DNA from: Candidatus Rifleibacteriota bacterium
GTDB taxonomy: Bacteria > Muiribacteriota > Ozemobacteria > Ozemobacterales > Ozemobacteraceae
DNA: 64,000 nt
Reading direction: 5' to 3'
NCBI GenBank assembly: GCA_012520995.1
Contig: JAAYNI010000067.1
Coordinates: forward strand, 62,001 to 126,000
The notes beneath the pieces are model-generated. The model worked only from the letters and a program-made list of their open reading frames with translations, ran no database searches and had not been told where the DNA came from. Both the position numbers and the translations under genes were made by a program. This document shows positions 1-64,000 of the stretch, piece after piece; the stretch's first letter is position 1, and each line of letters opens with the position of its first letter.

Positions 1-37
1 CTTTGGAGGCCAAGGGCAAAGAAGCGTAAAGTTCCAA

Positions 38-71
38 GGTTCAGACGCTTTTGGCGTCTGAACCTTTTTTT
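38..71 (+). terminator. Rho-independent terminator
   Basis: GGTTCAGACGC-ttttg-GCGTCTGAACC followed by TTTTTTT. Confidence 0.85.
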
Positions 72-89
72 AGCTAAGGAGAAATTTAA

Positions 90-1109
90 ATGAAAGTTTT
101 GTTAACGGGCGGTGCAGGCTTTATTGGCAGTCATTGTGCGGTGGAGTTGTACAATGAAGGTTTTGAGCCTTATATTTTGGACAATTTTGTAAATAGCAAG
201 CCCGCAGTTGCAGACAGAATCCGCAAGATTACCGGCAAAGATATTCCGCTGTTTGAAGGGGATATTCTTGATACCGCTTATTTGGAACAGATTCTTGAGG
301 AAAATAAAATAGAAGCTGTTATGCACTTTGCGGCTCTCAAATCTGTTGGCGAGTCGGTAGGAATGCCTCTTGAATATTATAAAAACAATGTGGCAGGAAC
401 TCTTTCCATACTTGAAGCTATTAAGCGTTGTTCCGTGAAAAACTTTCTTTTCAGTTCCTCTTGCACTGTTTACGGTGAAAATGCTCTTTCACCAGTAACA
501 GAAGGCTTGCCTCTTGGAGGAACGACTAATCCTTATGGAACAAGCAAGTTCATGGTTGAACTCATTTTGAGGGATTTCAAACGTGCTTTCAAAGACTTTC
601 AACTCATTTCCCTGCGCTATTTTAACCCAATTGGAGCTCATCCGTCAGGGCATATTGGGGAAGACTCTAGAACAAAGCCTACTAATCTGATGCCTCTTAT
701 TATGAAAGCGGTTTCAGGTCAAATAAAAGAGTTGAGCGTTTTTGGCAATGATTACCCTACGCATGATGGAACTTGTATCAGAGATTATATTCATGTGGTT
801 GACTTGGCTAGAGCCCATGTGGCTGCTATAAAGAGGGCTAAGTTTTCTCCGGATGAGGTTGTGACTTACAACATTGGAACAGGTCATGGTTTTTCAGTAA
901 TGGAGATGCTTGAAACATTTGAAAAGACCACAGGTGAAACAGTACCCTTTAAAATAGTTGGACGCAGACCTGGGGATTTAACAGAAATATATGCTGATCC
1001 TTCAAAAGCTTTAAATGAATTGGGATGGAAGGCAGAAAAAACTTTGGAAGATATGTGTAAAGATTCTTGGAATTGGCAGACTCTGAACCCTGAAGGCTAC
1101 CCTGATTAA
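90..1109 (+). CDS. galE: UDP-glucose 4-epimerase
   Basis: N-terminal GGAGFIGSH Rossmann motif, SSSCTVYG and YGTSK catalytic region, full-length SDR epimerase. Confidence 0.93.
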   Translation: MKVLLTGGAGFIGSHCAVELYNEGFEPYILDNFVNSKPAVADRIRKITGKDIPLFEGDILDTAYLEQILEENKIEAVMHFAALKSVGESVGMPLEYYKNNVAGTLSILEAIKRCSVKNFLFSSSCTVYGENALSPVTEGLPLGGTTNPYGTSKFMVELILRDFKRAFKDFQLISLRYFNPIGAHPSGHIGEDSRTKPTNLMPLIMKAVSGQIKELSVFGNDYPTHDGTCIRDYIHVVDLARAHVAAIKRAKFSPDEVVTYNIGTGHGFSVMEMLETFEKTTGETVPFKIVGRRPGDLTEIYADPSKALNELGWKAEKTLEDMCKDSWNWQTLNPEGYPD

Positions 1110-1177
1110 TACAGTGACTAGTGGGCAGAGAGGGCGACGATGCCAGTGATAAGTGACGAAAACTTCAAGGGAGTAGG

Positions 1178-1292
1178 GGAGCTTGTCCGAAAAATGGCAA
1201 AAAACTCAAAACTTGAAAAAGCGCATCTGATGAAACAGCTATAAACAGCGAGTTTTTAAAATGCAAAATCCTAAAATTCAGGCATAAAAAAA
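1178..1292 (+). repeat. Truncated copy of a TIR element (family 2)
   Basis: Shares gTCCGAAAAnTGnCAAAAAACTCAAAACTTGAAAAAG and gagttt..AAATGCAAAATC with 48911-49042; lacks the right terminal repeat. Confidence 0.65.
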
Positions 1293-1365
1293 TCGGGGCG
1301 GCCGGGCTCGAACCGGCGACCTCATGGTCCCGAACCATGCACGCTGCCAACTGCGCTACGCCCCG
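1293..1365 (-). tRNA. tRNA-Pro (anticodon CGG)
   Basis: Reverse complement CGGGGCGTAGCGCAGTTGGCAGCGTGCATGGTTCGGGACCATGAGGTCGCCGGTTCGAGCCCGGCCGCCCCGA; 7-bp acceptor, loop TTCGGGA, T-loop TTCGAGC. Confidence 0.93.
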
Positions 1366-1448
1366 TTGTTGCTGAAGTATAGCAGATAGGTTGTGGCATT
1401 GCAAGATAAAAAATTGTGAAGTTCTCACTCTTGTGCTATCATTTTGCA

Positions 1449-2441
1449 ATGTTTGGCAAGCTAATAAAAATTATGAGTCTTGGATTTTCCGCTACTTTCA
1501 GTACAGTGGCAGGAATTGTTTTTCTAATTATTTTTACTGTTCGCTTGGAATTGCCCCTTTCAAAATTTGATACTTTCTTGCTGATTTCCTCAATACTTCC
1601 TTTTCTTCTAGGAGATACTGTTAATGCCTATGTTATGAGCCGTCTGAAACATGATATTGAATCAGAATGGTATGACATAGCTATAGCAATAAATTCAAAA
1701 CAAATAGTTGCAAAATACTATCGCTGGATAAGGAGCGTGTCTGTAGTTTCTGCGTTTTCCGGGGTTTTGGTTTTCTTGCTTTCCCATTTCAATCTATTTC
1801 CAAAATTGCTCTATGTTCTGAAGTTTGTTTTTCCTGTTTCCTTCGCTATTTTAGGCATTATATGTTTGCAAAACATCGTTTTTGCCATTGATAAAGAAGT
1901 CAACGCAAATCTCCGCAAGAAAATAACCTTTTCAGCTTTGACCGTGCCCCCTGTTTTTCTGTTGTTATATGCTTATTTGCTTTTGAATCCTCAAATGTTT
2001 TCTCATAAAGCGGTTATTTTCTTTTATTCTCTCTTCTATCTTGGCGCTTCCGCTGCAATGCAGCCTGTTCCGACAAAATATTCTCTTTCTTCTTTTCTAA
2101 GAGGTTTAGGTATAGGAGCTTTTCAAGAAACTGAAGATCAGCTTATTGCCAGATTGATTGCGGAAGCCAAAGAAATGGCGGAAAAGAAAAAGAGGGGAGA
2201 AAAGATTCCTTTGGGAGCTCACGAAATAGTTGACGTGACAAATATTGTTCATGTTAAAGGTGCAGATGTTGCTGCTTCGCCCGTTAATAAATTTTTTAGC
2301 GACATAGAAGATGCTGAGCCTGTTGAAGAACTTGAATCTGTTTCCTTGAATGCTTCTCAGGATGCTTTTTTAGAGTTCGAGGAAGATATTTACGATAATT
2401 CTGAAATTGATGCTGATCCTGAAAATAAGGGAGCGGGATAA
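1449..2441 (+). CDS. Hypothetical multi-pass membrane protein with acidic cytoplasmic tail
   Basis: ORF 1416-2441; several hydrophobic segments; likely start is the internal Met at 1449. Confidence 0.65.
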   Translation: MFGKLIKIMSLGFSATFSTVAGIVFLIIFTVRLELPLSKFDTFLLISSILPFLLGDTVNAYVMSRLKHDIESEWYDIAIAINSKQIVAKYYRWIRSVSVVSAFSGVLVFLLSHFNLFPKLLYVLKFVFPVSFAILGIICLQNIVFAIDKEVNANLRKKITFSALTVPPVFLLLYAYLLLNPQMFSHKAVIFFYSLFYLGASAAMQPVPTKYSLSSFLRGLGIGAFQETEDQLIARLIAEAKEMAEKKKRGEKIPLGAHEIVDVTNIVHVKGADVAASPVNKFFSDIEDAEPVEELESVSLNASQDAFLEFEEDIYDNSEIDADPENKGAG

Positions 2442-2564
2442 AAGCATTTTTACACTGAACTATTCCTATTTTAAAAGAAATTTTCTGACACTTTTTCCAT
2501 CAAACACTCTTTCTTCTGGAAAATAGCAGCTTGCCATTATATATTGATTAAACAAAAGATTAAC

Positions 2565-4652
2565 ATGAACAAAATTTGGACAATCAAAAATATTCCACAT
2601 GAAAAGATTGACGGCATAAGATTTACCGGGCTGCCGGAGGTTCTTTTGCGTGTGCTTGCTGCTAGAAATGTTTCTGATCCTGAAGAAGCTGAACGATATT
2701 TTCGTCCCAAGGTAAGATATCTTTCTTCTCCATTTTTGATGAATGGTATCAACACCGCTATAGCACGTATACTTAAAGCTTTTGATGACTATGAGAATAT
2801 ATTAGTATATGGTGACAGAGACGTTGATGGAGTGACTTCTACTGTTCTTCTGACTGAAACGCTCAGAACTTACTATGACAGAGTTGATTACACCGTTCCG
2901 GTAATTGAAGACGGTTACGGTCTAAACAATGATTATATAGATGCTGCGGAAAAAGACGGCATAACTCTGATCATAACAGTTGATTGCGGCATCAGCAATG
3001 CAGAAGAAGTAGCTTATGCGGCTTCCAAGGGAATAGACGTAATAGTGACTGACCACCATGAACCGCCCGAGATTTTACCTGAAGCGGTTACCTTGCTTGA
3101 CCCCAAGCTTCCTGCTTCCGGTTGTCCGCAAACAGATCTTGCAGGAGTGGGAGTAGCTTTTAAACTGGCTTTGGCCGTAGAGACTGCTATGTCGCTGGAA
3201 ATGAGCAAAGATCTTCTAGCGCTTGATTTGACCGGAAATGAGCTTTCAGCCGTTAAATTTTCGCCTGCCGAAGGTTTCAAAAGAGTTAAGCGTCTTTCGG
3301 AAGAGCTTTTTTCGGAATCTAACCGGCTTTTATTCTTTTCGAAGCGAGAGATATCTTCGATTTCAAGTATTATGCCTGATTTGGAGTCGGCTTTGCAGCA
3401 ACGCCAGCATAGCGATGTTGTAATCCTTGAAAGATTGTTTGAAGAAAAACTTCCTGACTTTAAGAGCTTATCTAAACAAAAGGTGGTTTCTGAGTTTGGC
3501 CTTGGAAAGATCGCTGATCCTGGGGAACTTTTAGTTTTTGTTTATCTGAAAGCTCTTGAATCCGCTTTGCCTGCATTGAGAGAGCGTATCAATAATTCGA
3601 TGGATTTGCTTGCTATTGGCACTATAGCGGATATGGTCCCTTTAACAGGAGAAAACAGAGTCTTTGCAAAACTTGGTCTCAATTGTGTAAGCAAAACTAG
3701 CAGAGCTGGATTGATAAGTATTTTCAATGAACTTGGATGGCACAGAAAAAAGATTGTCGGCAAGGATGTTGGCTTTGGCATAGCTCCCATGATAAATGCC
3801 TCTGGTAGACTAAGTACGGCTAAGATAGCTATGGATTTGTTGTTGAGCGATTCTGCCAAAGAGTCGGAGGCATTGGCTAAAGAACTTTTTGATCTGAATA
3901 CAAAACGGAAAGGGCTTGGCGAAATATGTTACAGAGAAGTCAGAGAATATCTCTTGGAACAGAACGATTTAGATAAAAACAATATTCTCATGGTAGCTGC
4001 TCCTATTGCTAACCAAGGAGTCACAGGGATAGTTGCAACGAGACTTATGATTGAATTTGGCAAGCCTGTAGTAGTTCTTCTGCACGATAAAGATAGTTAT
4101 ACAGGGTCTGCCAGAAGTTGTAAAAACATCAATATACTTGATGTTTTGTCCAGCTCTGCACAACACATTGAAAAGTTTGGCGGGCACGTTGGAGCGGCAG
4201 GCTTAACGGTAGCTTTTGATCAGGAAGAAGCTTTGAGAAAATCTCTTGGCGAATATGCCGAAGAGAATATTTCAGAGGAAGATCTCGCATCTGAGTGGCT
4301 CATAGATGCAAAGCTTGATATCTCTGAAGTGAATGAAGCTTTTCTCTCTAAATTGACGGCTTTTTCTCCATTTGGGATGGGCAATCAGCCTCCTGTTTTT
4401 GTATGTTATGACGCTCCTTTCTCAGAAGTGCGTAAGGTGGGAGATACAAAGGCTCATTTGCGTTTCAAATTCAAGCGAAGCAGGCAAAAAACTCTTTTCG
4501 GAATAGCCTTTAATCTCGGCAAGCTTATGGAAAGCGATCGTAAAACAAATGGTACATGCTCTATAGTTTATCAAGTTGAGCCAAACGATTATAATGGAGT
4601 CAGAAGCGCGCAGGTCGTGATTTTGGACTGCAAATTCAAGGAAAAAATATGA
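2565..4652 (+). CDS. recJ: Single-stranded-DNA-specific exonuclease RecJ
   Basis: DRDVDG, VDCGIS, TDHHEPPE DHH motifs; GIVATRLM and GHVGAAGL DHHA1 region; likely start is the internal Met. Confidence 0.92.
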   Translation: MNKIWTIKNIPHEKIDGIRFTGLPEVLLRVLAARNVSDPEEAERYFRPKVRYLSSPFLMNGINTAIARILKAFDDYENILVYGDRDVDGVTSTVLLTETLRTYYDRVDYTVPVIEDGYGLNNDYIDAAEKDGITLIITVDCGISNAEEVAYAASKGIDVIVTDHHEPPEILPEAVTLLDPKLPASGCPQTDLAGVGVAFKLALAVETAMSLEMSKDLLALDLTGNELSAVKFSPAEGFKRVKRLSEELFSESNRLLFFSKREISSISSIMPDLESALQQRQHSDVVILERLFEEKLPDFKSLSKQKVVSEFGLGKIADPGELLVFVYLKALESALPALRERINNSMDLLAIGTIADMVPLTGENRVFAKLGLNCVSKTSRAGLISIFNELGWHRKKIVGKDVGFGIAPMINASGRLSTAKIAMDLLLSDSAKESEALAKELFDLNTKRKGLGEICYREVREYLLEQNDLDKNNILMVAAPIANQGVTGIVATRLMIEFGKPVVVLLHDKDSYTGSARSCKNINILDVLSSSAQHIEKFGGHVGAAGLTVAFDQEEALRKSLGEYAEENISEEDLASEWLIDAKLDISEVNEAFLSKLTAFSPFGMGNQPPVFVCYDAPFSEVRKVGDTKAHLRFKFKRSRQKTLFGIAFNLGKLMESDRKTNGTCSIVYQVEPNDYNGVRSAQVVILDCKFKEKI

Positions 4653-4957
4653 GTATTCTGGAAAGAGAACCCTTAAAAAAATATGATTTCAGCGCAATAA
4701 AAAACGTATGGGAAGAAATGGTTTTTATTGCTGTAAGCGACTTGATTACAAACGGTGAGATGTGTCCTTGTCACGACTGTGTTTTGGATACTTGCGCAGT
4801 GGCTTTGAATAGCTTGCCTCCAAAATATTGGTTTGTGGATTCCTATGATCTCTTTTTCAGAAGAAAAAAATTCGAGGAAAATATCTCTAATATAAGGATG
4901 GCTGAAGAAGCCGTGTACAAAGCCTATCAAATAGTTCAAAAGAATCCGCATCACTGA
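4649..4957 (+). CDS. ComFB-family protein
   Basis: MCPCHDCVLDTCAVALNSLPPKYW matches the ComFB Cys/LPP core; overlaps the recJ stop codon. Confidence 0.7.
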   Translation: MSILEREPLKKYDFSAIKNVWEEMVFIAVSDLITNGEMCPCHDCVLDTCAVALNSLPPKYWFVDSYDLFFRRKKFEENISNIRMAEEAVYKAYQIVQKNPHH

Positions 4958-5093
4958 TCGCGGTCTTTAAATTTAATAAAAAGAAGACAAATAAACTCTC
5001 TTCTGATAAGCTGTTACTCATAAGATTTAGGTCGCAGGTTTGCAAAATTGTCCAGCAGAGTTTGCGTAAAAATAGATTTTTCGGAGGTCTTTT

Positions 5094-8000
5094 ATGTTAT
5101 GCCCGAAGTGCAGTTATTTTAACGATGCGAAAAATAAATTCTGCAACATGTGTTCAGCTCCGTTGCCCAAAGAAGATGCAATGGAAGCGCCGGTTGAGAG
5201 AGACAGCCTTGATCTTGATTTGACTCTCGACTTTGATGATCTCGGCATAAATGTTGATGAAAAGCCTTCCGATTTTTCTGCATATACGGAAGAAGCTTCT
5301 GCCTCCGATGGTCTTTCAGATGTTACCGTAGATTTGGACATGGATTTGGATTTCACAGGTGACATTTTTTCAACCGAACAGGCAGAAGTTGCTGAACTGG
5401 AACTCTCAGACAGTGATGAGACCCTTGATTTTTCTGAGCCTGTCTTGCAAGAACCTGCAGCAGACGATTTGTCGCTAGATTTAGATCTGGACTTGGATCT
5501 TGATTTATATCTGTCTGCTGACACAGCCCATTCAGAAGGAGCGTCTGAAGTTTCATTAGATTTGGATTTGTCCGCTCCTGAGGAAATTGACTTGTCTGAT
5601 TCCGATGACTTGTTTGGCGACCTTTCTATTGGGGAAGATACCATTGTTCTGGAGGCAGAAGAAACACTTGAAGAAGCTCTTTCTGATGCTTCAGAGGACG
5701 ATTTGCTCGCTGATGATTTTGAATTGCCGGATGATTTGAATTCTTTACTGGTTGACTCTCAGCCTCCTGTAACTGATGACTCTCAGACACAATCTGCAGA
5801 ACAGGAAGAAGATGAACTCCTAGCTTCCCCCGCAGATTCCTTATCTATAGAGGTGGAAGACAGCTTTGCTCCAGTCGCATTGGAAGCTGAGGATTTGAAA
5901 GAACATGACGAAAGCTTTGACTTTGGAGATTTGGATCAAATTCAGACCATAGATGATGACGATGACCTGCAATCCTTAACAATTTCTTTTGATTCAATTT
6001 CCTCTCAAGAATCTTTTGAAGAGGATGTTGAAGTTCAGCAAATGGAAGATGACGGCTATCTCCATGAAGAGAACACTGTGCAGGACGCTTCCGGAGAGTT
6101 TGTTTTGGAAGCTGACGCTTTGGAGCAAGATCTCGATCTTGAGGCTTTTTTCCAAAATGACTCTGCTAATGAGCCTGTAGAGGAATCAGGTGTGGAAATT
6201 GAAGCTTCAGAAGTCCCTGAAACATATTTACATGAAGATGATTCATCGGGAATATTTATAGAAACTGATGATTTTAATTTATCTTCGGATGAATCATTTG
6301 AAATGGCTTCTGAACCATTTGTTGAATCTGATGATAACGTTGACAGCTGGCTTTTGCATATAGGGGAGCCTGAAAATAAGCCTAAAAAATCTTTGCATGA
6401 AGAAGATTTAAAAGGATATCAGGAAGGGGCCTTTAAAACAGAAGTTTTGGAACAGTCTCCTTCTTATGTCTATGAATCCGATGATTATTTGCCTTCTGCA
6501 GATGAGGCTCCAGTGATATCTGCTCACCAAGTTTTGTCCCCTGTTATAGCTCAAACTCCTCTTGAAGAACTTGAAGAACTTCGGGTTCTTTTGAAAGACT
6601 CGGAAGATCCTGATGAGCGCTATTCATTGGTTCTTCAGATATCAGAACTGGGCTTGCAGGAATCAGTTCCTGATTTTGTTGCTCTTTTAAATGATGAACT
6701 CAAAGATATTCGCGAAATAGCGGCGGATTACTTGGGCACTATTGGCAACAAAGAAGCTGTAAAACCTTTAATAGATTGTCTATCTTCACCTCATCCGCAG
6801 CTCAAGTTTATAGCAGCCCGTTCTATCGGAAAGCTGGAAGCAGAAGAAGCGGTTATGCCTCTTATCAAGCTTTTGGAAGAAGAAGACGAGGACTTGCGCT
6901 ATGTGACCTTGGAATCTCTCGGGAAAATAGGTTCATCTGCGGCTCTTAAGGCCGTAAGCGCTTTTCTCAAAAGTCGCAACAACGATCTTCGCTATATAGC
7001 TTGTGAAGCGGTTGGCAATATAGGCGATCCCGGCTCTGTAGCAATGCTTCTGCCTATGCTCAGAGATCCTGAATTTGATGTCAGACTTAAGGCAATAGAA
7101 GCTCTCGGCAAGGTTGCTTCCAAAGAAGCTTGTGATCAGCTGCTTGTTGTTCTCAGTGAAGATAACGAGGCTATTCGCTCACAGACTATAAAAGCTCTTG
7201 GGCAGATAAAAAATGAGAATGCCGTAGAGCCTTTGGTTGAACTTTATCCCAAGATGAATCCTCAGCTGAAAGAGCAAATACTTTGGGCTCTTGGTGAAAT
7301 AGGCAGCGCTAAGGCCGTTGAACCTATGCTCAAATTATCCAACTCTTTTAACTCGGCTCAAGTAAAATCGGCTTTGGAAGCTTTTGGCAAGATTAAATCT
7401 GAAAAGGCTTCGCGTTATGTGCTTTCTATTCTTGAAAGAGATGACTCAGACCTTTCTATTAGAGCTATAGCTGCTTTGGGTGAAATAAAAGAGAAATCCA
7501 CGGCAGGCAATTTGATTAAATTCTTGGAATCGCCTGATTCCGAGATAAAAATTGCAGCTGCTACTGCTCTGGGCAATATTGCTAACCCTATCGCCATTGA
7601 TGCTCTGATTCAGAAACTTTCAGATTCGGAAAAGGGTACACGCTATGCAGCCATTGAAGCTTTAGGCAAGATTTGCGGCGTAAGAGCGATAGATGCTTTG
7701 ATAAACTCGCTCAACGAGCAGGACGAACAGATAATAGAAAAAGCTGAGTGGGCTATATGTGAGATGGGCGAAGCTGCCGTAGATCACGTCAATAAAGCAA
7801 TTCAAGATGATAAAAATGCAAGCATTTTGCCTTCGCTCGTAAAAATTCTTGGTAAAATTGGCAGCATAAGGGCTATTTTCCCTCTGCTTCAGTTAATAGA
7901 AACCCACAAAGATTTGCCTCTGGCCAAAACTTTGGCTGACAGCTTGCTTTCCATTGACAACATAATTACTGGTGTAAATCCCATATCTGTTATTCTGAAG

Positions 8001-9446
8001 GAAGGCTATGCTTGGGCACAGTTCTCTATCGCCAAGGCTTTGGCTGAAATAGGAGACGACAGAGCTTTCAATCTCTTGATAAAAATAGCTGGACAAACCC
8101 TTTCAGAAGGTGATTTCAAGAAGCTTTCAGGTATCCCTGATAAGCGCGTCTTGGAATGCAGCAAAGAAATTCTCCATCTTATCAAGCTCAATGTTGCAAG
8201 ACTCTTTGCTGAGATCGGCAACGACAATGCTATACCAGTTTTGAAAGACTACTTTATAGCGTCTGACTTGTCGGAAAAATGCTGGACAGTCGAAGCTATT
8301 GGGGGAATAAATACAGATTCGGCTCTAGATGCTTTAACAGAAATTCTCAAAAAACCGGAATATAACATTCCTTTGGATTTGCTTTCCAAACAGATTGTAA
8401 GAAACAGCAGCAAGAAACTTGTGGAAAAACTTGTTATGAGTGCTTCCCATCCTTCGGAACAAGTCAGAATGGCTGTTGCGACCGTTCTTGGAGATACCGG
8501 CGATACAAGGGCTATGAGAACGCTTTCGGCTTTGGTTAAGGACCAGGCGGAAAAAGTCAGGGTGGCTGCCATAGACGCTATAGGTTCCATTGGCACAACT
8601 GTAGCTGTTCAGCCTGCTATAGACGCTCTCAGCGACTCGGTTGAATCGGTCAGAGCAAAAGCTGCTGAAGTTTTGGGCGGACTCAATGACACAGCCGCTG
8701 TTGAATTTCTGCAGAAATCTTCCAAGGATTCTTCGGAGCTGGTCAGAAAGCTTTCTATCAAGTCTTTGGCCGGCATGGCAGATGCAAGAGTTCCGGATAT
8801 AATAACAGCTGCTTTGAAAGATCAGGCGGAATCAGTCAGAATAACTGCCGCGGAAGCTCTCGGCGAACGCAGAGAAAGAGCTGCCTTGCCGCATTTGATC
8901 GAAGCTCTAGGCGATGAATCAGATAAGCTTAAAGTGGTAGTTGCGGAAGCCTTGGCGAAACTTGGCGATCCGGAAGCTATTATGCCCTTGTTGCCACACC
9001 TGGATTCTTCTTCACACGCGGTGCCTTTGGCTTGCAGCGAAGCTATCATCAGCTTTGGCGAAAATGCTTATCCGATGCTTATTGAAGCCCTTAAGAATCC
9101 CGAACCTCGCATTAGGCACCACGCATCAGAATTATTAGTGAGAATCTCTGATGATTCCTTGATTGGCAAGCTCTTGCGTCTTGCTCAGGACAGAAACAAC
9201 TTCCTGAGAGAAAATGTGGCTGCTATACTTGGCAAGGTTGGAGACAGCAGAGTAGTGGATACCCTGATAATGATGCTTTCAGATAGAAGCATTCTTGTCA
9301 GAAAGACCGCTGCAGAAGCTCTCGGCAACCTCAAAGACATACGTTCGGTTGTTGCCCTGAAACAGGCGACAAAAGACCAGAGCAGGGAAGTCAGGAAGGC
9401 TGCTAATGCAGCAATGCAAGCTGTTTTCCAAGAACATAAGCTCTGA
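5094..9446 (+). CDS. Zinc-ribbon / acidic low-complexity / HEAT-repeat protein
   Basis: N-terminal CPKCSYFNDAKNKFCNMC; LDLDLDLDLDL acidic region; C-terminal ~30-aa HEAT/PBS-lyase-like repeats (EALGxIGxxxAVxxLxxxL). Confidence 0.85.
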   Translation: MLCPKCSYFNDAKNKFCNMCSAPLPKEDAMEAPVERDSLDLDLTLDFDDLGINVDEKPSDFSAYTEEASASDGLSDVTVDLDMDLDFTGDIFSTEQAEVAELELSDSDETLDFSEPVLQEPAADDLSLDLDLDLDLDLYLSADTAHSEGASEVSLDLDLSAPEEIDLSDSDDLFGDLSIGEDTIVLEAEETLEEALSDASEDDLLADDFELPDDLNSLLVDSQPPVTDDSQTQSAEQEEDELLASPADSLSIEVEDSFAPVALEAEDLKEHDESFDFGDLDQIQTIDDDDDLQSLTISFDSISSQESFEEDVEVQQMEDDGYLHEENTVQDASGEFVLEADALEQDLDLEAFFQNDSANEPVEESGVEIEASEVPETYLHEDDSSGIFIETDDFNLSSDESFEMASEPFVESDDNVDSWLLHIGEPENKPKKSLHEEDLKGYQEGAFKTEVLEQSPSYVYESDDYLPSADEAPVISAHQVLSPVIAQTPLEELEELRVLLKDSEDPDERYSLVLQISELGLQESVPDFVALLNDELKDIREIAADYLGTIGNKEAVKPLIDCLSSPHPQLKFIAARSIGKLEAEEAVMPLIKLLEEEDEDLRYVTLESLGKIGSSAALKAVSAFLKSRNNDLRYIACEAVGNIGDPGSVAMLLPMLRDPEFDVRLKAIEALGKVASKEACDQLLVVLSEDNEAIRSQTIKALGQIKNENAVEPLVELYPKMNPQLKEQILWALGEIGSAKAVEPMLKLSNSFNSAQVKSALEAFGKIKSEKASRYVLSILERDDSDLSIRAIAALGEIKEKSTAGNLIKFLESPDSEIKIAAATALGNIANPIAIDALIQKLSDSEKGTRYAAIEALGKICGVRAIDALINSLNEQDEQIIEKAEWAICEMGEAAVDHVNKAIQDDKNASILPSLVKILGKIGSIRAIFPLLQLIETHKDLPLAKTLADSLLSIDNIITGVNPISVILKEGYAWAQFSIAKALAEIGDDRAFNLLIKIAGQTLSEGDFKKLSGIPDKRVLECSKEILHLIKLNVARLFAEIGNDNAIPVLKDYFIASDLSEKCWTVEAIGGINTDSALDALTEILKKPEYNIPLDLLSKQIVRNSSKKLVEKLVMSASHPSEQVRMAVATVLGDTGDTRAMRTLSALVKDQAEKVRVAAIDAIGSIGTTVAVQPAIDALSDSVESVRAKAAEVLGGLNDTAAVEFLQKSSKDSSELVRKLSIKSLAGMADARVPDIITAALKDQAESVRITAAEALGERRERAALPHLIEALGDESDKLKVVVAEALAKLGDPEAIMPLLPHLDSSSHAVPLACSEAIISFGENAYPMLIEALKNPEPRIRHHASELLVRISDDSLIGKLLRLAQDRNNFLRENVAAILGKVGDSRVVDTLIMMLSDRSILVRKTAAEALGNLKDIRSVVALKQATKDQSREVRKAANAAMQAVFQEHKL

Positions 9447-9464
9447 TTGCGGAAGGATTTTCAA

Positions 9465-10277
9465 ATGAAGTTCAGCCTTGAAAAAATAAAGTCTCCAAGT
9501 TCTTTTTTTCTCATTGCCGGTCCCTGTGTCATAGAAAGCTTTGACCTCTGTCTTGAAGTGGCTCAGGAATTGAAGAGAGTAGGGGAGAAGCTTAATATTC
9601 CATGTGTGTTCAAGGCGAGCTTTGACAAGGCTAACAGAACCTCCGGAGCCTCTTTCAGAGGCCCGGGGCTTGAACAGGGTCTGCAGATATTGGCGGATGT
9701 GAAATCCAAGACAGGCTTGCCCCTTCTTACTGATATTCACTGGCCTGAGCAGGCGAAACCAGTTGCGGAGGTTTGCGATATTTTGCAGATACCTGCATTT
9801 CTGTGTCGGCAAACAGACTTAACCTTGGCTGCAGCAGCAGAAGGCAAGCCAGTTAATATTAAAAAGGGACAATTTATGTCGCCTTGGGCCATGAAAAATC
9901 TGGTATCTAAAATCAGACAGGAAAACCCTGATTGCAAGGTTTTCTTGACTGAACGCGGGGCTTCTTTTGGCTACGGTGACTTGGTAGTTGATATGAGAAG
10001 CTTTCAAGTTATGTCTCCATTTTGTGATGCTGTTATTTATGATGCGACTCACTCTTTGCAGGTTCCTGCAACAACGGGCACTAAAACAGGTGGACAGAGA
10101 GAGTTTTTGCAGACACTTGCCTCTGCCGCTATGGCTACAGGATATGTGGACGGCATTTTCTTGGAGGCTCATCCTGAACCCGCAAAGTCTCCTTCAGATG
10201 CAGAAAATATACTTCCTTTAGAAGAACTGGAATCCTTAATTGCCCATCTTTTAAAAATTAAGCGGGCTGTTTCTTGA
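9465..10277 (+). CDS. kdsA: 3-deoxy-8-phosphooctulonate synthase
   Basis: IAGPCVIES, FKASFDKANRTS, TERGASFGYGDLVVDMR, DATHSLQ. Confidence 0.94.
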   Translation: MKFSLEKIKSPSSFFLIAGPCVIESFDLCLEVAQELKRVGEKLNIPCVFKASFDKANRTSGASFRGPGLEQGLQILADVKSKTGLPLLTDIHWPEQAKPVAEVCDILQIPAFLCRQTDLTLAAAAEGKPVNIKKGQFMSPWAMKNLVSKIRQENPDCKVFLTERGASFGYGDLVVDMRSFQVMSPFCDAVIYDATHSLQVPATTGTKTGGQREFLQTLASAAMATGYVDGIFLEAHPEPAKSPSDAENILPLEELESLIAHLLKIKRAVS

Positions 10278-11011
10278 AGAGACCTTGGGCAATCATTTGT
10301 CTTGTGCTTGCCTTGTTGTCAAGTTTGCCTATTTCTTTACAAGCCGCTACTATATACGTCTATACAGATGATAACGGACATTTAGTAGTGGTGAACGAAA
10401 AGGAAAGCATTCCCGAGGCTTATCGTTCAAAGGCAGTCAGACATATTATTTCGCCCTTTATACAAAACAAGGATAGTGCTGACGACTCTCATCAAAACAA
10501 TAAACAGGATATCTTTAGCTTTAAGAAAGAACATGGAAGGTCTTTAATAAAAGTAGCGGACAATGATAACCCTTCAAAGCATCTTTCGTCTGAAAAAAAA
10601 CTTGATAAAGACATAAATATAGCCGCTGTAAAGAAATCCGAAGAGCTGTTGAACCATATGAAAACAGCATGGGAAATTAACTTGGCAATTTCAAATATTT
10701 TACATAAAGAGAACAAACTTTCTGAACCTGCGAAGCATTTTGCTTTCAGAGCTGCTTTTGAGCTGAATAAAGCCTCGGAAATTAATATAGAATGGTCTAG
10801 GCCATCAAAAGAAATAGAGGCTTTTTCGGAAAAGCTGGACAGCTTTTTGCAAGAATTTATAACTTTTCAAATGTCAGTTTCCAATGACTTCGCGATGGGA
10901 AATCACAATATGGTAATGGCAACGCTTCCTTCGTTTTTAGAATATTCCAGAGTAAAGCTGGGTGACTTGTTCGATTTCTTGGAAAAGATGCAAAATGAAG
11001 ACTCAGATTGA
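10274..11011 (+). CDS. Exported protein with DUF4124-like N-terminus
   Basis: Signal peptide then IYVYTDDNGHLVVVNEKESIPEAYR; TTG start. Confidence 0.6.
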   Translation: MKRPWAIICLVLALLSSLPISLQAATIYVYTDDNGHLVVVNEKESIPEAYRSKAVRHIISPFIQNKDSADDSHQNNKQDIFSFKKEHGRSLIKVADNDNPSKHLSSEKKLDKDINIAAVKKSEELLNHMKTAWEINLAISNILHKENKLSEPAKHFAFRAAFELNKASEINIEWSRPSKEIEAFSEKLDSFLQEFITFQMSVSNDFAMGNHNMVMATLPSFLEYSRVKLGDLFDFLEKMQNEDSD

Positions 11012-11690
11012 TAATTTATTTTTTGAACGCCGTTTGCGCGAAGATGGTTTTAAATTTATAGCGGGCGGTGACGAGGCTGGCAGAGGTCCTTGGGCTGGAG
11101 ATGTTTATGCTGCTTTTGTAATACTGAATCCTGAGTTTTATTTAGAAGGTCTCAATGATTCAAAAAAGTTGACGGCGAAAAAACGTGAAATTTTAAGCGA
11201 AGAGATAAAGAGCCGTGCTTTGGCTTATTCCATTGCTTCAGCTTCGCCTGAAGAAATTGACAAGCTGAATATACTTGAGGCTACAAGACTGGCTTTTAAG
11301 AGAGCTTTTGAAGGGTTGCACATAACTCCTGATTATGTTCTTTTAGACTTTATTCAACTTCCTTGGCTTCAAACGCCTCATGAGGCTCTGGTTAAAGGCG
11401 ATTCTCTTAGCGCTTCCATCTCTGCTGCATCAATCTTGGCAAAGGTTGCCAGAGACAAAGAAATGGAAAGTATGGCGTTGAAATATCCTGAATATGCCTT
11501 TGACAAGCACAAAGGGTACGGAACCGCTCTTCATAAAGAAATGCTTTTGAAATATGGTCCTTGCGAGATTCATCGCAAAAGCTTCAAGCCGGTTAAAGAG
11601 CTTTTACAGGAACCTTTTGAATCAGTATCTAAAGACTCCTCTTTTAAAATTCCCTTAAACAAATTTCCTCAACAAAACTCCTTGTTTTAG
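10995..11690 (+). CDS. rnhB: Ribonuclease HII
   Basis: GGDEAGRGPWAG, NDSKKL, SAASILAKVARDKEM, HKGYGT; start at the internal Met. Confidence 0.92.
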   Translation: MKTQIDNLFFERRLREDGFKFIAGGDEAGRGPWAGDVYAAFVILNPEFYLEGLNDSKKLTAKKREILSEEIKSRALAYSIASASPEEIDKLNILEATRLAFKRAFEGLHITPDYVLLDFIQLPWLQTPHEALVKGDSLSASISAASILAKVARDKEMESMALKYPEYAFDKHKGYGTALHKEMLLKYGPCEIHRKSFKPVKELLQEPFESVSKDSSFKIPLNKFPQQNSLF

Positions 11691-11706
11691 CTTCAAAGAA
11701 CATATT

Positions 11707-12735
11707 TTGATGAAAGGAAAGCAAGGCTATTTCATGACTGATTTAAAACTATATAGAAGAGAGGTTTTGAACAGCTTTGAGGGAAGAAGCTTGACGATAA
11801 TTAACGGCAAGCCTGAGCAGGTTGCTTCTTCTGATGCCAATATTGCTGCTAAAGGTCTTGCTGGTAAAGATAATGACAGTCTTGTTCTTAGCGGTAAACA
11901 AAACAGCGAAACAGCTGAACTTTTGAAAAATTTTACTGCTAATGATTTGCAGACTTTTAAATCTTACGGGATTTTATTGACAGCAGACAACTTGAAAAAG
12001 CTTCAAGAAATCTTTGCTCAAATGCCTAAAGGATTTAAAAATCCGGAAATAGCCAGTTTGATTTTTTCGCGTGGACTTTCCGTTTCAAGTTTGCCTTTCT
12101 TGAATAAATACTTTACCGGAAATTTGAAATTCGCTTCCATATTTGAACATTTGCCGGAAGCAAAGCTAGCTTCTTTGAAGAATATATTTTCCTTTGCCAC
12201 CAGCTTAGAGGGAATTGAAAAACTTGTAACGGAATTGATTAGTGGAGCGTGGCGAGAGAATCTCAAAAAAACTACTTCCTTCTGTGAGGGACTTGCAGAA
12301 AATCTGTTTTTTCAAGAACTTCTTTCTTCAAAAATTGAAGATTACAACCGTATTTATTTTCAGATGCCGCTATTTTGGCAAAACAACGATTTTCCCGATA
12401 CTTTGGAAGGTGAAGCCTACGTGCCTCTCGACAAAGAGGGCAAAAAAAATAAAGATTCTGCATTAAGACTCTTACTTTCACCACCCAGACTGGGACAGAT
12501 GGAAGTTTCCTTGCATTCTTTGGATGCAACTCTTTGGGTCCACATGGGTGTACAGAAGGCTGTTTTGCCGTTGTTTCAATCTATTATAGGCGATATCAGG
12601 GAGGCTGTGTTAAATCGGGGAGATTATGAAAAGGTTATTGTCTCTTCTGGAGAAGCAAGAAACTTGCAGAATTTTTTCAGCTTGAAAAATGAGAGGTTTG
12701 ACAATACTGCTTCCAAAATAGATTTTAAGGCTTAA
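11707..12735 (+). CDS. FliK-like C-terminal domain protein
   Basis: C-terminal LRLLLSPPRLGQMEVSLHSLDATLWVHMGVQKAVLPLFQSIIGDIREAVLNRG resembles the hook-length control C-terminal domain. Confidence 0.6.
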   Translation: MMKGKQGYFMTDLKLYRREVLNSFEGRSLTIINGKPEQVASSDANIAAKGLAGKDNDSLVLSGKQNSETAELLKNFTANDLQTFKSYGILLTADNLKKLQEIFAQMPKGFKNPEIASLIFSRGLSVSSLPFLNKYFTGNLKFASIFEHLPEAKLASLKNIFSFATSLEGIEKLVTELISGAWRENLKKTTSFCEGLAENLFFQELLSSKIEDYNRIYFQMPLFWQNNDFPDTLEGEAYVPLDKEGKKNKDSALRLLLSPPRLGQMEVSLHSLDATLWVHMGVQKAVLPLFQSIIGDIREAVLNRGDYEKVIVSSGEARNLQNFFSLKNERFDNTASKIDFKA

Positions 12736-12737
12736 GT

Positions 12738-14111
12738 TTATCGAGAGCTTTCTATCTCAGTGTTCTTTTTCTTTTTTTTCTGCTGATTTACAATGTAGAA
12801 TGAAGTGCCCAGGAGCATTACAAGAAATTCAGTTGCTGGGAAAGAAAGCCATACGCCTGTTATCCCAAATAGTTTGGATAGAAAAAACACCATTGGAATT
12901 ATGAGCAAGAAGCCGCGTAAAAAAGAAATTATGTGAGCGGGCTTTGCATAATCGGTTGAAGTAAAATATATAGAAATTATTATGTTAAAGCCGACAAAGG
13001 GACAGGCTATAAAATAGAGTTTTAATCCTTGTACAGCAATGGCTTGCAGAAGTTGATTGCATTCACTGTTGAATATAGAGGCTATAGAAGAAGCCTTGAA
13101 AAATATTCCTGTGTAAATGAATGCGGATAAAAGCAGCATGGTGGTTAAAGCATATTTTAATATGCTTTGTATTTTTTTTGTATTGCCTGCTCCGAAGTTG
13201 CTGCTGATTATGGGTTGAATTCCCTGAGCTATTCCAGTGTAAACAGCAATTACCACAAGCGAAAGATTGGCGATGATACCATAAGCTGCAACTCCTGTGT
13301 TTCCTTGCAGAGAAAGAATTATGTTGTTGAATATGATCATCACTATTCCTGAAGACATCTCAGTAATTAAGGAAGGCAGACCGCTGGAAAAGAAACCTGC
13401 GGCAAATTCGGCACTGAATTTGCATCTGGCAAAGTGAAAATTATTTTTCTTTTTTATGAAATGCGGAGATAAAATCAATATGCTTATTATGGGAGCGAGA
13501 GCTGTTGCAAGCACGGCTCCGAACATTCCCATTTGTAAGGGAAAAATAAATATATAGTCCAAAATAATGTTAGATACGCTGCCGCCAAGCATGGCTGCCA
13601 TTGAAAGTTGTGGAGCTCCGTCATTTCTAACAAAACATATAAGCAAATTATTTGTTAAGAAAGCTGGAGCGAAGAGCAAGAGCACTTGAATATACGTTTT
13701 TGTCATCGAAAACAGATTTTCATCTGCTCTTAAAACTCTGACAATAGATTCGCTTAAGAAAAGCCCACTCAGGAAGAGCAATACGGAAAATATCGCAGTT
13801 AAATAAACAGCATTAGTAAATATTCTGTTGCTGTTTTTCTGATTTTGTCTGCTTTTTTGAATTGAAAATTTCGTTCCTGCTCCCATTCCAATCATAAGGC
13901 CAATTCCGCTTATGAAACTGTAAATCGGGATAGCTAAATTAAGGGCTGCCAATCCGTTAGTGCCAAGGGATTTCGAAATAAAAAATGTGTCAGCTAAGAT
14001 ATACCCTGAAAGACCGAGCATTCCCAAAACATTTAAAGACGAATATTTTGCAAAGTCCATAAAGCAACTGTCTTTGGAGTTATTATGCGATTTTATGTTT
14101 TTGGGGCTCAT
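12738..14111 (-). CDS. MATE family multidrug/Na+ antiporter
   Basis: 457 aa, 12 hydrophobic segments, MATE-type GMGAGTKFSIQKS and IAQGIQPIISSNFGAGN motifs. Confidence 0.88.
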   Translation of the reverse strand: MSPKNIKSHNNSKDSCFMDFAKYSSLNVLGMLGLSGYILADTFFISKSLGTNGLAALNLAIPIYSFISGIGLMIGMGAGTKFSIQKSRQNQKNSNRIFTNAVYLTAIFSVLLFLSGLFLSESIVRVLRADENLFSMTKTYIQVLLLFAPAFLTNNLLICFVRNDGAPQLSMAAMLGGSVSNIILDYIFIFPLQMGMFGAVLATALAPIISILILSPHFIKKKNNFHFARCKFSAEFAAGFFSSGLPSLITEMSSGIVMIIFNNIILSLQGNTGVAAYGIIANLSLVVIAVYTGIAQGIQPIISSNFGAGNTKKIQSILKYALTTMLLLSAFIYTGIFFKASSIASIFNSECNQLLQAIAVQGLKLYFIACPFVGFNIIISIYFTSTDYAKPAHIISFLRGFLLIIPMVFFLSKLFGITGVWLSFPATEFLVMLLGTSFYIVNQQKKKKKNTEIESSR

Positions 14112-14180
14112 TGATCTTGATATGTGCTTTTCAAAGTTCTGTAGATATTTTATGTGTTTTGGTTATTTTATAGTTATAGG

Positions 14181-14284
14181 CATGGCATAAAAATAAAACG
14201 CTTGCTTTTCACTCCTTCTATGGCCTAACGGAATGAAAACAAGCGTTTACCCGGCGGTAAATTTATTTCAAATTTTATGCCATG
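14181..14284. repeat. Nested inverted-repeat element
   Basis: Outer 12-bp perfect arms CATGGCATAAAA/TTTTATGCCATG; inner AAACGCTTG/CAAGCGTTT. Confidence 0.75.
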
Positions 14285-14584
14285 AAAAGATATAAAAGTC
14301 AAGAATGGTGTGCTTTGAGAGTTGCTTAGGGGCTTTATGCTAACTCTAAAAAAGTTGGCAAAATGAGAGCGGCAAAGATTTTTGATTGTCTCTGAAAGCT
14401 TTTTGCCTTGAATGCTTCAGAGGTTTGAATTATTATGCAAGAGTTAAAAAAAGCATAATAAAGCCGATATAAAACATGTCAGAATAGGTACAGGAAAATT
14501 AATGACTCTTTATATCGCTTCACAAAGTTTTTGCTGCGAAATAATTATGTTATGTACACTAGTTTTTGTTGAGCAAACTTAACT

Positions 14585-14887
14585 ATGGATAAAAAAACAG
14601 ATAGCAAAATGAAGTTTGATGAAATCGCAGTCGCCTTGAAATATGATTTCATTTCGGATAGTGATGTGCCGAAGATATTAGCTTCTGGCAGAGGTTTTAT
14701 TGCTCAAAAGATTTTAGAAACTGCGAAAAAACACAATATTCCAGTTGAGGAAAACAGGCCTCTTTCAGAAGCTTTAGCCAAGGTTCCGGCAGGTTCGGAA
14801 ATACCTATGGAGCTTTGGAGCGCTGTTGCAGAAATTCTTGCTCAGATTTATCTTCTTGAGTCTAGAGGGGGAGGGAAGAACCCTTGA
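14585..14887 (+). CDS. FlhB/EscU-like C-terminal domain protein (FlhX/YlqH-type)
   Basis: IAVALKYDFISDSDVPKILASGRGFIAQKILETAKKHNIPVEENRPLSEAL matches the FlhB cytoplasmic domain; no NPTH or TM region. Confidence 0.85.
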   Translation: MDKKTDSKMKFDEIAVALKYDFISDSDVPKILASGRGFIAQKILETAKKHNIPVEENRPLSEALAKVPAGSEIPMELWSAVAEILAQIYLLESRGGGKNP

Positions 14888-15258
14888 TAACCTCAAAACA
14901 GTTGTTGGGAAAAGAATGTGAAGAGGCGGCTTTACGATTTTTGCTGAAAAGAGGTTTAAGGCTGGTTGCCCGTAACTATTCCACGAAATTGGGTGAAATA
15001 GATCTGATTATGAAAGACGGCGAGGTTCTTGTTTTTGTGGAAGTTCGTTCTAAAACAGACTCAACGCATGGCACCCCTTTGGAAACAATTGATTACGCCA
15101 AAAGAAGACGAATTGAAAAGGTTGCTGCTGCTTATTTGCGAGATTACCATATTTCTCAGGATGTTTTTTGCAGATTTGATGCTGTTGGTATAACAATCAC
15201 TTCTGACGGTGAGCAAAAATTGGAATATATTGAGAATGCCTTTTGGGAAGGCGAATAA
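14884..15258 (+). CDS. yraN: YraN family (UPF0102) nuclease-like protein
   Basis: GKECEEAALRFLLKRGLRLVARNYSTKLGEIDLIMKDGEVLVFVEVRSK. Confidence 0.9.
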   Translation: MITSKQLLGKECEEAALRFLLKRGLRLVARNYSTKLGEIDLIMKDGEVLVFVEVRSKTDSTHGTPLETIDYAKRRRIEKVAAAYLRDYHISQDVFCRFDAVGITITSDGEQKLEYIENAFWEGE

Positions 15259-15289
15259 AAATGAAAAAATACACACATAGGCGGTTTAT

Positions 15290-17821
15290 ATGAAATACAG
15301 ATTTTTATCAGCGGTTTTATGTACAGTCATGATTTTTAATATAGCTTTTGAGGCTTCCGCACAGTCTATGTTTTCAGAGAAGTCAAAAAGCAGACAGAAC
15401 ATGGCAGGCAGAACGACTTCTTATTCACGTGAACCTGAACTCAGGGGGGATGCCTATTATGAACAGCGTATAGCTGAATTGAAAAATGAGTTGGCTCAGA
15501 AAGAGAGGCGCCTTGAAGCGACGGCAGTTTCAAATGAGAAGGGATTGAAAAATTTCGGAGCAAATTTTTTCGCAAATTATGAAAATGCTTTGTTGCCTTT
15601 GCCTGATACCGCAGCTCCGGAAAATTATGTTTTATCAAAAGGTGACGATTTGACCTTTTTTGCTTGGTCTGATATGGGCGATGTCACCTATGAAGAGACT
15701 AGAGTGAACGGCGAGGGACAAGCTTACTTGCCAATGTTTGGAGTCGTTCCTGTGGCGGGAAAGACAATAAAGGCGGTTGAAGCCAATTTGCGCGCCATGC
15801 TAGGCGATAGGGCAAAGAATCTTAAGTTCAGTCTTGCAGTTAAGAGTATAAAGCCTGTTCAGGTTTTTGTTGCGGGTGAAGTTAATAACCCGGGTTCTAT
15901 TGTAGTTTCAGGTTTAACCACTGCTTTTTCAGTGCTTTATTCAGCAGGAGGCCCCAATTCTAACGGCAGCTTGCGCAATATTATGCTTGTAACTTCTTCT
16001 GGAGAAGTCAAGAAAATAGACTTCTATAAATATTTTCTCAATGGCGACAAATCTCAGGATTTGCCTATTAAAAGCGGAGATACTTTATTTGTGCCTGCGA
16101 CTTCAAAAAAAGTAAGTATTGCAGGTTCAGTTTTACGTCCCGCAATTTACGAAATATACGATGGAATGACTCTTTCTAAGGCTTTAGAAATGGCAGGTGG
16201 CCTGCAGCCTGGAGCTAGAGTCAGCAGAGTTTCTATAAAAAGATGGAGCCAGGATGAACGCCGAAAAACTTTTGACGTTGATACAAGCAATTTGTCGACT
16301 ATGTCTACCTTTAAAGTGCTTCCGGGAGATGAAATAGAAGCTTATATGGGTAGCCAAAAGCTTACTAATAGCCTTTTGATCACTGGGCCAGTGGCTTTGC
16401 CTGGTTATTATTCCTTTGCTGAGGGAATGACCGTGAAAGATCTTGTGGCAAAGGCTGGAGGAGTCTTGGCACATGAAGTCAGCTATAAAACAGGCAAGAT
16501 TGTAAGACAGTTGGAAGGCGGAAAAGAACAAATAATCAACTTTGACTTGGGTGCTGCGCTTTCAGGAGATGCTCATTCAGATAGAGCTTTGAAAGAGCTT
16601 GATCAAGTAATTCTTTTTGAAGAAAAAGATATAGAATATTCAGAAGATGTTGTAAGAATTGGCGGCGGGGTAGTAGAACCAGGGAAGTATCGTTATTTCA
16701 AAGGCATGAGACTTTCGGATCTGATATCACTTGCAAAAGGCCTTAAGCCTGAAGCTTTTGGAGAGGCAGAGATATCCTTTGTTGGCAGTGACGGCAGAAT
16801 GAAAATTATAAGAACAGATGCCAAAGCTGCTATTTCAAAACCTGCTGGCGAAAATGATATAGCTTTGGGAGCTAATTATCATGTGAATATAGTCGTGAAT
16901 TACGTAGCTTCACGTAAGCCTGATTTGGTAACGGTTAAGGGTGCTTTGAGAAAAAATGGAGTTTTTGCTGTTGATACCTCTAAGGATACGCTTTGGGATC
17001 TTATAGAAAGGGCAGGCGGCTTTGCGAAAAATGCTTATCCGCAAGGCTTGATGCTTTTCAGAAAGAAAGAATCTCTCGGAAATGCTATACAACTTAAGAT
17101 TATCAATGATTCATTTGGTTTGCTGGCAGAACAGTTGAATGCACAACCTGTTATTAATGAAGAAGATAAAGACTCGAACAGTTTCTCGGAAGCGCTTGCC
17201 AAAGCTGAGAAAGAAAATAGAGAGAAAACTCAAGAGATGAAGGCGGTACAGAGAGATGAAAGCCTTTTGCTTGGTTTCTCAAAGTCTGATATGACAAATA
17301 TATCTGTTCCTGAATTTGGCAAAAATATTGAAAAAAGTCCTAATCCATTTCTCCCGCTGGAGACAGAAGTTAAAGAGGAAAGTTCAAAAGATCCTGAGTT
17401 TGTGCGAATAGTTCTTTTCACTGCATCTCTTAAAATGAAGGAGCTTGAAAAGCTCTTGAAGGACGTGAAAATGTATGACGGCGACAGACTTTACATACCT
17501 GAAGTTCCCACTACAGTAACGGTAGTCGGACAGGTTATGCAGCCTTCGACTCAGGCTTATAAAGCTCGCAGAACTCCAGGGCATTATATAAGAAGCAGCG
17601 GTGGCTACAACCCCTTTGCTGACAGACGTAGGACTTTCATAGTGAAAGTGGATGGAAATATCAAGCGCCAAGGCGAAGTTAAATATATTGAACCTGGCGA
17701 TGTAGTAGTTATTCCTGCAAGAATAGATACTCCAAAAAAATACACTCTTAAGGACTATTCTTCTTTAGCTTCTATCATAGGCAGCCTTGCTATGACCTAC
17801 AAAGTAATCAATGATAATTAA
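15290..17821 (+). CDS. Polysaccharide biosynthesis/export protein with multiple SLBB domains
   Basis: Signal peptide; poly_export-like YVLSKGDDLTFFAWSD; repeated SLBB (VFVAGEVNNPGSIVVSG, VSIAGSVLRPAIYEI). Confidence 0.85.
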   Translation: MKYRFLSAVLCTVMIFNIAFEASAQSMFSEKSKSRQNMAGRTTSYSREPELRGDAYYEQRIAELKNELAQKERRLEATAVSNEKGLKNFGANFFANYENALLPLPDTAAPENYVLSKGDDLTFFAWSDMGDVTYEETRVNGEGQAYLPMFGVVPVAGKTIKAVEANLRAMLGDRAKNLKFSLAVKSIKPVQVFVAGEVNNPGSIVVSGLTTAFSVLYSAGGPNSNGSLRNIMLVTSSGEVKKIDFYKYFLNGDKSQDLPIKSGDTLFVPATSKKVSIAGSVLRPAIYEIYDGMTLSKALEMAGGLQPGARVSRVSIKRWSQDERRKTFDVDTSNLSTMSTFKVLPGDEIEAYMGSQKLTNSLLITGPVALPGYYSFAEGMTVKDLVAKAGGVLAHEVSYKTGKIVRQLEGGKEQIINFDLGAALSGDAHSDRALKELDQVILFEEKDIEYSEDVVRIGGGVVEPGKYRYFKGMRLSDLISLAKGLKPEAFGEAEISFVGSDGRMKIIRTDAKAAISKPAGENDIALGANYHVNIVVNYVASRKPDLVTVKGALRKNGVFAVDTSKDTLWDLIERAGGFAKNAYPQGLMLFRKKESLGNAIQLKIINDSFGLLAEQLNAQPVINEEDKDSNSFSEALAKAEKENREKTQEMKAVQRDESLLLGFSKSDMTNISVPEFGKNIEKSPNPFLPLETEVKEESSKDPEFVRIVLFTASLKMKELEKLLKDVKMYDGDRLYIPEVPTTVTVVGQVMQPSTQAYKARRTPGHYIRSSGGYNPFADRRRTFIVKVDGNIKRQGEVKYIEPGDVVVIPARIDTPKKYTLKDYSSLASIIGSLAMTYKVINDN

Positions 17822-17845
17822 GCGTTATCTTATTGTGGCTAAGAT

Positions 17846-17893
17846 TGCACAGTGATTAGCGGGCGGCTAACTGCCAGCTAATCACTATGTGCT
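17846..17893. terminator. Hairpin downstream of the SLBB gene
   Basis: AGTGATTAGC/GCTAATCACT arms (17851-17860/17877-17886), extended by GCACA/TGTGC; no strong T-run. Confidence 0.5.
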
Positions 17894-17900
17894 ACCCATG

Positions 17901-17989
17901 CTAGTGTGGTGCCTGTATCAGATAAACATAAAGAGTTTATTGATTTGCTTGCATTGAATAGGCGATTTTTAGTTGAAACAAAGCGCTAG
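17901..17989 (+). repeat. MITE-like element family 1, copy C
   Basis: CTAG...CTAG flanks, TIR-like ends, similar to 24122-24213. Confidence 0.65.
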
Positions 17990-18054
17990 TTCTTGCCTAT
18001 TCATTTGCAAATTTGTATCATGTCATGAGATAAAACCTGTTCAACAAGGAGTAA

Positions 18055-19401
18055 TTGATGAAGAAGCTGACTAAAGTAGTCAAACGTAACGGACGTGTTG
18101 TAGATTTCAAAAAAAATAAAATAGTTGACGCTATCTTCAAAGCTGCTCGTGAAGTGGGTGGTGAAGATAAACGATTGGCTGAAATTTTAGCTGACAAAGT
18201 TGTGCACCAGCTAGAGTTGAATCTTAAAGAGAACGCTTATCCGAGTGTTGAAGAGGTTCAAGATCATATTGAAAAAGAGCTGATAGAAGCAGGGCACGCA
18301 AGAACCGCTAAAGCTTTTATACTCTTTAGACATGAGCACGAGAAACTTCGCGAAAAAAAAACTGATGCGATAGTAGACTCATTTACTGGCAATATCCCTT
18401 ATCAGAAGATTTACAATGTCTTAAATTGGTCAATAGATAACGATTGTTTCACTGTCAAAAAAATTAACAGTTTGATAGATAAGGGCAAATATCCTGAGTT
18501 GGTAAAAAAAGCGACTGAAAAATATGACGAAGATGTCAGAAACGCATCCATAAAAATTATTAACAGGCTTCCGGAAGTGCGCGTAGTTATAATAGCGGGG
18601 CCTTCAAGCTCGGGCAAAACCACTACAACCATTAAAATAGGCGAAGCTCTTAAAGAGCAAGGTTATGAGCTTGTGTCTATGGAGCTGGACAACTATTATT
18701 TCAATCTTGAACATCACCCCAAAGATGAGTTTGGCGATTATGACTTTGAAACTCCAGAAGCTTTGGATTTGAAATTGATAAATCAGCATTTGGGCGACCT
18801 TATAGAAGGCAAAACTATACAAATGCCTATTTATAATTTCAAAACTGGCAAACGTGAAGATCATACAGTGCCCATGTCATTAGCTAAAAACCAGATCCTT
18901 CTTCTTGACAGTTTACATGGTCTTTATGAGCCTATGACATCAAGCGTCAAAGACAGCAAAAAGTTCAAAGTTTATATTGAAACTCTTTGTCAAATTCGCG
19001 ACAATTCAAACGAATTTATCAGATGGACAGATATACGCTTGCTTAGACGTATGGTTAGAGACTCTTGGCATAGAAGTTATAATCCGAGACAAACTTTGGA
19101 ACATTGGCATTATGTCAGGCGCTCTGAAATTCAGCATATCATACCCTTTGTCGGCAAGGTAGATCACGTTATAGATGGCTCATTGGCTTATGAATTGCCG
19201 ATTTATAAGGCTCATCTTTTTAAATACTTCCCGCAATTTCTTGAAGATTACAAGAATGATCCAAAACGGCAAGATGCCTATATAAGAGCCAAGCGTGTGC
19301 ACGACTTACTGGCTTCCGTAAAAGAGTGGACAGATGAAACGATTATTCCTAAAAACGCTTTGATACGTGAATATATAGGCGGAAGCATCTACGAATATTA
19401 A
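18055..19401 (+). CDS. ATP-cone domain fused to uridine kinase/phosphoribulokinase-like kinase
   Basis: N-terminal KVVKRNGRVVDFKKNKIVDAIFKA ATP-cone; Walker A GPSSSGKTTT; LDNYYF. Confidence 0.82.
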   Translation: MMKKLTKVVKRNGRVVDFKKNKIVDAIFKAAREVGGEDKRLAEILADKVVHQLELNLKENAYPSVEEVQDHIEKELIEAGHARTAKAFILFRHEHEKLREKKTDAIVDSFTGNIPYQKIYNVLNWSIDNDCFTVKKINSLIDKGKYPELVKKATEKYDEDVRNASIKIINRLPEVRVVIIAGPSSSGKTTTTIKIGEALKEQGYELVSMELDNYYFNLEHHPKDEFGDYDFETPEALDLKLINQHLGDLIEGKTIQMPIYNFKTGKREDHTVPMSLAKNQILLLDSLHGLYEPMTSSVKDSKKFKVYIETLCQIRDNSNEFIRWTDIRLLRRMVRDSWHRSYNPRQTLEHWHYVRRSEIQHIIPFVGKVDHVIDGSLAYELPIYKAHLFKYFPQFLEDYKNDPKRQDAYIRAKRVHDLLASVKEWTDETIIPKNALIREYIGGSIYEY

Positions 19402-19402
19402 G

Positions 19403-22108
19403 ATGAAAAAGTGTCTCCTGATTGATGGTAACAATATAGTTTTCAGAGCTTATTATGCTTTTGCAAATCAAAGGCTCAAAACCAAAGACGGCCTTTTGAC
19501 TGGCGCTTTATACGGTTTTTTGAGAATGACCTTGAATCTTCTCAAAGAAATGAAGCCTGATTATGTCGCTATAGCATTTGATGTTTCACGCGACACTTTC
19601 AGGAAAAAACTCTATCCGGAATATAAAGCTCATAGAAGCCCTGTTCCAGACGATTTGCTGCTTCAAATTCCCATGGCCGAAAAATCTGTTGAAGCCATGG
19701 GGATTGCTCTTTTACGCAATGAAGATTATGAGGCGGATGACCTTATAGGTTCAGTTGCTGAAAAGCTCAAAGCGGAATTCGAAGTGCAGATAGTCACAGG
19801 AGACAGAGATTTATTGCAGCTAATTGACAAAAATGTCAAAGTTAATCTTTGCAGAAAAGGCGTAAGCGAAATGCAATTGATAGATGAAGCTGCTTTTATT
19901 GAAGAATACGGTTTTCCTCCTGAAGGTATAATAGAGCTTAAAGCATTGATGGGTGATGCCTCTGACAATATTCCAGGTGTCAGAAGCGTAGGAGAAAAAC
20001 GCGGTTTGGAACTGATCCGTGAGTATCGCACTGTAGACAACCTCTACGCTAATGTAGATAACCTCAAAAAAAGCAAAATGAAAGAAAATATCATTGCTGA
20101 TGAGGAAATGGCAAGACTTTCCAAAACTCTTGCTACCATTAAAAGAGACGTGAATGTTTTTAAAGATCCGAGTGAACTGGCTTGGAGTCCTGACAAACTT
20201 GCTTCAGAAGACTTTCTTGAGTTTTTACAGCGTTATGAGTTAAAAAGCCTCTATAATGAAGTGACTGGAAATACACTTCTTGATGCTGCAGTTGCTGAAC
20301 CTGCTGCTCCAAAAGAATTTGAAGCGGAAATACTTCTGGTTTCTGATCTTAAAGAACTGAAAAACTATTTCAAATCTAATTCTGAAAAATATATCAGCCT
20401 CGATATTGAGACTGGCGGCTTGAGCTTTGCCAGCGATCAAATAATAGGCATTTCATTTGCTTATGCAGAAAACAAGGCGGTGTATGTGCCCTTGGCTCAC
20501 TTTTATTTGGGCATGGATCCTTCAGTGCAACCCAAACTTTCAGAACTGATAGACCTTATGAATTTGGAGCTCAAAGATAAAAAACTGATAGGACATAATC
20601 TTAAGTTTGATTTGCAGTTTTTAGAAACTTCTGGTTTTCTTCACGATGAGAATGTTTTTGATACTATTATAGCAGCTTATTTGCTTGATTCTGCGGGTTC
20701 TATGAGCTTGAAAGATCTTGTCAGGAAAGAATTCAATATAACAGCAAGGGAATATAAGGATATAGCCAAGCCTGGCGAATTTGCTTCTGTAGACGTAAAT
20801 GTAGCCAAGGATTATTGCGGACAAGATGCCATATTAGCTCTTAAGCTTTACAAACATTATAAAACGGCTTTGAAAGAAGCCGAACAAGAAAAACTATATA
20901 GTGAAATAGAAGTGCCCTTGATGTTTGTGCTTAAAGACATGGAAGTATCAGGAATAGCCTTAAATGTTGCATATTTACGGGAATTTAAAAGGTCTGTACA
21001 GGATGCTATGGCTGTTTCCGAAGAAGCTATTTATGATTATGCGGGTGCCCAATTCAATGTAAATTCTCCCAAACAGCTTCAGGAGGTTTTGTTTGGTAAC
21101 TTAGGTTTAACTCCTCCCAAGAAAACAAAAACCGGCTATTCTACTGACAGCGAAACTCTAAAAAAACTTGCTTTTGTACACCCCATAGCAGAAGAACTTC
21201 TCAACTATCGCGAGTTGGCAAAAATAGACTCCACTTATACTGATTCTCTTATAAATCTTGTTAATACTTATACAGGGCTGATACATACAAACTTTAATCA
21301 AACTGTGACAGCTACCGGCCGCTTATCCAGCTCTTCCCCTAATCTGCAGAATATACCTGTAAAAACAGAGCTGGGCAGAAATATTCGCAGAGCCTTCATG
21401 CCTCCTGAAGAGGGCAATATCTTTATTTCGATTGACTATTCCCAGATAGAATTGAGAATGTTGGCTCACTTTTCCGAAGATCCCGCTTTGCTAAAAGCCT
21501 ATGCTGAAAACATGGACATACATGCTCTGACGGCTTCAAGGATTTTCAAAAAAGAACTCAAAGATGTAACTTCTGCGGAACGCAGTATAGGCAAAACAGT
21601 TAACTTCGGTATAGTATACGGCATATCTCCTTTCGGTCTTTCTCAAGATTTAGGTGTTACTGTTTCAGAAGGCAAAAAATATATAGATGCCTTTTACGAC
21701 AGCTTTTCAGGTGTTACGGACTTTTTTGACTCTCTCCTTAAGGAAGCTAGAAAAACATATGAAGTTTCCACAATTCTTGGACGCAAAAGATTTGTGCAGG
21801 ACATAAATGCCAAAAACTTCACTCTAAGATCAGCAGCAGAGCGCATAGTTAAAAACACAAAACTCCAAGGCTCTGCCGCAGACTTAGTTAAGAAAGCGAT
21901 GCTTGATACTGTTTCATGGCTTAAAAAGGCTTCAATGAACACTAAACTGATTTTGCAAATCCATGACGAGCTTATATTTTCAGCTCCGCCAGATGAGGCA
22001 GAACAGGTTTCGCATGAGCTGAAAAAACTGATGGAAAAGGCCTTTGTGCTTAATGTGCCTCTTGTTTGTGATGTTTCTTCAGGCCCTAATCTTGCTGACT
22101 TGTCCTGA
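19403..22108 (+). CDS. polA: DNA polymerase I
   Basis: 5' nuclease, 3'-5' exonuclease (LDIETGG, GHNLKFD, YCGQDA) and Pol A domain (DYSQIELR, QIHDEL). Confidence 0.96.
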   Translation: MKKCLLIDGNNIVFRAYYAFANQRLKTKDGLLTGALYGFLRMTLNLLKEMKPDYVAIAFDVSRDTFRKKLYPEYKAHRSPVPDDLLLQIPMAEKSVEAMGIALLRNEDYEADDLIGSVAEKLKAEFEVQIVTGDRDLLQLIDKNVKVNLCRKGVSEMQLIDEAAFIEEYGFPPEGIIELKALMGDASDNIPGVRSVGEKRGLELIREYRTVDNLYANVDNLKKSKMKENIIADEEMARLSKTLATIKRDVNVFKDPSELAWSPDKLASEDFLEFLQRYELKSLYNEVTGNTLLDAAVAEPAAPKEFEAEILLVSDLKELKNYFKSNSEKYISLDIETGGLSFASDQIIGISFAYAENKAVYVPLAHFYLGMDPSVQPKLSELIDLMNLELKDKKLIGHNLKFDLQFLETSGFLHDENVFDTIIAAYLLDSAGSMSLKDLVRKEFNITAREYKDIAKPGEFASVDVNVAKDYCGQDAILALKLYKHYKTALKEAEQEKLYSEIEVPLMFVLKDMEVSGIALNVAYLREFKRSVQDAMAVSEEAIYDYAGAQFNVNSPKQLQEVLFGNLGLTPPKKTKTGYSTDSETLKKLAFVHPIAEELLNYRELAKIDSTYTDSLINLVNTYTGLIHTNFNQTVTATGRLSSSSPNLQNIPVKTELGRNIRRAFMPPEEGNIFISIDYSQIELRMLAHFSEDPALLKAYAENMDIHALTASRIFKKELKDVTSAERSIGKTVNFGIVYGISPFGLSQDLGVTVSEGKKYIDAFYDSFSGVTDFFDSLLKEARKTYEVSTILGRKRFVQDINAKNFTLRSAAERIVKNTKLQGSAADLVKKAMLDTVSWLKKASMNTKLILQIHDELIFSAPPDEAEQVSHELKKLMEKAFVLNVPLVCDVSSGPNLADLS

Positions 22109-22142
22109 AGTTTTAAGTGCTGAACCTTAAGGAGTCCTAGGA

Positions 22143-24125
22143 ATGTTGAAAAAAGCTTTTGAAATTACTGTTCCGCAACTTCAAAAAGAATGTGAGTGGT
22201 TGCTGACTAACGGAATTGGCGGATTTGCTTCTTCGACTGTTTCATGTGTGAATACGAGGCGTTATCACGGTTTGCTAGTAGCGGCTCAAAATCCGCCTGT
22301 TGAACGTCTTTTGCTGGTTTCTCAATTAGAAGAGGAGCTTATAATAGATGGCGTCTCCTACTTCCTGACAAGCGATGTCTCAGAAAAAGGTGTTTTGGAG
22401 CCTGAAAATATTTGTTGGTTAGAGAGCTTTGTGAAAGAACCTTTGCCTGAGTGGCATTACAGAATCAAAGACGTGCTCTTAATTAAAAGTCTTTGTATGC
22501 AGCATGGCTCAAATACAACTCTGGTAACGTACAGAATTTTTTCTAACACTTCTTCTGTTGATTTAAAGCTTACTCCTTATTTTTCTTGCAGAGATTTTCA
22601 TGGCAATACAGTTGAAAATATAGGTATTTCACAAGAATACTCAGAAAAAGACGGTGAATTGATTTTCAAGCCTTTGAGTAATGCACCTGAAATTTATATG
22701 CGTTTTGATTCTGGCTTTTTTCTGCCGAAGTTTGCTTGGAAAAGCCAATACTTGGCAATAGAAGAAGAAAGAGGATTGCCTGCAGCTGAAGATCTGTTTT
22801 CTTACGGTTCCTTAGAGATAAAAAACTATAAAGGCTTTGCTTCTATTGCTTTCTCTGATGCCTCTATTGTTGAATTTAATCCAGTTAATATGAAAAAGCA
22901 GGAAGAGTTACGACTTCATAAGGTTGCAAACTCTATTCCAAGCAACGATTTATTTCTCAAAAAGCTTTTACTTGCTGCAGATCAATTTATAGTAGCCCGA
23001 AAAAGCACAGGTGAAAAGACTGTTTTGGCGGGTTATCCTTGGTTTTCAGATTGGGGCAGGGACACTCTGATAGCTTTGCCTGGTCTTTCTTTGGTAAGCG
23101 GACGTTTTGATGATGCAGCTTCAATTCTGAAAACTTTTGCGGCTAATATCAAATATGGTCTTGTGCCAAACTGTTTCCCGGATAGAGGAGATGATGCACT
23201 CTATAACAGCGTGGATGCCTCTCTTTGGTTTTTCTTCGCTGTATATAAGTATCTGCAATATACAGATGATTACGAATTTGTCAGACGTAACCTTTACCAT
23301 GGAATGGAAGTTATTTTGGATTCTATGAGAGACGGTACTCTCTATGGAATTAAGGCGGATCCTGAAGATAATTTGCTGATGGCGGGTTATCCCGATACTC
23401 AGCTGACCTGGATGGACGTAAAAATCGACGGTTATGTTGTAACTCCGCGCAATGGAAAAGCTGTGGAAATTAATGCGCTTTGGTACAATGCTCTGAAAAT
23501 TTTTGCATTGTTGAAAGACAAGTTTGAGAGTGCCGGCAGGGAGTTTGAGATTTATGCTTCCTCAGTTAAGAGTTCATTTTTCGAAAAATTCTGGAATCCG
23601 AAGCTTGGCACTCTATATGATTATATAGCTCCTGATGGTAAAGCTAACACTGATTTCAGACCCAATCAAATTTATGCGGTCTATTTGCCATTTTCACTTT
23701 TGTCGCCGACGCAAGAAAAAAGCGTAGTTGATAAGGTGTTTGAGCGGCTGTATACGCCTAGAGGCTTAAGAAGTCTTGACAGAGACGATCCTGCTTATTG
23801 TCCTTTTTATCTTGGGGATAGACGTGAGCGTGACATGTCATATCATCAGGGTACTGTTTGGTCTCATTTGGCAGGTCCCTTTATTTCTTCTTACTTGAAA
23901 GTGAACGGCTATTCAGCAGATGCTCTTATGCAGGCTTCAGGTATGATCGAGTCTTTCCGGATTCACATGGAAAATGAGGCGTGCATTGGCGGCATTTCCG
24001 AGATCTTTGACGCGGAACCGCCTCATGCTCCAAGGGGCGCTTGTAATCAGGCATGGAGTGTAGGGGAAGTGCTTAGGGTTTATTATGAAGATATTAAAGG
24101 GCAGAGACCTACGCTTGTGATCTAG
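22143..24125 (+). CDS. Glycogen debranching enzyme (amylo-alpha-1,6-glucosidase)
   Basis: NGIGGFASSTVSCVNTRRYHGLL, WFSDWGRDTLIALPGL, AEPPHAPRGACNQAWSVGEVLR. Confidence 0.92.
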   Translation: MLKKAFEITVPQLQKECEWLLTNGIGGFASSTVSCVNTRRYHGLLVAAQNPPVERLLLVSQLEEELIIDGVSYFLTSDVSEKGVLEPENICWLESFVKEPLPEWHYRIKDVLLIKSLCMQHGSNTTLVTYRIFSNTSSVDLKLTPYFSCRDFHGNTVENIGISQEYSEKDGELIFKPLSNAPEIYMRFDSGFFLPKFAWKSQYLAIEEERGLPAAEDLFSYGSLEIKNYKGFASIAFSDASIVEFNPVNMKKQEELRLHKVANSIPSNDLFLKKLLLAADQFIVARKSTGEKTVLAGYPWFSDWGRDTLIALPGLSLVSGRFDDAASILKTFAANIKYGLVPNCFPDRGDDALYNSVDASLWFFFAVYKYLQYTDDYEFVRRNLYHGMEVILDSMRDGTLYGIKADPEDNLLMAGYPDTQLTWMDVKIDGYVVTPRNGKAVEINALWYNALKIFALLKDKFESAGREFEIYASSVKSSFFEKFWNPKLGTLYDYIAPDGKANTDFRPNQIYAVYLPFSLLSPTQEKSVVDKVFERLYTPRGLRSLDRDDPAYCPFYLGDRRERDMSYHQGTVWSHLAGPFISSYLKVNGYSADALMQASGMIESFRIHMENEACIGGISEIFDAEPPHAPRGACNQAWSVGEVLRVYYEDIKGQRPTLVI

Positions 24126-24213
24126 TGCGATTGTTGCATCAAATAAGCATGGAATAGTCCTTGTTGACTGCTTGTCATTGAATAGAGAAGTTTTAGTTGC
24201 AACAAAGCACTAG
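24122..24213 (+). repeat. MITE-like element family 1, copy A
   Basis: CTAGTGCGATTGTTGCATC...GTTGCAACAAAGCACTAG; ~90% similar by eye to the reverse complement of 48633-48719. Confidence 0.85.
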
Positions 24214-24473
24214 ATGTGCCGTTTAAGTTTTTGCGGCTTTTCCTTAAATTGTTCAGCCTGCTTGCTTTGTTGCCAAATGAGCACAGCTATATTCACTATG
24301 GCCATAAATATACAGAATATTGTGGCTTTGGCGCCTGTTCCATAGTAAGAATCGAATTTTCTTCCTATAATTAACCAAAAAACTATAACAATTGCTTTTG
24401 TAATGCCTAAGTTTGCTGCTTTCAAGTAGTTGAGACGCTCGGTGACTTGTTCTGTGCTTTTCTTCATTTTCAT
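24210..24473 (-). CDS. Small two-TM protein, possible AtpZ/AtpI-like
   Basis: GRKFDSYYGTGAKATIFCIFMAIVNIAVLIW resembles AtpZ; adjacent to the atp operon. Confidence 0.5.
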   Translation of the reverse strand: MKMKKSTEQVTERLNYLKAANLGITKAIVIVFWLIIGRKFDSYYGTGAKATIFCIFMAIVNIAVLIWQQSKQAEQFKEKPQKLKRHI

Positions 24474-24710
24474 CTCCTGTTGTGTTTATAGCTTAAATTT
24501 TTATTTTTAGCAATGAGTGTACAAGATTTTTAGCTGATTTCTGTGTTTTTTAACTTTTAAAGATATAGGCTTAAAATATTTTATTTTTTTCTGCTTCAAA
24601 CAATAGCAAAATCCTCTCAAAAAAGGAAATATAGCCACTTTTAGCTTGAATAAAAATTCAGTTGCCGGTATACTTGTAACTGTTGACGAATTATACTAAA
24701 GAGGACTAAT

Positions 24711-25385
24711 TTGGAAGCTATACACGCAAAGATACCCTACCTTTTTTCATGGATTCCTCTTCCTCCAGGCGTGCTAATGCCTTGGGTAGTCACAGCGGTA
24801 ATTTTCGCGGTTCTTTATTTTCTTTCCCGGAATCTGAAAATTACTGGTATTTCGACAGGCCAGGCAATACTAGAGACCCTCTACGAGTCTTTGCTCTCCT
24901 TTATAGAAGAGGTTGTGGGAGAAGAAGCGGCGGAGCATTTTCTGTTGCTGCTCTCAACAATTTTTGTTTATCTTTTATCTTCAGCCGCTATCGGCATGAT
25001 GCCAGCGATGAAGTCATCAATGCCTTTCTTGACCAGTTGTGCCACTTTGGCTCTGATAGTTTTTTTTGCTACTTTGTACACAGGTTTTTCGCGGCACGGC
25101 TTCGGATATTTAAAGCACTTCATAGGTGACCCTTGGTGGTTGTTCCCTCTAATGTTGCCTATAAACATAATAAGCGAGATTTCGCATCCTCTAAGTCTTA
25201 CTTTGCGACTTTTTGGCAATTTGGTGGGCGAAGAAACAATTGTGGGTGTCTTGCTTGTAATGGTCTTTCCCTTGCTTGTTCCAGTGCCTATGATGCTTTT
25301 AGGAGTGTTGACATCAGCACTTCAGGCTCTGGTTTTTACATTTCTCTCAGGAATATATTTAGTTTCAGCATATAACAAACCTTAA
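24711..25385 (+). CDS. atpB: F0F1 ATP synthase subunit a
   Basis: SHPLSLTLRLFGNLVGEE with essential Arg; TTG start. Confidence 0.93.
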   Translation: MEAIHAKIPYLFSWIPLPPGVLMPWVVTAVIFAVLYFLSRNLKITGISTGQAILETLYESLLSFIEEVVGEEAAEHFLLLLSTIFVYLLSSAAIGMMPAMKSSMPFLTSCATLALIVFFATLYTGFSRHGFGYLKHFIGDPWWLFPLMLPINIISEISHPLSLTLRLFGNLVGEETIVGVLLVMVFPLLVPVPMMLLGVLTSALQALVFTFLSGIYLVSAYNKP

Positions 25386-25397
25386 AAGGAGTTCTCA

Positions 25398-25637
25398 ATG
25401 GATTATCAGGCACTTTATAGTATCGTAAAAGTTATTGCAATAGCTTTTGTTATGGGCGTAGGCACCATAGCTCCTGCAGTTTCATTAGGAAAAGCGGTAG
25501 TTCAGGCTATAGAATCGACTGCTCGTCAGCCGGAAGCTGCCGGCTCCATTAGAACATTGCTTCTTATGGGGGCAGCCTTGATTGAAGCTATTGCTATTTA
25601 TTGTCTTTTGATTGCTCTCATACTTTTCTACGCCTGA
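25398..25637 (+). CDS. atpE: F0F1 ATP synthase subunit c
   Basis: 79-aa two-TM proteolipid, ARQPEA loop, Glu in TM2 (ALIEAIAIY). Confidence 0.93.
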   Translation: MDYQALYSIVKVIAIAFVMGVGTIAPAVSLGKAVVQAIESTARQPEAAGSIRTLLLMGAALIEAIAIYCLLIALILFYA

Positions 25638-26360
25638 TTGAAGATGAAGATACTTCAGAAGAAATTTCGAGCGGCTCTTGTTGCTTTTATACTCTTGGCG
25701 GCTGTTCTATATGTGATGCCGCTATATGCTGAGGCCTCGCTTGAATCTGCTTCATCAGGAACAGCCCTGACATCTTCTAATGTTGCTGCTTCCCAAGAAG
25801 AGCCGAAGGCGAATTCTGAGCATGAATCTGAAGGCCTCATATCATTTGATTGGAAAATATTCGTCTCGCAACTTATAAACTTTGCGGTGCTTATGTACAT
25901 ATTGAAAATGTTTCTGTTTAAGCCAGCTAAAGATGTTATAAGCAAACGAAAAGAATACATTGAGAACTTAAAGAATGAAGCTGTTAAGGCCAATGATGAG
26001 GCTAAGGAGCTCAAAGGACTTTACGAGGGGCATATTGCAAACTTCGACAAAGAAATGGAAGAGCTCCGAAAAGAAAAAGTTGTGGAAACTCAAGAAAAGG
26101 TTGACGCAATGCTTAGAGATGCAAGAAAAAAGGCTGATGATGTAATAAATACAGCTGAAGAGCAAATCTCATTAGAGAGAGAAGCTGCTTGGTACAAGAT
26201 GAAAGGGCAAATAGTTGACTTTACTTTTAAAACTACAGAAAAAGTTGTTGAGTCCGCCCTTGATGAAGAAAAACACCGTGCACTTATTGCATCTACAATA
26301 GAGCAACTTGAAGCTGATGCTCTGCCTCTGGAAGAGGGCTTTTCAGATGACGAAACTTGA
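25638..26360 (+). CDS. atpF: F0F1 ATP synthase subunit b with N-terminal extension
   Basis: QLINFAVLMYILKMFLFKPAKDVISKRKEYI plus long coiled coil; operon position. Confidence 0.9.
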   Translation: MKMKILQKKFRAALVAFILLAAVLYVMPLYAEASLESASSGTALTSSNVAASQEEPKANSEHESEGLISFDWKIFVSQLINFAVLMYILKMFLFKPAKDVISKRKEYIENLKNEAVKANDEAKELKGLYEGHIANFDKEMEELRKEKVVETQEKVDAMLRDARKKADDVINTAEEQISLEREAAWYKMKGQIVDFTFKTTEKVVESALDEEKHRALIASTIEQLEADALPLEEGFSDDET

Positions 26361-26937
26361 AAGTAAATCACCGACCCGCAGTCTGGCTGAAACTTTCTTT
26401 AAGAGTCTGCCAAAAGACTCTGTGAAAGGTAGCTATGAAGAGTTGCGGGAGTTCGTAAAAATATACGCTGGCTACCCGGATTTTTCTTTGGTTCTTGAAC
26501 ATCCAATTGTTGTTTGGGAACGAAAAGAAGCCATGATCAGCAAAGTCTTCAAGAATAAGCTTTCAACTGCTGTTTATTCTTTCATTCGTGATTTAATTGA
26601 GCGTGAAAATATTGCTTTGCTTCCGAAAATATTTGTGCACTTTAGAGAAATCTATTTTGAGCAGGATGGAATCAAAGGAATAACAGTAAAGACAGCTTTG
26701 CCTTTAACAAGGGAAGAAAGCTCGCGTTTACAGGAAATTTTTGAAAAAAAATACGGTAAAATTGAATTTCTTGAAGAAGTAGATTCCAGTATTTTGGGCG
26801 GTGCTCTTTTTTATGTGGGCAAACAGATTATAGATAACTCCGTCAGAGGAAAGTTGCTTAAACTTAAAACTGAATTAGAGCAGCCTGATAATGATTGGCT
26901 CGAGCGACTTTTAGATGAGCCGTCACTTGCAAGCTAG
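26347..26937 (+). CDS. atpH: F0F1 ATP synthase subunit delta
   Basis: OSCP/delta features (VKTALPLT, LGGALFYVGKQIIDNSVRGKL); ATG at 26347 overlaps the end of atpF. Confidence 0.9.
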   Translation: MTKLESKSPTRSLAETFFKSLPKDSVKGSYEELREFVKIYAGYPDFSLVLEHPIVVWERKEAMISKVFKNKLSTAVYSFIRDLIERENIALLPKIFVHFREIYFEQDGIKGITVKTALPLTREESSRLQEIFEKKYGKIEFLEEVDSSILGGALFYVGKQIIDNSVRGKLLKLKTELEQPDNDWLERLLDEPSLAS

Positions 26938-26945
26938 GAGCTGAA

Positions 26946-28508
26946 ATGGCCATACAAACAATCGAAGTAGATCAGCTTCTTAGAAAAGAAGTTGAAAAGT
27001 TAAAAAAAGAAATAAAAGCCGTTGAATCTGGGATTATAACAGAAGTTGGAGACGGAGTCGCCAAGGTTACTGGACTTCCTTTTGCGAAGATAGGCGACGT
27101 TGTGGAATTTCAAAACGGCATGCGCGGTTATGTTTTGACGCTTGAAGAATATAGCATTGGCTGTTTGATTCTTGGCTCTGATGAAGGAATCTTTCAAGGA
27201 GACAGTGTGAAAAATACACACGAAATCCTTTCTGTGCCAGTCGGTGAAGCTCTTCTGGGCAGAGTTTTAGACGGTTTTGGCCGTCCGATTGATGGTCAGG
27301 GTTCAATGATTCCTGCAGGTTATAGACCCATTGAGATTGGAAGCCCTGGGATTACTCACCGAGAGCCTGTGAAAACTTCCCTTCAGACAGGAATTCAAGC
27401 TATAGACGCTCTTGTGCCTATAGGCAGAGGACAAAGACAGCTCATAATAGGCGATAGACAGACAGGCAAGACTTCAATAGCTCTTGATACCATAATCAAC
27501 CAAAAAGACACTGGCGTGCTTTGTGTGTATGTAGCTATAGGACAGAAAATGTCCACTGTTTCACGTTTAGTTAAGACACTTAAAGAACACGATGCTCTCA
27601 AGCATACGATAGTAGTTGCGGCATCGGCTTCTGATGCGGCTTCTTTGCAGTATATCGCTCCCTTTGTCGGCTGTACCATGGCGGAATATTTCCGTGATCG
27701 AGGGCAGGACGCTTTGTGCGTTTATGATGACTTGACTAAACATGCGGTGGCATATCGTCAATTCTCTTTGCTTCTCAGAAGACCGCCAGGGAGGGAAGCT
27801 TATCCATCTGATATATTCTATTTGCATGCCAGACTTCTTGAAAGAGCGGCGAAGCTCCACAGAGAACGTGGCGGCGGCAGTTTAACAGCTTTGCCTATTA
27901 TTGAAACACAGGCGGGCGATGCTTCGGCATATATACCTACTAACGTCATTTCGATTACGGATGGACAAATTGTGCTTGAATCTTCTCTTTTTAACTCGGG
28001 TGTCAGGCCTGCTATAAATGTCGGTCTTTCTGTTTCAAGAGTAGGCGGAAGTGCTCAGTCTCCTGCTATGAAAAAACTGGCAGGCCCATTGAGAATTAAT
28101 CTTGCTCAATATAGAGAACTGGCGACATTTTCTCAATTCTCAAGAAACATTGACCAAGTTACTCAGAGCCAGCTGGAGAGAGGAAGCAGGTATGTGGAGT
28201 TGATGAAGCAACCTGAAAGAACTCCTTTCCCATTGCTGATTCAAATTCTTGCAATATATGCTGCAACTGAAGGCTATCTTGATGTTATTGAACCTGAAGA
28301 GATAGGCAAGTTCAGAACTTTCATGATTAGCTATTTTAATTCTAAATGCGCAGATATTAAGGAAACTTTTGCAAAATCTCCTGTTCTTACTCCTGAACTC
28401 ACAGAGCGTTTTGATGCTTTCCTGAATGACTTTATAAATAACGTTTATTTGCCGCAATTTCATCCTAAGAAAATAGTCAAAAAACAGACTGAAACCATTA
28501 GACTCTAA
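26946..28508 (+). CDS. atpA: F0F1 ATP synthase subunit alpha
   Basis: GDRQTGKTSIALDTI, PAINVGLSVSRVGGSAQ. Confidence 0.97.
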   Translation: MAIQTIEVDQLLRKEVEKLKKEIKAVESGIITEVGDGVAKVTGLPFAKIGDVVEFQNGMRGYVLTLEEYSIGCLILGSDEGIFQGDSVKNTHEILSVPVGEALLGRVLDGFGRPIDGQGSMIPAGYRPIEIGSPGITHREPVKTSLQTGIQAIDALVPIGRGQRQLIIGDRQTGKTSIALDTIINQKDTGVLCVYVAIGQKMSTVSRLVKTLKEHDALKHTIVVAASASDAASLQYIAPFVGCTMAEYFRDRGQDALCVYDDLTKHAVAYRQFSLLLRRPPGREAYPSDIFYLHARLLERAAKLHRERGGGSLTALPIIETQAGDASAYIPTNVISITDGQIVLESSLFNSGVRPAINVGLSVSRVGGSAQSPAMKKLAGPLRINLAQYRELATFSQFSRNIDQVTQSQLERGSRYVELMKQPERTPFPLLIQILAIYAATEGYLDVIEPEEIGKFRTFMISYFNSKCADIKETFAKSPVLTPELTERFDAFLNDFINNVYLPQFHPKKIVKKQTETIRL

Positions 28509-28509
28509 T

Positions 28510-31263
<2,754 letters not shown>

Positions 31264-31306
31264 TACACACAGCTTAGCTAAACCCGAACTAAGGAGAAAA
31301 TAGAGC

Positions 31307-32746
31307 ATGTTATTTTTTCAAACAGGAGCATCTTTTAAAAGCATAAGTGAAAGGGCTGTTCGAACAGAAATCAAAAAGCCTGGAAAGATTTATGCCGACG
31401 TTCCATTAAATTATTTTGCTTCAGTTAAAGACTTGAAAGACTATGTCGCCTTTTTGAAAGAACTTGGAGTAAATGTTCTTCTGATACTGCCGCATTTCAA
31501 GCCAAGCTTTTCTCCTTACGTTGTGGCTGACTATGAAACTCCATGTGACCTTTTTGGCACTTGGAAGGTATTTGCCGACTTTATGGCTTATGTAAAAGAC
31601 TTGGGTATGGATCGCATGATAGATATTCCCTTTAATCATGCTGATTGGCAAGTGAAGCATCTTAAAAGGGAGTGGTTTGTCAACAGCAAAAGTGGCGGTA
31701 TTGAAGCTGGAGCTGATGATGAAGATGCTGACGGAAAACGTGTGAAAGTCAAATGGGGAGCTTATGTCCTTGACAACTCCAATAAAGACCTTCAAAAATA
31801 CTGGCTGGAAAAAGTTATTTTTCCCCATATAGATAAAATGCACGTAAATGCTATTCGTATAGATGCTGCTTGGGGATTAGATCCTGATGGTCTCAAAACC
31901 ATAGTTAGAGAAACCAAAAAGAGAAATCCTGATGTCTGGTTTGTCGCTGAAAATTTGGGAATGGCTAAACTTGTTAAACTTGCTGAGTCAGGTTTGGAAG
32001 CGGGAGCAGACAGGTTTTTTAATAACTTTTATTGGCATGAAGGCGGGCACTACATACCTGGCGATCTTTACAGACTTTATAAGGCATCAAAGGGTGCCCC
32101 GCTTTGCACTATTTTCAGCAGTCATGATACTCTGATGCCTGCAATGAAATCTTATGCAAAGCTGCGCAGCCATCAGTTAAAGGGGTTCAATAACAAGGCT
32201 CTTTTGAGACAATTTTTGGAAAGAGAAAAAATAGACAGTCTCAGCAAAATAGGAAGTCCTCGCGAAACAAAGAGAATACTTGAGCTTATGAAGTCTGACT
32301 TTCTGTTGTCGGCTCTTATGTCCAGTGATCTTATGTTTGTTGCTGGCTCCGAAAAGCTTCTGTTTGCTCCTGTTAACGTAAATTCTTCCACTCCCGCTGA
32401 CTTTGCCAAAGGTATGGACACAGATTTTCCTGAATTCATGAAAAATGTAATCGCATTGAAGAAATCTGCCAAAATATTTAATTCAGAAGGCCTAGTGATA
32501 CCATTTGGTGCTTGGAAGAAAGAAAGTTATGGACTGAAGGGCTTTTGTAAGAGCGTAGACAAAAAAGAACATCTATGCGTAATTACAAATACTTCTGAAG
32601 GAGTTCTCGAATTCACTCTTCCTAGGCGTATCAGAGAGGCTTCAGAAAAGTATATTTTAATGCCTGGTAAGAAGATAAAAGCAGATTTGCCTGATAAAAT
32701 TCAGATCAATCCTGCCACAGGAATAATTATACAAGCTGTTTCCTGA
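31307..32746 (+). CDS. GH13-like alpha-amylase family protein
   Basis: AFLKELGVNVLLILPHF, DIPFNHADW, VNAIRIDAAWGLD, VWFVAENLG, IFSSHDT. Confidence 0.8.
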   Translation: MLFFQTGASFKSISERAVRTEIKKPGKIYADVPLNYFASVKDLKDYVAFLKELGVNVLLILPHFKPSFSPYVVADYETPCDLFGTWKVFADFMAYVKDLGMDRMIDIPFNHADWQVKHLKREWFVNSKSGGIEAGADDEDADGKRVKVKWGAYVLDNSNKDLQKYWLEKVIFPHIDKMHVNAIRIDAAWGLDPDGLKTIVRETKKRNPDVWFVAENLGMAKLVKLAESGLEAGADRFFNNFYWHEGGHYIPGDLYRLYKASKGAPLCTIFSSHDTLMPAMKSYAKLRSHQLKGFNNKALLRQFLEREKIDSLSKIGSPRETKRILELMKSDFLLSALMSSDLMFVAGSEKLLFAPVNVNSSTPADFAKGMDTDFPEFMKNVIALKKSAKIFNSEGLVIPFGAWKKESYGLKGFCKSVDKKEHLCVITNTSEGVLEFTLPRRIREASEKYILMPGKKIKADLPDKIQINPATGIIIQAVS

Positions 32747-32867
32747 AAGGCCGTGATTAGTAGCGGGTGGCGGGTTGAATTGTTTAGAACCATTTTTTAT
32801 CCACAGATTCCACAGATGGACACAGATAAGGACCTTTAAAATCCGCAGATTACGCAGATATCAGAAA

Positions 32868-32906
32868 CTAATGCCAAAAATTATAGAATATAATTTTTGG
32901 CATTAG
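32868..32906. repeat. Perfect palindrome with 18-bp arms
   Basis: CTAATGCCAAAAATTATA-gaa-TATAATTTTTGGCATTAG. Confidence 0.85.
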
Positions 32907-33089
32907 CTTCTTAAATGCAGATTCTAAGAAGCAGCGGATGGTAACCAGTTCAGTGGGCAAAAAAGATATTTTGTTCTATCTTTTTACGCTTTACATTCTA
33001 CATTTTACACTATAGAAACTCGCCGCTTGCCACTGGCTGTTCGTTGCCCTCTTTGCCAGCTATCCACTACCCACAACCTGCTGTTTTTA

Positions 33090-34160
33090 TCAGAATGCGA
33101 TCGTTCCGCCTATTGTAAAGTTTCTGCTCTTCTTATGAGGTATGGCGTGGGGCAGGTTTTCATAGTCCCCGTTAGAAAGATACGAAGCTTCCAGGTAGAG
33201 AGAATCCAAATAGTTGAATCTGAATCCCAAACTGAATTTGTCACCATTGAAGTCATATGCGAAACGCAGATTTTTATTCAGAGGTATCAGCCCGCCGACC
33301 ATAAAGAAAAACTTGTCGGCATGCCCTGTCGCTGTATCATAGTTATAGTTATAGCCGCCGTATTTGGCTTTTTTGAATTTGTCGCGTTTGCCAGGCAAAG
33401 TGGAATAAGTAAACTTATAATCCGAGGCGCCAAAGTTGCTGCCCACGCCTACCCAGATAACGGGTAAGCCTGTTGCGGCCCAGACGGAGTGATATCCTGA
33501 GTTGCAGTTTATGCTGCCGCCCACAGTGACTTTTTTTCCTGTCTGATATTTAAAGTTAAGATAAAGCGGCTCGTCAATATCGTATCTGTCCTGATTGGCA
33601 AAAGTTTTGTCGAAACCTACTTCTATGCCATTTTCCATTCCCCAAGCGCCGCTAATGGTTACGTCGAAGTAATCCTGATCCTCAAATTGGTTTCCCGTGG
33701 CGTCATATAGCTCAAATGTTTGAACATGCACGCCGACAGCTTTTTTGTCTGGCTTTAAAACTCCAGGGGAAGGAATGAGTATTCCGCCTGTGCCGCCGTT
33801 TAAGGCTAAACCTTGACTGGGAGTTCTCGTTTCGGTGAGTATGGGAGCAAGCTCTTTTGGAACTTTTGTATCTCCAGGAAGCAGGAAGTGCTCTCCATCG
33901 AGCCGCTTTTGAGTTTTATTTAAAGGCATAAAGCCGCTGTTGTTACCGTAGCCTGCATCTGCATTTATGGCTATATCGGGCAGAATCTTTGCTTCCTGAC
34001 TCTTTACAGGCTCAGGAAGCTTTTGAGTTTGCTGTGAGGCATTTTTTTTGTTATGTTTCAAATAGGATTGATATTTACTCAAATCCAGGGCGAATCCGGA
34101 TATTGATATGCCCGCGAATATCAGCGCCAAAGTTGTTGTCTTGAGGTTGCTAACTTTCAT
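33090..34160 (-). CDS. Exported beta-barrel-like protein
   Basis: Signal peptide, alternating Tyr/Gly-rich C-terminal half, terminal Phe (GGTIAF). Confidence 0.7.
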   Translation of the reverse strand: MKVSNLKTTTLALIFAGISISGFALDLSKYQSYLKHNKKNASQQTQKLPEPVKSQEAKILPDIAINADAGYGNNSGFMPLNKTQKRLDGEHFLLPGDTKVPKELAPILTETRTPSQGLALNGGTGGILIPSPGVLKPDKKAVGVHVQTFELYDATGNQFEDQDYFDVTISGAWGMENGIEVGFDKTFANQDRYDIDEPLYLNFKYQTGKKVTVGGSINCNSGYHSVWAATGLPVIWVGVGSNFGASDYKFTYSTLPGKRDKFKKAKYGGYNYNYDTATGHADKFFFMVGGLIPLNKNLRFAYDFNGDKFSLGFRFNYLDSLYLEASYLSNGDYENLPHAIPHKKSRNFTIGGTIAF

Positions 34161-34410
34161 GTCTTTCTTATCGTCATAATTTATGCTTTTGTAATCATTA
34201 AAGAAAAATAATTTCTTTTTTATTTATCGGCAAAAATATCTTGAAAGTGGTTATCAAATAAAAGATAAAATTTTATATTTTTATGATTTCTGAAAAGGAT
34301 AAAAAAATATTTTTATCCTTAAGTCATCTCGAAAAAAGTTATATTGAGCTGTTGCTGTGACAGGTGAAAAAAAAAGAACCTCTTAGAAGCTTCAAAAGCG
34401 TTTTGTTTGC

Positions 34411-34439
34411 TTGACTTTGTACAGCCTCAAACCTATAAT
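34411..34439 (+). promoter_or_regulatory. Sigma70-type promoter for the PTS/ABC operon
   Basis: TTGACT-17 bp-TATAAT, ~34 bp upstream of the 34473 start codon. Confidence 0.75.
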
Positions 34440-34472
34440 GTCAGGAAATGATTTTACAAAGTGAGTGTGTAA

Positions 34473-34931
34473 ATGGAACATCCCCCGTTTGAAAAGCTCC
34501 TTCTGCAAGATGGCGTCGTTTCATTATCTAAAGCGGCGACTCTTTGCAGCATGGTTGATAACGAATATGATGATTTGCTGGTAGAATACCTTAAAAAGTA
34601 TGACATTCGCGCTGTAATCACTCGCGCTGGGGGAGTCGGAGACAATCTGAAAAATAAAATTCTCCGAAACGCTTTCGGGGCTGCCGAAAACAGCGGTCTT
34701 GTTACAGTCAATATGAATAACCGCTATGCTATAATAACTTTGGTCAAGGATATACTTTCCTCTTTTGAAGACTCTATCACTAGTGTCTCAGGCGGCGGCT
34801 TTAAAATAGGTCTGGCAGTTCGTGACAGGGACATAGCCATGGCAATCTTTGGCAACACCGGTCTGGCAGGTCTTGATATCGATCAGGAGATTTCCGCCAG
34901 CAGAATTCTCCATTCTTCTTTAAGGGATTAA
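34473..34931 (+). CDS. HutP-like (RNA-binding antiterminator family) protein
   Basis: IRAVITRAGGVGDNLKNKILRNAFGAAENSGLV and IAMAIFGNTGLAGLDIDQEIS align by eye with HutP GSMDAHKVVAAIETASKKSGVI and IAVSLYGTIGAPIKGLEHE. Confidence 0.55.
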   Translation: MEHPPFEKLLLQDGVVSLSKAATLCSMVDNEYDDLLVEYLKKYDIRAVITRAGGVGDNLKNKILRNAFGAAENSGLVTVNMNNRYAIITLVKDILSSFEDSITSVSGGGFKIGLAVRDRDIAMAIFGNTGLAGLDIDQEISASRILHSSLRD

Positions 34932-34934
34932 ATA

Positions 34935-35351
34935 ATGATAGGAATCGTAGTAGCAACTCACGGAGCTATGTCAGAAGCTCTTTTGACTTCACTTGAAATG
35001 ATTATGGGACCGTTTAAATGTATTCATTCGGTTGTTTTTAAAGAGGAAGACAGCATAGAATCCCTGAGAGATGCCGTAACGAAACTCTACAGGCTTTATA
35101 AAAATGATGGCTGCATATTCCTGACTGATATTATGGGCGGGAGCGCAACAAATATTTGCACTGAATTTCTTAAATACGATAACGTTGAGGTGGTCGCAGG
35201 CGTAAGTTTGCCGATGCTTTTTGAAGTTGTGGCTTCCCGGGAATCGGGCACCTTGAGGTCTTTGGCTGATAGAGCTAAGGAAGCGGGCAAGCGTTCTGTA
35301 GTCAACGTCCGCGAATTCATGGAAAGTAAGAGAGCCGCCTCAAAAAAATGA
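34935..35351 (+). CDS. PTS mannose-family EIIA
   Basis: MIGIVVATHGAMSEALLTSLEMIMG. Confidence 0.88.
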   Translation: MIGIVVATHGAMSEALLTSLEMIMGPFKCIHSVVFKEEDSIESLRDAVTKLYRLYKNDGCIFLTDIMGGSATNICTEFLKYDNVEVVAGVSLPMLFEVVASRESGTLRSLADRAKEAGKRSVVNVREFMESKRAASKK

Positions 35352-35809
35352 AACAAATAAAATTTTTACGTATTGACGACAGGCTGATACACGGGCAAGT
35401 CATAGTAGGCTGGTTGCCTAAGCTTTCTCCCAAGCAGCTTTTGGTTGTTAATGAGAAAATTCAGAACGATTTTATGCGTCAGGAATTGATGTCTTTGTCA
35501 GTTCCTGAAAATATTACCTTGTCATTTTCTTCTCCTGAAGAAGCAGCAGACAAAATTATTTCAGACAGCTGTCTTCTCTTAACTGCTTCGCCAGAAGATG
35601 CTTGGCATTGTCTTCAGAACGGAGTTGCCCCTGAAGTCTTTAATGTGGGCGGCATGCACTCCAAGCCTGGTAAAGAAGAGATTTTTGAGGCTCTCCATCT
35701 TGATTCCCAAGATAGAAAGTATTTTAAAATGATTATTGACTCCGGAGTCGAACCTGTTTTTCAGCCGACTCCTCAAAACGAACCACTTCTGTTGAGTGAT
35801 ATTTTGTAA
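35348..35809 (+). CDS. PTS mannose/sorbose-family EIIB
   Basis: FLRIDDRLIHGQVIVGWLPKL. Confidence 0.92.
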   Translation: MKQIKFLRIDDRLIHGQVIVGWLPKLSPKQLLVVNEKIQNDFMRQELMSLSVPENITLSFSSPEEAADKIISDSCLLLTASPEDAWHCLQNGVAPEVFNVGGMHSKPGKEEIFEALHLDSQDRKYFKMIIDSGVEPVFQPTPQNEPLLLSDIL

Positions 35810-35826
35810 AGCGAGGGTATTTTTTT

Positions 35827-36960
35827 ATGGCATCAATTACTTTCCGAAATGTAGTTAAAAAATATGACGGTGCAGCTGATGCGACTGTTAAAGGCATCAA
35901 TCTCGACATTATAGACAAAGAGTTTGTTGTGCTGGTTGGACCTTCGGGCTGTGGTAAAAGTACCAGTCTTCGTATGATTGCGGGTCTTGAAGATATCACA
36001 GATGGAACTATTTCCATTGGCGATACAGTTGTAAATGATTTGCCTCCGAAAGAGCGCGATATAGCTATGGTTTTCCAAAACTATGCTCTTTATCCGCATA
36101 TGACGGTTGAAGAAAATCTTTCTTTCGGTCTTAAGCTTCGCAAGATGGACAAAGACGAAATTAAAAGCAGAGTCGATGAAGCAGCCGCAATTCTTGGTTT
36201 GGCAGAATACCTTGAAAGAAAACCTAAACAGCTTTCGGGCGGTCAAAGGCAGCGTGTTGCTTTGGGTCGTTGTATAGTCAGAGAACCCAAGGTTTTTCTT
36301 ATGGACGAACCTCTCTCTAACCTTGATGCCAAGTTAAGAGTTCAGATGAGAGCTGAAATTAAAAAGCTTCACCAGAGACTTAAAACTACATTTGTCTATG
36401 TTACTCACGACCAGGTTGAAGCTATGACAATGGCTGATCGCATAGTTCTTCTTCATGAAGGCGTGATACAGCAATATGATGTTCCCTCTGTTATATATTC
36501 CAAGCCTGCAAATATCTTTGTTGCTACCTTTATTGGTTCGCCTCCCATGAATATACTGCAAGTTGAAAAAACAGCAGATGGCATATCCTATTCTGGAGTC
36601 GAAGAAGGCAAAGCTGTTTCTTGGAAAATTGACCTTTCTAAATACTTTGAAGGCAAGCTTCCTGAAAAACTTTCTCTCGGAATCAGACCTGAGCATATTT
36701 TGATTAATGACTTCGGCAAAGATAAGGAAACCCTCAAGCTTGAGTGCGAAGTAGACTTGATTGAACCTATGGGTTCTGAAACCTATGTCTATCTGAAGTA
36801 TAACGGACAAAGCATAAATGCTAAGGTAGACCCTGCAACGGTTGTTAAAGTAGGTGACATTGCTACAGTTCATATTCCTGTAAGCAGATTCCATATATTC
36901 GATCGGGAAACCACTAAGAGAATTCCCCGAAAAGGCGAAGACTCGAAAAAATCCGAATAA
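35827..36960 (+). CDS. ABC transporter ATP-binding protein (UgpC/MsmK/MalK type)
   Basis: GPSGCGKST, LSGGQRQRVALGR, DEPLSNLDAKLR, C-terminal TOBE-like region. Confidence 0.95.
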   Translation: MASITFRNVVKKYDGAADATVKGINLDIIDKEFVVLVGPSGCGKSTSLRMIAGLEDITDGTISIGDTVVNDLPPKERDIAMVFQNYALYPHMTVEENLSFGLKLRKMDKDEIKSRVDEAAAILGLAEYLERKPKQLSGGQRQRVALGRCIVREPKVFLMDEPLSNLDAKLRVQMRAEIKKLHQRLKTTFVYVTHDQVEAMTMADRIVLLHEGVIQQYDVPSVIYSKPANIFVATFIGSPPMNILQVEKTADGISYSGVEEGKAVSWKIDLSKYFEGKLPEKLSLGIRPEHILINDFGKDKETLKLECEVDLIEPMGSETYVYLKYNGQSINAKVDPATVVKVGDIATVHIPVSRFHIFDRETTKRIPRKGEDSKKSE

Positions 36961-36969
36961 ACCATTCTG

Positions 36970-37003
36970 TTTGAGCGGCTTGACGATAGTCTTGCCGCTC
37001 AAA
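36970..37003 (+). other. Intraoperonic RNA hairpin
   Basis: TTTGAGCGGC-TT-GAC-GATA-GTC-TT-GCCGCTCAAA, near-perfect stem. Confidence 0.75.
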
Positions 37004-37035
37004 TAATTTTAAGCCCTTAAATTTTACACGAAAGC

Positions 37036-38334
37036 ATGAAATCAACTTTCTATTATAGCGAAACCTCTAAACGTCCTTCCATCTTGTTGTCCGTCTCCCT
37101 TCTTGCTGCTTTTCTGTTCTTGCTGACAGGCTGTTGTGGCAAGAAAAATTCAGAAGGCTCAAACACAGGCAAGCAAGTTAAGCTTGTCTTTTGGAACACC
37201 ATGGAAGGTGCTGAAGCTGAAGCTATGCCTGCAATACTTGCAGAGTTTTCCAAGCTTCATCCGGAAATTCAGATAGAGCAGGTGATGACAAACTTTTATG
37301 AAACCAAGTCGGGTTTCAAGAAAGCTGTCAGAGACGGGGTTGCCCCTGATATAGTCAGAGCCGACAGATTTTGGATGGCTGACTTTGCGTCTTCAGGTGT
37401 GTTGAGCGCAATCGAAGAAAAGCAAATAAAAAAAGAACTTGAAGAGATGGTACCAGTGGCAAAAGAAGTTATTCGCTATGATAACAATTATTGGGCCATG
37501 CCTATTTCTGTGGATTCTTTGGCGATGTTTTACAATAAAAAGCTTTTTAAAAAGTACAATATATCGCCGCCTACTAACTTTGATGAGTTCGCTGAACATG
37601 CCAAGCTCATGACTGAAGAGAATACGGGGCAGTATGGTTTCTTTATCTATCCTAATGGCTGGTATTTTGAGCCTTTCTATTACGGTTTTGGCGGGCAATA
37701 TTTTAATGAGAGCGGAGAATTGGTTTTTGATTATGAAGTAGCCAAGAAGTCCTTTCAGTTCCTTCTGCATCTCAAAGAAAACCTGAGAGCCGTGCCTCCA
37801 ATAAACTTCAGAGACAAGGTTTACAATACAATGATTAAGAGCTTCGGCAACGGGAAAATCGGTATGATATTTTCCGGGCCTTGGGCTATTAACAGTATAA
37901 TTAAGGGCTCAGCTTTTAGAGACAGTCTTGAAAATCTTGGCATAGCGCCATTGCCGGCTGGTCCTTATGGAACATTTTCTCCGACAGGTTGTCAGACTTT
38001 GGCCATCTCTTCCTCTTCTAAATATAAGCCGGAAGCTTTGAAATTCTTGAAATATATGTTCAGCTATGATGTGCAAAAGCGTTTGTCTATGGCTAACTAT
38101 GGAATGCCTGCCAACCGAAAAGTTTTTTCTGCTCCTGAATTAAAAAACGACCCATATCTTCAGACTTTTATCAGACAGTTGCAAATTAGCCGCAAGATAG
38201 TTACAAAACCTAATCAGGGTAATATCTATGAACCTTTGGGCGAAAAGCTTAAATCGGTTCTTAATGGCGAAATATCAACAGAATATGCAATTTCTGATTT
38301 TATCGAAGAGTGGAAGAACAAGTATGGGAAATAG
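37036..38334 (+). CDS. Extracellular solute-binding lipoprotein (family 1, sugar type)
   Basis: Lipobox LLTGCC; VFWNTMEGAEAEAMPAILAEFSKLHP; YWAMPISVDSLAMFYNKKLF. Confidence 0.9.
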   Translation: MKSTFYYSETSKRPSILLSVSLLAAFLFLLTGCCGKKNSEGSNTGKQVKLVFWNTMEGAEAEAMPAILAEFSKLHPEIQIEQVMTNFYETKSGFKKAVRDGVAPDIVRADRFWMADFASSGVLSAIEEKQIKKELEEMVPVAKEVIRYDNNYWAMPISVDSLAMFYNKKLFKKYNISPPTNFDEFAEHAKLMTEENTGQYGFFIYPNGWYFEPFYYGFGGQYFNESGELVFDYEVAKKSFQFLLHLKENLRAVPPINFRDKVYNTMIKSFGNGKIGMIFSGPWAINSIIKGSAFRDSLENLGIAPLPAGPYGTFSPTGCQTLAISSSSKYKPEALKFLKYMFSYDVQKRLSMANYGMPANRKVFSAPELKNDPYLQTFIRQLQISRKIVTKPNQGNIYEPLGEKLKSVLNGEISTEYAISDFIEEWKNKYGK

Positions 38335-38345
38335 GGCATAGTTTT

Positions 38346-39146
38346 ATGCATCACTTGTCGGCCTCACTTCTTGTAGCGCTTATAGGCGGCGTCGTCGACT
38401 TGGATTCTACGGCAGCTTGGCAGTTTATGATATCTCAGCCTATAGTTGCGGCTCCTTTGACAGGGCTTTTTTTAGGCAACATCTACGGTGAGGCTCTGCC
38501 TGCTTTAAAGCTTGGTTTGCTTGTAGGCATTATTTTACAGCTTTTGTGGATAGAAAAGTTGCCTTTGGGAATGAATGTTCCTCCTGACGCGGCTTTGGCA
38601 TCAGTTTTGTCTGTGGCTTTAGGCTTCATATCTGGGCAGCATTATGTTAACTACGCTGAAAAAGAAGTCTGTTACACTCTCGCTCTTTTATCCTCAATTG
38701 CATTAGGTCTTTTGGGACGAGGGCTTGATATTTTTGTAAGGCGTATAAATACAGAGTTGGATGCTTGGGTTACCGTGAAGATAGAGGAGGGGTCTTTCTG
38801 GGCTATCTCTTTCGGACAAACTCTGGGCGCTTTTTTCACTTTTGCCAAGGCCTTTATGTTTTGCTTTGTGGTTGTCTGGTTCGGTGTTGATATTATCAGG
38901 CATTTTGCGGAAGCCTTGGCATTCAAACATGCAGGCGGCTTCATCATAATGCAAGGGCTTTTGCCAGCTGTCGGTTTTTCAGTCTTGGCCAGTTCTTCAT
39001 TAAAAAGCAAAAAAGAAACTGCGGTTTTTATAACTTTGATGCTTGTATATACTCTTTTGCCCGCAAAACTTTGGCTGGTTTTCTTGCCAGTAACGATTCT
39101 TTTCATATATTATTACTATAAATGGAAAAAAGAGCGCAGTGGCTGA
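38346..39146 (+). CDS. PTS mannose/sorbose-family EIIC
   Basis: Polytopic; DSTAAWQFMISQPIVAAPLTGLFLGN typical EIIC N-terminus. Confidence 0.88.
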   Translation: MHHLSASLLVALIGGVVDLDSTAAWQFMISQPIVAAPLTGLFLGNIYGEALPALKLGLLVGIILQLLWIEKLPLGMNVPPDAALASVLSVALGFISGQHYVNYAEKEVCYTLALLSSIALGLLGRGLDIFVRRINTELDAWVTVKIEEGSFWAISFGQTLGAFFTFAKAFMFCFVVVWFGVDIIRHFAEALAFKHAGGFIIMQGLLPAVGFSVLASSSLKSKKETAVFITLMLVYTLLPAKLWLVFLPVTILFIYYYYKWKKERSG

Positions 39147-39930
39147 AAGACTTTCAAAATTTACACTTTTCAAAATAGCTTTCCGAAGCTTCTTTTTACA
39201 GGCTTCTTGGAACTATCGCGGTCTTATGAATATGGGCTTTCTTTATGCTATTTCTCCAGGTTTAGACCTCATTTATGATGACAAAAGCATGTTGGAAGCT
39301 GCTTATGTTCGCCACAGTGAGTATTTTAATACCAATCCCTATTTCGCTTCTATGGTTATTGGCGTGATTCTTTCCCTGGAAGAAAGATATAGCAGAGGGG
39401 AGATAAGCGCCGATGTCATACATGATGCCAAAGAAGGTCTTATGACAGCGTGTGCGGCAATAGGAGACGGGCTTTTTTGGGACAGCCTTAGACCTTTTGT
39501 AGCAGCTGTTTCCTTAGCTCTTGCCAGTAAAAATATTCTTTTCACTCCATTGATTTTTCTTTTGTTATACAATATTCCTCATTTATATTTCAGATTTTCC
39601 GGCATATATTGGGGCTATACTGAAGGTACGGCAGTTATTGGCAAACTTAGGCGTTTTCAGTTTCCTAAGATCCGGAAAGTTCTCAGGTATGCTACGCTGA
39701 TAATTCTTGCATATCTCATACCTAACCATGTAAATTTGCATACGACATTTTTCTTGAATGTTCGCAGAGATTACTTTTACATATTGGAAAAAATCGTTCA
39801 GGGTTTAGGTGCAATTTCTCTTACAACTTTAGGTGTTGCAGCTTGCCGTGCATCGGTTGATGTGCTATTGATATCTTTCTTACTAATGATTTTTGCCTTG
39901 GTTCTTTACCATTGGGGCATATTAATTTAA
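39139..39930 (+). CDS. PTS mannose-family EIID
   Basis: FFLQASWNYRGLMNMGFLYAISP; GDGLFWDSLRP. Confidence 0.92.
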   Translation: MAERLSKFTLFKIAFRSFFLQASWNYRGLMNMGFLYAISPGLDLIYDDKSMLEAAYVRHSEYFNTNPYFASMVIGVILSLEERYSRGEISADVIHDAKEGLMTACAAIGDGLFWDSLRPFVAAVSLALASKNILFTPLIFLLLYNIPHLYFRFSGIYWGYTEGTAVIGKLRRFQFPKIRKVLRYATLIILAYLIPNHVNLHTTFFLNVRRDYFYILEKIVQGLGAISLTTLGVAACRASVDVLLISFLLMIFALVLYHWGILI

Positions 39931-39941
39931 GGATTGCAGTT

Positions 39942-40214
39942 ATGAAGCGAAAAGAAGTCGAAATTAAAAACAAACTTGGACTGCATGCCAGGCCTGCATC
40001 CATGGTCGTCAAACTTGCTGCTAAGTATGAGTCTGAAATCAAACTGATCAAAGACGATACAGAGGTTAACGCCAAAAGCATCTTAGGCGTGATGATGTTA
40101 GCTGCAGGGCCAGGACAGAGAATTACTATATTTGCTGACGGTCCTGATGAGGCTGAAGCTGTTTCCGCCATTGAGGAATTGATTATGAGCGGATTCGGAG
40201 AGGAAATGGCCTGA
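39942..40214 (+). CDS. ptsH: HPr phosphocarrier protein
   Basis: NKLGLHARPASMVVKLA; NAKSILGVMMLAAGPG (Ser46 site). Confidence 0.93.
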   Translation: MKRKEVEIKNKLGLHARPASMVVKLAAKYESEIKLIKDDTEVNAKSILGVMMLAAGPGQRITIFADGPDEAEAVSAIEELIMSGFGEEMA

Positions 40215-40216
40215 TA

Positions 40217-41938
40217 ATGACATCTGGGCGCTTGCAAATAGAAACAGACTTTGTTGTCGGCTCAAAGGGCTTTTGCTTGGCAAAAGCCTATGTTTTCAAA
40301 AAACGCTTGCATGTAGAGCGCAGAAACATAACGACAGCGGATGTCGACTCGGAAATAGCTAGACTTGATCTTGCTATGCAAAAAACAGCAGAAGATATAT
40401 CCAAGAGCAAAAACAAAGCTGAAAAGCGACATGGAAAAGAATATGCCGCAATATTTGATTCCCATATGTTGATGCTTGAGGATCCTAGCTTTAAGCCGAA
40501 CATGATAGCAAATCTCAAAAAAAATCTTGTTAACATTGAGACCATAGTTAATGAGGCTGTCATGAACATTCAAAAAAGATTTTTGCTTATTCCTGATCCC
40601 TATTTGCGTGAGAGAGCTATAGATATAAAAGACGTAGGCAATATCATTCTTCGCCATCTTATAGGCTTAGGCGGTCCTGCGGAAGAAATAAATAATGAAC
40701 CATATGTTCTTATAGCTGAAGAAGTCACTCCAAGCGAGCTTTTGGAATTTTCGAGCGGCAAGCTCAAAGGAGTGTGTTTGGAATCTGGCGGAGCTACTTC
40801 ACATGTTGCTATATTAGCTGATGCCTTATCAATTCCTTCTGTTTTTGGTGTGAGAAAGCTGACTGATAAAGTAAAAACGGGTGAAACCATACTTCTGAAC
40901 ACTATTCCTGAAAAGTCTGTTTTCATAATTTCTCCGACCTCCCAAGATGTAGCTGCTCACACTTCTGCTAAAAAGAAAGCGGCTTTGAAACGAAATGGAG
41001 CTCATAGAACCAAAGACGGAGAAATTATTGCGTTAGCGCTGAATGTTGCAAGAGCAGAAGAAATTCCAAATCTGGAAGAGACCGGCGTTAAAAGAATAGG
41101 ACTTTTCAGAAGTGAATTTACCTTTATGGACAGTTTGGACTGGCCTTCAGAAGAATATCAGGAATCAGTATATTCACAGATAACAAATTTTGCTTCAGAC
41201 GGTCTTACTTTCAGAACCCTTGATATAGGCTCTGACAAACCTGTCAAGTATCTTCCGATGGAAAACGAGCTGAACCCGGCTATGGGTTGGCGTTCTGTGA
41301 GATTTTCTTTAGATAGGCCCGATATTTTAAAAGCTCAACTGAAAGCTGCTATGAGAGCGGCAAATGGAAAAAAGGTTCTTATAATTTTCCCGATGGTCTC
41401 TGTTCCTTCTGAACTCGAAAAAATAGCATCAATATATGCAGAAGCTGCTCAGGAGGCGGATATAAAATCACCTCCTGAATGGGGAATAATGCTGGAAGTG
41501 CCCTCAGCCGCATATATGCTTGACTATATAAGCAAGTATACAAAAAACTTGAGTTTGGGCACTAACGATCTTTTGCAATTTTTCTATGGAATAGATCGAA
41601 CAAACGGCAAAATAAATCGCTTGGCAGCTTGTACAGATGTGCCTTTTCTGAGATTTTTGAATAATCTTGTCAAGGATGCCAAGAAGTTGGGCTTTTCTAT
41701 AAGCGTTTGCGGAGAAATGGCTTCAAATTCTGCAGGTTTGACAGCCTTGATAGGTATGGGTGTCAGAAATTTCAGCATTAGACCTGCTACAGTAGAGACT
41801 ATCAGCGAGCTTATATCCAAGATAGACACTAGAAAAGCGGAAAAAGCTTTAAAGCTGATAATCAGAAAAAACAGCAGTTACATGGATGCTGATTCTGCAT
41901 TGCAGCTACTGCTAAATGTAGCAAAAAACAGTGATTAG
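40217..41938 (+). CDS. ptsI: PTS Enzyme I
   Basis: GGATSHVAILADALSIPSVFG; RSEFTFMD; MLEVPSAAYMLD; SLGTNDLLQFF. Confidence 0.95.
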   Translation: MTSGRLQIETDFVVGSKGFCLAKAYVFKKRLHVERRNITTADVDSEIARLDLAMQKTAEDISKSKNKAEKRHGKEYAAIFDSHMLMLEDPSFKPNMIANLKKNLVNIETIVNEAVMNIQKRFLLIPDPYLRERAIDIKDVGNIILRHLIGLGGPAEEINNEPYVLIAEEVTPSELLEFSSGKLKGVCLESGGATSHVAILADALSIPSVFGVRKLTDKVKTGETILLNTIPEKSVFIISPTSQDVAAHTSAKKKAALKRNGAHRTKDGEIIALALNVARAEEIPNLEETGVKRIGLFRSEFTFMDSLDWPSEEYQESVYSQITNFASDGLTFRTLDIGSDKPVKYLPMENELNPAMGWRSVRFSLDRPDILKAQLKAAMRAANGKKVLIIFPMVSVPSELEKIASIYAEAAQEADIKSPPEWGIMLEVPSAAYMLDYISKYTKNLSLGTNDLLQFFYGIDRTNGKINRLAACTDVPFLRFLNNLVKDAKKLGFSISVCGEMASNSAGLTALIGMGVRNFSIRPATVETISELISKIDTRKAEKALKLIIRKNSSYMDADSALQLLLNVAKNSD

Positions 41939-41970
41939 TGGACAGTGGACTGGACACTGTCCACTAGGTT
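41936..41970. terminator. Hairpin terminator between convergent ptsI and kdsB
   Basis: TAGTGGACAGTG-gactgga-CACTGTCCACTA then ggTTTT; first arm contains the ptsI TAG stop. Confidence 0.75.
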
Positions 41971-42699
41971 TTATTGCTGTGCCAATATTTTTCTTACGCG
42001 TTCCAAGTCAGCGAAAGTATCAACTCCTATGGAGTCTTTAGCAGCATCCAAAACTCTAATTTTTATGCCGTAATAGAGAGCCCTGAGCTGTTCCAAACTT
42101 TCGGCTTGCTCAATTTCGCAAGGTTTCAGAGAAACAAGATTTAAAAGCGTGTCTCTTCTATATCCGTAAACTCCTATGTGTTTGAGAGGCGCAAAAATGC
42201 CAGGGTTGCGAGGATGGGGTATCAAGCTTCTTGAAAAGTAAATAGCGTCATTGTTTACGTCTTTTACAAGCTTAACAGCGTTTGTGTTGTTTTCATCTTC
42301 GCACATGAGCGGGAAGGAGAGGGTCGCCATCTCAATTGTTTCATCAGCAAAACACTCGCAGATGGTTTTTAGACCTTCGCCATCGACTAAGGGTTCATCG
42401 CCCTGAACGTTTACATAAACGTCAGCAATTTCCTGCTTTGCTATTTCGGCGACTCTGCAAGTTCCTGAAGGAAGAGCTGGGTCTGTCATCATTGCTTTAA
42501 AACCATGTTCTTCCACCACTTTGATAATTTTTTCAGAGTCGGTCGCTACTATAATTTCATCAAAAGCTCCGCTTTTTTGAGCGGCTCTGGCAGTCTGAAC
42601 TATCATTGGCGTGCCGTTAAGATCCGCAAGCATTTTGTCTGGCAAGCGGGTAGAGGTGAGACGGGCAGGGATTACGCATAAAACCGAATAGTTTTTCAT
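41971..42699 (-). CDS. kdsB: 3-deoxy-manno-octulosonate cytidylyltransferase
   Basis: IPARLTSTRLPDKMLADLNGTPMI; VQGDEPL. Confidence 0.94.
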   Translation of the reverse strand: MKNYSVLCVIPARLTSTRLPDKMLADLNGTPMIVQTARAAQKSGAFDEIIVATDSEKIIKVVEEHGFKAMMTDPALPSGTCRVAEIAKQEIADVYVNVQGDEPLVDGEGLKTICECFADETIEMATLSFPLMCEDENNTNAVKLVKDVNNDAIYFSRSLIPHPRNPGIFAPLKHIGVYGYRRDTLLNLVSLKPCEIEQAESLEQLRALYYGIKIRVLDAAKDSIGVDTFADLERVRKILAQQ

Positions 42700-42700
42700 T

Positions 42701-43765
42701 TCAGTTTCCTTTGTTTTTATCTTTTAATATAGCCGTGGTTGAGTGACCTTCGAGCAGGGGTATAATTACAGTTTCGCCACCATGCTTTTCGACCCAGTCA
42801 GAACCAACTACTGTTTCTTTGGTATAGTCGCCGCCTTTTATAAGAACTTTGGGAGTCAGAGTTTTTATAAGGTTTTCTGGCGTATCTTCGTTAAATTCAA
42901 TTATGTAGTCGACTGCAGTGAGAGCTTCAAGCACTGCAGCTCTGTCTTTAAAATTGTGATAAGGTCTGTTTGAGCCTTTAAGACGCTTAATCGAGTCGTC
43001 AGAGTTTAAACCCACAATCAGCAATTCACCGTATTTTCTGCATTCTTTGAGCAAATAAACATGTCCAGGGTGCAGAATATCGAAACATCCGTTAGTAAAA
43101 ACTGATTCATAACCTTTTAATGCTTCGGCGAATTCAGCAATTTTATCAGGTGAGATGATTTTGTCAGATGGAAGGGAAGGGGGGAGTTCGGATTTGCCGA
43201 AGATTTCATCTTCTATTCCTCTGCAAAGGCTGTGGATGAGGATACCGTGTATTTCTTGAATACGCGGTGTCTTGTATGAAGGAGCTCTAAGGGTGTAGTT
43301 GGCAATCTGGGAAAGTTGCGAGTCAGCGTGCCCTGTCATTGCAACTGTTACAAGGTTTTTTTCGTTTGCGGCTTTTACTGCTTCTACTACGTTAGGCGAA
43401 TTTCCGCTAGTTGAGATAGCGATTAGAACGTCATTTTCATTTCCCAAACTTTCAACCTGTCTTTTGAAAACAAGTTTGTATCCATAGTCATTTGCGATAG
43501 CCGTCATGGTTGCAGTTGGGCCTGTAAGAGCCAAACATGGAAGAGAAGGTCTGTCATATCCGAATCTTCCTACAAGCTCGCCTGCCATGTGTTCAGCGTC
43601 AGAGGCTGAACCGCCGTTGCCGCAGACTAGAATTTTATTGCCTCCCTTTAGGGCTTGTATTAAAATCTTTAAAACTTTATCGAACATTTTTGGCATTTCA
43701 CTGTCATTAGTGGTGTAAATTGTCTTTGCAAGAGCTGACAAGTCACTCAATAAATATTCCTTCAT
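42701..43765 (-). CDS. Fusion: sedoheptulose-7-phosphate isomerase (GmhA) + heptose-1-P nucleotidyltransferase (HldC/RfaE2 domain)
   Basis: N-term CGNGGSASDAEHMAGELVGRFG SIS domain; C-term FTNGCFDILHPGHVYLL and KGGDYTKETVVG. Confidence 0.9.
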   Translation of the reverse strand: MKEYLLSDLSALAKTIYTTNDSEMPKMFDKVLKILIQALKGGNKILVCGNGGSASDAEHMAGELVGRFGYDRPSLPCLALTGPTATMTAIANDYGYKLVFKRQVESLGNENDVLIAISTSGNSPNVVEAVKAANEKNLVTVAMTGHADSQLSQIANYTLRAPSYKTPRIQEIHGILIHSLCRGIEDEIFGKSELPPSLPSDKIISPDKIAEFAEALKGYESVFTNGCFDILHPGHVYLLKECRKYGELLIVGLNSDDSIKRLKGSNRPYHNFKDRAAVLEALTAVDYIIEFNEDTPENLIKTLTPKVLIKGGDYTKETVVGSDWVEKHGGETVIIPLLEGHSTTAILKDKNKGN

Positions 43766-43767
43766 TA

Positions 43768-44781
43768 TTATTGGCTCCCAGAGGACGGTTTTTTTAGACT
43801 GCGTTTATCAAAATGAGCTAATATTTCATCGGTTGTGGCGAATGCTGTTCCAACTTTACCCACAACAACTCCTGCTGCAAGATTGGATATTTCTGCAGCC
43901 TGTTCAGGAGTCGCATTGGCAGCCATTGCCAAGCTGAAAGTACTTATAACCGTGTCTCCAGCTCCAGTAACGTCGTAAACATTGATAGCTTCAGTAGGGA
44001 TGGTTATAGGAGGGGCGGATTTTCTGAAAAGACTCATTCCTTTCTCGCTTCTGGTTATAAGCAGCATATCTAAGGAATGTTGTTTTCTTAATGTGTCCCC
44101 GCCTTTGAGCAGTTCTTCTTCGCTGGAAAAACGTTCTAATCCGAGAGCTGCTGCTGCTTCGGAAGCATTAGGCGTTATAAGAGTTGCTTTTTGGTAGATT
44201 TCAAAATTTTTGACTTTTGGGTCAATGTTTATAAACTTGCCGGCTTTTCGGAATTTTTTGACTATTTCGTCTAACAGGTCTTTTGATACCATGCCTTTAG
44301 CATAGTCTGAAATAATTATGCCATCAAGCTTGTCACTCATTTTTATGAGACGTTCAAGAAAAATCTTTTGTCTTTCATAATCTATGGGTTGTATATCTTC
44401 TTTATCTATGCGGATCATTTGCTGGTTTCTTCCTAAGACTCTTATCTTAATAGAAGTCTGACGCCCTGAATCAGCTATTATGCCGTCGGTTTCTATTCCG
44501 CTTTTAGTAAGAAGTTCCAGCATTTTTCGTCCATTGCCGTCATCGCCTATAATGCCGAAAATATAAGCGTTGCCTCCCATGGCTGCAATATTGTTTGCGA
44601 CGTTTGCAGCTCCGCCCATCTTGAAGGTTTCTTCATTGACATGGACAATTGGCACTGGCGCTTCCGGAGAAATTCTTTCTACTTTTCCCCAGCAAAACAT
44701 ATCTAGCATTATATCGCCTAAAACTGCTATGTTGCAGTGCTTGAACTTGTCAATAATGCTTACTAAGTCTTTGCGCTCCAT
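43768..44781 (-). CDS. hldA: D-glycero-beta-D-manno-heptose-7-phosphate kinase (HldA / RfaE1 domain)
   Basis: VLGDIMLDMFCWGKVERISPEAPVPIV; VYDVTGAGDTVISTF. Confidence 0.92.
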   Translation of the reverse strand: MERKDLVSIIDKFKHCNIAVLGDIMLDMFCWGKVERISPEAPVPIVHVNEETFKMGGAANVANNIAAMGGNAYIFGIIGDDGNGRKMLELLTKSGIETDGIIADSGRQTSIKIRVLGRNQQMIRIDKEDIQPIDYERQKIFLERLIKMSDKLDGIIISDYAKGMVSKDLLDEIVKKFRKAGKFINIDPKVKNFEIYQKATLITPNASEAAAALGLERFSSEEELLKGGDTLRKQHSLDMLLITRSEKGMSLFRKSAPPITIPTEAINVYDVTGAGDTVISTFSLAMAANATPEQAAEISNLAAGVVVGKVGTAFATTDEILAHFDKRSLKKPSSGSQ

Positions 44782-44967
44782 AATGTGAAATCCTTCCTCT
44801 TTTCTGCTTTCGGGAAGTCTAACATTGCATTTGTAAGCTAGTCAATGTATAACTTCTATTGCCATGAAATTTAAAAGCCGGTATTCTTAAGCATGCACAA
44901 CTTTAACCGGTGTTTTAAAATAGCCGGCGAAAATAAAATCCTGTAAAACTTTAGGAGCATACCAGCC

Positions 44968-45783
44968 TTGAAGATGAGATTAAAATCAGTACGGCTTTGC
45001 GCCCTTGCAGCTCTTTGTTTGTCTTTTTCTTTGCTAGGTGCGGATACTGCCCTGGCGGCTTCAATAGTAGAGGCCAAAATAATAGGGCGAATAGAGTCTA
45101 TTTTTCGCAATCGTGTAACCATGAGCATACTCGAAAATCTGGAGCCTGAAAGACTTGCTTCAGAAAAGTCAGATGAACAAAAAGCAGATGAGACGCTCAA
45201 AGAAAAAAAACTTGAAAATGGCCTTAAAACTTCTGGAAAAAAGATAACTTCTTTGTCTGAAGAAAAAGGCATAATAAAGTTTGCAAAATTGGAAGAAGGC
45301 ACCTGGATTAGCTTTGAGCTTCCTGTTGATTATGAACAGGATCACAAAAGGCCTGTCAAATACGGTCATTTTGTAAAGGCTGAGTTGGTCGGAAGCGTTA
45401 CCACTGAATATGAGGGGGATTCTGATTCTTCTGAATTGAAAAGAAGTCCAGTTATTATTTGGACAGCTCAAACTCTTGAGCGGCTGAAAAATCAGAGGGA
45501 ATATCGACTCAAAATGGAGGCAAAAAACAAAAAACCTCCAAAAATTTGGACTCAGCTTGAAACAGTCAGAGGCAATATTCAAATCAGAAAAGACAAAGTA
45601 TATCTTAGAGAAGAAGGTTTGAGAAGGAAAGACAGAGGTTTGGAAGTTTCAGGAGAGGAATGGGTCGAGAAACTGGGCGAACTTGATGGACATAAAGTGG
45701 TTGTGAACGGTGTCACTAATCGAGCAAGCTTGGCATCTGGCACCATAGATGTGAAAAATATTATGAGAATTTATCCAAAATGA
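44968..45783 (+). CDS. Hypothetical exported protein
   Basis: Signal peptide RLCALAALCLSFSLLGADTALA; TTG start. Confidence 0.6.
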   Translation: MKMRLKSVRLCALAALCLSFSLLGADTALAASIVEAKIIGRIESIFRNRVTMSILENLEPERLASEKSDEQKADETLKEKKLENGLKTSGKKITSLSEEKGIIKFAKLEEGTWISFELPVDYEQDHKRPVKYGHFVKAELVGSVTTEYEGDSDSSELKRSPVIIWTAQTLERLKNQREYRLKMEAKNKKPPKIWTQLETVRGNIQIRKDKVYLREEGLRRKDRGLEVSGEEWVEKLGELDGHKVVVNGVTNRASLASGTIDVKNIMRIYPK

Positions 45784-46907
45784 AAAATAATTGGCAGACT
45801 TTACGTAAATATTTCAACCTTTTTTTGTTATTGGCGCTTGTTACACTTATTTATGGATGCTGTAACATGTCAACTCGTCCCAAAAATGAGACAGCTCCCT
45901 TAAAACTTGTTTGTGAGAAAATATCTTTCCCCCCTGATTTCCCAAATCCGACAGCTTTGGAATATTTTGACGGCTCACTTTGGGTTGGCACTGAACAAGG
46001 TCTTTATAGATATAAAGATGGCTCTTGGAATCAAGAAACCAAAGAAAACCGCTTCTTTGACTCCGATTATGTAGTAGCTATGGATGTTAATGCAAGAACC
46101 CTTTGGATTTCTATGGATGACGGTGCTCTCAGCTACGATGGCAATAAATATCAAAGATATTTTTCCAGCGGCAAAGCCAGAAGTTCTATTGGCGTAGAGA
46201 ACACGGCTGCTGTGGCAACAGCATACGGTTTGGTGGTAACATCTGTTGCTGGGGGCGGCACTGAGAGAGTTCATACCTCTTCCGCAGGTCTCGCCTATAA
46301 CGAAGTCAATTCGGTTTCAATGACATCTGACGGCAGCTTTCTAGCAGGGACAAAAGCTGGGGTTTCACTGGTTAAGGGTTCAAGTATCTATACATTCAAA
46401 GGCCCTGGACTTCAGCCTTCAGGTTACTCTCTAATAAAGGTTCCAGCCAGTCCTCCAAACTGTCAGCTTATGTCAAATAACATTAAATGTTCTGTTCCCT
46501 ATCTGGGTAAAAATGCTATAGGAACGACTTTGGGCTTGACTATAACAGATTTTCAAAACTATGAGAACTACTATGGCGACTATGAAGAATTTGCTATGGA
46601 GAATATGCAGCTGGTTAAAGTTCCAATGAAAGGAAACAGTCCCATACCTGGCAACTCGGTAACTGCATTGGCGACTCCTCCAAACGGAGATGTTCTCTTC
46701 GTTGGCACAAACTGTGGCTTGGGTATATTAAAAGCTGATAAAACTTGGCAAGATACAAATATTATACCTGCCTATTCACCATATGCTCCCGTAAAAGATC
46801 TGACATGTAATGATGATGCTTTATGGGTTCTTACAGGCGATGGTGAATGCTATAAAATAACTGGTATTCAAGGTTTAAATTCTCCGAAACAGAGCTCTGA
46901 TGCTTAG
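45780..46907 (+). CDS. Lipoprotein with propeller-like repeats
   Basis: Lipobox LIYGCC; SLWVGTEQGLYRYKDGSW / TLWISMDDGALSYDGN repeats. Confidence 0.6.
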   Translation: MKNNWQTLRKYFNLFLLLALVTLIYGCCNMSTRPKNETAPLKLVCEKISFPPDFPNPTALEYFDGSLWVGTEQGLYRYKDGSWNQETKENRFFDSDYVVAMDVNARTLWISMDDGALSYDGNKYQRYFSSGKARSSIGVENTAAVATAYGLVVTSVAGGGTERVHTSSAGLAYNEVNSVSMTSDGSFLAGTKAGVSLVKGSSIYTFKGPGLQPSGYSLIKVPASPPNCQLMSNNIKCSVPYLGKNAIGTTLGLTITDFQNYENYYGDYEEFAMENMQLVKVPMKGNSPIPGNSVTALATPPNGDVLFVGTNCGLGILKADKTWQDTNIIPAYSPYAPVKDLTCNDDALWVLTGDGECYKITGIQGLNSPKQSSDA

Positions 46908-46931
46908 TTTTTTCTAAGATAAGGGTATAGT

Positions 46932-47480
46932 ATGCTTGCAAAGATATTTAAAATAAAGACCTTTTTAACGCTTTTTTCATTCTTCTTCCTTCTTTCGACA
47001 GCTGCAGTGTTTGCACAACCAAAGGTAAGCATTACTGACGCTCAAATACCGAAGGAACAAGTTCATACAGGCGTGCTTGGCAGTGATAATAACAGTTCTG
47101 GTTCTCCCGTTACGGTTAAGGCTACCGCCAAAACAGCTTCTGATACTGAGGGAACAGAAGGGAAGCTTCCGCATATACCTAAAGACATACAATATCTTAT
47201 TGCAGCATTGGGGTTTGGCGGTATAGCAGGCTGGGCAGTCGGGTTTACTTGCAAAAAAATAGCTAAGGTAGTTGCGATTATTTTCGGTATAAGTTTCTTG
47301 GTTATACAGCTTCTCTCATATAAAAAATTCATTACAATCGATTGGGAAAAGGTTCAGAGCTCGGTTGACGGAGTCAAAGCGGAAAATTTCGTTAATAGTT
47401 TAATGGGGCTTTTGGTTTACAATCTTCCCTTTGTGGGAGCTTTTTTGACAGGTTTTTGGCTCGGATTCAGAAAAGGTTGA
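46932..47480 (+). CDS. Hypothetical exported/membrane protein with FUN14-like TM region
   Basis: Signal peptide; GGIAGWAVGFTCKKIAKVVAIIFGISFLVIQLLSYKKFITIDW resembles FUN14 proteins. Confidence 0.55.
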   Translation: MLAKIFKIKTFLTLFSFFFLLSTAAVFAQPKVSITDAQIPKEQVHTGVLGSDNNSSGSPVTVKATAKTASDTEGTEGKLPHIPKDIQYLIAALGFGGIAGWAVGFTCKKIAKVVAIIFGISFLVIQLLSYKKFITIDWEKVQSSVDGVKAENFVNSLMGLLVYNLPFVGAFLTGFWLGFRKG

Positions 47481-47483
47481 CAT

Positions 47484-48308
47484 ATGAATAAAAAATATCC
47501 CTTTCAGCATGAATATTTGGATTTTGCGCTGACCACTGCTTTAGCAGCTTCTGATATTATTTTGGATATTTATAATTCCGACTTCAAAAAGGAATTAAAA
47601 GACGGTAATGAACCTGTAACCGAGGCGGACAGAGCAGCTGATATGTTTATCACTGCTGCTATAAAAAGAGAGTTCCCAAATGACTCTATATTGAGCGAAG
47701 AATGCGGCTCTTATGTTCCTGACTCGCCAAATGGACGTGCATGGTTTATAGACCCTATTGATGGCACAGCTGAATTCATAAAGAAAAATGGACAATTTGC
47801 AATTCAAATGGGGCTTGCTGTAGATGGAGAAATCTCATTTGGTCTTGTTCTTAAGCCAGTTGGTTCTGTCGTTTATGTGGCTGCCACAGGACAAGGCTGT
47901 TGGACTAAGTCTTCTAAGGCTCCTTGGCAAAAGCTTGTAGCCCACAAACCTGACAAGCAAGATCTTGTTTTAGCTTCCAGTATATCCTATCCGTCTGAAA
48001 CAGGCATTGCGGTTCACAAAATTTTAAACGGCACGAAGCTTATTAAAAGAGGCGGTGTCGGTCTTAAACTTATGGCGATTGCTGGCGGTGAGGCAGACTA
48101 TTACATTAATGATTCGAATAAGACAAAAGCTTGGGACGTTGCAGCTCCAGAAATTCTTTTCAAGGAAGCAGGAGGTCTTTTAACAGAGATGTCGGGAAAG
48201 CCTTTTAGATACGACATCAATGATTATGGGCATAAAAATGGCCTTCTGGCTTCAAATGATACCGCTTTGCACAGTGAATTGCTGAAAATATTAAAATCTA
48301 ACTTCTGA
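47484..48308 (+). CDS. Inositol monophosphatase / CysQ-like phosphatase
   Basis: EPVTEADRAAD, SEECG, WFIDPIDGTAEFI, KAWDVAAPEILFKEAGG. Confidence 0.9.
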   Translation: MNKKYPFQHEYLDFALTTALAASDIILDIYNSDFKKELKDGNEPVTEADRAADMFITAAIKREFPNDSILSEECGSYVPDSPNGRAWFIDPIDGTAEFIKKNGQFAIQMGLAVDGEISFGLVLKPVGSVVYVAATGQGCWTKSSKAPWQKLVAHKPDKQDLVLASSISYPSETGIAVHKILNGTKLIKRGGVGLKLMAIAGGEADYYINDSNKTKAWDVAAPEILFKEAGGLLTEMSGKPFRYDINDYGHKNGLLASNDTALHSELLKILKSNF

Positions 48309-48420
48309 TTCTTGTTTAGCCGAATATTAAATCATAATAAAAAAAACGTTTGATTTATATTGGTTCAGTTTTTATAATACAACGCTCAGACTAAGAACAA
48401 ATTTTTAGGAGACAATTCAA

Positions 48421-48636
48421 ATGACAGCAGCTTTAAACGCAATGACAGAAACTTCTCAAGCTATGGCAAATCCTACCTTGGAAGAACTTTCCGAGCTTTA
48501 TTCGGCACAACATAGAGAGTGCTGGCTTTGCGAAAAAATAGCGAGCAAGATTTCTGCCGGAAAAGAACTCTCCGAAGATGACACTTGGCATTTTTCTTCT
48601 TGCATACTCAGCTGGGAGCATCTGAATAACATCTAG
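48421..48636 (+). CDS. Hypothetical 71-aa protein
   Basis: ORF with upstream aggag; CWLCEK motif; ends ATC TAG inside repeat copy B. Confidence 0.5.
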   Translation: MTAALNAMTETSQAMANPTLEELSELYSAQHRECWLCEKIASKISAGKELSEDDTWHFSSCILSWEHLNNI

Positions 48637-48719
48637 TGCTGTGTTGCAAAAACTTTTCTGTTCAATGACAAGCAAGTCAACAAACTATTCATGGTTATTT
48701 GATGCAACAATCGCACTAG
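48633..48719 (-). repeat. MITE-like element family 1, copy B
   Basis: Reverse complement CTAGTGCGATTGTTGCATCAAATAAcCATG-AATAGT...CAcAGCACTAG matches copy A. Confidence 0.85.
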
Positions 48720-48910
48720 AGGAAGTAGGGCGTAGGGTGTCGGGGGTAGTGAAATTGTTTAGACTGTCAATGACAGCCAATAACTGCTTCTAGATGCTGA
48801 TAAGTAACTGAAACTTAGATGTTTCAAAAAAAAACCGATAATACTTAATATGCAATAAATTAAGAGAAACATTGCAAATTGCCCTTTCTACCCACTATCC
48901 ACCACCCGCA

Positions 48911-49042
48911 GAGGCTGTCCGAAAACTGCCAAAAAACTCAAAACTTGAAAAAGTCTATCTTCTGTGAGAGGCTTAAATAGAGAGTTTATAGAAATGCAAA
49001 ATCGCAAAAATCGGCGAAAAAAATGAGTTTTCGGACAGCCTC
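48911..49042 (+). repeat. TIR element family 2, complete copy
   Basis: 17-bp perfect terminal inverted repeats GAGGCTGTCCGAAAACT ... AGTTTTCGGACAGCCTC. Confidence 0.85.
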
Positions 49043-49107
49043 CACAACCCACTGTTTGTTACAGTCTGTGTAATCTGTGGATAAATCTTTTGGATGGCAT
49101 GGCTCCT

Positions 49108-49170
49108 CCCGCCACTCGCCACTCATCACTGGCTGTTATGCTACTCCCTACGCCCTAACCCCTACTTCCT
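49108..49170. repeat. Degenerate 7-bp-period intergenic repeat
   Basis: cCGCCACTCGCCACTCATCACTGGCTGTTATGCTACTCCCTACGCCCTAACCCCTACTTCC; near-copy at 53356-53411. Confidence 0.7.
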
Positions 49171-49245
49171 GATTTTCTGCTAAGTTTTTTCTGGGGAAAT
49201 GCCGATCTCTTTTGAGAAAGATTTGCTGATTTCCGGAGGAACATC

Positions 49246-50280
49246 TTGAGACGCTTGCTTGCGGTTATATTATTCCCGTTTCTGCTTTCTATGGCAGATG
49301 CTCATGCCGCTATTTATTCATATAGGGATGAGCAGGGCAGGCTGTATCTGACTGATAATCCGCCCAACAATAAATATAAGATCATAGCTCCTACTCTTAA
49401 AGACAGAGAGATGCCGGATTCGCCCGGATCACATATGAGCTTGTGCAAAACAATGGGACTTCTCGCAGATGACAGTCTTTATGCGTCTCACATTAACGAA
49501 GCTTCTCAAATCTATGGAGTTGATCCTTATTTGATTAAGGCTATTATTAAAGTAGAGTCTGATTTTGACGTGAACGCTATTTCCTCTAAGGGCGCAAGAG
49601 GACTGATGCAGCTTATGCCTGCAACTTCTGAAGCGGTCGGATGTAAGAATCCATATAATCCCCGTTCAAATATAATGGGCGGTGTTAAGTATTTCAGTAT
49701 GATGCTTAAAAGGTTTCATGGTGATAGCAAATTGGCGTTAGCTGCTTATAATGCTGGTCCTGGAAATGTGGATAAATATAATGGCGTACCTCCATTTCGA
49801 GAAACTGAAAACTATTTGAAAAAAGTTAAGCATTACTACAGTACCTATACTTCCGAAAAGTCAGGTAATAAAAATCATGCTGTCGCAAAGCTTCCTTCTG
49901 TAGACAGCGATCTTACAAGAAGGCTTTCCGATGCTTATAGAAAATATGAAGAAAATGATATTTTAAGCGCTATGGAGGATTATCGTGATATACTTAAATT
50001 GTATTCAGGAAATACTCAGGCTTTATATAATTTAGCTTGTCTCCTAGATCTGGAAAGATGCTATGAAGAGGCGATAGATGTATACAGAGCAGCTCTCAAG
50101 AAAGATCCCTTCCTTGATAAGGCTCTCTATAACTTGGCAGTTGTTTATGAACGCCTTGGAATGCACCAAGAGGCTATGAATACTTGGCGCCAGTATGCTG
50201 GAGCGGCTAAAGATGAAGAAGGAATACGCATGGCTGAAAAGTACATTAAAGAATTGGCAGAATACGCTGGTTTAAATTAA
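49246..50280 (+). CDS. Lytic transglycosylase (SLT) with DUF4124-like N-term and TPR C-term
   Basis: IKVESDFDVNAISSKGARGLMQLMPATSEAVG; AYNAGPGNVDKY; TPRs. Confidence 0.92.
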   Translation: MRRLLAVILFPFLLSMADAHAAIYSYRDEQGRLYLTDNPPNNKYKIIAPTLKDREMPDSPGSHMSLCKTMGLLADDSLYASHINEASQIYGVDPYLIKAIIKVESDFDVNAISSKGARGLMQLMPATSEAVGCKNPYNPRSNIMGGVKYFSMMLKRFHGDSKLALAAYNAGPGNVDKYNGVPPFRETENYLKKVKHYYSTYTSEKSGNKNHAVAKLPSVDSDLTRRLSDAYRKYEENDILSAMEDYRDILKLYSGNTQALYNLACLLDLERCYEEAIDVYRAALKKDPFLDKALYNLAVVYERLGMHQEAMNTWRQYAGAAKDEEGIRMAEKYIKELAEYAGLN

Positions 50281-50285
50281 TTCAA

Positions 50286-50678
50286 ATGCAAATAGAAAAA
50301 TACTCTAGTTTAGAAATTTTACTTTTTTTGTTAGTTGCATCATTTTTGTTTTGGCTGCTTGTACATTTTTCCGGCATGGCTTCAATGCTTTTTTCCGGTT
50401 ACGACATAACTAATCAGGATGCGGCGGCTCTTTTGAGAAATATCACAGAAAAAGAAATAGCTGCTGCCTCTTCTGCTTTGCCTTCTTCGGTTCTTTCCGA
50501 ATGGATTTATCCTCCAAACAGTAATCAAAAGTTTACAGCAAAGACAGAAAAACTGGGTATTAAACAGACTGAAACAGGAGATAAGCTGATGTTGCTGAAA
50601 ACCTCTGTTAAATGGGGAAAATTTCCTTTTGCCAAGACGACCAGTCTTTTTTATCTGAAACCGGTGCGTTCAATATGA
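50286..50678 (+). CDS. Hypothetical single-TM protein
   Basis: N-terminal TM; translationally coupled to the next gene (ATGA). Confidence 0.5.
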   Translation: MQIEKYSSLEILLFLLVASFLFWLLVHFSGMASMLFSGYDITNQDAAALLRNITEKEIAAASSALPSSVLSEWIYPPNSNQKFTAKTEKLGIKQTETGDKLMLLKTSVKWGKFPFAKTTSLFYLKPVRSI

Positions 50679-51199
50679 AAGCAATAAAACAAATGGCTCT
50701 GTCGAAAAAAATTTTGTTAGGAGCCTTTTTTCTGGCTTTATTTTTAGTATTGATGATGCATATGGTCTTAAACTCGCAAAATGTCAAAAATCTTGAGAAA
50801 AAGTTGACTCTCACCTCTGATTTGAATCTATTTTTAGATGTTTTGGCAACGCGTATATCAAACGCTTCTCATATCAAGGAATCATATCCTTATACTGGTA
50901 AAACCCTCACTGTATTACAATATTCGCGTGGAAACGAGCTCATTCCTGGAGATAAATACGAAAAGTATTATTTTTCTGAAAACACTCTTTGCTCCAATGT
51001 GAGACTAGGTGGGGGGAATGAAGAACATAATACTGAGTTCTTTTTGCCGGAGTTGCCTTTCAGACGAGGCAATTGCTTAAAAGGTTCTTTTGAGTTTGTT
51101 TCTCCCAACTTGTTGAGACTTTCTATCGCTTCTTTAGTAGGCGGTGAGAAAGAACCGGTAAGATATTTTGAGCGTCTTATCAGATTGAAAAATATTTAA
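50675..51199 (+). CDS. Hypothetical single-TM pseudopilin-like protein
   Basis: N-terminal TM KKILLGAFFLALFLVLMMHMVL; start at the internal Met overlapping the preceding stop. Confidence 0.5.
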   Translation: MKAIKQMALSKKILLGAFFLALFLVLMMHMVLNSQNVKNLEKKLTLTSDLNLFLDVLATRISNASHIKESYPYTGKTLTVLQYSRGNELIPGDKYEKYYFSENTLCSNVRLGGGNEEHNTEFFLPELPFRRGNCLKGSFEFVSPNLLRLSIASLVGGEKEPVRYFERLIRLKNI

Positions 51200-51200
51200 T

Positions 51201-52514
51201 ATGAATAATGAGAAAATAAATAAGAAATATTCATACGCAATTTTTGCGTTTTTGCTGCTTTTACTGATTTTTTTCTCTCTCTATATTTGCTCTGTTGGAA
51301 AAGAGATTGCTATCCTTATCAACAGACCTTATCAAGCCACTTTGGCAGCGGAATCTGCTGTTAACTATTTTTCAGCTCTTATTCAAACTAAACTTGAAAA
51401 GTCTTCTAATGGAAATTTTCACGAAAATCTGCATGATATTTTGGCTTCATTGCCTCGCAATGAGTATATATCCCTTGCTGATGGCACAGATGCGGAATTT
51501 ATGCTTGTTAGAGCTACTGCAAACGAAAGACGTGAAGATTTTTCTGCAGCGAAAGGTGTGGCTGTTATAAAGCTGGCAGTTGAAGGAAGGTCCAGAAGCG
51601 CTTCTGTATCAGGTATTGGAGTTTTACAACTCAATGATCTCGCGGAAAGCTTCGTTCAATATAAGGCCTTTGATGAAAGATATCCTGAGAGCGGCAAATC
51701 CTCTCTTAACTCCTTGGAAAATAAAAACAGAAGTGATTCTGATATCTATTTTCCTGCTTATTCTCCCAATTTTTCTTGGCTTAAAAAGCTTGCTCAAACT
51801 GAGGGGATATATCTAAATACTGCTGGTGAGATTTTCCTAAAAGGAAAAAAAGTTGAAGCTGCTTGCACTGTGAGAAAGATGACTCTCTATTCAGACGCTT
51901 ATAAAACCGATACTTCTCCTTCTTTTGTTCAGGAACTGCTAAAAGAGGAGCATATTATAACTCTCCACGATGTTTTTGCTGCTATTCCCTCACAGCTTGC
52001 TTTTCCTGAAATTATTTATAGTGAGAATTCTCTGGCGGCTAGGGGCAGTATGCCTGCAAGCTTGGTTTTAGCTACACCCAGGCGTTTTTTTATCACAGGT
52101 TCTTTAAATCCTGAAGCAGATAAAAGTCTTATGATATTAGCTGATGCAGGTATCAGTCTTTTAGATACGGATTTGGCATACTTAGCTGACACCTCCGAGG
52201 ATATTGGCGAAGCTGCTAACTGGCGTATAAACGGAGTGTTTTACGGAGCGGGTGCGGGAGTCTTTTCATTGAAAAATATGACTGCCCCTCCGGACGGAGT
52301 CCTCAGTGAACACGTTTTCAGAAACAGATATGCTGGAGAAAGCATAGGACTTGAAATCGGCGGTTCCTGTATTTCAGGTGATTTACGTAGATGGATTGCA
52401 AATACAGGAGAACATAAGTTTAAGCTGATTCATAAACCCTATATGTCCAGCCGCTTGCAAATTAAACCTTGGTCTCTCGCCATTACAGATCTTTATACTT
52501 CTTTTGATAATTGA
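51201..52514 (+). CDS. Hypothetical PilX/GspK-like single-TM protein
   Basis: N-term TM then AAESAVNYFSALIQTKLE; 437 aa. Confidence 0.45.
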   Translation: MNNEKINKKYSYAIFAFLLLLLIFFSLYICSVGKEIAILINRPYQATLAAESAVNYFSALIQTKLEKSSNGNFHENLHDILASLPRNEYISLADGTDAEFMLVRATANERREDFSAAKGVAVIKLAVEGRSRSASVSGIGVLQLNDLAESFVQYKAFDERYPESGKSSLNSLENKNRSDSDIYFPAYSPNFSWLKKLAQTEGIYLNTAGEIFLKGKKVEAACTVRKMTLYSDAYKTDTSPSFVQELLKEEHIITLHDVFAAIPSQLAFPEIIYSENSLAARGSMPASLVLATPRRFFITGSLNPEADKSLMILADAGISLLDTDLAYLADTSEDIGEAANWRINGVFYGAGAGVFSLKNMTAPPDGVLSEHVFRNRYAGESIGLEIGGSCISGDLRRWIANTGEHKFKLIHKPYMSSRLQIKPWSLAITDLYTSFDN

Positions 52515-52529
52515 TTGCAGGGTTAATTA

Positions 52530-53192
52530 ATGTCTATAATTGACAATTTAAATCTGATAAAGAAACAGCTCTCTGCTTTTAGCCAAGACATCAAACTGAT
52601 AGCAGTTTCTAAAACTGCTTCAGACGAACAAGTCAGAGAACTATTTTCTGCAGGACAAAAAGACTTTGCTGAGAATCGTCCTCAGACCCTGAGAGACAGG
52701 CTTGTGACTTTAAAAGACCTCGATATCAATTGGCATTTTATAGGGCATCTCCAAAGAAATAAGATTAAGTATGTTTACCCTCATGCGGCTTTAGTCCATT
52801 CTGTAGCTGATCGAAAGCTAATAGAAGAGTTTCGGAAGTGGTATGAAAAAACAAACCGTAAATGCCCATTCCTGCTGGATGTAAATATATCCGCCGAAGA
52901 AAATAAGCAGGGTTTTTCTCCCGAAGAAGTTTTAGATATTATAAAAGAACACCGCGATTCAGACTTTCTTGATATCAGAGGGCTCATGGGCATGGCGGCT
53001 TTTGATGTGCCCGAATTTAAAATTGAAGCTTCTTTTAAAATACTCTCTGAGATTTTTGAAAAATCTAAATCCTTCGAAGGAAAGGCCTACAAAGCCCAAA
53101 TTCTTTCAATGGGGATGTCAGGCGATTTTGAAATAGCCGCGAAATGCGGTTCCAATATGGTTAGAATAGGCTCCGCCCTTTTTGCCTCTTAA
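52530..53192 (+). CDS. YggS family PLP homeostasis protein
   Basis: LIAVSKTASDEQVRELFSAGQKDFAENRPQ; WHFIGHLQRNKIKYV; LSMGMSGDFEIA. Confidence 0.94.
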   Translation: MSIIDNLNLIKKQLSAFSQDIKLIAVSKTASDEQVRELFSAGQKDFAENRPQTLRDRLVTLKDLDINWHFIGHLQRNKIKYVYPHAALVHSVADRKLIEEFRKWYEKTNRKCPFLLDVNISAEENKQGFSPEEVLDIIKEHRDSDFLDIRGLMGMAAFDVPEFKIEASFKILSEIFEKSKSFEGKAYKAQILSMGMSGDFEIAAKCGSNMVRIGSALFAS

Positions 53193-53355
53193 CAGCAAAC
53201 TTTTTAAACCACGGAATACACAGAATACACTGACATGGGTTAAAAAATACGCCAAAACTTCGTTTTCGCTATGTTTTTACCCTTAAAAAACCTAGAGAAG
53301 TAGTGGCAAAGCAGTTATCAGCTTCAGTAATTAAGTTCTAAACATTCAACTTGCC

Positions 53356-53411
53356 ACCCGCCACTCATCACTGGCTGTTATGCTACTCCCTAACTCCTAA
53401 GCCCTACTCCC
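53356..53411. repeat. Degenerate 7-bp-period intergenic repeat, second copy
   Basis: CCCGCCACTCATCACTGGCTGTTATGCTACTCCCTAACTCC; one heptamer shorter than 49108-49170. Confidence 0.7.
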
Positions 53412-53480
53412 TTGGAGTTTTAGCCACTTGCCACAGGCTTTTTGTTGCCCTCTCTGTACACTGTCTGCGACCCACTGTTT

Positions 53481-54782
53481 TTATAATTTGAGAGAGCCGC
53501 TCATGCGGACTGCAAGCAAAAGTTCTCCTAGTGAATGTTCGCCGTATTTGTTAATTATTGCGAAAGTCTGTTTTCTGGAGGCTTGATAAAGTCTTTTAAC
53601 AGCTTCGCTATCTTGTTCATCACAGTTTTCAAAGGCTAGTTCCAATTTTGCCGTGTTTATTTGCTCCAAATAAGCTGATGTGTCAGGCATTCCGAATTCG
53701 AAATATTGGGCTATGCCCTCATTGAGCCAAATGGGGCAGTTTCCGGCTGTGATTAGATGAACGAAATGATGTGATGTTTCATGAAAGACGGATTCTCTTA
53801 TTGAACGGCGGGTGGAAGTCTTTTTTATGGGGATGTTAATTTTGCCGTTATAGAGGCCGCCAGCCCAATCAGGTAAGGAGTATAGTTCTGTGAAGTCTTT
53901 TGCCTCATAAAAGCAAAAAACCGGCTTTTCTGAAACTTCATGAGACAATTTATAGGCAATGGTGTTTAAAGCTTCCTCTGCAAGGTTTTTCAAAAAACAT
54001 AACTTTTTTTCATTCAAATTTTGCGGATAATAAACTATTAAAGTTGATGTTTCTTCCCTTGAAAGATTTTCGTTTTTAATACTTTCTTCTGCTTTGATAC
54101 GTTGCAACATCCGTTGGGCTTTGTTGTCAGATGGGAATCTTGTCAGATAGTCAGAAAGCAGTATTTGAGCGTCTTTTATCTGCCCTGTTTCATAAAGCAG
54201 ACGGCTGGTTTCTATTGTAATTTTAGGGCTTGAATTTCGTTGTTTTAAAAGCCATTCGGCTAAATCGAGAGCCAAGGTTTTGTTTTGAGTTTTTGACAGG
54301 GCTTTTATGCAAATCAAAGCTGTTTCGTCAGTGCAATCAGGAAAAGCAGTTAAAAGTTCTCTGGCTTCTTTTTCAGCATTTTCGGGTGCGTTGATAGCTG
54401 CAAAGGCTGCCAGAAGATTCAAGCGGATTTCTATGCTCTCAGGCATGTGAGATTTGGCTCTTTCAAAGAGCTTAATGGCTTCAGTGGTTTCAAAATTCTG
54501 AAGACGTTTAACTGCTATGGCATTTACGGCTGTAGCCAAATTCTTTGTTATAATGTCGTCAAAAGGGTTGAGTTGAGCGGCTTTTTCGAAAGAATTCAAG
54601 GCGGCTTCAATGTTATAAGTCATTTGAGCTTCGCCGATTTTGTTGAGCTGAGCGGCCTTGATTACAAAATCTTGAGCATGCGAGGTTAGGGGGGCTATCA
54701 ACAAACAAATAGCCAAAATTGCTTTGTTTGCTTGTTTGATGATCTTTGACAGCTTCTTGATTTTTTGCTTATTTTCTTGCAT
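53481..54782 (-). CDS. TPR protein with C-terminal peptidase MA-like domain
   Basis: HETSHHFVH (HExxH) and WLNEGIAQYFE gluzincin motif; N-terminal TPRs and signal peptide. Confidence 0.8.
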   Translation of the reverse strand: MQENKQKIKKLSKIIKQANKAILAICLLIAPLTSHAQDFVIKAAQLNKIGEAQMTYNIEAALNSFEKAAQLNPFDDIITKNLATAVNAIAVKRLQNFETTEAIKLFERAKSHMPESIEIRLNLLAAFAAINAPENAEKEARELLTAFPDCTDETALICIKALSKTQNKTLALDLAEWLLKQRNSSPKITIETSRLLYETGQIKDAQILLSDYLTRFPSDNKAQRMLQRIKAEESIKNENLSREETSTLIVYYPQNLNEKKLCFLKNLAEEALNTIAYKLSHEVSEKPVFCFYEAKDFTELYSLPDWAGGLYNGKINIPIKKTSTRRSIRESVFHETSHHFVHLITAGNCPIWLNEGIAQYFEFGMPDTSAYLEQINTAKLELAFENCDEQDSEAVKRLYQASRKQTFAIINKYGEHSLGELLLAVRMSGSLKL

Positions 54783-55107
54783 TCGCCTTTAAATATCGGC
54801 TTTTAGAGGATAATTTTTTACCTTGCTTAGGTTAAGAAATAAAGTTGTCAGCAAAGTAAAAATACAAAAATCTGTGTTTATCAACTTTGGATTGTTCTAA
54901 ACAATTACGCTGCTAAGACAGGCCTTTCTTGATAGAAAAGTTCTAACTCCTGATTTTATCTATGCTTAAAAATCCGTCTGTTTTTTCTTGTTTCTATGCT
55001 TCAAAGCTCTTTTAAGCTATTTGTTAATTCTTTCACTTATATGTATAATAGGCGCGAATTAAGTTTTCTGACTTTTAAGAAGAAAATTAAGAAAGGATTC
55101 CGCTAGA

Positions 55108-56295
55108 ATGAAAAAGCTAGTTAAAAATAATGTGTATTGGCTCGGAAAAGTCGACTGGGGAGTGAAAGGATTTCATGGAGACGAGTTCGCAACCCACAGA
55201 GGCTCAAGTTATAATTCATACTTGATTCAGGAAGAAAAGACAGTGCTAGTTGATACTGTTTCAGCTTCTTTTGCAAAAGAATTCGTAGAAAATCTTTCTA
55301 ATGAAGTTGAACTGAATAAAATCGACTGCATACTTGTACTTCATGGCGAAGGCGACCACAGTGGCGCTTTGCCCGAACTTATGAAGCATATTCCTGATAC
55401 TCCTATTTACTGTTCGGCAAATGCTGTTAAGTCTTTAAAAGGCCAGTATCACCAGGACTGGAATTTCAATGTTGTTAAAAACGGAGATAAGCTGGATATA
55501 GGCAATGGCAAAGAGCTGATGTTTATTGAAATGGCTATGTTGCATTGGCCAGACAGCTTGGCTGCTTTCATGACAGGCGACAACATTTTGTTCAGCAATG
55601 ATGCCTTTGGGCAACATTATGCTACTGGCAAGCTGTTCAATGACCAAGTGGACCAATGTGAGCTTATGCAAGAGGCTATGAAGTATTATGCTAATATTTT
55701 GGCTCCTTTCAGCATGCTTGTGAAAAGAAAAATCGCTGAACTGACAGCCTTGAATTTGCCTATAGAGATGATTGTGACCAGCCATGGTACTGGTTGGAGA
55801 GAGAACCCTCAACAAATAATTGATAAATATGACGAATGGGCGAATAATTACCAAGAAAATCAAATCACTATAGTTTACGATACTATGTACAATGGCACGA
55901 AAGAACTTGCTGAAGCTATTGCCGAAGGAATCGAACTGGAAGACCAGGATGTTTTGGTAAAAGTTATTCACTTGGCAAAACATGATTTGAGCGATGTGAT
56001 TGTCGAAGTTTTTAAATCAAAAGCAGTGGCAGTAGGTTCTCCGACCATACTCAATGATGTTATGAACTCGGTTGCGGCTTTTGCTCATTACACCAAATTA
56101 ATGAAGCTTAAAAATAAAAAGGCTGCAGCATTTGGATGCTATGGCTGGAGCGGTGAAGCTGTAAAACTGCTTAATCAGCGAATGAAAGATGCCGGCTTTG
56201 ATGTTATAGGTGAAGGATGCAGAATTTCATGGGCTCCTGATGAGGATGCAAAAAAGTCGGCTGTCGAATTCGGCCGCACAATAGCCAAGGCATAA
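55108..56295 (+). CDS. Flavodiiron protein (FprA-type)
   Basis: HGEGDH, LHWPD, SNDAFGQH, SHG ligand motifs; C-terminal flavodoxin-like domain. Confidence 0.93.
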   Translation: MKKLVKNNVYWLGKVDWGVKGFHGDEFATHRGSSYNSYLIQEEKTVLVDTVSASFAKEFVENLSNEVELNKIDCILVLHGEGDHSGALPELMKHIPDTPIYCSANAVKSLKGQYHQDWNFNVVKNGDKLDIGNGKELMFIEMAMLHWPDSLAAFMTGDNILFSNDAFGQHYATGKLFNDQVDQCELMQEAMKYYANILAPFSMLVKRKIAELTALNLPIEMIVTSHGTGWRENPQQIIDKYDEWANNYQENQITIVYDTMYNGTKELAEAIAEGIELEDQDVLVKVIHLAKHDLSDVIVEVFKSKAVAVGSPTILNDVMNSVAAFAHYTKLMKLKNKKAAAFGCYGWSGEAVKLLNQRMKDAGFDVIGEGCRISWAPDEDAKKSAVEFGRTIAKA

Positions 56296-56358
56296 CAAAA
56301 CAGTAGGCAGTAGATGGTGGATAGTGGACAGAGAGGCAATTTCACTGTCCACCTTTTA

Positions 56359-56688
56359 TTATGCTTTTAAGTCGATTTTGGTGCCGTGGATTCCGTCACC
56401 GATAGGCTCAGGAACTTTTGTGGGTTCTGCTTTTTTGCCTTTTTTGTCACTTTTGGCAGGTTTTTGATATGAGGCGCTGGAACCGCTTTTCTCATTTTCT
56501 TTTCTTATAACGGTATTTTCAGCATTTTCAGTTTTATGAACAGATTCGCTTTCCTTCTGGTCTGCATCTTGTTGCTGAGCAACGTTTCTTGCGGCTCCAG
56601 CTTCATGCAGCATTTGATTTTCGCGCATTTGACTTGCTGAATCAGCGGTTAGCATAGCAGTTTTTACATCTACAGGCTTTATACTCAT
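56359..56688 (-). CDS. Small hydrophilic hypothetical protein
   Basis: 109 aa, MSIKPVDVKTAML... with overlap to the preceding gene. Confidence 0.5.
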   Translation of the reverse strand: MSIKPVDVKTAMLTADSASQMRENQMLHEAGAARNVAQQQDADQKESESVHKTENAENTVIRKENEKSGSSASYQKPAKSDKKGKKAEPTKVPEPIGDGIHGTKIDLKA

Positions 56689-57938
56689 AACTTGTTCTCC
56701 AAGTTTCTATCAGAAAAAACGCCGCAAAAATCAAGAATAATCTTGTTTTGTTCTATATCCAAGTTTTTGAATTCTTGGTGAGCAACAGAAAAAGCTATTA
56801 TGTCCGCTTTGCTGCAAGCAGTTTCACAATCTGACAACATGAATCTTTTGTGTTCTTTCAGATTAGGTTCTGAGATGAAGAGCAAGTCTTTGTCGTAGTT
56901 TTCAGCTAATCGTTCTGCTATTTTAAGAGCAGGCGAGTCGCGCAAGTCGTCTACATCAGGTTTGAAGCTCAGACCCATAAGAGCTACTATAGGTTTTCTT
57001 CCTTCACGCTTGGCAAAGTCGTTTATCTCGGAAAAAATTTTTTCTGTACACCAGTCTGTTTTTTGGTTGTTAACCTGGCGTGCTTTTGCTATGAGTTTTG
57101 CTTCTTCCTTAAAAGCGGAAATAATAAAATAAGGATCTGTCGCGACACAGTGACCGCCTACACCTGTGCCAGGCTTCAAAATCTTAACTCTGGGGTGCTT
57201 ATTTGCAAGATATATTAGCTTTTCAGTGTTTATACCAGCTTTGTCGCAGATCATCGAAAGTTCGTTTGCAAAAGCTATTGAAACATCTCTATAAGCATTT
57301 TCGGCAAGTTTGCAGAGTTCGGCTGTATCTGCGTCAGCAATGTGCAATTCGCCCTTAACAAAGTGCTTGTAAAAGGCTACGGCTTTTTGGGAGGAAGCTT
57401 CATCTATGCCGCCTATTGCGCGATCATTGTTTTCAAGCTCATAGAGAATATTGCCAGGTATTACTCGCTCAGGACAATAGGCAAAAAATAGTGTTCCATC
57501 AAGATCGGGTCTAAGATTTTTAATGAGTTTTGCTATTTTTTTTGTGGTTCCGACAGGAGACGTGGATTCATTTATAATCAGGTTGCCTTTTTTTAGCACT
57601 TTTGCAATGTTTTCCGCAGCTTTTTCGACATATGAAATATCGGGAAGAAATCCTTCTTTAAAAGGAGTAGGAACCGTTATTATGTGAATGTCTGCTTCAG
57701 TAGGAGTGGAGGAAACTGAAAGATTTCCGTGCTTTTTGGCTCTTTCGAAGAGCTCTTCTAAGCCTTTTTCTTTTTGTTTTGGCAATTTTGGTTTTGATAG
57801 TCTTTCCAGTACATCAGGGTTTAAATCTGCACCTGACACAGAGAAGCCTTTGGATGCCAATAAAAGAGCAGTCGGCAGGCCTATATAACCGAGGCCCGTG
57901 ACGCAAACCGATGTGTTTATCTTTTTGGTTTTCTCCAT
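56685..57938 (-). CDS. Nucleotide-sugar dehydrogenase (WecC-like)
   Basis: GLGYIGLPTALLLASKGF; NESTSPVGTT; PGTGVGGHCVATDPYF; SFKPDVDDLRDSP. Confidence 0.92.
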   Translation of the reverse strand: MEKTKKINTSVCVTGLGYIGLPTALLLASKGFSVSGADLNPDVLERLSKPKLPKQKEKGLEELFERAKKHGNLSVSSTPTEADIHIITVPTPFKEGFLPDISYVEKAAENIAKVLKKGNLIINESTSPVGTTKKIAKLIKNLRPDLDGTLFFAYCPERVIPGNILYELENNDRAIGGIDEASSQKAVAFYKHFVKGELHIADADTAELCKLAENAYRDVSIAFANELSMICDKAGINTEKLIYLANKHPRVKILKPGTGVGGHCVATDPYFIISAFKEEAKLIAKARQVNNQKTDWCTEKIFSEINDFAKREGRKPIVALMGLSFKPDVDDLRDSPALKIAERLAENYDKDLLFISEPNLKEHKRFMLSDCETACSKADIIAFSVAHQEFKNLDIEQNKIILDFCGVFSDRNLENKL

Positions 57939-58076
57939 AAGTTTATTTTATTATGAAGTTCTTTTGAAGGCAAGAAACAGATTGATGGAGAGAAAAAATA
58001 GAGCAAGCCTTCTAATCAATTGACAGAGATATTTGCATTTGGTAATCTGTTTTGAAGAAAATTAAGAGGTTTTACA

Positions 58077-58793
58077 TTGGTTAAATACGAACCCTTGCTA
58101 GAGATTGCTAGACTTGATTCAGAGACGGATGATTTGCTTCTTCAGATTTCTCTTGAAAAAGAAAAACCCTTGAAAATGCAAGCGGACATTACTGAGGAAG
58201 AGAATATGCTTGGCAAAAAGAGGGCTTTGCTTAAAAAAATCAAGCTCAGAAACAAAGCATCAGAAACCTCTCATACTCAAATTCAAGACCGCATAAAACA
58301 TATTCACATGAACATGAAAACTCCAGGACTTGCTCCAAAGGCTTATGTTGCCTACGAGAGCGAGCTGGAAAATTTGGAAGGCGAAAATAAAAAAGTAGAA
58401 GAAGAAATTTTTTCCGATATGCAAAAAATAGAGCTTTTGCAAAAAGACATTGAAAAGTCGGCGAAAGTTTTGGAAGGCCGACTTAAGCATCTTGAAGAAG
58501 TTAAGGCACGCTCAAAAGAAGCGGTGACAGCTTTGGTGAAAGAAAAAGACAATGTTTTGACAGCAAGAATGCAGCTTGTAAGCAAACTTTCTGCTGATGA
58601 GATTGCTCCTTACGATCGTCTACGCTCTTCCAAGAAGAAAAAAGTTCTCTATGCGACTGACACTCCAGCTTGCACAGCATGCGGAATGGCTTTGCCGCAA
58701 AGCTTTGTGAAACAGCTTGCGGCTGGAGCTGAGGCGGATAATTGTCCGACTTGCGGAATGCTGGTCTATTGGACTGGCGGCGAGATCCTATGA
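58077..58793 (+). CDS. Coiled-coil protein with C4-type zinc ribbon
   Basis: Long coiled coil then CTACGMAL...CPTCGMLVYW; TTG start. Confidence 0.82.
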   Translation: MVKYEPLLEIARLDSETDDLLLQISLEKEKPLKMQADITEEENMLGKKRALLKKIKLRNKASETSHTQIQDRIKHIHMNMKTPGLAPKAYVAYESELENLEGENKKVEEEIFSDMQKIELLQKDIEKSAKVLEGRLKHLEEVKARSKEAVTALVKEKDNVLTARMQLVSKLSADEIAPYDRLRSSKKKKVLYATDTPACTACGMALPQSFVKQLAAGAEADNCPTCGMLVYWTGGEIL

Positions 58794-59683
58794 AAAGTTT
58801 AACTCTTAGAAGCTTGATTCTGGCTTTATGCCTTGTCTTTATGACAAATTTTGCTCTTTTTTCCCAGACAGAAGATTCTTATCCGAAGTTTCAGGTTTAC
58901 ACGGAAGAGTCTGCTGATCAGGATTCTCTCCCGGCAACCGATTATTCCAGATACATAGATGATAAAGCAGAACTCATTTCAAGCGAAAACCGCATTCAAA
59001 TTGGAAAAAGAGCTGCTGAGATAGAAGAAAAGGCCGGTGTGCGGGTTCTTATAAAAACAGAAATTTCAGCAGATAAGCCCGAAATTCACTCCGCCAAGAT
59101 AGATTCTTTTTTCTCGGGATGGATAAGAGAAATCGGAATTGAAAAAAGAGGCATATTGCTCTATGCCGTTTTACCAGATCCGGAATCACCAGGCAAAGTT
59201 TACTTGCGTGTGGGAGTCGGTCTTAAGTTTATTTTTACTCAAGAAATTGGCCAAAGGCTTTTGGCAGCGGCGGTAGCTACTCCCGAAATGCAAAAAATGG
59301 GCGGAACAAGCTTTGTAGCTGCAGTTCAACTTTTACATCATGTGCTTTTGGAAGAGCTCAAGGTTGATCTGAAGCTTGAGAAGCCTAAAAGATTCAAACT
59401 TGGCGACTTTTTGTGGTCTTCCAAAGAGGCAATAGCTGTAGGTCTCATAATAATTTTCTTCTTTTATATAGTGATTTTTTTGGAAAAATGTCCGAGATGC
59501 GGCGGCAGTCTGAAGATAACAAGAGAGGTTCTCAAAGAGCCTTCCGAAGATTCGATAGGTTTTACCAGAAAAATTTATTCATGCAGCAAATGTATGTTTT
59601 CTAGAAGAAAAAAAGAGCCTGTTTATCCTTCGGGAATTAAGGGCTTGATTATGAAGTTCAAGGGTTCCAAGAGGAACTATTGA
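58790..59683 (+). CDS. TPM domain-containing membrane protein
   Basis: IDDKAELISSENRIQIGKRAAEIEEKAGVRVLI TPM domain; TM; zinc-ribbon-like CPRCGG...CSKC tail; start at the internal Met. Confidence 0.8.
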   Translation: MKSLTLRSLILALCLVFMTNFALFSQTEDSYPKFQVYTEESADQDSLPATDYSRYIDDKAELISSENRIQIGKRAAEIEEKAGVRVLIKTEISADKPEIHSAKIDSFFSGWIREIGIEKRGILLYAVLPDPESPGKVYLRVGVGLKFIFTQEIGQRLLAAAVATPEMQKMGGTSFVAAVQLLHHVLLEELKVDLKLEKPKRFKLGDFLWSSKEAIAVGLIIIFFFYIVIFLEKCPRCGGSLKITREVLKEPSEDSIGFTRKIYSCSKCMFSRRKKEPVYPSGIKGLIMKFKGSKRNY

Positions 59684-59690
59684 GAAATTG

Positions 59691-60050
59691 GCAGAACGGT
59701 CGGCTGGTCGCGTTGCCATAAAGGCGATGAGGAAAGTCCGGGCTTCATAGAGCAAGGCGCAGGATAACGTCCTGGCGGACTGGATGAAAATCCAGTTTGA
59801 CGGAAAGTGCAACAGAAAATATACCGCCTTGGAAAAGGCAAGGGTGAAATGGCGCGGTAAGAGCGCACCAGCAGAGAGGTGACTCTTTGGCTTGGCAAAC
59901 CCCGCTTGAAGCAAGATCAAACAGGGCAAGGGGCTGCTCGCTCCGTAATCGGCCCGGGTGGATCGCTAGAGGTTGCAGGTAACTGCAATCCCAGATAGAT
60001 GACCGGCATCTCTTTCAGAGATACAGAACCCGGCTTATAGACCGTTCTGC
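59691..60050 (+). ncRNA. rnpB: RNase P RNA (bacterial class A)
   Basis: P1 AGAACGGTC/GACCGTTCT; GAGGAAAGTCCGGGC; ACAGAACCCGGCTTATAGACC. Confidence 0.95.
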
Positions 60051-60955
60051 TTTTTCTTTTTATGAACTTTTTTATCCATCCGTCTGAACATCAATAGCGC
60101 TATGAAAAACGGCAGTGTGGATGTTAAAGCGAAAAGACCGATGAATAAATAAGTAGGCGGTCTTTGCCATAGCGCAAAAGTACCAGAAAAACCTTTTTCA
60201 TTTTCCAGATACATTATACGAGGGGTTTGCATAGGATCTTGGTTGGTGTCAACTGAAAACGATTCTACAGTAAAAGCTCGTTCAAAAGAAGTTTTGCTTT
60301 TTATTTCTTCGATTACCGCATCATTGTGGTGACCATATGGATAGGCGTACCAACTAACTTCTTTTCCGATCATTTTTGAGAGGTCTTGTCGAGCGGCTTC
60401 TAGTTCTTCTCCTAAATTCACTCCCGCTTTTAAAAGCTCCGGATTGGAGTCGTGCCTTTTCCCATGAAGCTCTATTCGAGTGCCATAATTGTTTTGGAGG
60501 TCGAGAATATCTTCAATAGGCATAAAGTTGTCTTTACCTATCCAGTCTAATACTACGAAGAGAGTGCTTTTAATCTTGTGAGTTTCGTAGAGCCATTTTA
60601 TAGCCTCTTTTTGTTCTTTGGAGGCATCATCGAACATAAACATTACACGGCTCTTCCTTAGGTTTCGCCATTCTTTTAATTGTCGCCAATCAGGCTCCTC
60701 AGGCAATTTTTCGAAACTCTCTTCAAAATCTTCTGGATTTAATGGCTTATAGTGCTCAAGATATTTTTCAGTTATACTACGGAACTTTGCAGGAGTGATA
60801 TCCCATTGTTCAGGGTTGTTGTCAGTCACTCTATGGAAGAGAAGATTTATGTGAATAGTAGGTGCAGGGGCATAAAGGAGAGTAATAACAGAGGGCATTA
60901 GAGTTAAAGCCAGTATCAGTGCTCTGAACAATATGCTGTTTTTAAAGTTGTTCAT
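60035..60955 (-). CDS. Polysaccharide deacetylase family protein
   Basis: INLLFHRVTDNN; MFMFDDASKEQKEAIKWLYETHKIKSTLFVV; HGKRHDSNPE; YPYGHHNDAV. Confidence 0.85.
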   Translation of the reverse strand: MNNFKNSILFRALILALTLMPSVITLLYAPAPTIHINLLFHRVTDNNPEQWDITPAKFRSITEKYLEHYKPLNPEDFEESFEKLPEEPDWRQLKEWRNLRKSRVMFMFDDASKEQKEAIKWLYETHKIKSTLFVVLDWIGKDNFMPIEDILDLQNNYGTRIELHGKRHDSNPELLKAGVNLGEELEAARQDLSKMIGKEVSWYAYPYGHHNDAVIEEIKSKTSFERAFTVESFSVDTNQDPMQTPRIMYLENEKGFSGTFALWQRPPTYLFIGLFALTSTLPFFIALLMFRRMDKKVHKKKKQNGL

Positions 60956-60957
60956 AG

Positions 60958-61320
60958 TCAGGCTATTAGTCCTTTGACAAAGTCAAGAAATCCTGGAGTT
61001 TCTATCAGGGAATTTTGAATTGATATCTCTATTCCTTGATGTTCTCTTTCAAAGTTGTCTGAAATCTCTTGCAACTCAAGGGTGTGAGAACCGGGAGATA
61101 TAAAGAGCGGTACAATGACGATTTTCCTGAAACCTTGATTATAAAGTTTCTCTAGAGCTTCTTTTGGTAAAGGGGTTCCATATCTCAAGTATGCGGCTGA
61201 CATATGTTTTTTGCCTAAAAGCTTTTGCAGCTTTGTCACAAAATCGGCGGTTTTCTCTAAGGAGTCACTGCTTTTAGCCCCATGAAGTACCAGCAATACT
61301 GATTTTTCCTTTGGTTTCAT
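60958..61320 (-). CDS. Small CbiX-type sirohydrochlorin chelatase
   Basis: LVLHGAKSSDS; AYLRYGTPLPKEAL; IVPLFISPGSHTLE. Confidence 0.85.
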   Translation of the reverse strand: MKPKEKSVLLVLHGAKSSDSLEKTADFVTKLQKLLGKKHMSAAYLRYGTPLPKEALEKLYNQGFRKIVIVPLFISPGSHTLELQEISDNFEREHQGIEISIQNSLIETPGFLDFVKGLIA

Positions 61321-61403
61321 TTAAAGGGCTATTACCTTTCTGATTGATTCTGGATCTCTCTAATGCTATCATTGCTGAAGATTGAGGTCAAACGGTAAAA
61401 ATA

Positions 61404-62087
61404 ATGTCAGATCTTTCAAAAGTTCAATTTCTCAGACAGGTAGATTTGTTCAGAAGCCTTCCAGATAAGGCTTTGTTGGATCTTTCTGCTATTGCTATTG
61501 AGCGATTGGTACCTGCCAAGACTACTGTTATCAAAGAGGGAGATAACGGAGATGCTTTGTACATTGTAAAAAGTGGCAAAGTAAATGTTCTTAAGAAAAA
61601 CTCTTCAGGTGTCAACTCTTTGCTTGTTAGTCTGGGTAACGGGGCTGTTATAGGCGACATGGCTATTATAGATGAACAACCGCGTTCTGCTTCTATAGAA
61701 ACCGTTGTGGACACCGTTTTTCTGATTATTACTAAAAATGACTTCAGAAGCTTATTGACAGACAGACCCGAGATTTCCTTCCAAATTCTTAAAATGACAA
61801 CTGAACGTCTCAGAGGCACTAATGCTCACCTTAAGGAACTTGAAGCTTATACTACTCAAATGGAAGATGTCATTAGGGTTATAAGCAATATTGCTCGTAA
61901 AAGCAATTTGCTTTCGCTAAATGCTTCCATAGAGGCGGCAAGGGTAGGGGAGGCGGGGTTGCCTTTTTCCGTGGTTGCAGCTGAAATGAAAAAGCTTGCG
62001 GAAGATTCTGCTCAGGAAGCCCGTAAGATTGAACAACTGCTGCAAAATCTTCAGTCCAAAACCAGAGTGATGACTGGCGTAAAATAA
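61404..62087 (+). CDS. Cyclic-nucleotide-binding domain fused to a minimal MCP signalling hairpin
   Basis: [17 protein letters not shown] and [14 protein letters not shown] cNMP fold; C-term [43 protein letters not shown]. Confidence 0.88.
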
Positions 62088-62149
62088 TCGCTTGTATTTT
62101 TGTTTTTTTGATTGTAAAATCCCCATTGTGAACCACACAGGAGTTTAGA

Positions 62150-62455
62150 ATGGCTCAATATAGATCCCAGTTGCAAAATCAGTTTCTGTCAGATGTGAGA
62201 AAACGCCGACAAGCGGTAGAGATCGTCTTGGAAACAGGAAATGTTCTTAAGGGTCGCGTTAAATCGTATGACCGCTTTTCCGTCACTTTGGTTTATAAAG
62301 GACAGACGGAAGTTGTTTACAAGTCAGCTATAATTTATATAGCTTATAATAGACGCAGGCAGTTTGACAGCTATCCCTCAAGAAGACGTGATGGCGAACG
62401 CCCGCAAAGAGACTTCAGAAGGTTCTCTCCTAGAAATTCTGATAGAGATTTCTGA
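62150..62455 (+). CDS. hfq: Hfq RNA chaperone with Arg-rich tail
   Basis: LQNQFLSDVRKRRQAVEIVLETGNVLKGRVKSYDRFSVTLVYKGQTEVVYKSAIIYI. Confidence 0.88.
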   Translation: MAQYRSQLQNQFLSDVRKRRQAVEIVLETGNVLKGRVKSYDRFSVTLVYKGQTEVVYKSAIIYIAYNRRRQFDSYPSRRRDGERPQRDFRRFSPRNSDRDF

Positions 62456-62465
62456 TAATTTTCAG

Positions 62466-62505
62466 CAAAAAAAGCGGTCTTGCAATTTTGCGAGACCGCT
62501 TTTTT
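62466..62505 (+). terminator. Rho-independent terminator after hfq
   Basis: AAAAAAGCGGTCT-tgcaattttgcg-AGACCGCTTTTTT. Confidence 0.9.
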
Positions 62506-62724
62506 GATATTAGTTCTGGTAGACTGTTGCAACTAAATGTTCTTTTAGAATTTTCATCCACAGATGGACACAGATTCACACAGATGAGGGCAAAACTGGT
62601 CAAAAATTGCATTCTGCTACTGCATAATCACAATTTTTGACCTAGCCTCTGATTAAGGGCAGATGGTGATGAACAATGTAATAGGGGAGCTAAAGAATTC
62701 AACTCGCCACTCACCACTCGCCAC

Positions 62725-62819
62725 GGTGCGATCTTAGTAGCAGCCAACTATGATTTATTGTTGAGCAAGATGTATTTTAAAAGGATCTTTATGTTTATCT
62801 GATGCAGCAGCCGCCACTG
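62725..62819 (-). repeat. Degenerate relative of MITE-like family 1 (copy D)
   Basis: CTTTATGTTTATCTGATgCAG-CAgCCgCCACT matches the reverse complement of copy C; CTAG flanks lost. Confidence 0.45.
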
Positions 62820-62825
62820 TTTTTT

Positions 62826-63506
62826 TCAGTCTACACTTAAGTGAATCAAAGTTGAGCCGTCAGCGTCATCCTCAACCTTTATGACTCTAAGAATATTCTT
62901 CTTGCGAGCTCTCAAGAATTCTTGAAGCTTTAAAAGTTCTGAATCGTAGTAATCAACATTGACGCGCATGTTCTTAAGAATGCCGCTGTAGTTTTGATTT
63001 ATTCTTCTAACATCCTCAATGTCTGAAACTGTTATGTTGAGGTTTCTGGCCATCTTATTCAAGTTTTTGCTCTGACAGAGTTTCATGAGGTTTTTGTTCA
63101 AGTCCTCCATAAGGTAGACAAGGTCATACTCAGTCATATTGCCTGATCTAAGTTTGGTTAGTGATATTTGACGGGTTATATAACCTTTTCTTGCCATTCT
63201 TCCAACGACGCTGTACATTTCATCCTTTGGATTTATTTTTTTGAATGGGGTGGGATTCCAATTAATTATTCGATTTCGCGGGGTTAGTGCCTTCTGTTCT
63301 GTTACAGACTTAGGAATAGGCTCCGTGTGAGCAGGGAGCTTCAAAGTCATTGTGAATTGATCAGCTTTCATGCCTTCAGGCAAGGGAAGAGTAATGGTAG
63401 AGTCGGCTCTCGCTGTCGAAAAGGTGGATAGAGCGGAAACAATTATCATTAAAGCCAAAAGATAACATTGGCTGCTTTTGAAAAATCTTTTACATGTTCT
63501 AAGCAT
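62826..63506 (-). CDS. Hypothetical exported protein
   Basis: Signal peptide-like N-terminus YLLALMIIVSALSTFSTARA. Confidence 0.55.
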   Translation of the reverse strand: MLRTCKRFFKSSQCYLLALMIIVSALSTFSTARADSTITLPLPEGMKADQFTMTLKLPAHTEPIPKSVTEQKALTPRNRIINWNPTPFKKINPKDEMYSVVGRMARKGYITRQISLTKLRSGNMTEYDLVYLMEDLNKNLMKLCQSKNLNKMARNLNITVSDIEDVRRINQNYSGILKNMRVNVDYYDSELLKLQEFLRARKKNILRVIKVEDDADGSTLIHLSVD

Positions 63507-63706
63507 ATGGCTGATTCCTCCAATAATGGTATCTTTGAATTCGGCTTATATCTAAGTTTTTGTAACTATAAGAGAAGAGTAAATGAGAAATCTTTATATG
63601 GGGTGCTGATTCTTAATGAAAAAATATTCTGTCTTTTTTCATACGGTCAGGGTATTCTATGCTCGCAAAAGCCATTTGGAACAAATTGAAAAGGAGGGCG
63701 GAGAAT

Positions 63707-64000
63707 ATGAAATCTGATAATCAAAAAGCCATTGATGAAATTGCCAAAACTTTCTTGGGTAAGAGATTAAATAATTATGAAAGCAGATATGATTCCAGCT
63801 TGCTGGTGCCTATAGAGAGGTCTTTGAATCGCACTGATTATAATATAAAAGCTGACGATTTTATGGGCTTTGATATTTGGCATAACTATGAATGCAGTTT
63901 TATGACAAATAAAGGATATCCGCTTACTTTGGTAGGTAAAATCAAGATCCCTGCCGATTCAAAATATTTTATTGAAAGCAAATCAATGAAATTATATTTC
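63707..64000 (+). CDS. queF: NADPH-dependent 7-cyano-7-deazaguanine reductase, partial (runs off the window)
   Basis: My translation MKSDNQKAIDEIAKTFLGKRLNNYESRYDSSLLVPIERSLNRTDYNI...FDIWHNYECSFMTNKGYPLTLVGKIKIP...FIESKSMKLYF matches the N-terminal half of bimodular QueF. Confidence 0.85.
   Translation, partial: MKSDNQKAIDEIAKTFLGKRLNNYESRYDSSLLVPIERSLNRTDYNIKADDFMGFDIWHNYECSFMTNKGYPLTLVGKIKIPADSKYFIESKSMKLYF

Follow-up and report, generated by a model that had tools for sequence, protein, structure and literature searches.

A CTAG-bounded inverted-repeat element between the stop codons of two facing genes, and its repeat family in a compact genome

Results

In the window (the whole stretch of 64,000 nucleotides analyzed here), a glycogen debranching enzyme gene on the plus strand (22143-24125) faces a short gene on the minus strand (24210-24473). 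A MITE-like element of 92 bp, with no strand assigned, lies between them at 24122-24213 and consists of an 84-bp body plus both flanking copies of CTAG. The debranching enzyme is full length (660 aa), with clear matches to GDE_N and GDE_C in profile comparison, and its reading frame terminates ATC TAG on the left CTAG (24122-24125, plus strand), whose TAG is the stop codon. The opposite gene encodes a two-TM protein of 87 aa (87 codons), the family of which is uncertain, with sub-threshold profile matches only (LrgB, ATPase_gene1); its frame also terminates ATC TAG, on the minus-strand TAG of the right CTAG (24210-24213). The sequence-only reading had described a CTAG-bounded element with both facing genes stopping on its borders, and the sequence and the ORFs agree on this.

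The letters from 24117 to 24218 read gtgat CTAG TGCGATTGTTGCATC...GTTGCAACAAAGCA CTAG atgtg. The element is an imperfect palindrome with CTAG at each end, in which the left arm CTAGTGCGATTGTTGCATCAAA (24122-24143, plus strand) pairs with the right arm CTAGTGCTTTGTTGCAACTAAAA (24191-24213, minus strand) over about 22 nt with one gap. This arm score was reached by 10 of 2,000 shuffles, and single-strand folding surpassed dinucleotide shuffles on both strands (z = -3.4 and -3.6). The ORF list shows no reading frame inside the element, and its flanks are unique sequence. A role as a bidirectional terminator was rejected, as no intrinsic-terminator-like site was found in 23900-24800.

When the 92-bp stretch was searched against its own genome (2.84 Mb in 101 contigs), 41 matches were obtained, 17 of them near-complete and the best reaching 95% over the whole 92 bp; the element is therefore not a product of chance. 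The two-arm pattern CTAGTGCNNTGTTGCA, allowing up to 2 mismatches, had 103 occurrences and its reversed control 3; the reversed controls of the end searches gave 3 and 0. About 90 related ends were readable, nearly all beginning CTAGTGCT(G/T)TGTTGCA(A/G)CTAAAA, and we collected 89 distinct family ends with their flanks, of which later counts use 87 or 88. These ends, of the CTAGTGCTKTGTTGCA type, share the conserved R-end represented by the right arm of the window copy, with the letters CTAG TGCT(G/T)TGTTGCA(A/G)CTAAAA(C/G)TT and the family consensus TGCT(G/T)TGTTGCAGCTAAAA.

The interior that follows the R-end differs among copies and is of several distinct kinds. In most copies, the sequence corresponding to our left arm is an internal module boundary (...CGCAC) adjoining tandem heptamers, for example TAGGGCG, TAGGGGG and TAGAGGG, or AGTGACG, AGTGATG and AGTGGCG, and this minisatellite, placed between a head and a tail, is missing from the copy at 24122-24213. 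Full copies carry a second end such as CTAGTAGACTGTTGCAGCTAAAAGTT or CTAGTGCTGTGTAACATCTAAAAGTT, and a paired-end scan returned 17 candidate complete elements of 69-564 bp; the second end is weak in two or three of these. The 92-bp sequence is thus the head module (A) of a family of mosaic elements, most of which are longer: the majority of A-module copies do not end on the left at the internal CTAG but belong to a longer element, and CTAG lies on both sides of two copies only, that of the window and a second solo A module (L004). Another short two-ended element (L054) measures 69 bp and has unique flanks. Within the window, a second A-module copy (48633-48719, minus strand) is the head of a longer composite that runs into heptamer repeats at 48720-48749, and a third related short element of about 89 bp (17901-17989, minus strand) has CTAG at both ends. 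The paired arms, the lack of an internal ORF and the many dispersed copies with unrelated flanks bear out the earlier description of a short, non-coding, non-autonomous element with terminal inverted repeats; its description as a 92-bp unit was too narrow, since most copies are longer on the left.

Several other repeats were noted. Families of tandem 7-bp repeats (CCCTACN and CACTCGC types) and of TTATCCACAGATTACACAGATT-type repeats occur at 48720-48749, 49111-49170, 53353-53412 and 33018-33041 and at many other loci of the genome, dispersed through intergenic DNA and often within mosaic elements. A separate, unrelated repeat is present at 1179-1291 and 48911-49023 (copies 71% identical); the latter copy lies in the repeat-rich stretch after the composite at 48633 and shows inverted ends of the GAGGCTGTCCGAAAACT type, so this repeat looks like another MITE. 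The assembly breaks inside near-identical family members of about 330 bp at contig ends C17, C23, C26, C30, C39, C51, C54, C66, C70, C77, C86 and C92, which suggests recent amplification of the family.

The 92-bp stretch had no match in 39 other genomes of the phylum, and a search for the inverted repeat in 24 genomes of the family and 40 of the phylum yielded a single case with 3 mismatches in one relative. Viral contigs, plasmids and phages gave no family match. The nearest genomes compared belong to other genera of the family, in which the debranching enzyme shows no more than 61% identity and different DNA follows the gene. Judged from these sequence searches, the repeat family appears to be new and lineage-restricted, though of a known type of element.

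We further analyzed how family ends relate to reading frames. Counting ORFs of 100 codons or more, 31 of 87 ends have one whose stop codon falls precisely on the terminal tetramer. The one ORF of this length that reads past the tetramer is a spurious overlapping frame at L123; no real gene enters an element in another frame. With ORFs of at least 60 codons, 35 of 88 ends coincide with a stop on the tetramer and 8 of 88 have the stop directly before it, and about a dozen further ends lie within 8 nt of a stop codon. The C-terminal end of the debranching enzyme falls on the same residue, or within 2, in 18 relatives of the family, which use TAA, TGA or TAG; its stop is therefore native and predates the element. 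Other neighboring proteins (TrmFO, guanine deaminase, PseB, a DnaJ-type protein, riboflavin kinase, a chromate transporter and HepPP synthase I) are full length to the C-terminus, judged by alignments that stop no more than a few positions short of the C-terminal end of the NCBIfam or Pfam model.

The arrangement with two facing genes is not confined to the window. Facing ORFs stop on the two flanking tetramers of five other complete elements (L049, L142, L017, L003 and L052), including a 128-codon ORF facing TilS at L049 and a CYTH protein gene facing GidB at L142; some of the shorter ORFs at these loci are unproven genes. At C92:208691, facing genes of 1,183 and 188 codons end on one common CTAG that contains no element, a natural unoccupied target. 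The repeated layout and this unoccupied site support the reconstructed pre-insertion site gtgatCTAGatgtg, and the window CTAG was very probably the stop of both facing genes before insertion. The earlier proposals that both genes once ended on one CTAG and that both frames came through the insertion intact are upheld by these loci, by the ancestral debranching enzyme stop and by each gene stopping on its own flanking CTAG, and the tally of family ends on stop-codon TAGs that the sequence-only reading called for stands at the 31 of 87 given above.

To place these counts in a genomic context, CTAG sites were surveyed in 420 kb of sequence from two large contigs, for which simple gene calling gave 332 genes and a coding share of 93%. 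Inside genes, 1 of 301 CTAGs carried an element end, and 10-14 of about 20 stop-codon CTAGs did so; other non-coding CTAGs were sometimes occupied. The contrast between stop codons and other sites reached p = 3e-5 in a crude, unmasked count. Once CTAGs inside or beside repeats recognized by self-comparison were masked, elements occupied 13 of 18 usable stop-codon CTAGs, compared with 23 of 52 at other non-coding sites (p = 0.056), and we do not claim a stop-codon preference.

CTAG is present at about 80% of all family ends, and the tetramer outside the ends is mostly CTAG even when the scan disregards it. Around 9 of the 17 candidate complete elements have CTAG at both ends and most others differ by single changes; in several, the terminal tetramers of the two sides are unlike. 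The variants TTAG, CTAA and TTAA may be later mutations. No longer direct repeat was found outside the CTAG in the candidate complete elements, and head-to-head neighboring elements have one CTAG in common, which is what insertion of one element into the CTAG at the border of its neighbor should produce. Position-specific variation of the tetramer does not separate a 4-bp from a 2-bp duplication: because CTAG is palindromic and nearly invariant, a duplication of CTAG and one of TA would give the same trace here and cannot be told apart.

Finally, we searched for a transposase using DDE_Tnp_1 (PF01609), DDE_Tnp_1_2 (PF13586), DDE_5 (PF13546), DDE_3 (PF13358), Y1 (PF01797) and rve (PF00665). No transposase with family ends was found in the assembly across these six families. 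PF01609 and PF13586 recovered one gene, IS5-like with other ends and the sole DDE_Tnp_1 gene of the assembly, and PF00665 recovered one gene without family ends, probably IS3-like from its two-ORF layout and rve domain. Genes with DDE_5, DDE_3 or Y1 domains, which would mark IS701-, IS630- and RAYT-type elements, respectively, are absent from the genome. A single IS5-like element with a transposase is located at L163 (G000:C93, about 4.4-5.3 kb), apparently TA-flanked, with the ends GGGTCTGTTGAACATT and GGGCCTGTTGAACATT; its GGGTCTGTTGAACATT ends do not match the family ends. IS5-family transposases generate 4-bp YTAR duplications, which was the ground for the attribution to IS5 in the sequence-only reading; that attribution is not supported, the only DDE_Tnp_1 gene having different ends, and the insertion sequence with matching inverted repeats that it proposed to look for was not found in the six families searched. 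Draft assemblies in many pieces often lack multicopy insertion sequences, and many contigs here end inside the most recent family members, of about 330 bp, so this absence is weak evidence. The partner transposase possibly lies on a missing contig or belongs to another family.

Discussion

Based on these data, the family is probably a lineage-restricted non-autonomous DNA transposon (MITE) that uses CTAG as its target, with a copy of CTAG left on each side of the insert; the copy studied here lies at a CTAG common to two facing stops. At this locus, the element would have entered a palindrome on which both genes ended, ATC TAG being read from either side, and each gene would have kept its own TAG stop because the tetramer was restored on both sides. 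A transposase, possibly lost or missing from the assembly, would act in trans. Insertions into CTAGs inside genes would be removed by selection, leaving those at stop codons and between genes.

The main question is whether the CTAG belonged to the target or arrived with the element. If CTAG were the outer tip of the inverted repeat, carried to any target, an element landing near a gene end would supply a new stop codon. The conservation of CTAG, equal to that of the inverted repeat with about 80% of ends carrying it, and the lack of a longer direct repeat outside it would fit such an origin, and its near-invariance means that a target duplication and a repeat tip are not separable by sequence alone. 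A carried-in tetramer, however, should be read through in two of three frames near gene ends, and the observed ratio is 31 to 1 in favor of the TAG frame. The debranching enzyme also stops at its ancestral codon, the other neighbors have full-length C-termini, head-to-head elements share a single CTAG, and two independent coincidences would be needed at each of six elements. The frame and ortholog evidence thus favors a target origin of CTAG, and we regard a carried-in tetramer as quite unlikely. The 4-bp CTAG duplication proposed earlier is accordingly retained as to a pre-existing CTAG target, and its 4-bp length is not, given that a TA duplication would leave the same sequence.

Within the MITE explanation, the 92-bp unit may have moved alone, with its inner end serving as the second inverted repeat, or it may be a remnant left by deletion between the internal and the distal CTAG of a longer composite. 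The two are not exclusive of the MITE reading. Most A modules extend past the internal CTAG, and two CTAGs offer 4 bp of homology for such a deletion; however, L054 is also short and two-ended with unique flanks, and L004 is a second solo A module. A deletion remnant is a plausible but not the favored origin of this copy. Spread by a Y1 (RAYT) transposase, as for REP or BIME repeats, would agree with the palindromic, extragenic and mosaic character of the family and its position near gene ends. The genome nevertheless has no Y1 transposase gene, control genomes being positive in the same search, and units of 69-564 bp with paired ends are unlike palindromes of 20-40 bp, so that this affiliation is highly improbable.

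Another question is whether stop codons or the 3' ends of genes are actively sought by the family, be it by way of a wider target motif, of transcription or of termination. The occupancy of 13 of 18 against 23 of 52, the crude p-value, the 8 ends directly after a stop codon and the dozen nearby point in this direction. However, the p-value rises to 0.056 after masking, the genome is compact, and selection against insertions in promoters and coding regions predicts the same bias. Tolerance is enough to account for the stop-codon pattern, and a real preference beyond it is possible but unproven; on balance, we think active seeking unlikely. A stronger version, in which the insertion machinery is directed to stop codons, gene ends are regular landing sites with the stop renewed at each landing, and most CTAG stops of the genome are element borders, seems to us slightly less probable still.

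The MITE reading implies that a transposon which duplicates its target can insert into a palindromic stop common to two facing genes and leave both intact, repeatedly in one genome. It also implies that gene ends can harbor such a parasite with no gene being disrupted, as at dozens of other genes here. Element borders account for about two thirds of the CTAG stop codons in the 420 kb, and these repeats therefore influence which stop codons are used and how long intergenic regions are in a compact genome. The family offers a natural test set for target tolerance versus target choice. Elements of this kind are known; the main point of interest is the frame-neutral use of stop codons, repeated across loci.

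Several known systems share parts of this picture. The short mobile repeats (SMR) of Haloquadratum walsbyi are similar in size (80-110 bp), prominent inverted repeats, high copy number and lack of a transposase, but they target palindromes of other mobile elements and no target duplication is reported (PMC3119063). The BrickBuilt MITE of Porphyromonas gingivalis resembles the long forms in having a head and a tail around an internal minisatellite and in being intergenic, whereas its repeat unit is 23 bp rather than 7 bp and the element is found 49-591 nt away from genes rather than on stop codons (PMC4596501). IS630 is reported to enter CTAG at its central TA (Tenzen and Ohtsubo 1991, as cited in PMC2170065); with its preference for CTAG it would likewise leave CTAG on each side, but it duplicates 2 bp (TA), and no DDE_3 transposase was found in this genome. 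The closest known system is MITEPsy1 of Pseudomonas syringae, an IS5-type element that inserts at CTAG or YTAA with a 4-nt duplication (PMC3189936). Its terminal sequence (GGAAGGTCTGAAAAAGCC) is unrelated to the family ends, and it has 6 copies, no internal tandem repeats and a parent insertion sequence, ISPsy2 (PMC3189936), for which no counterpart was found here. Like the family described here, MITEPsy1 is non-coding (100 nt), carries inverted repeats (18 nt) and uses CTAG as a target (PMC3189936).
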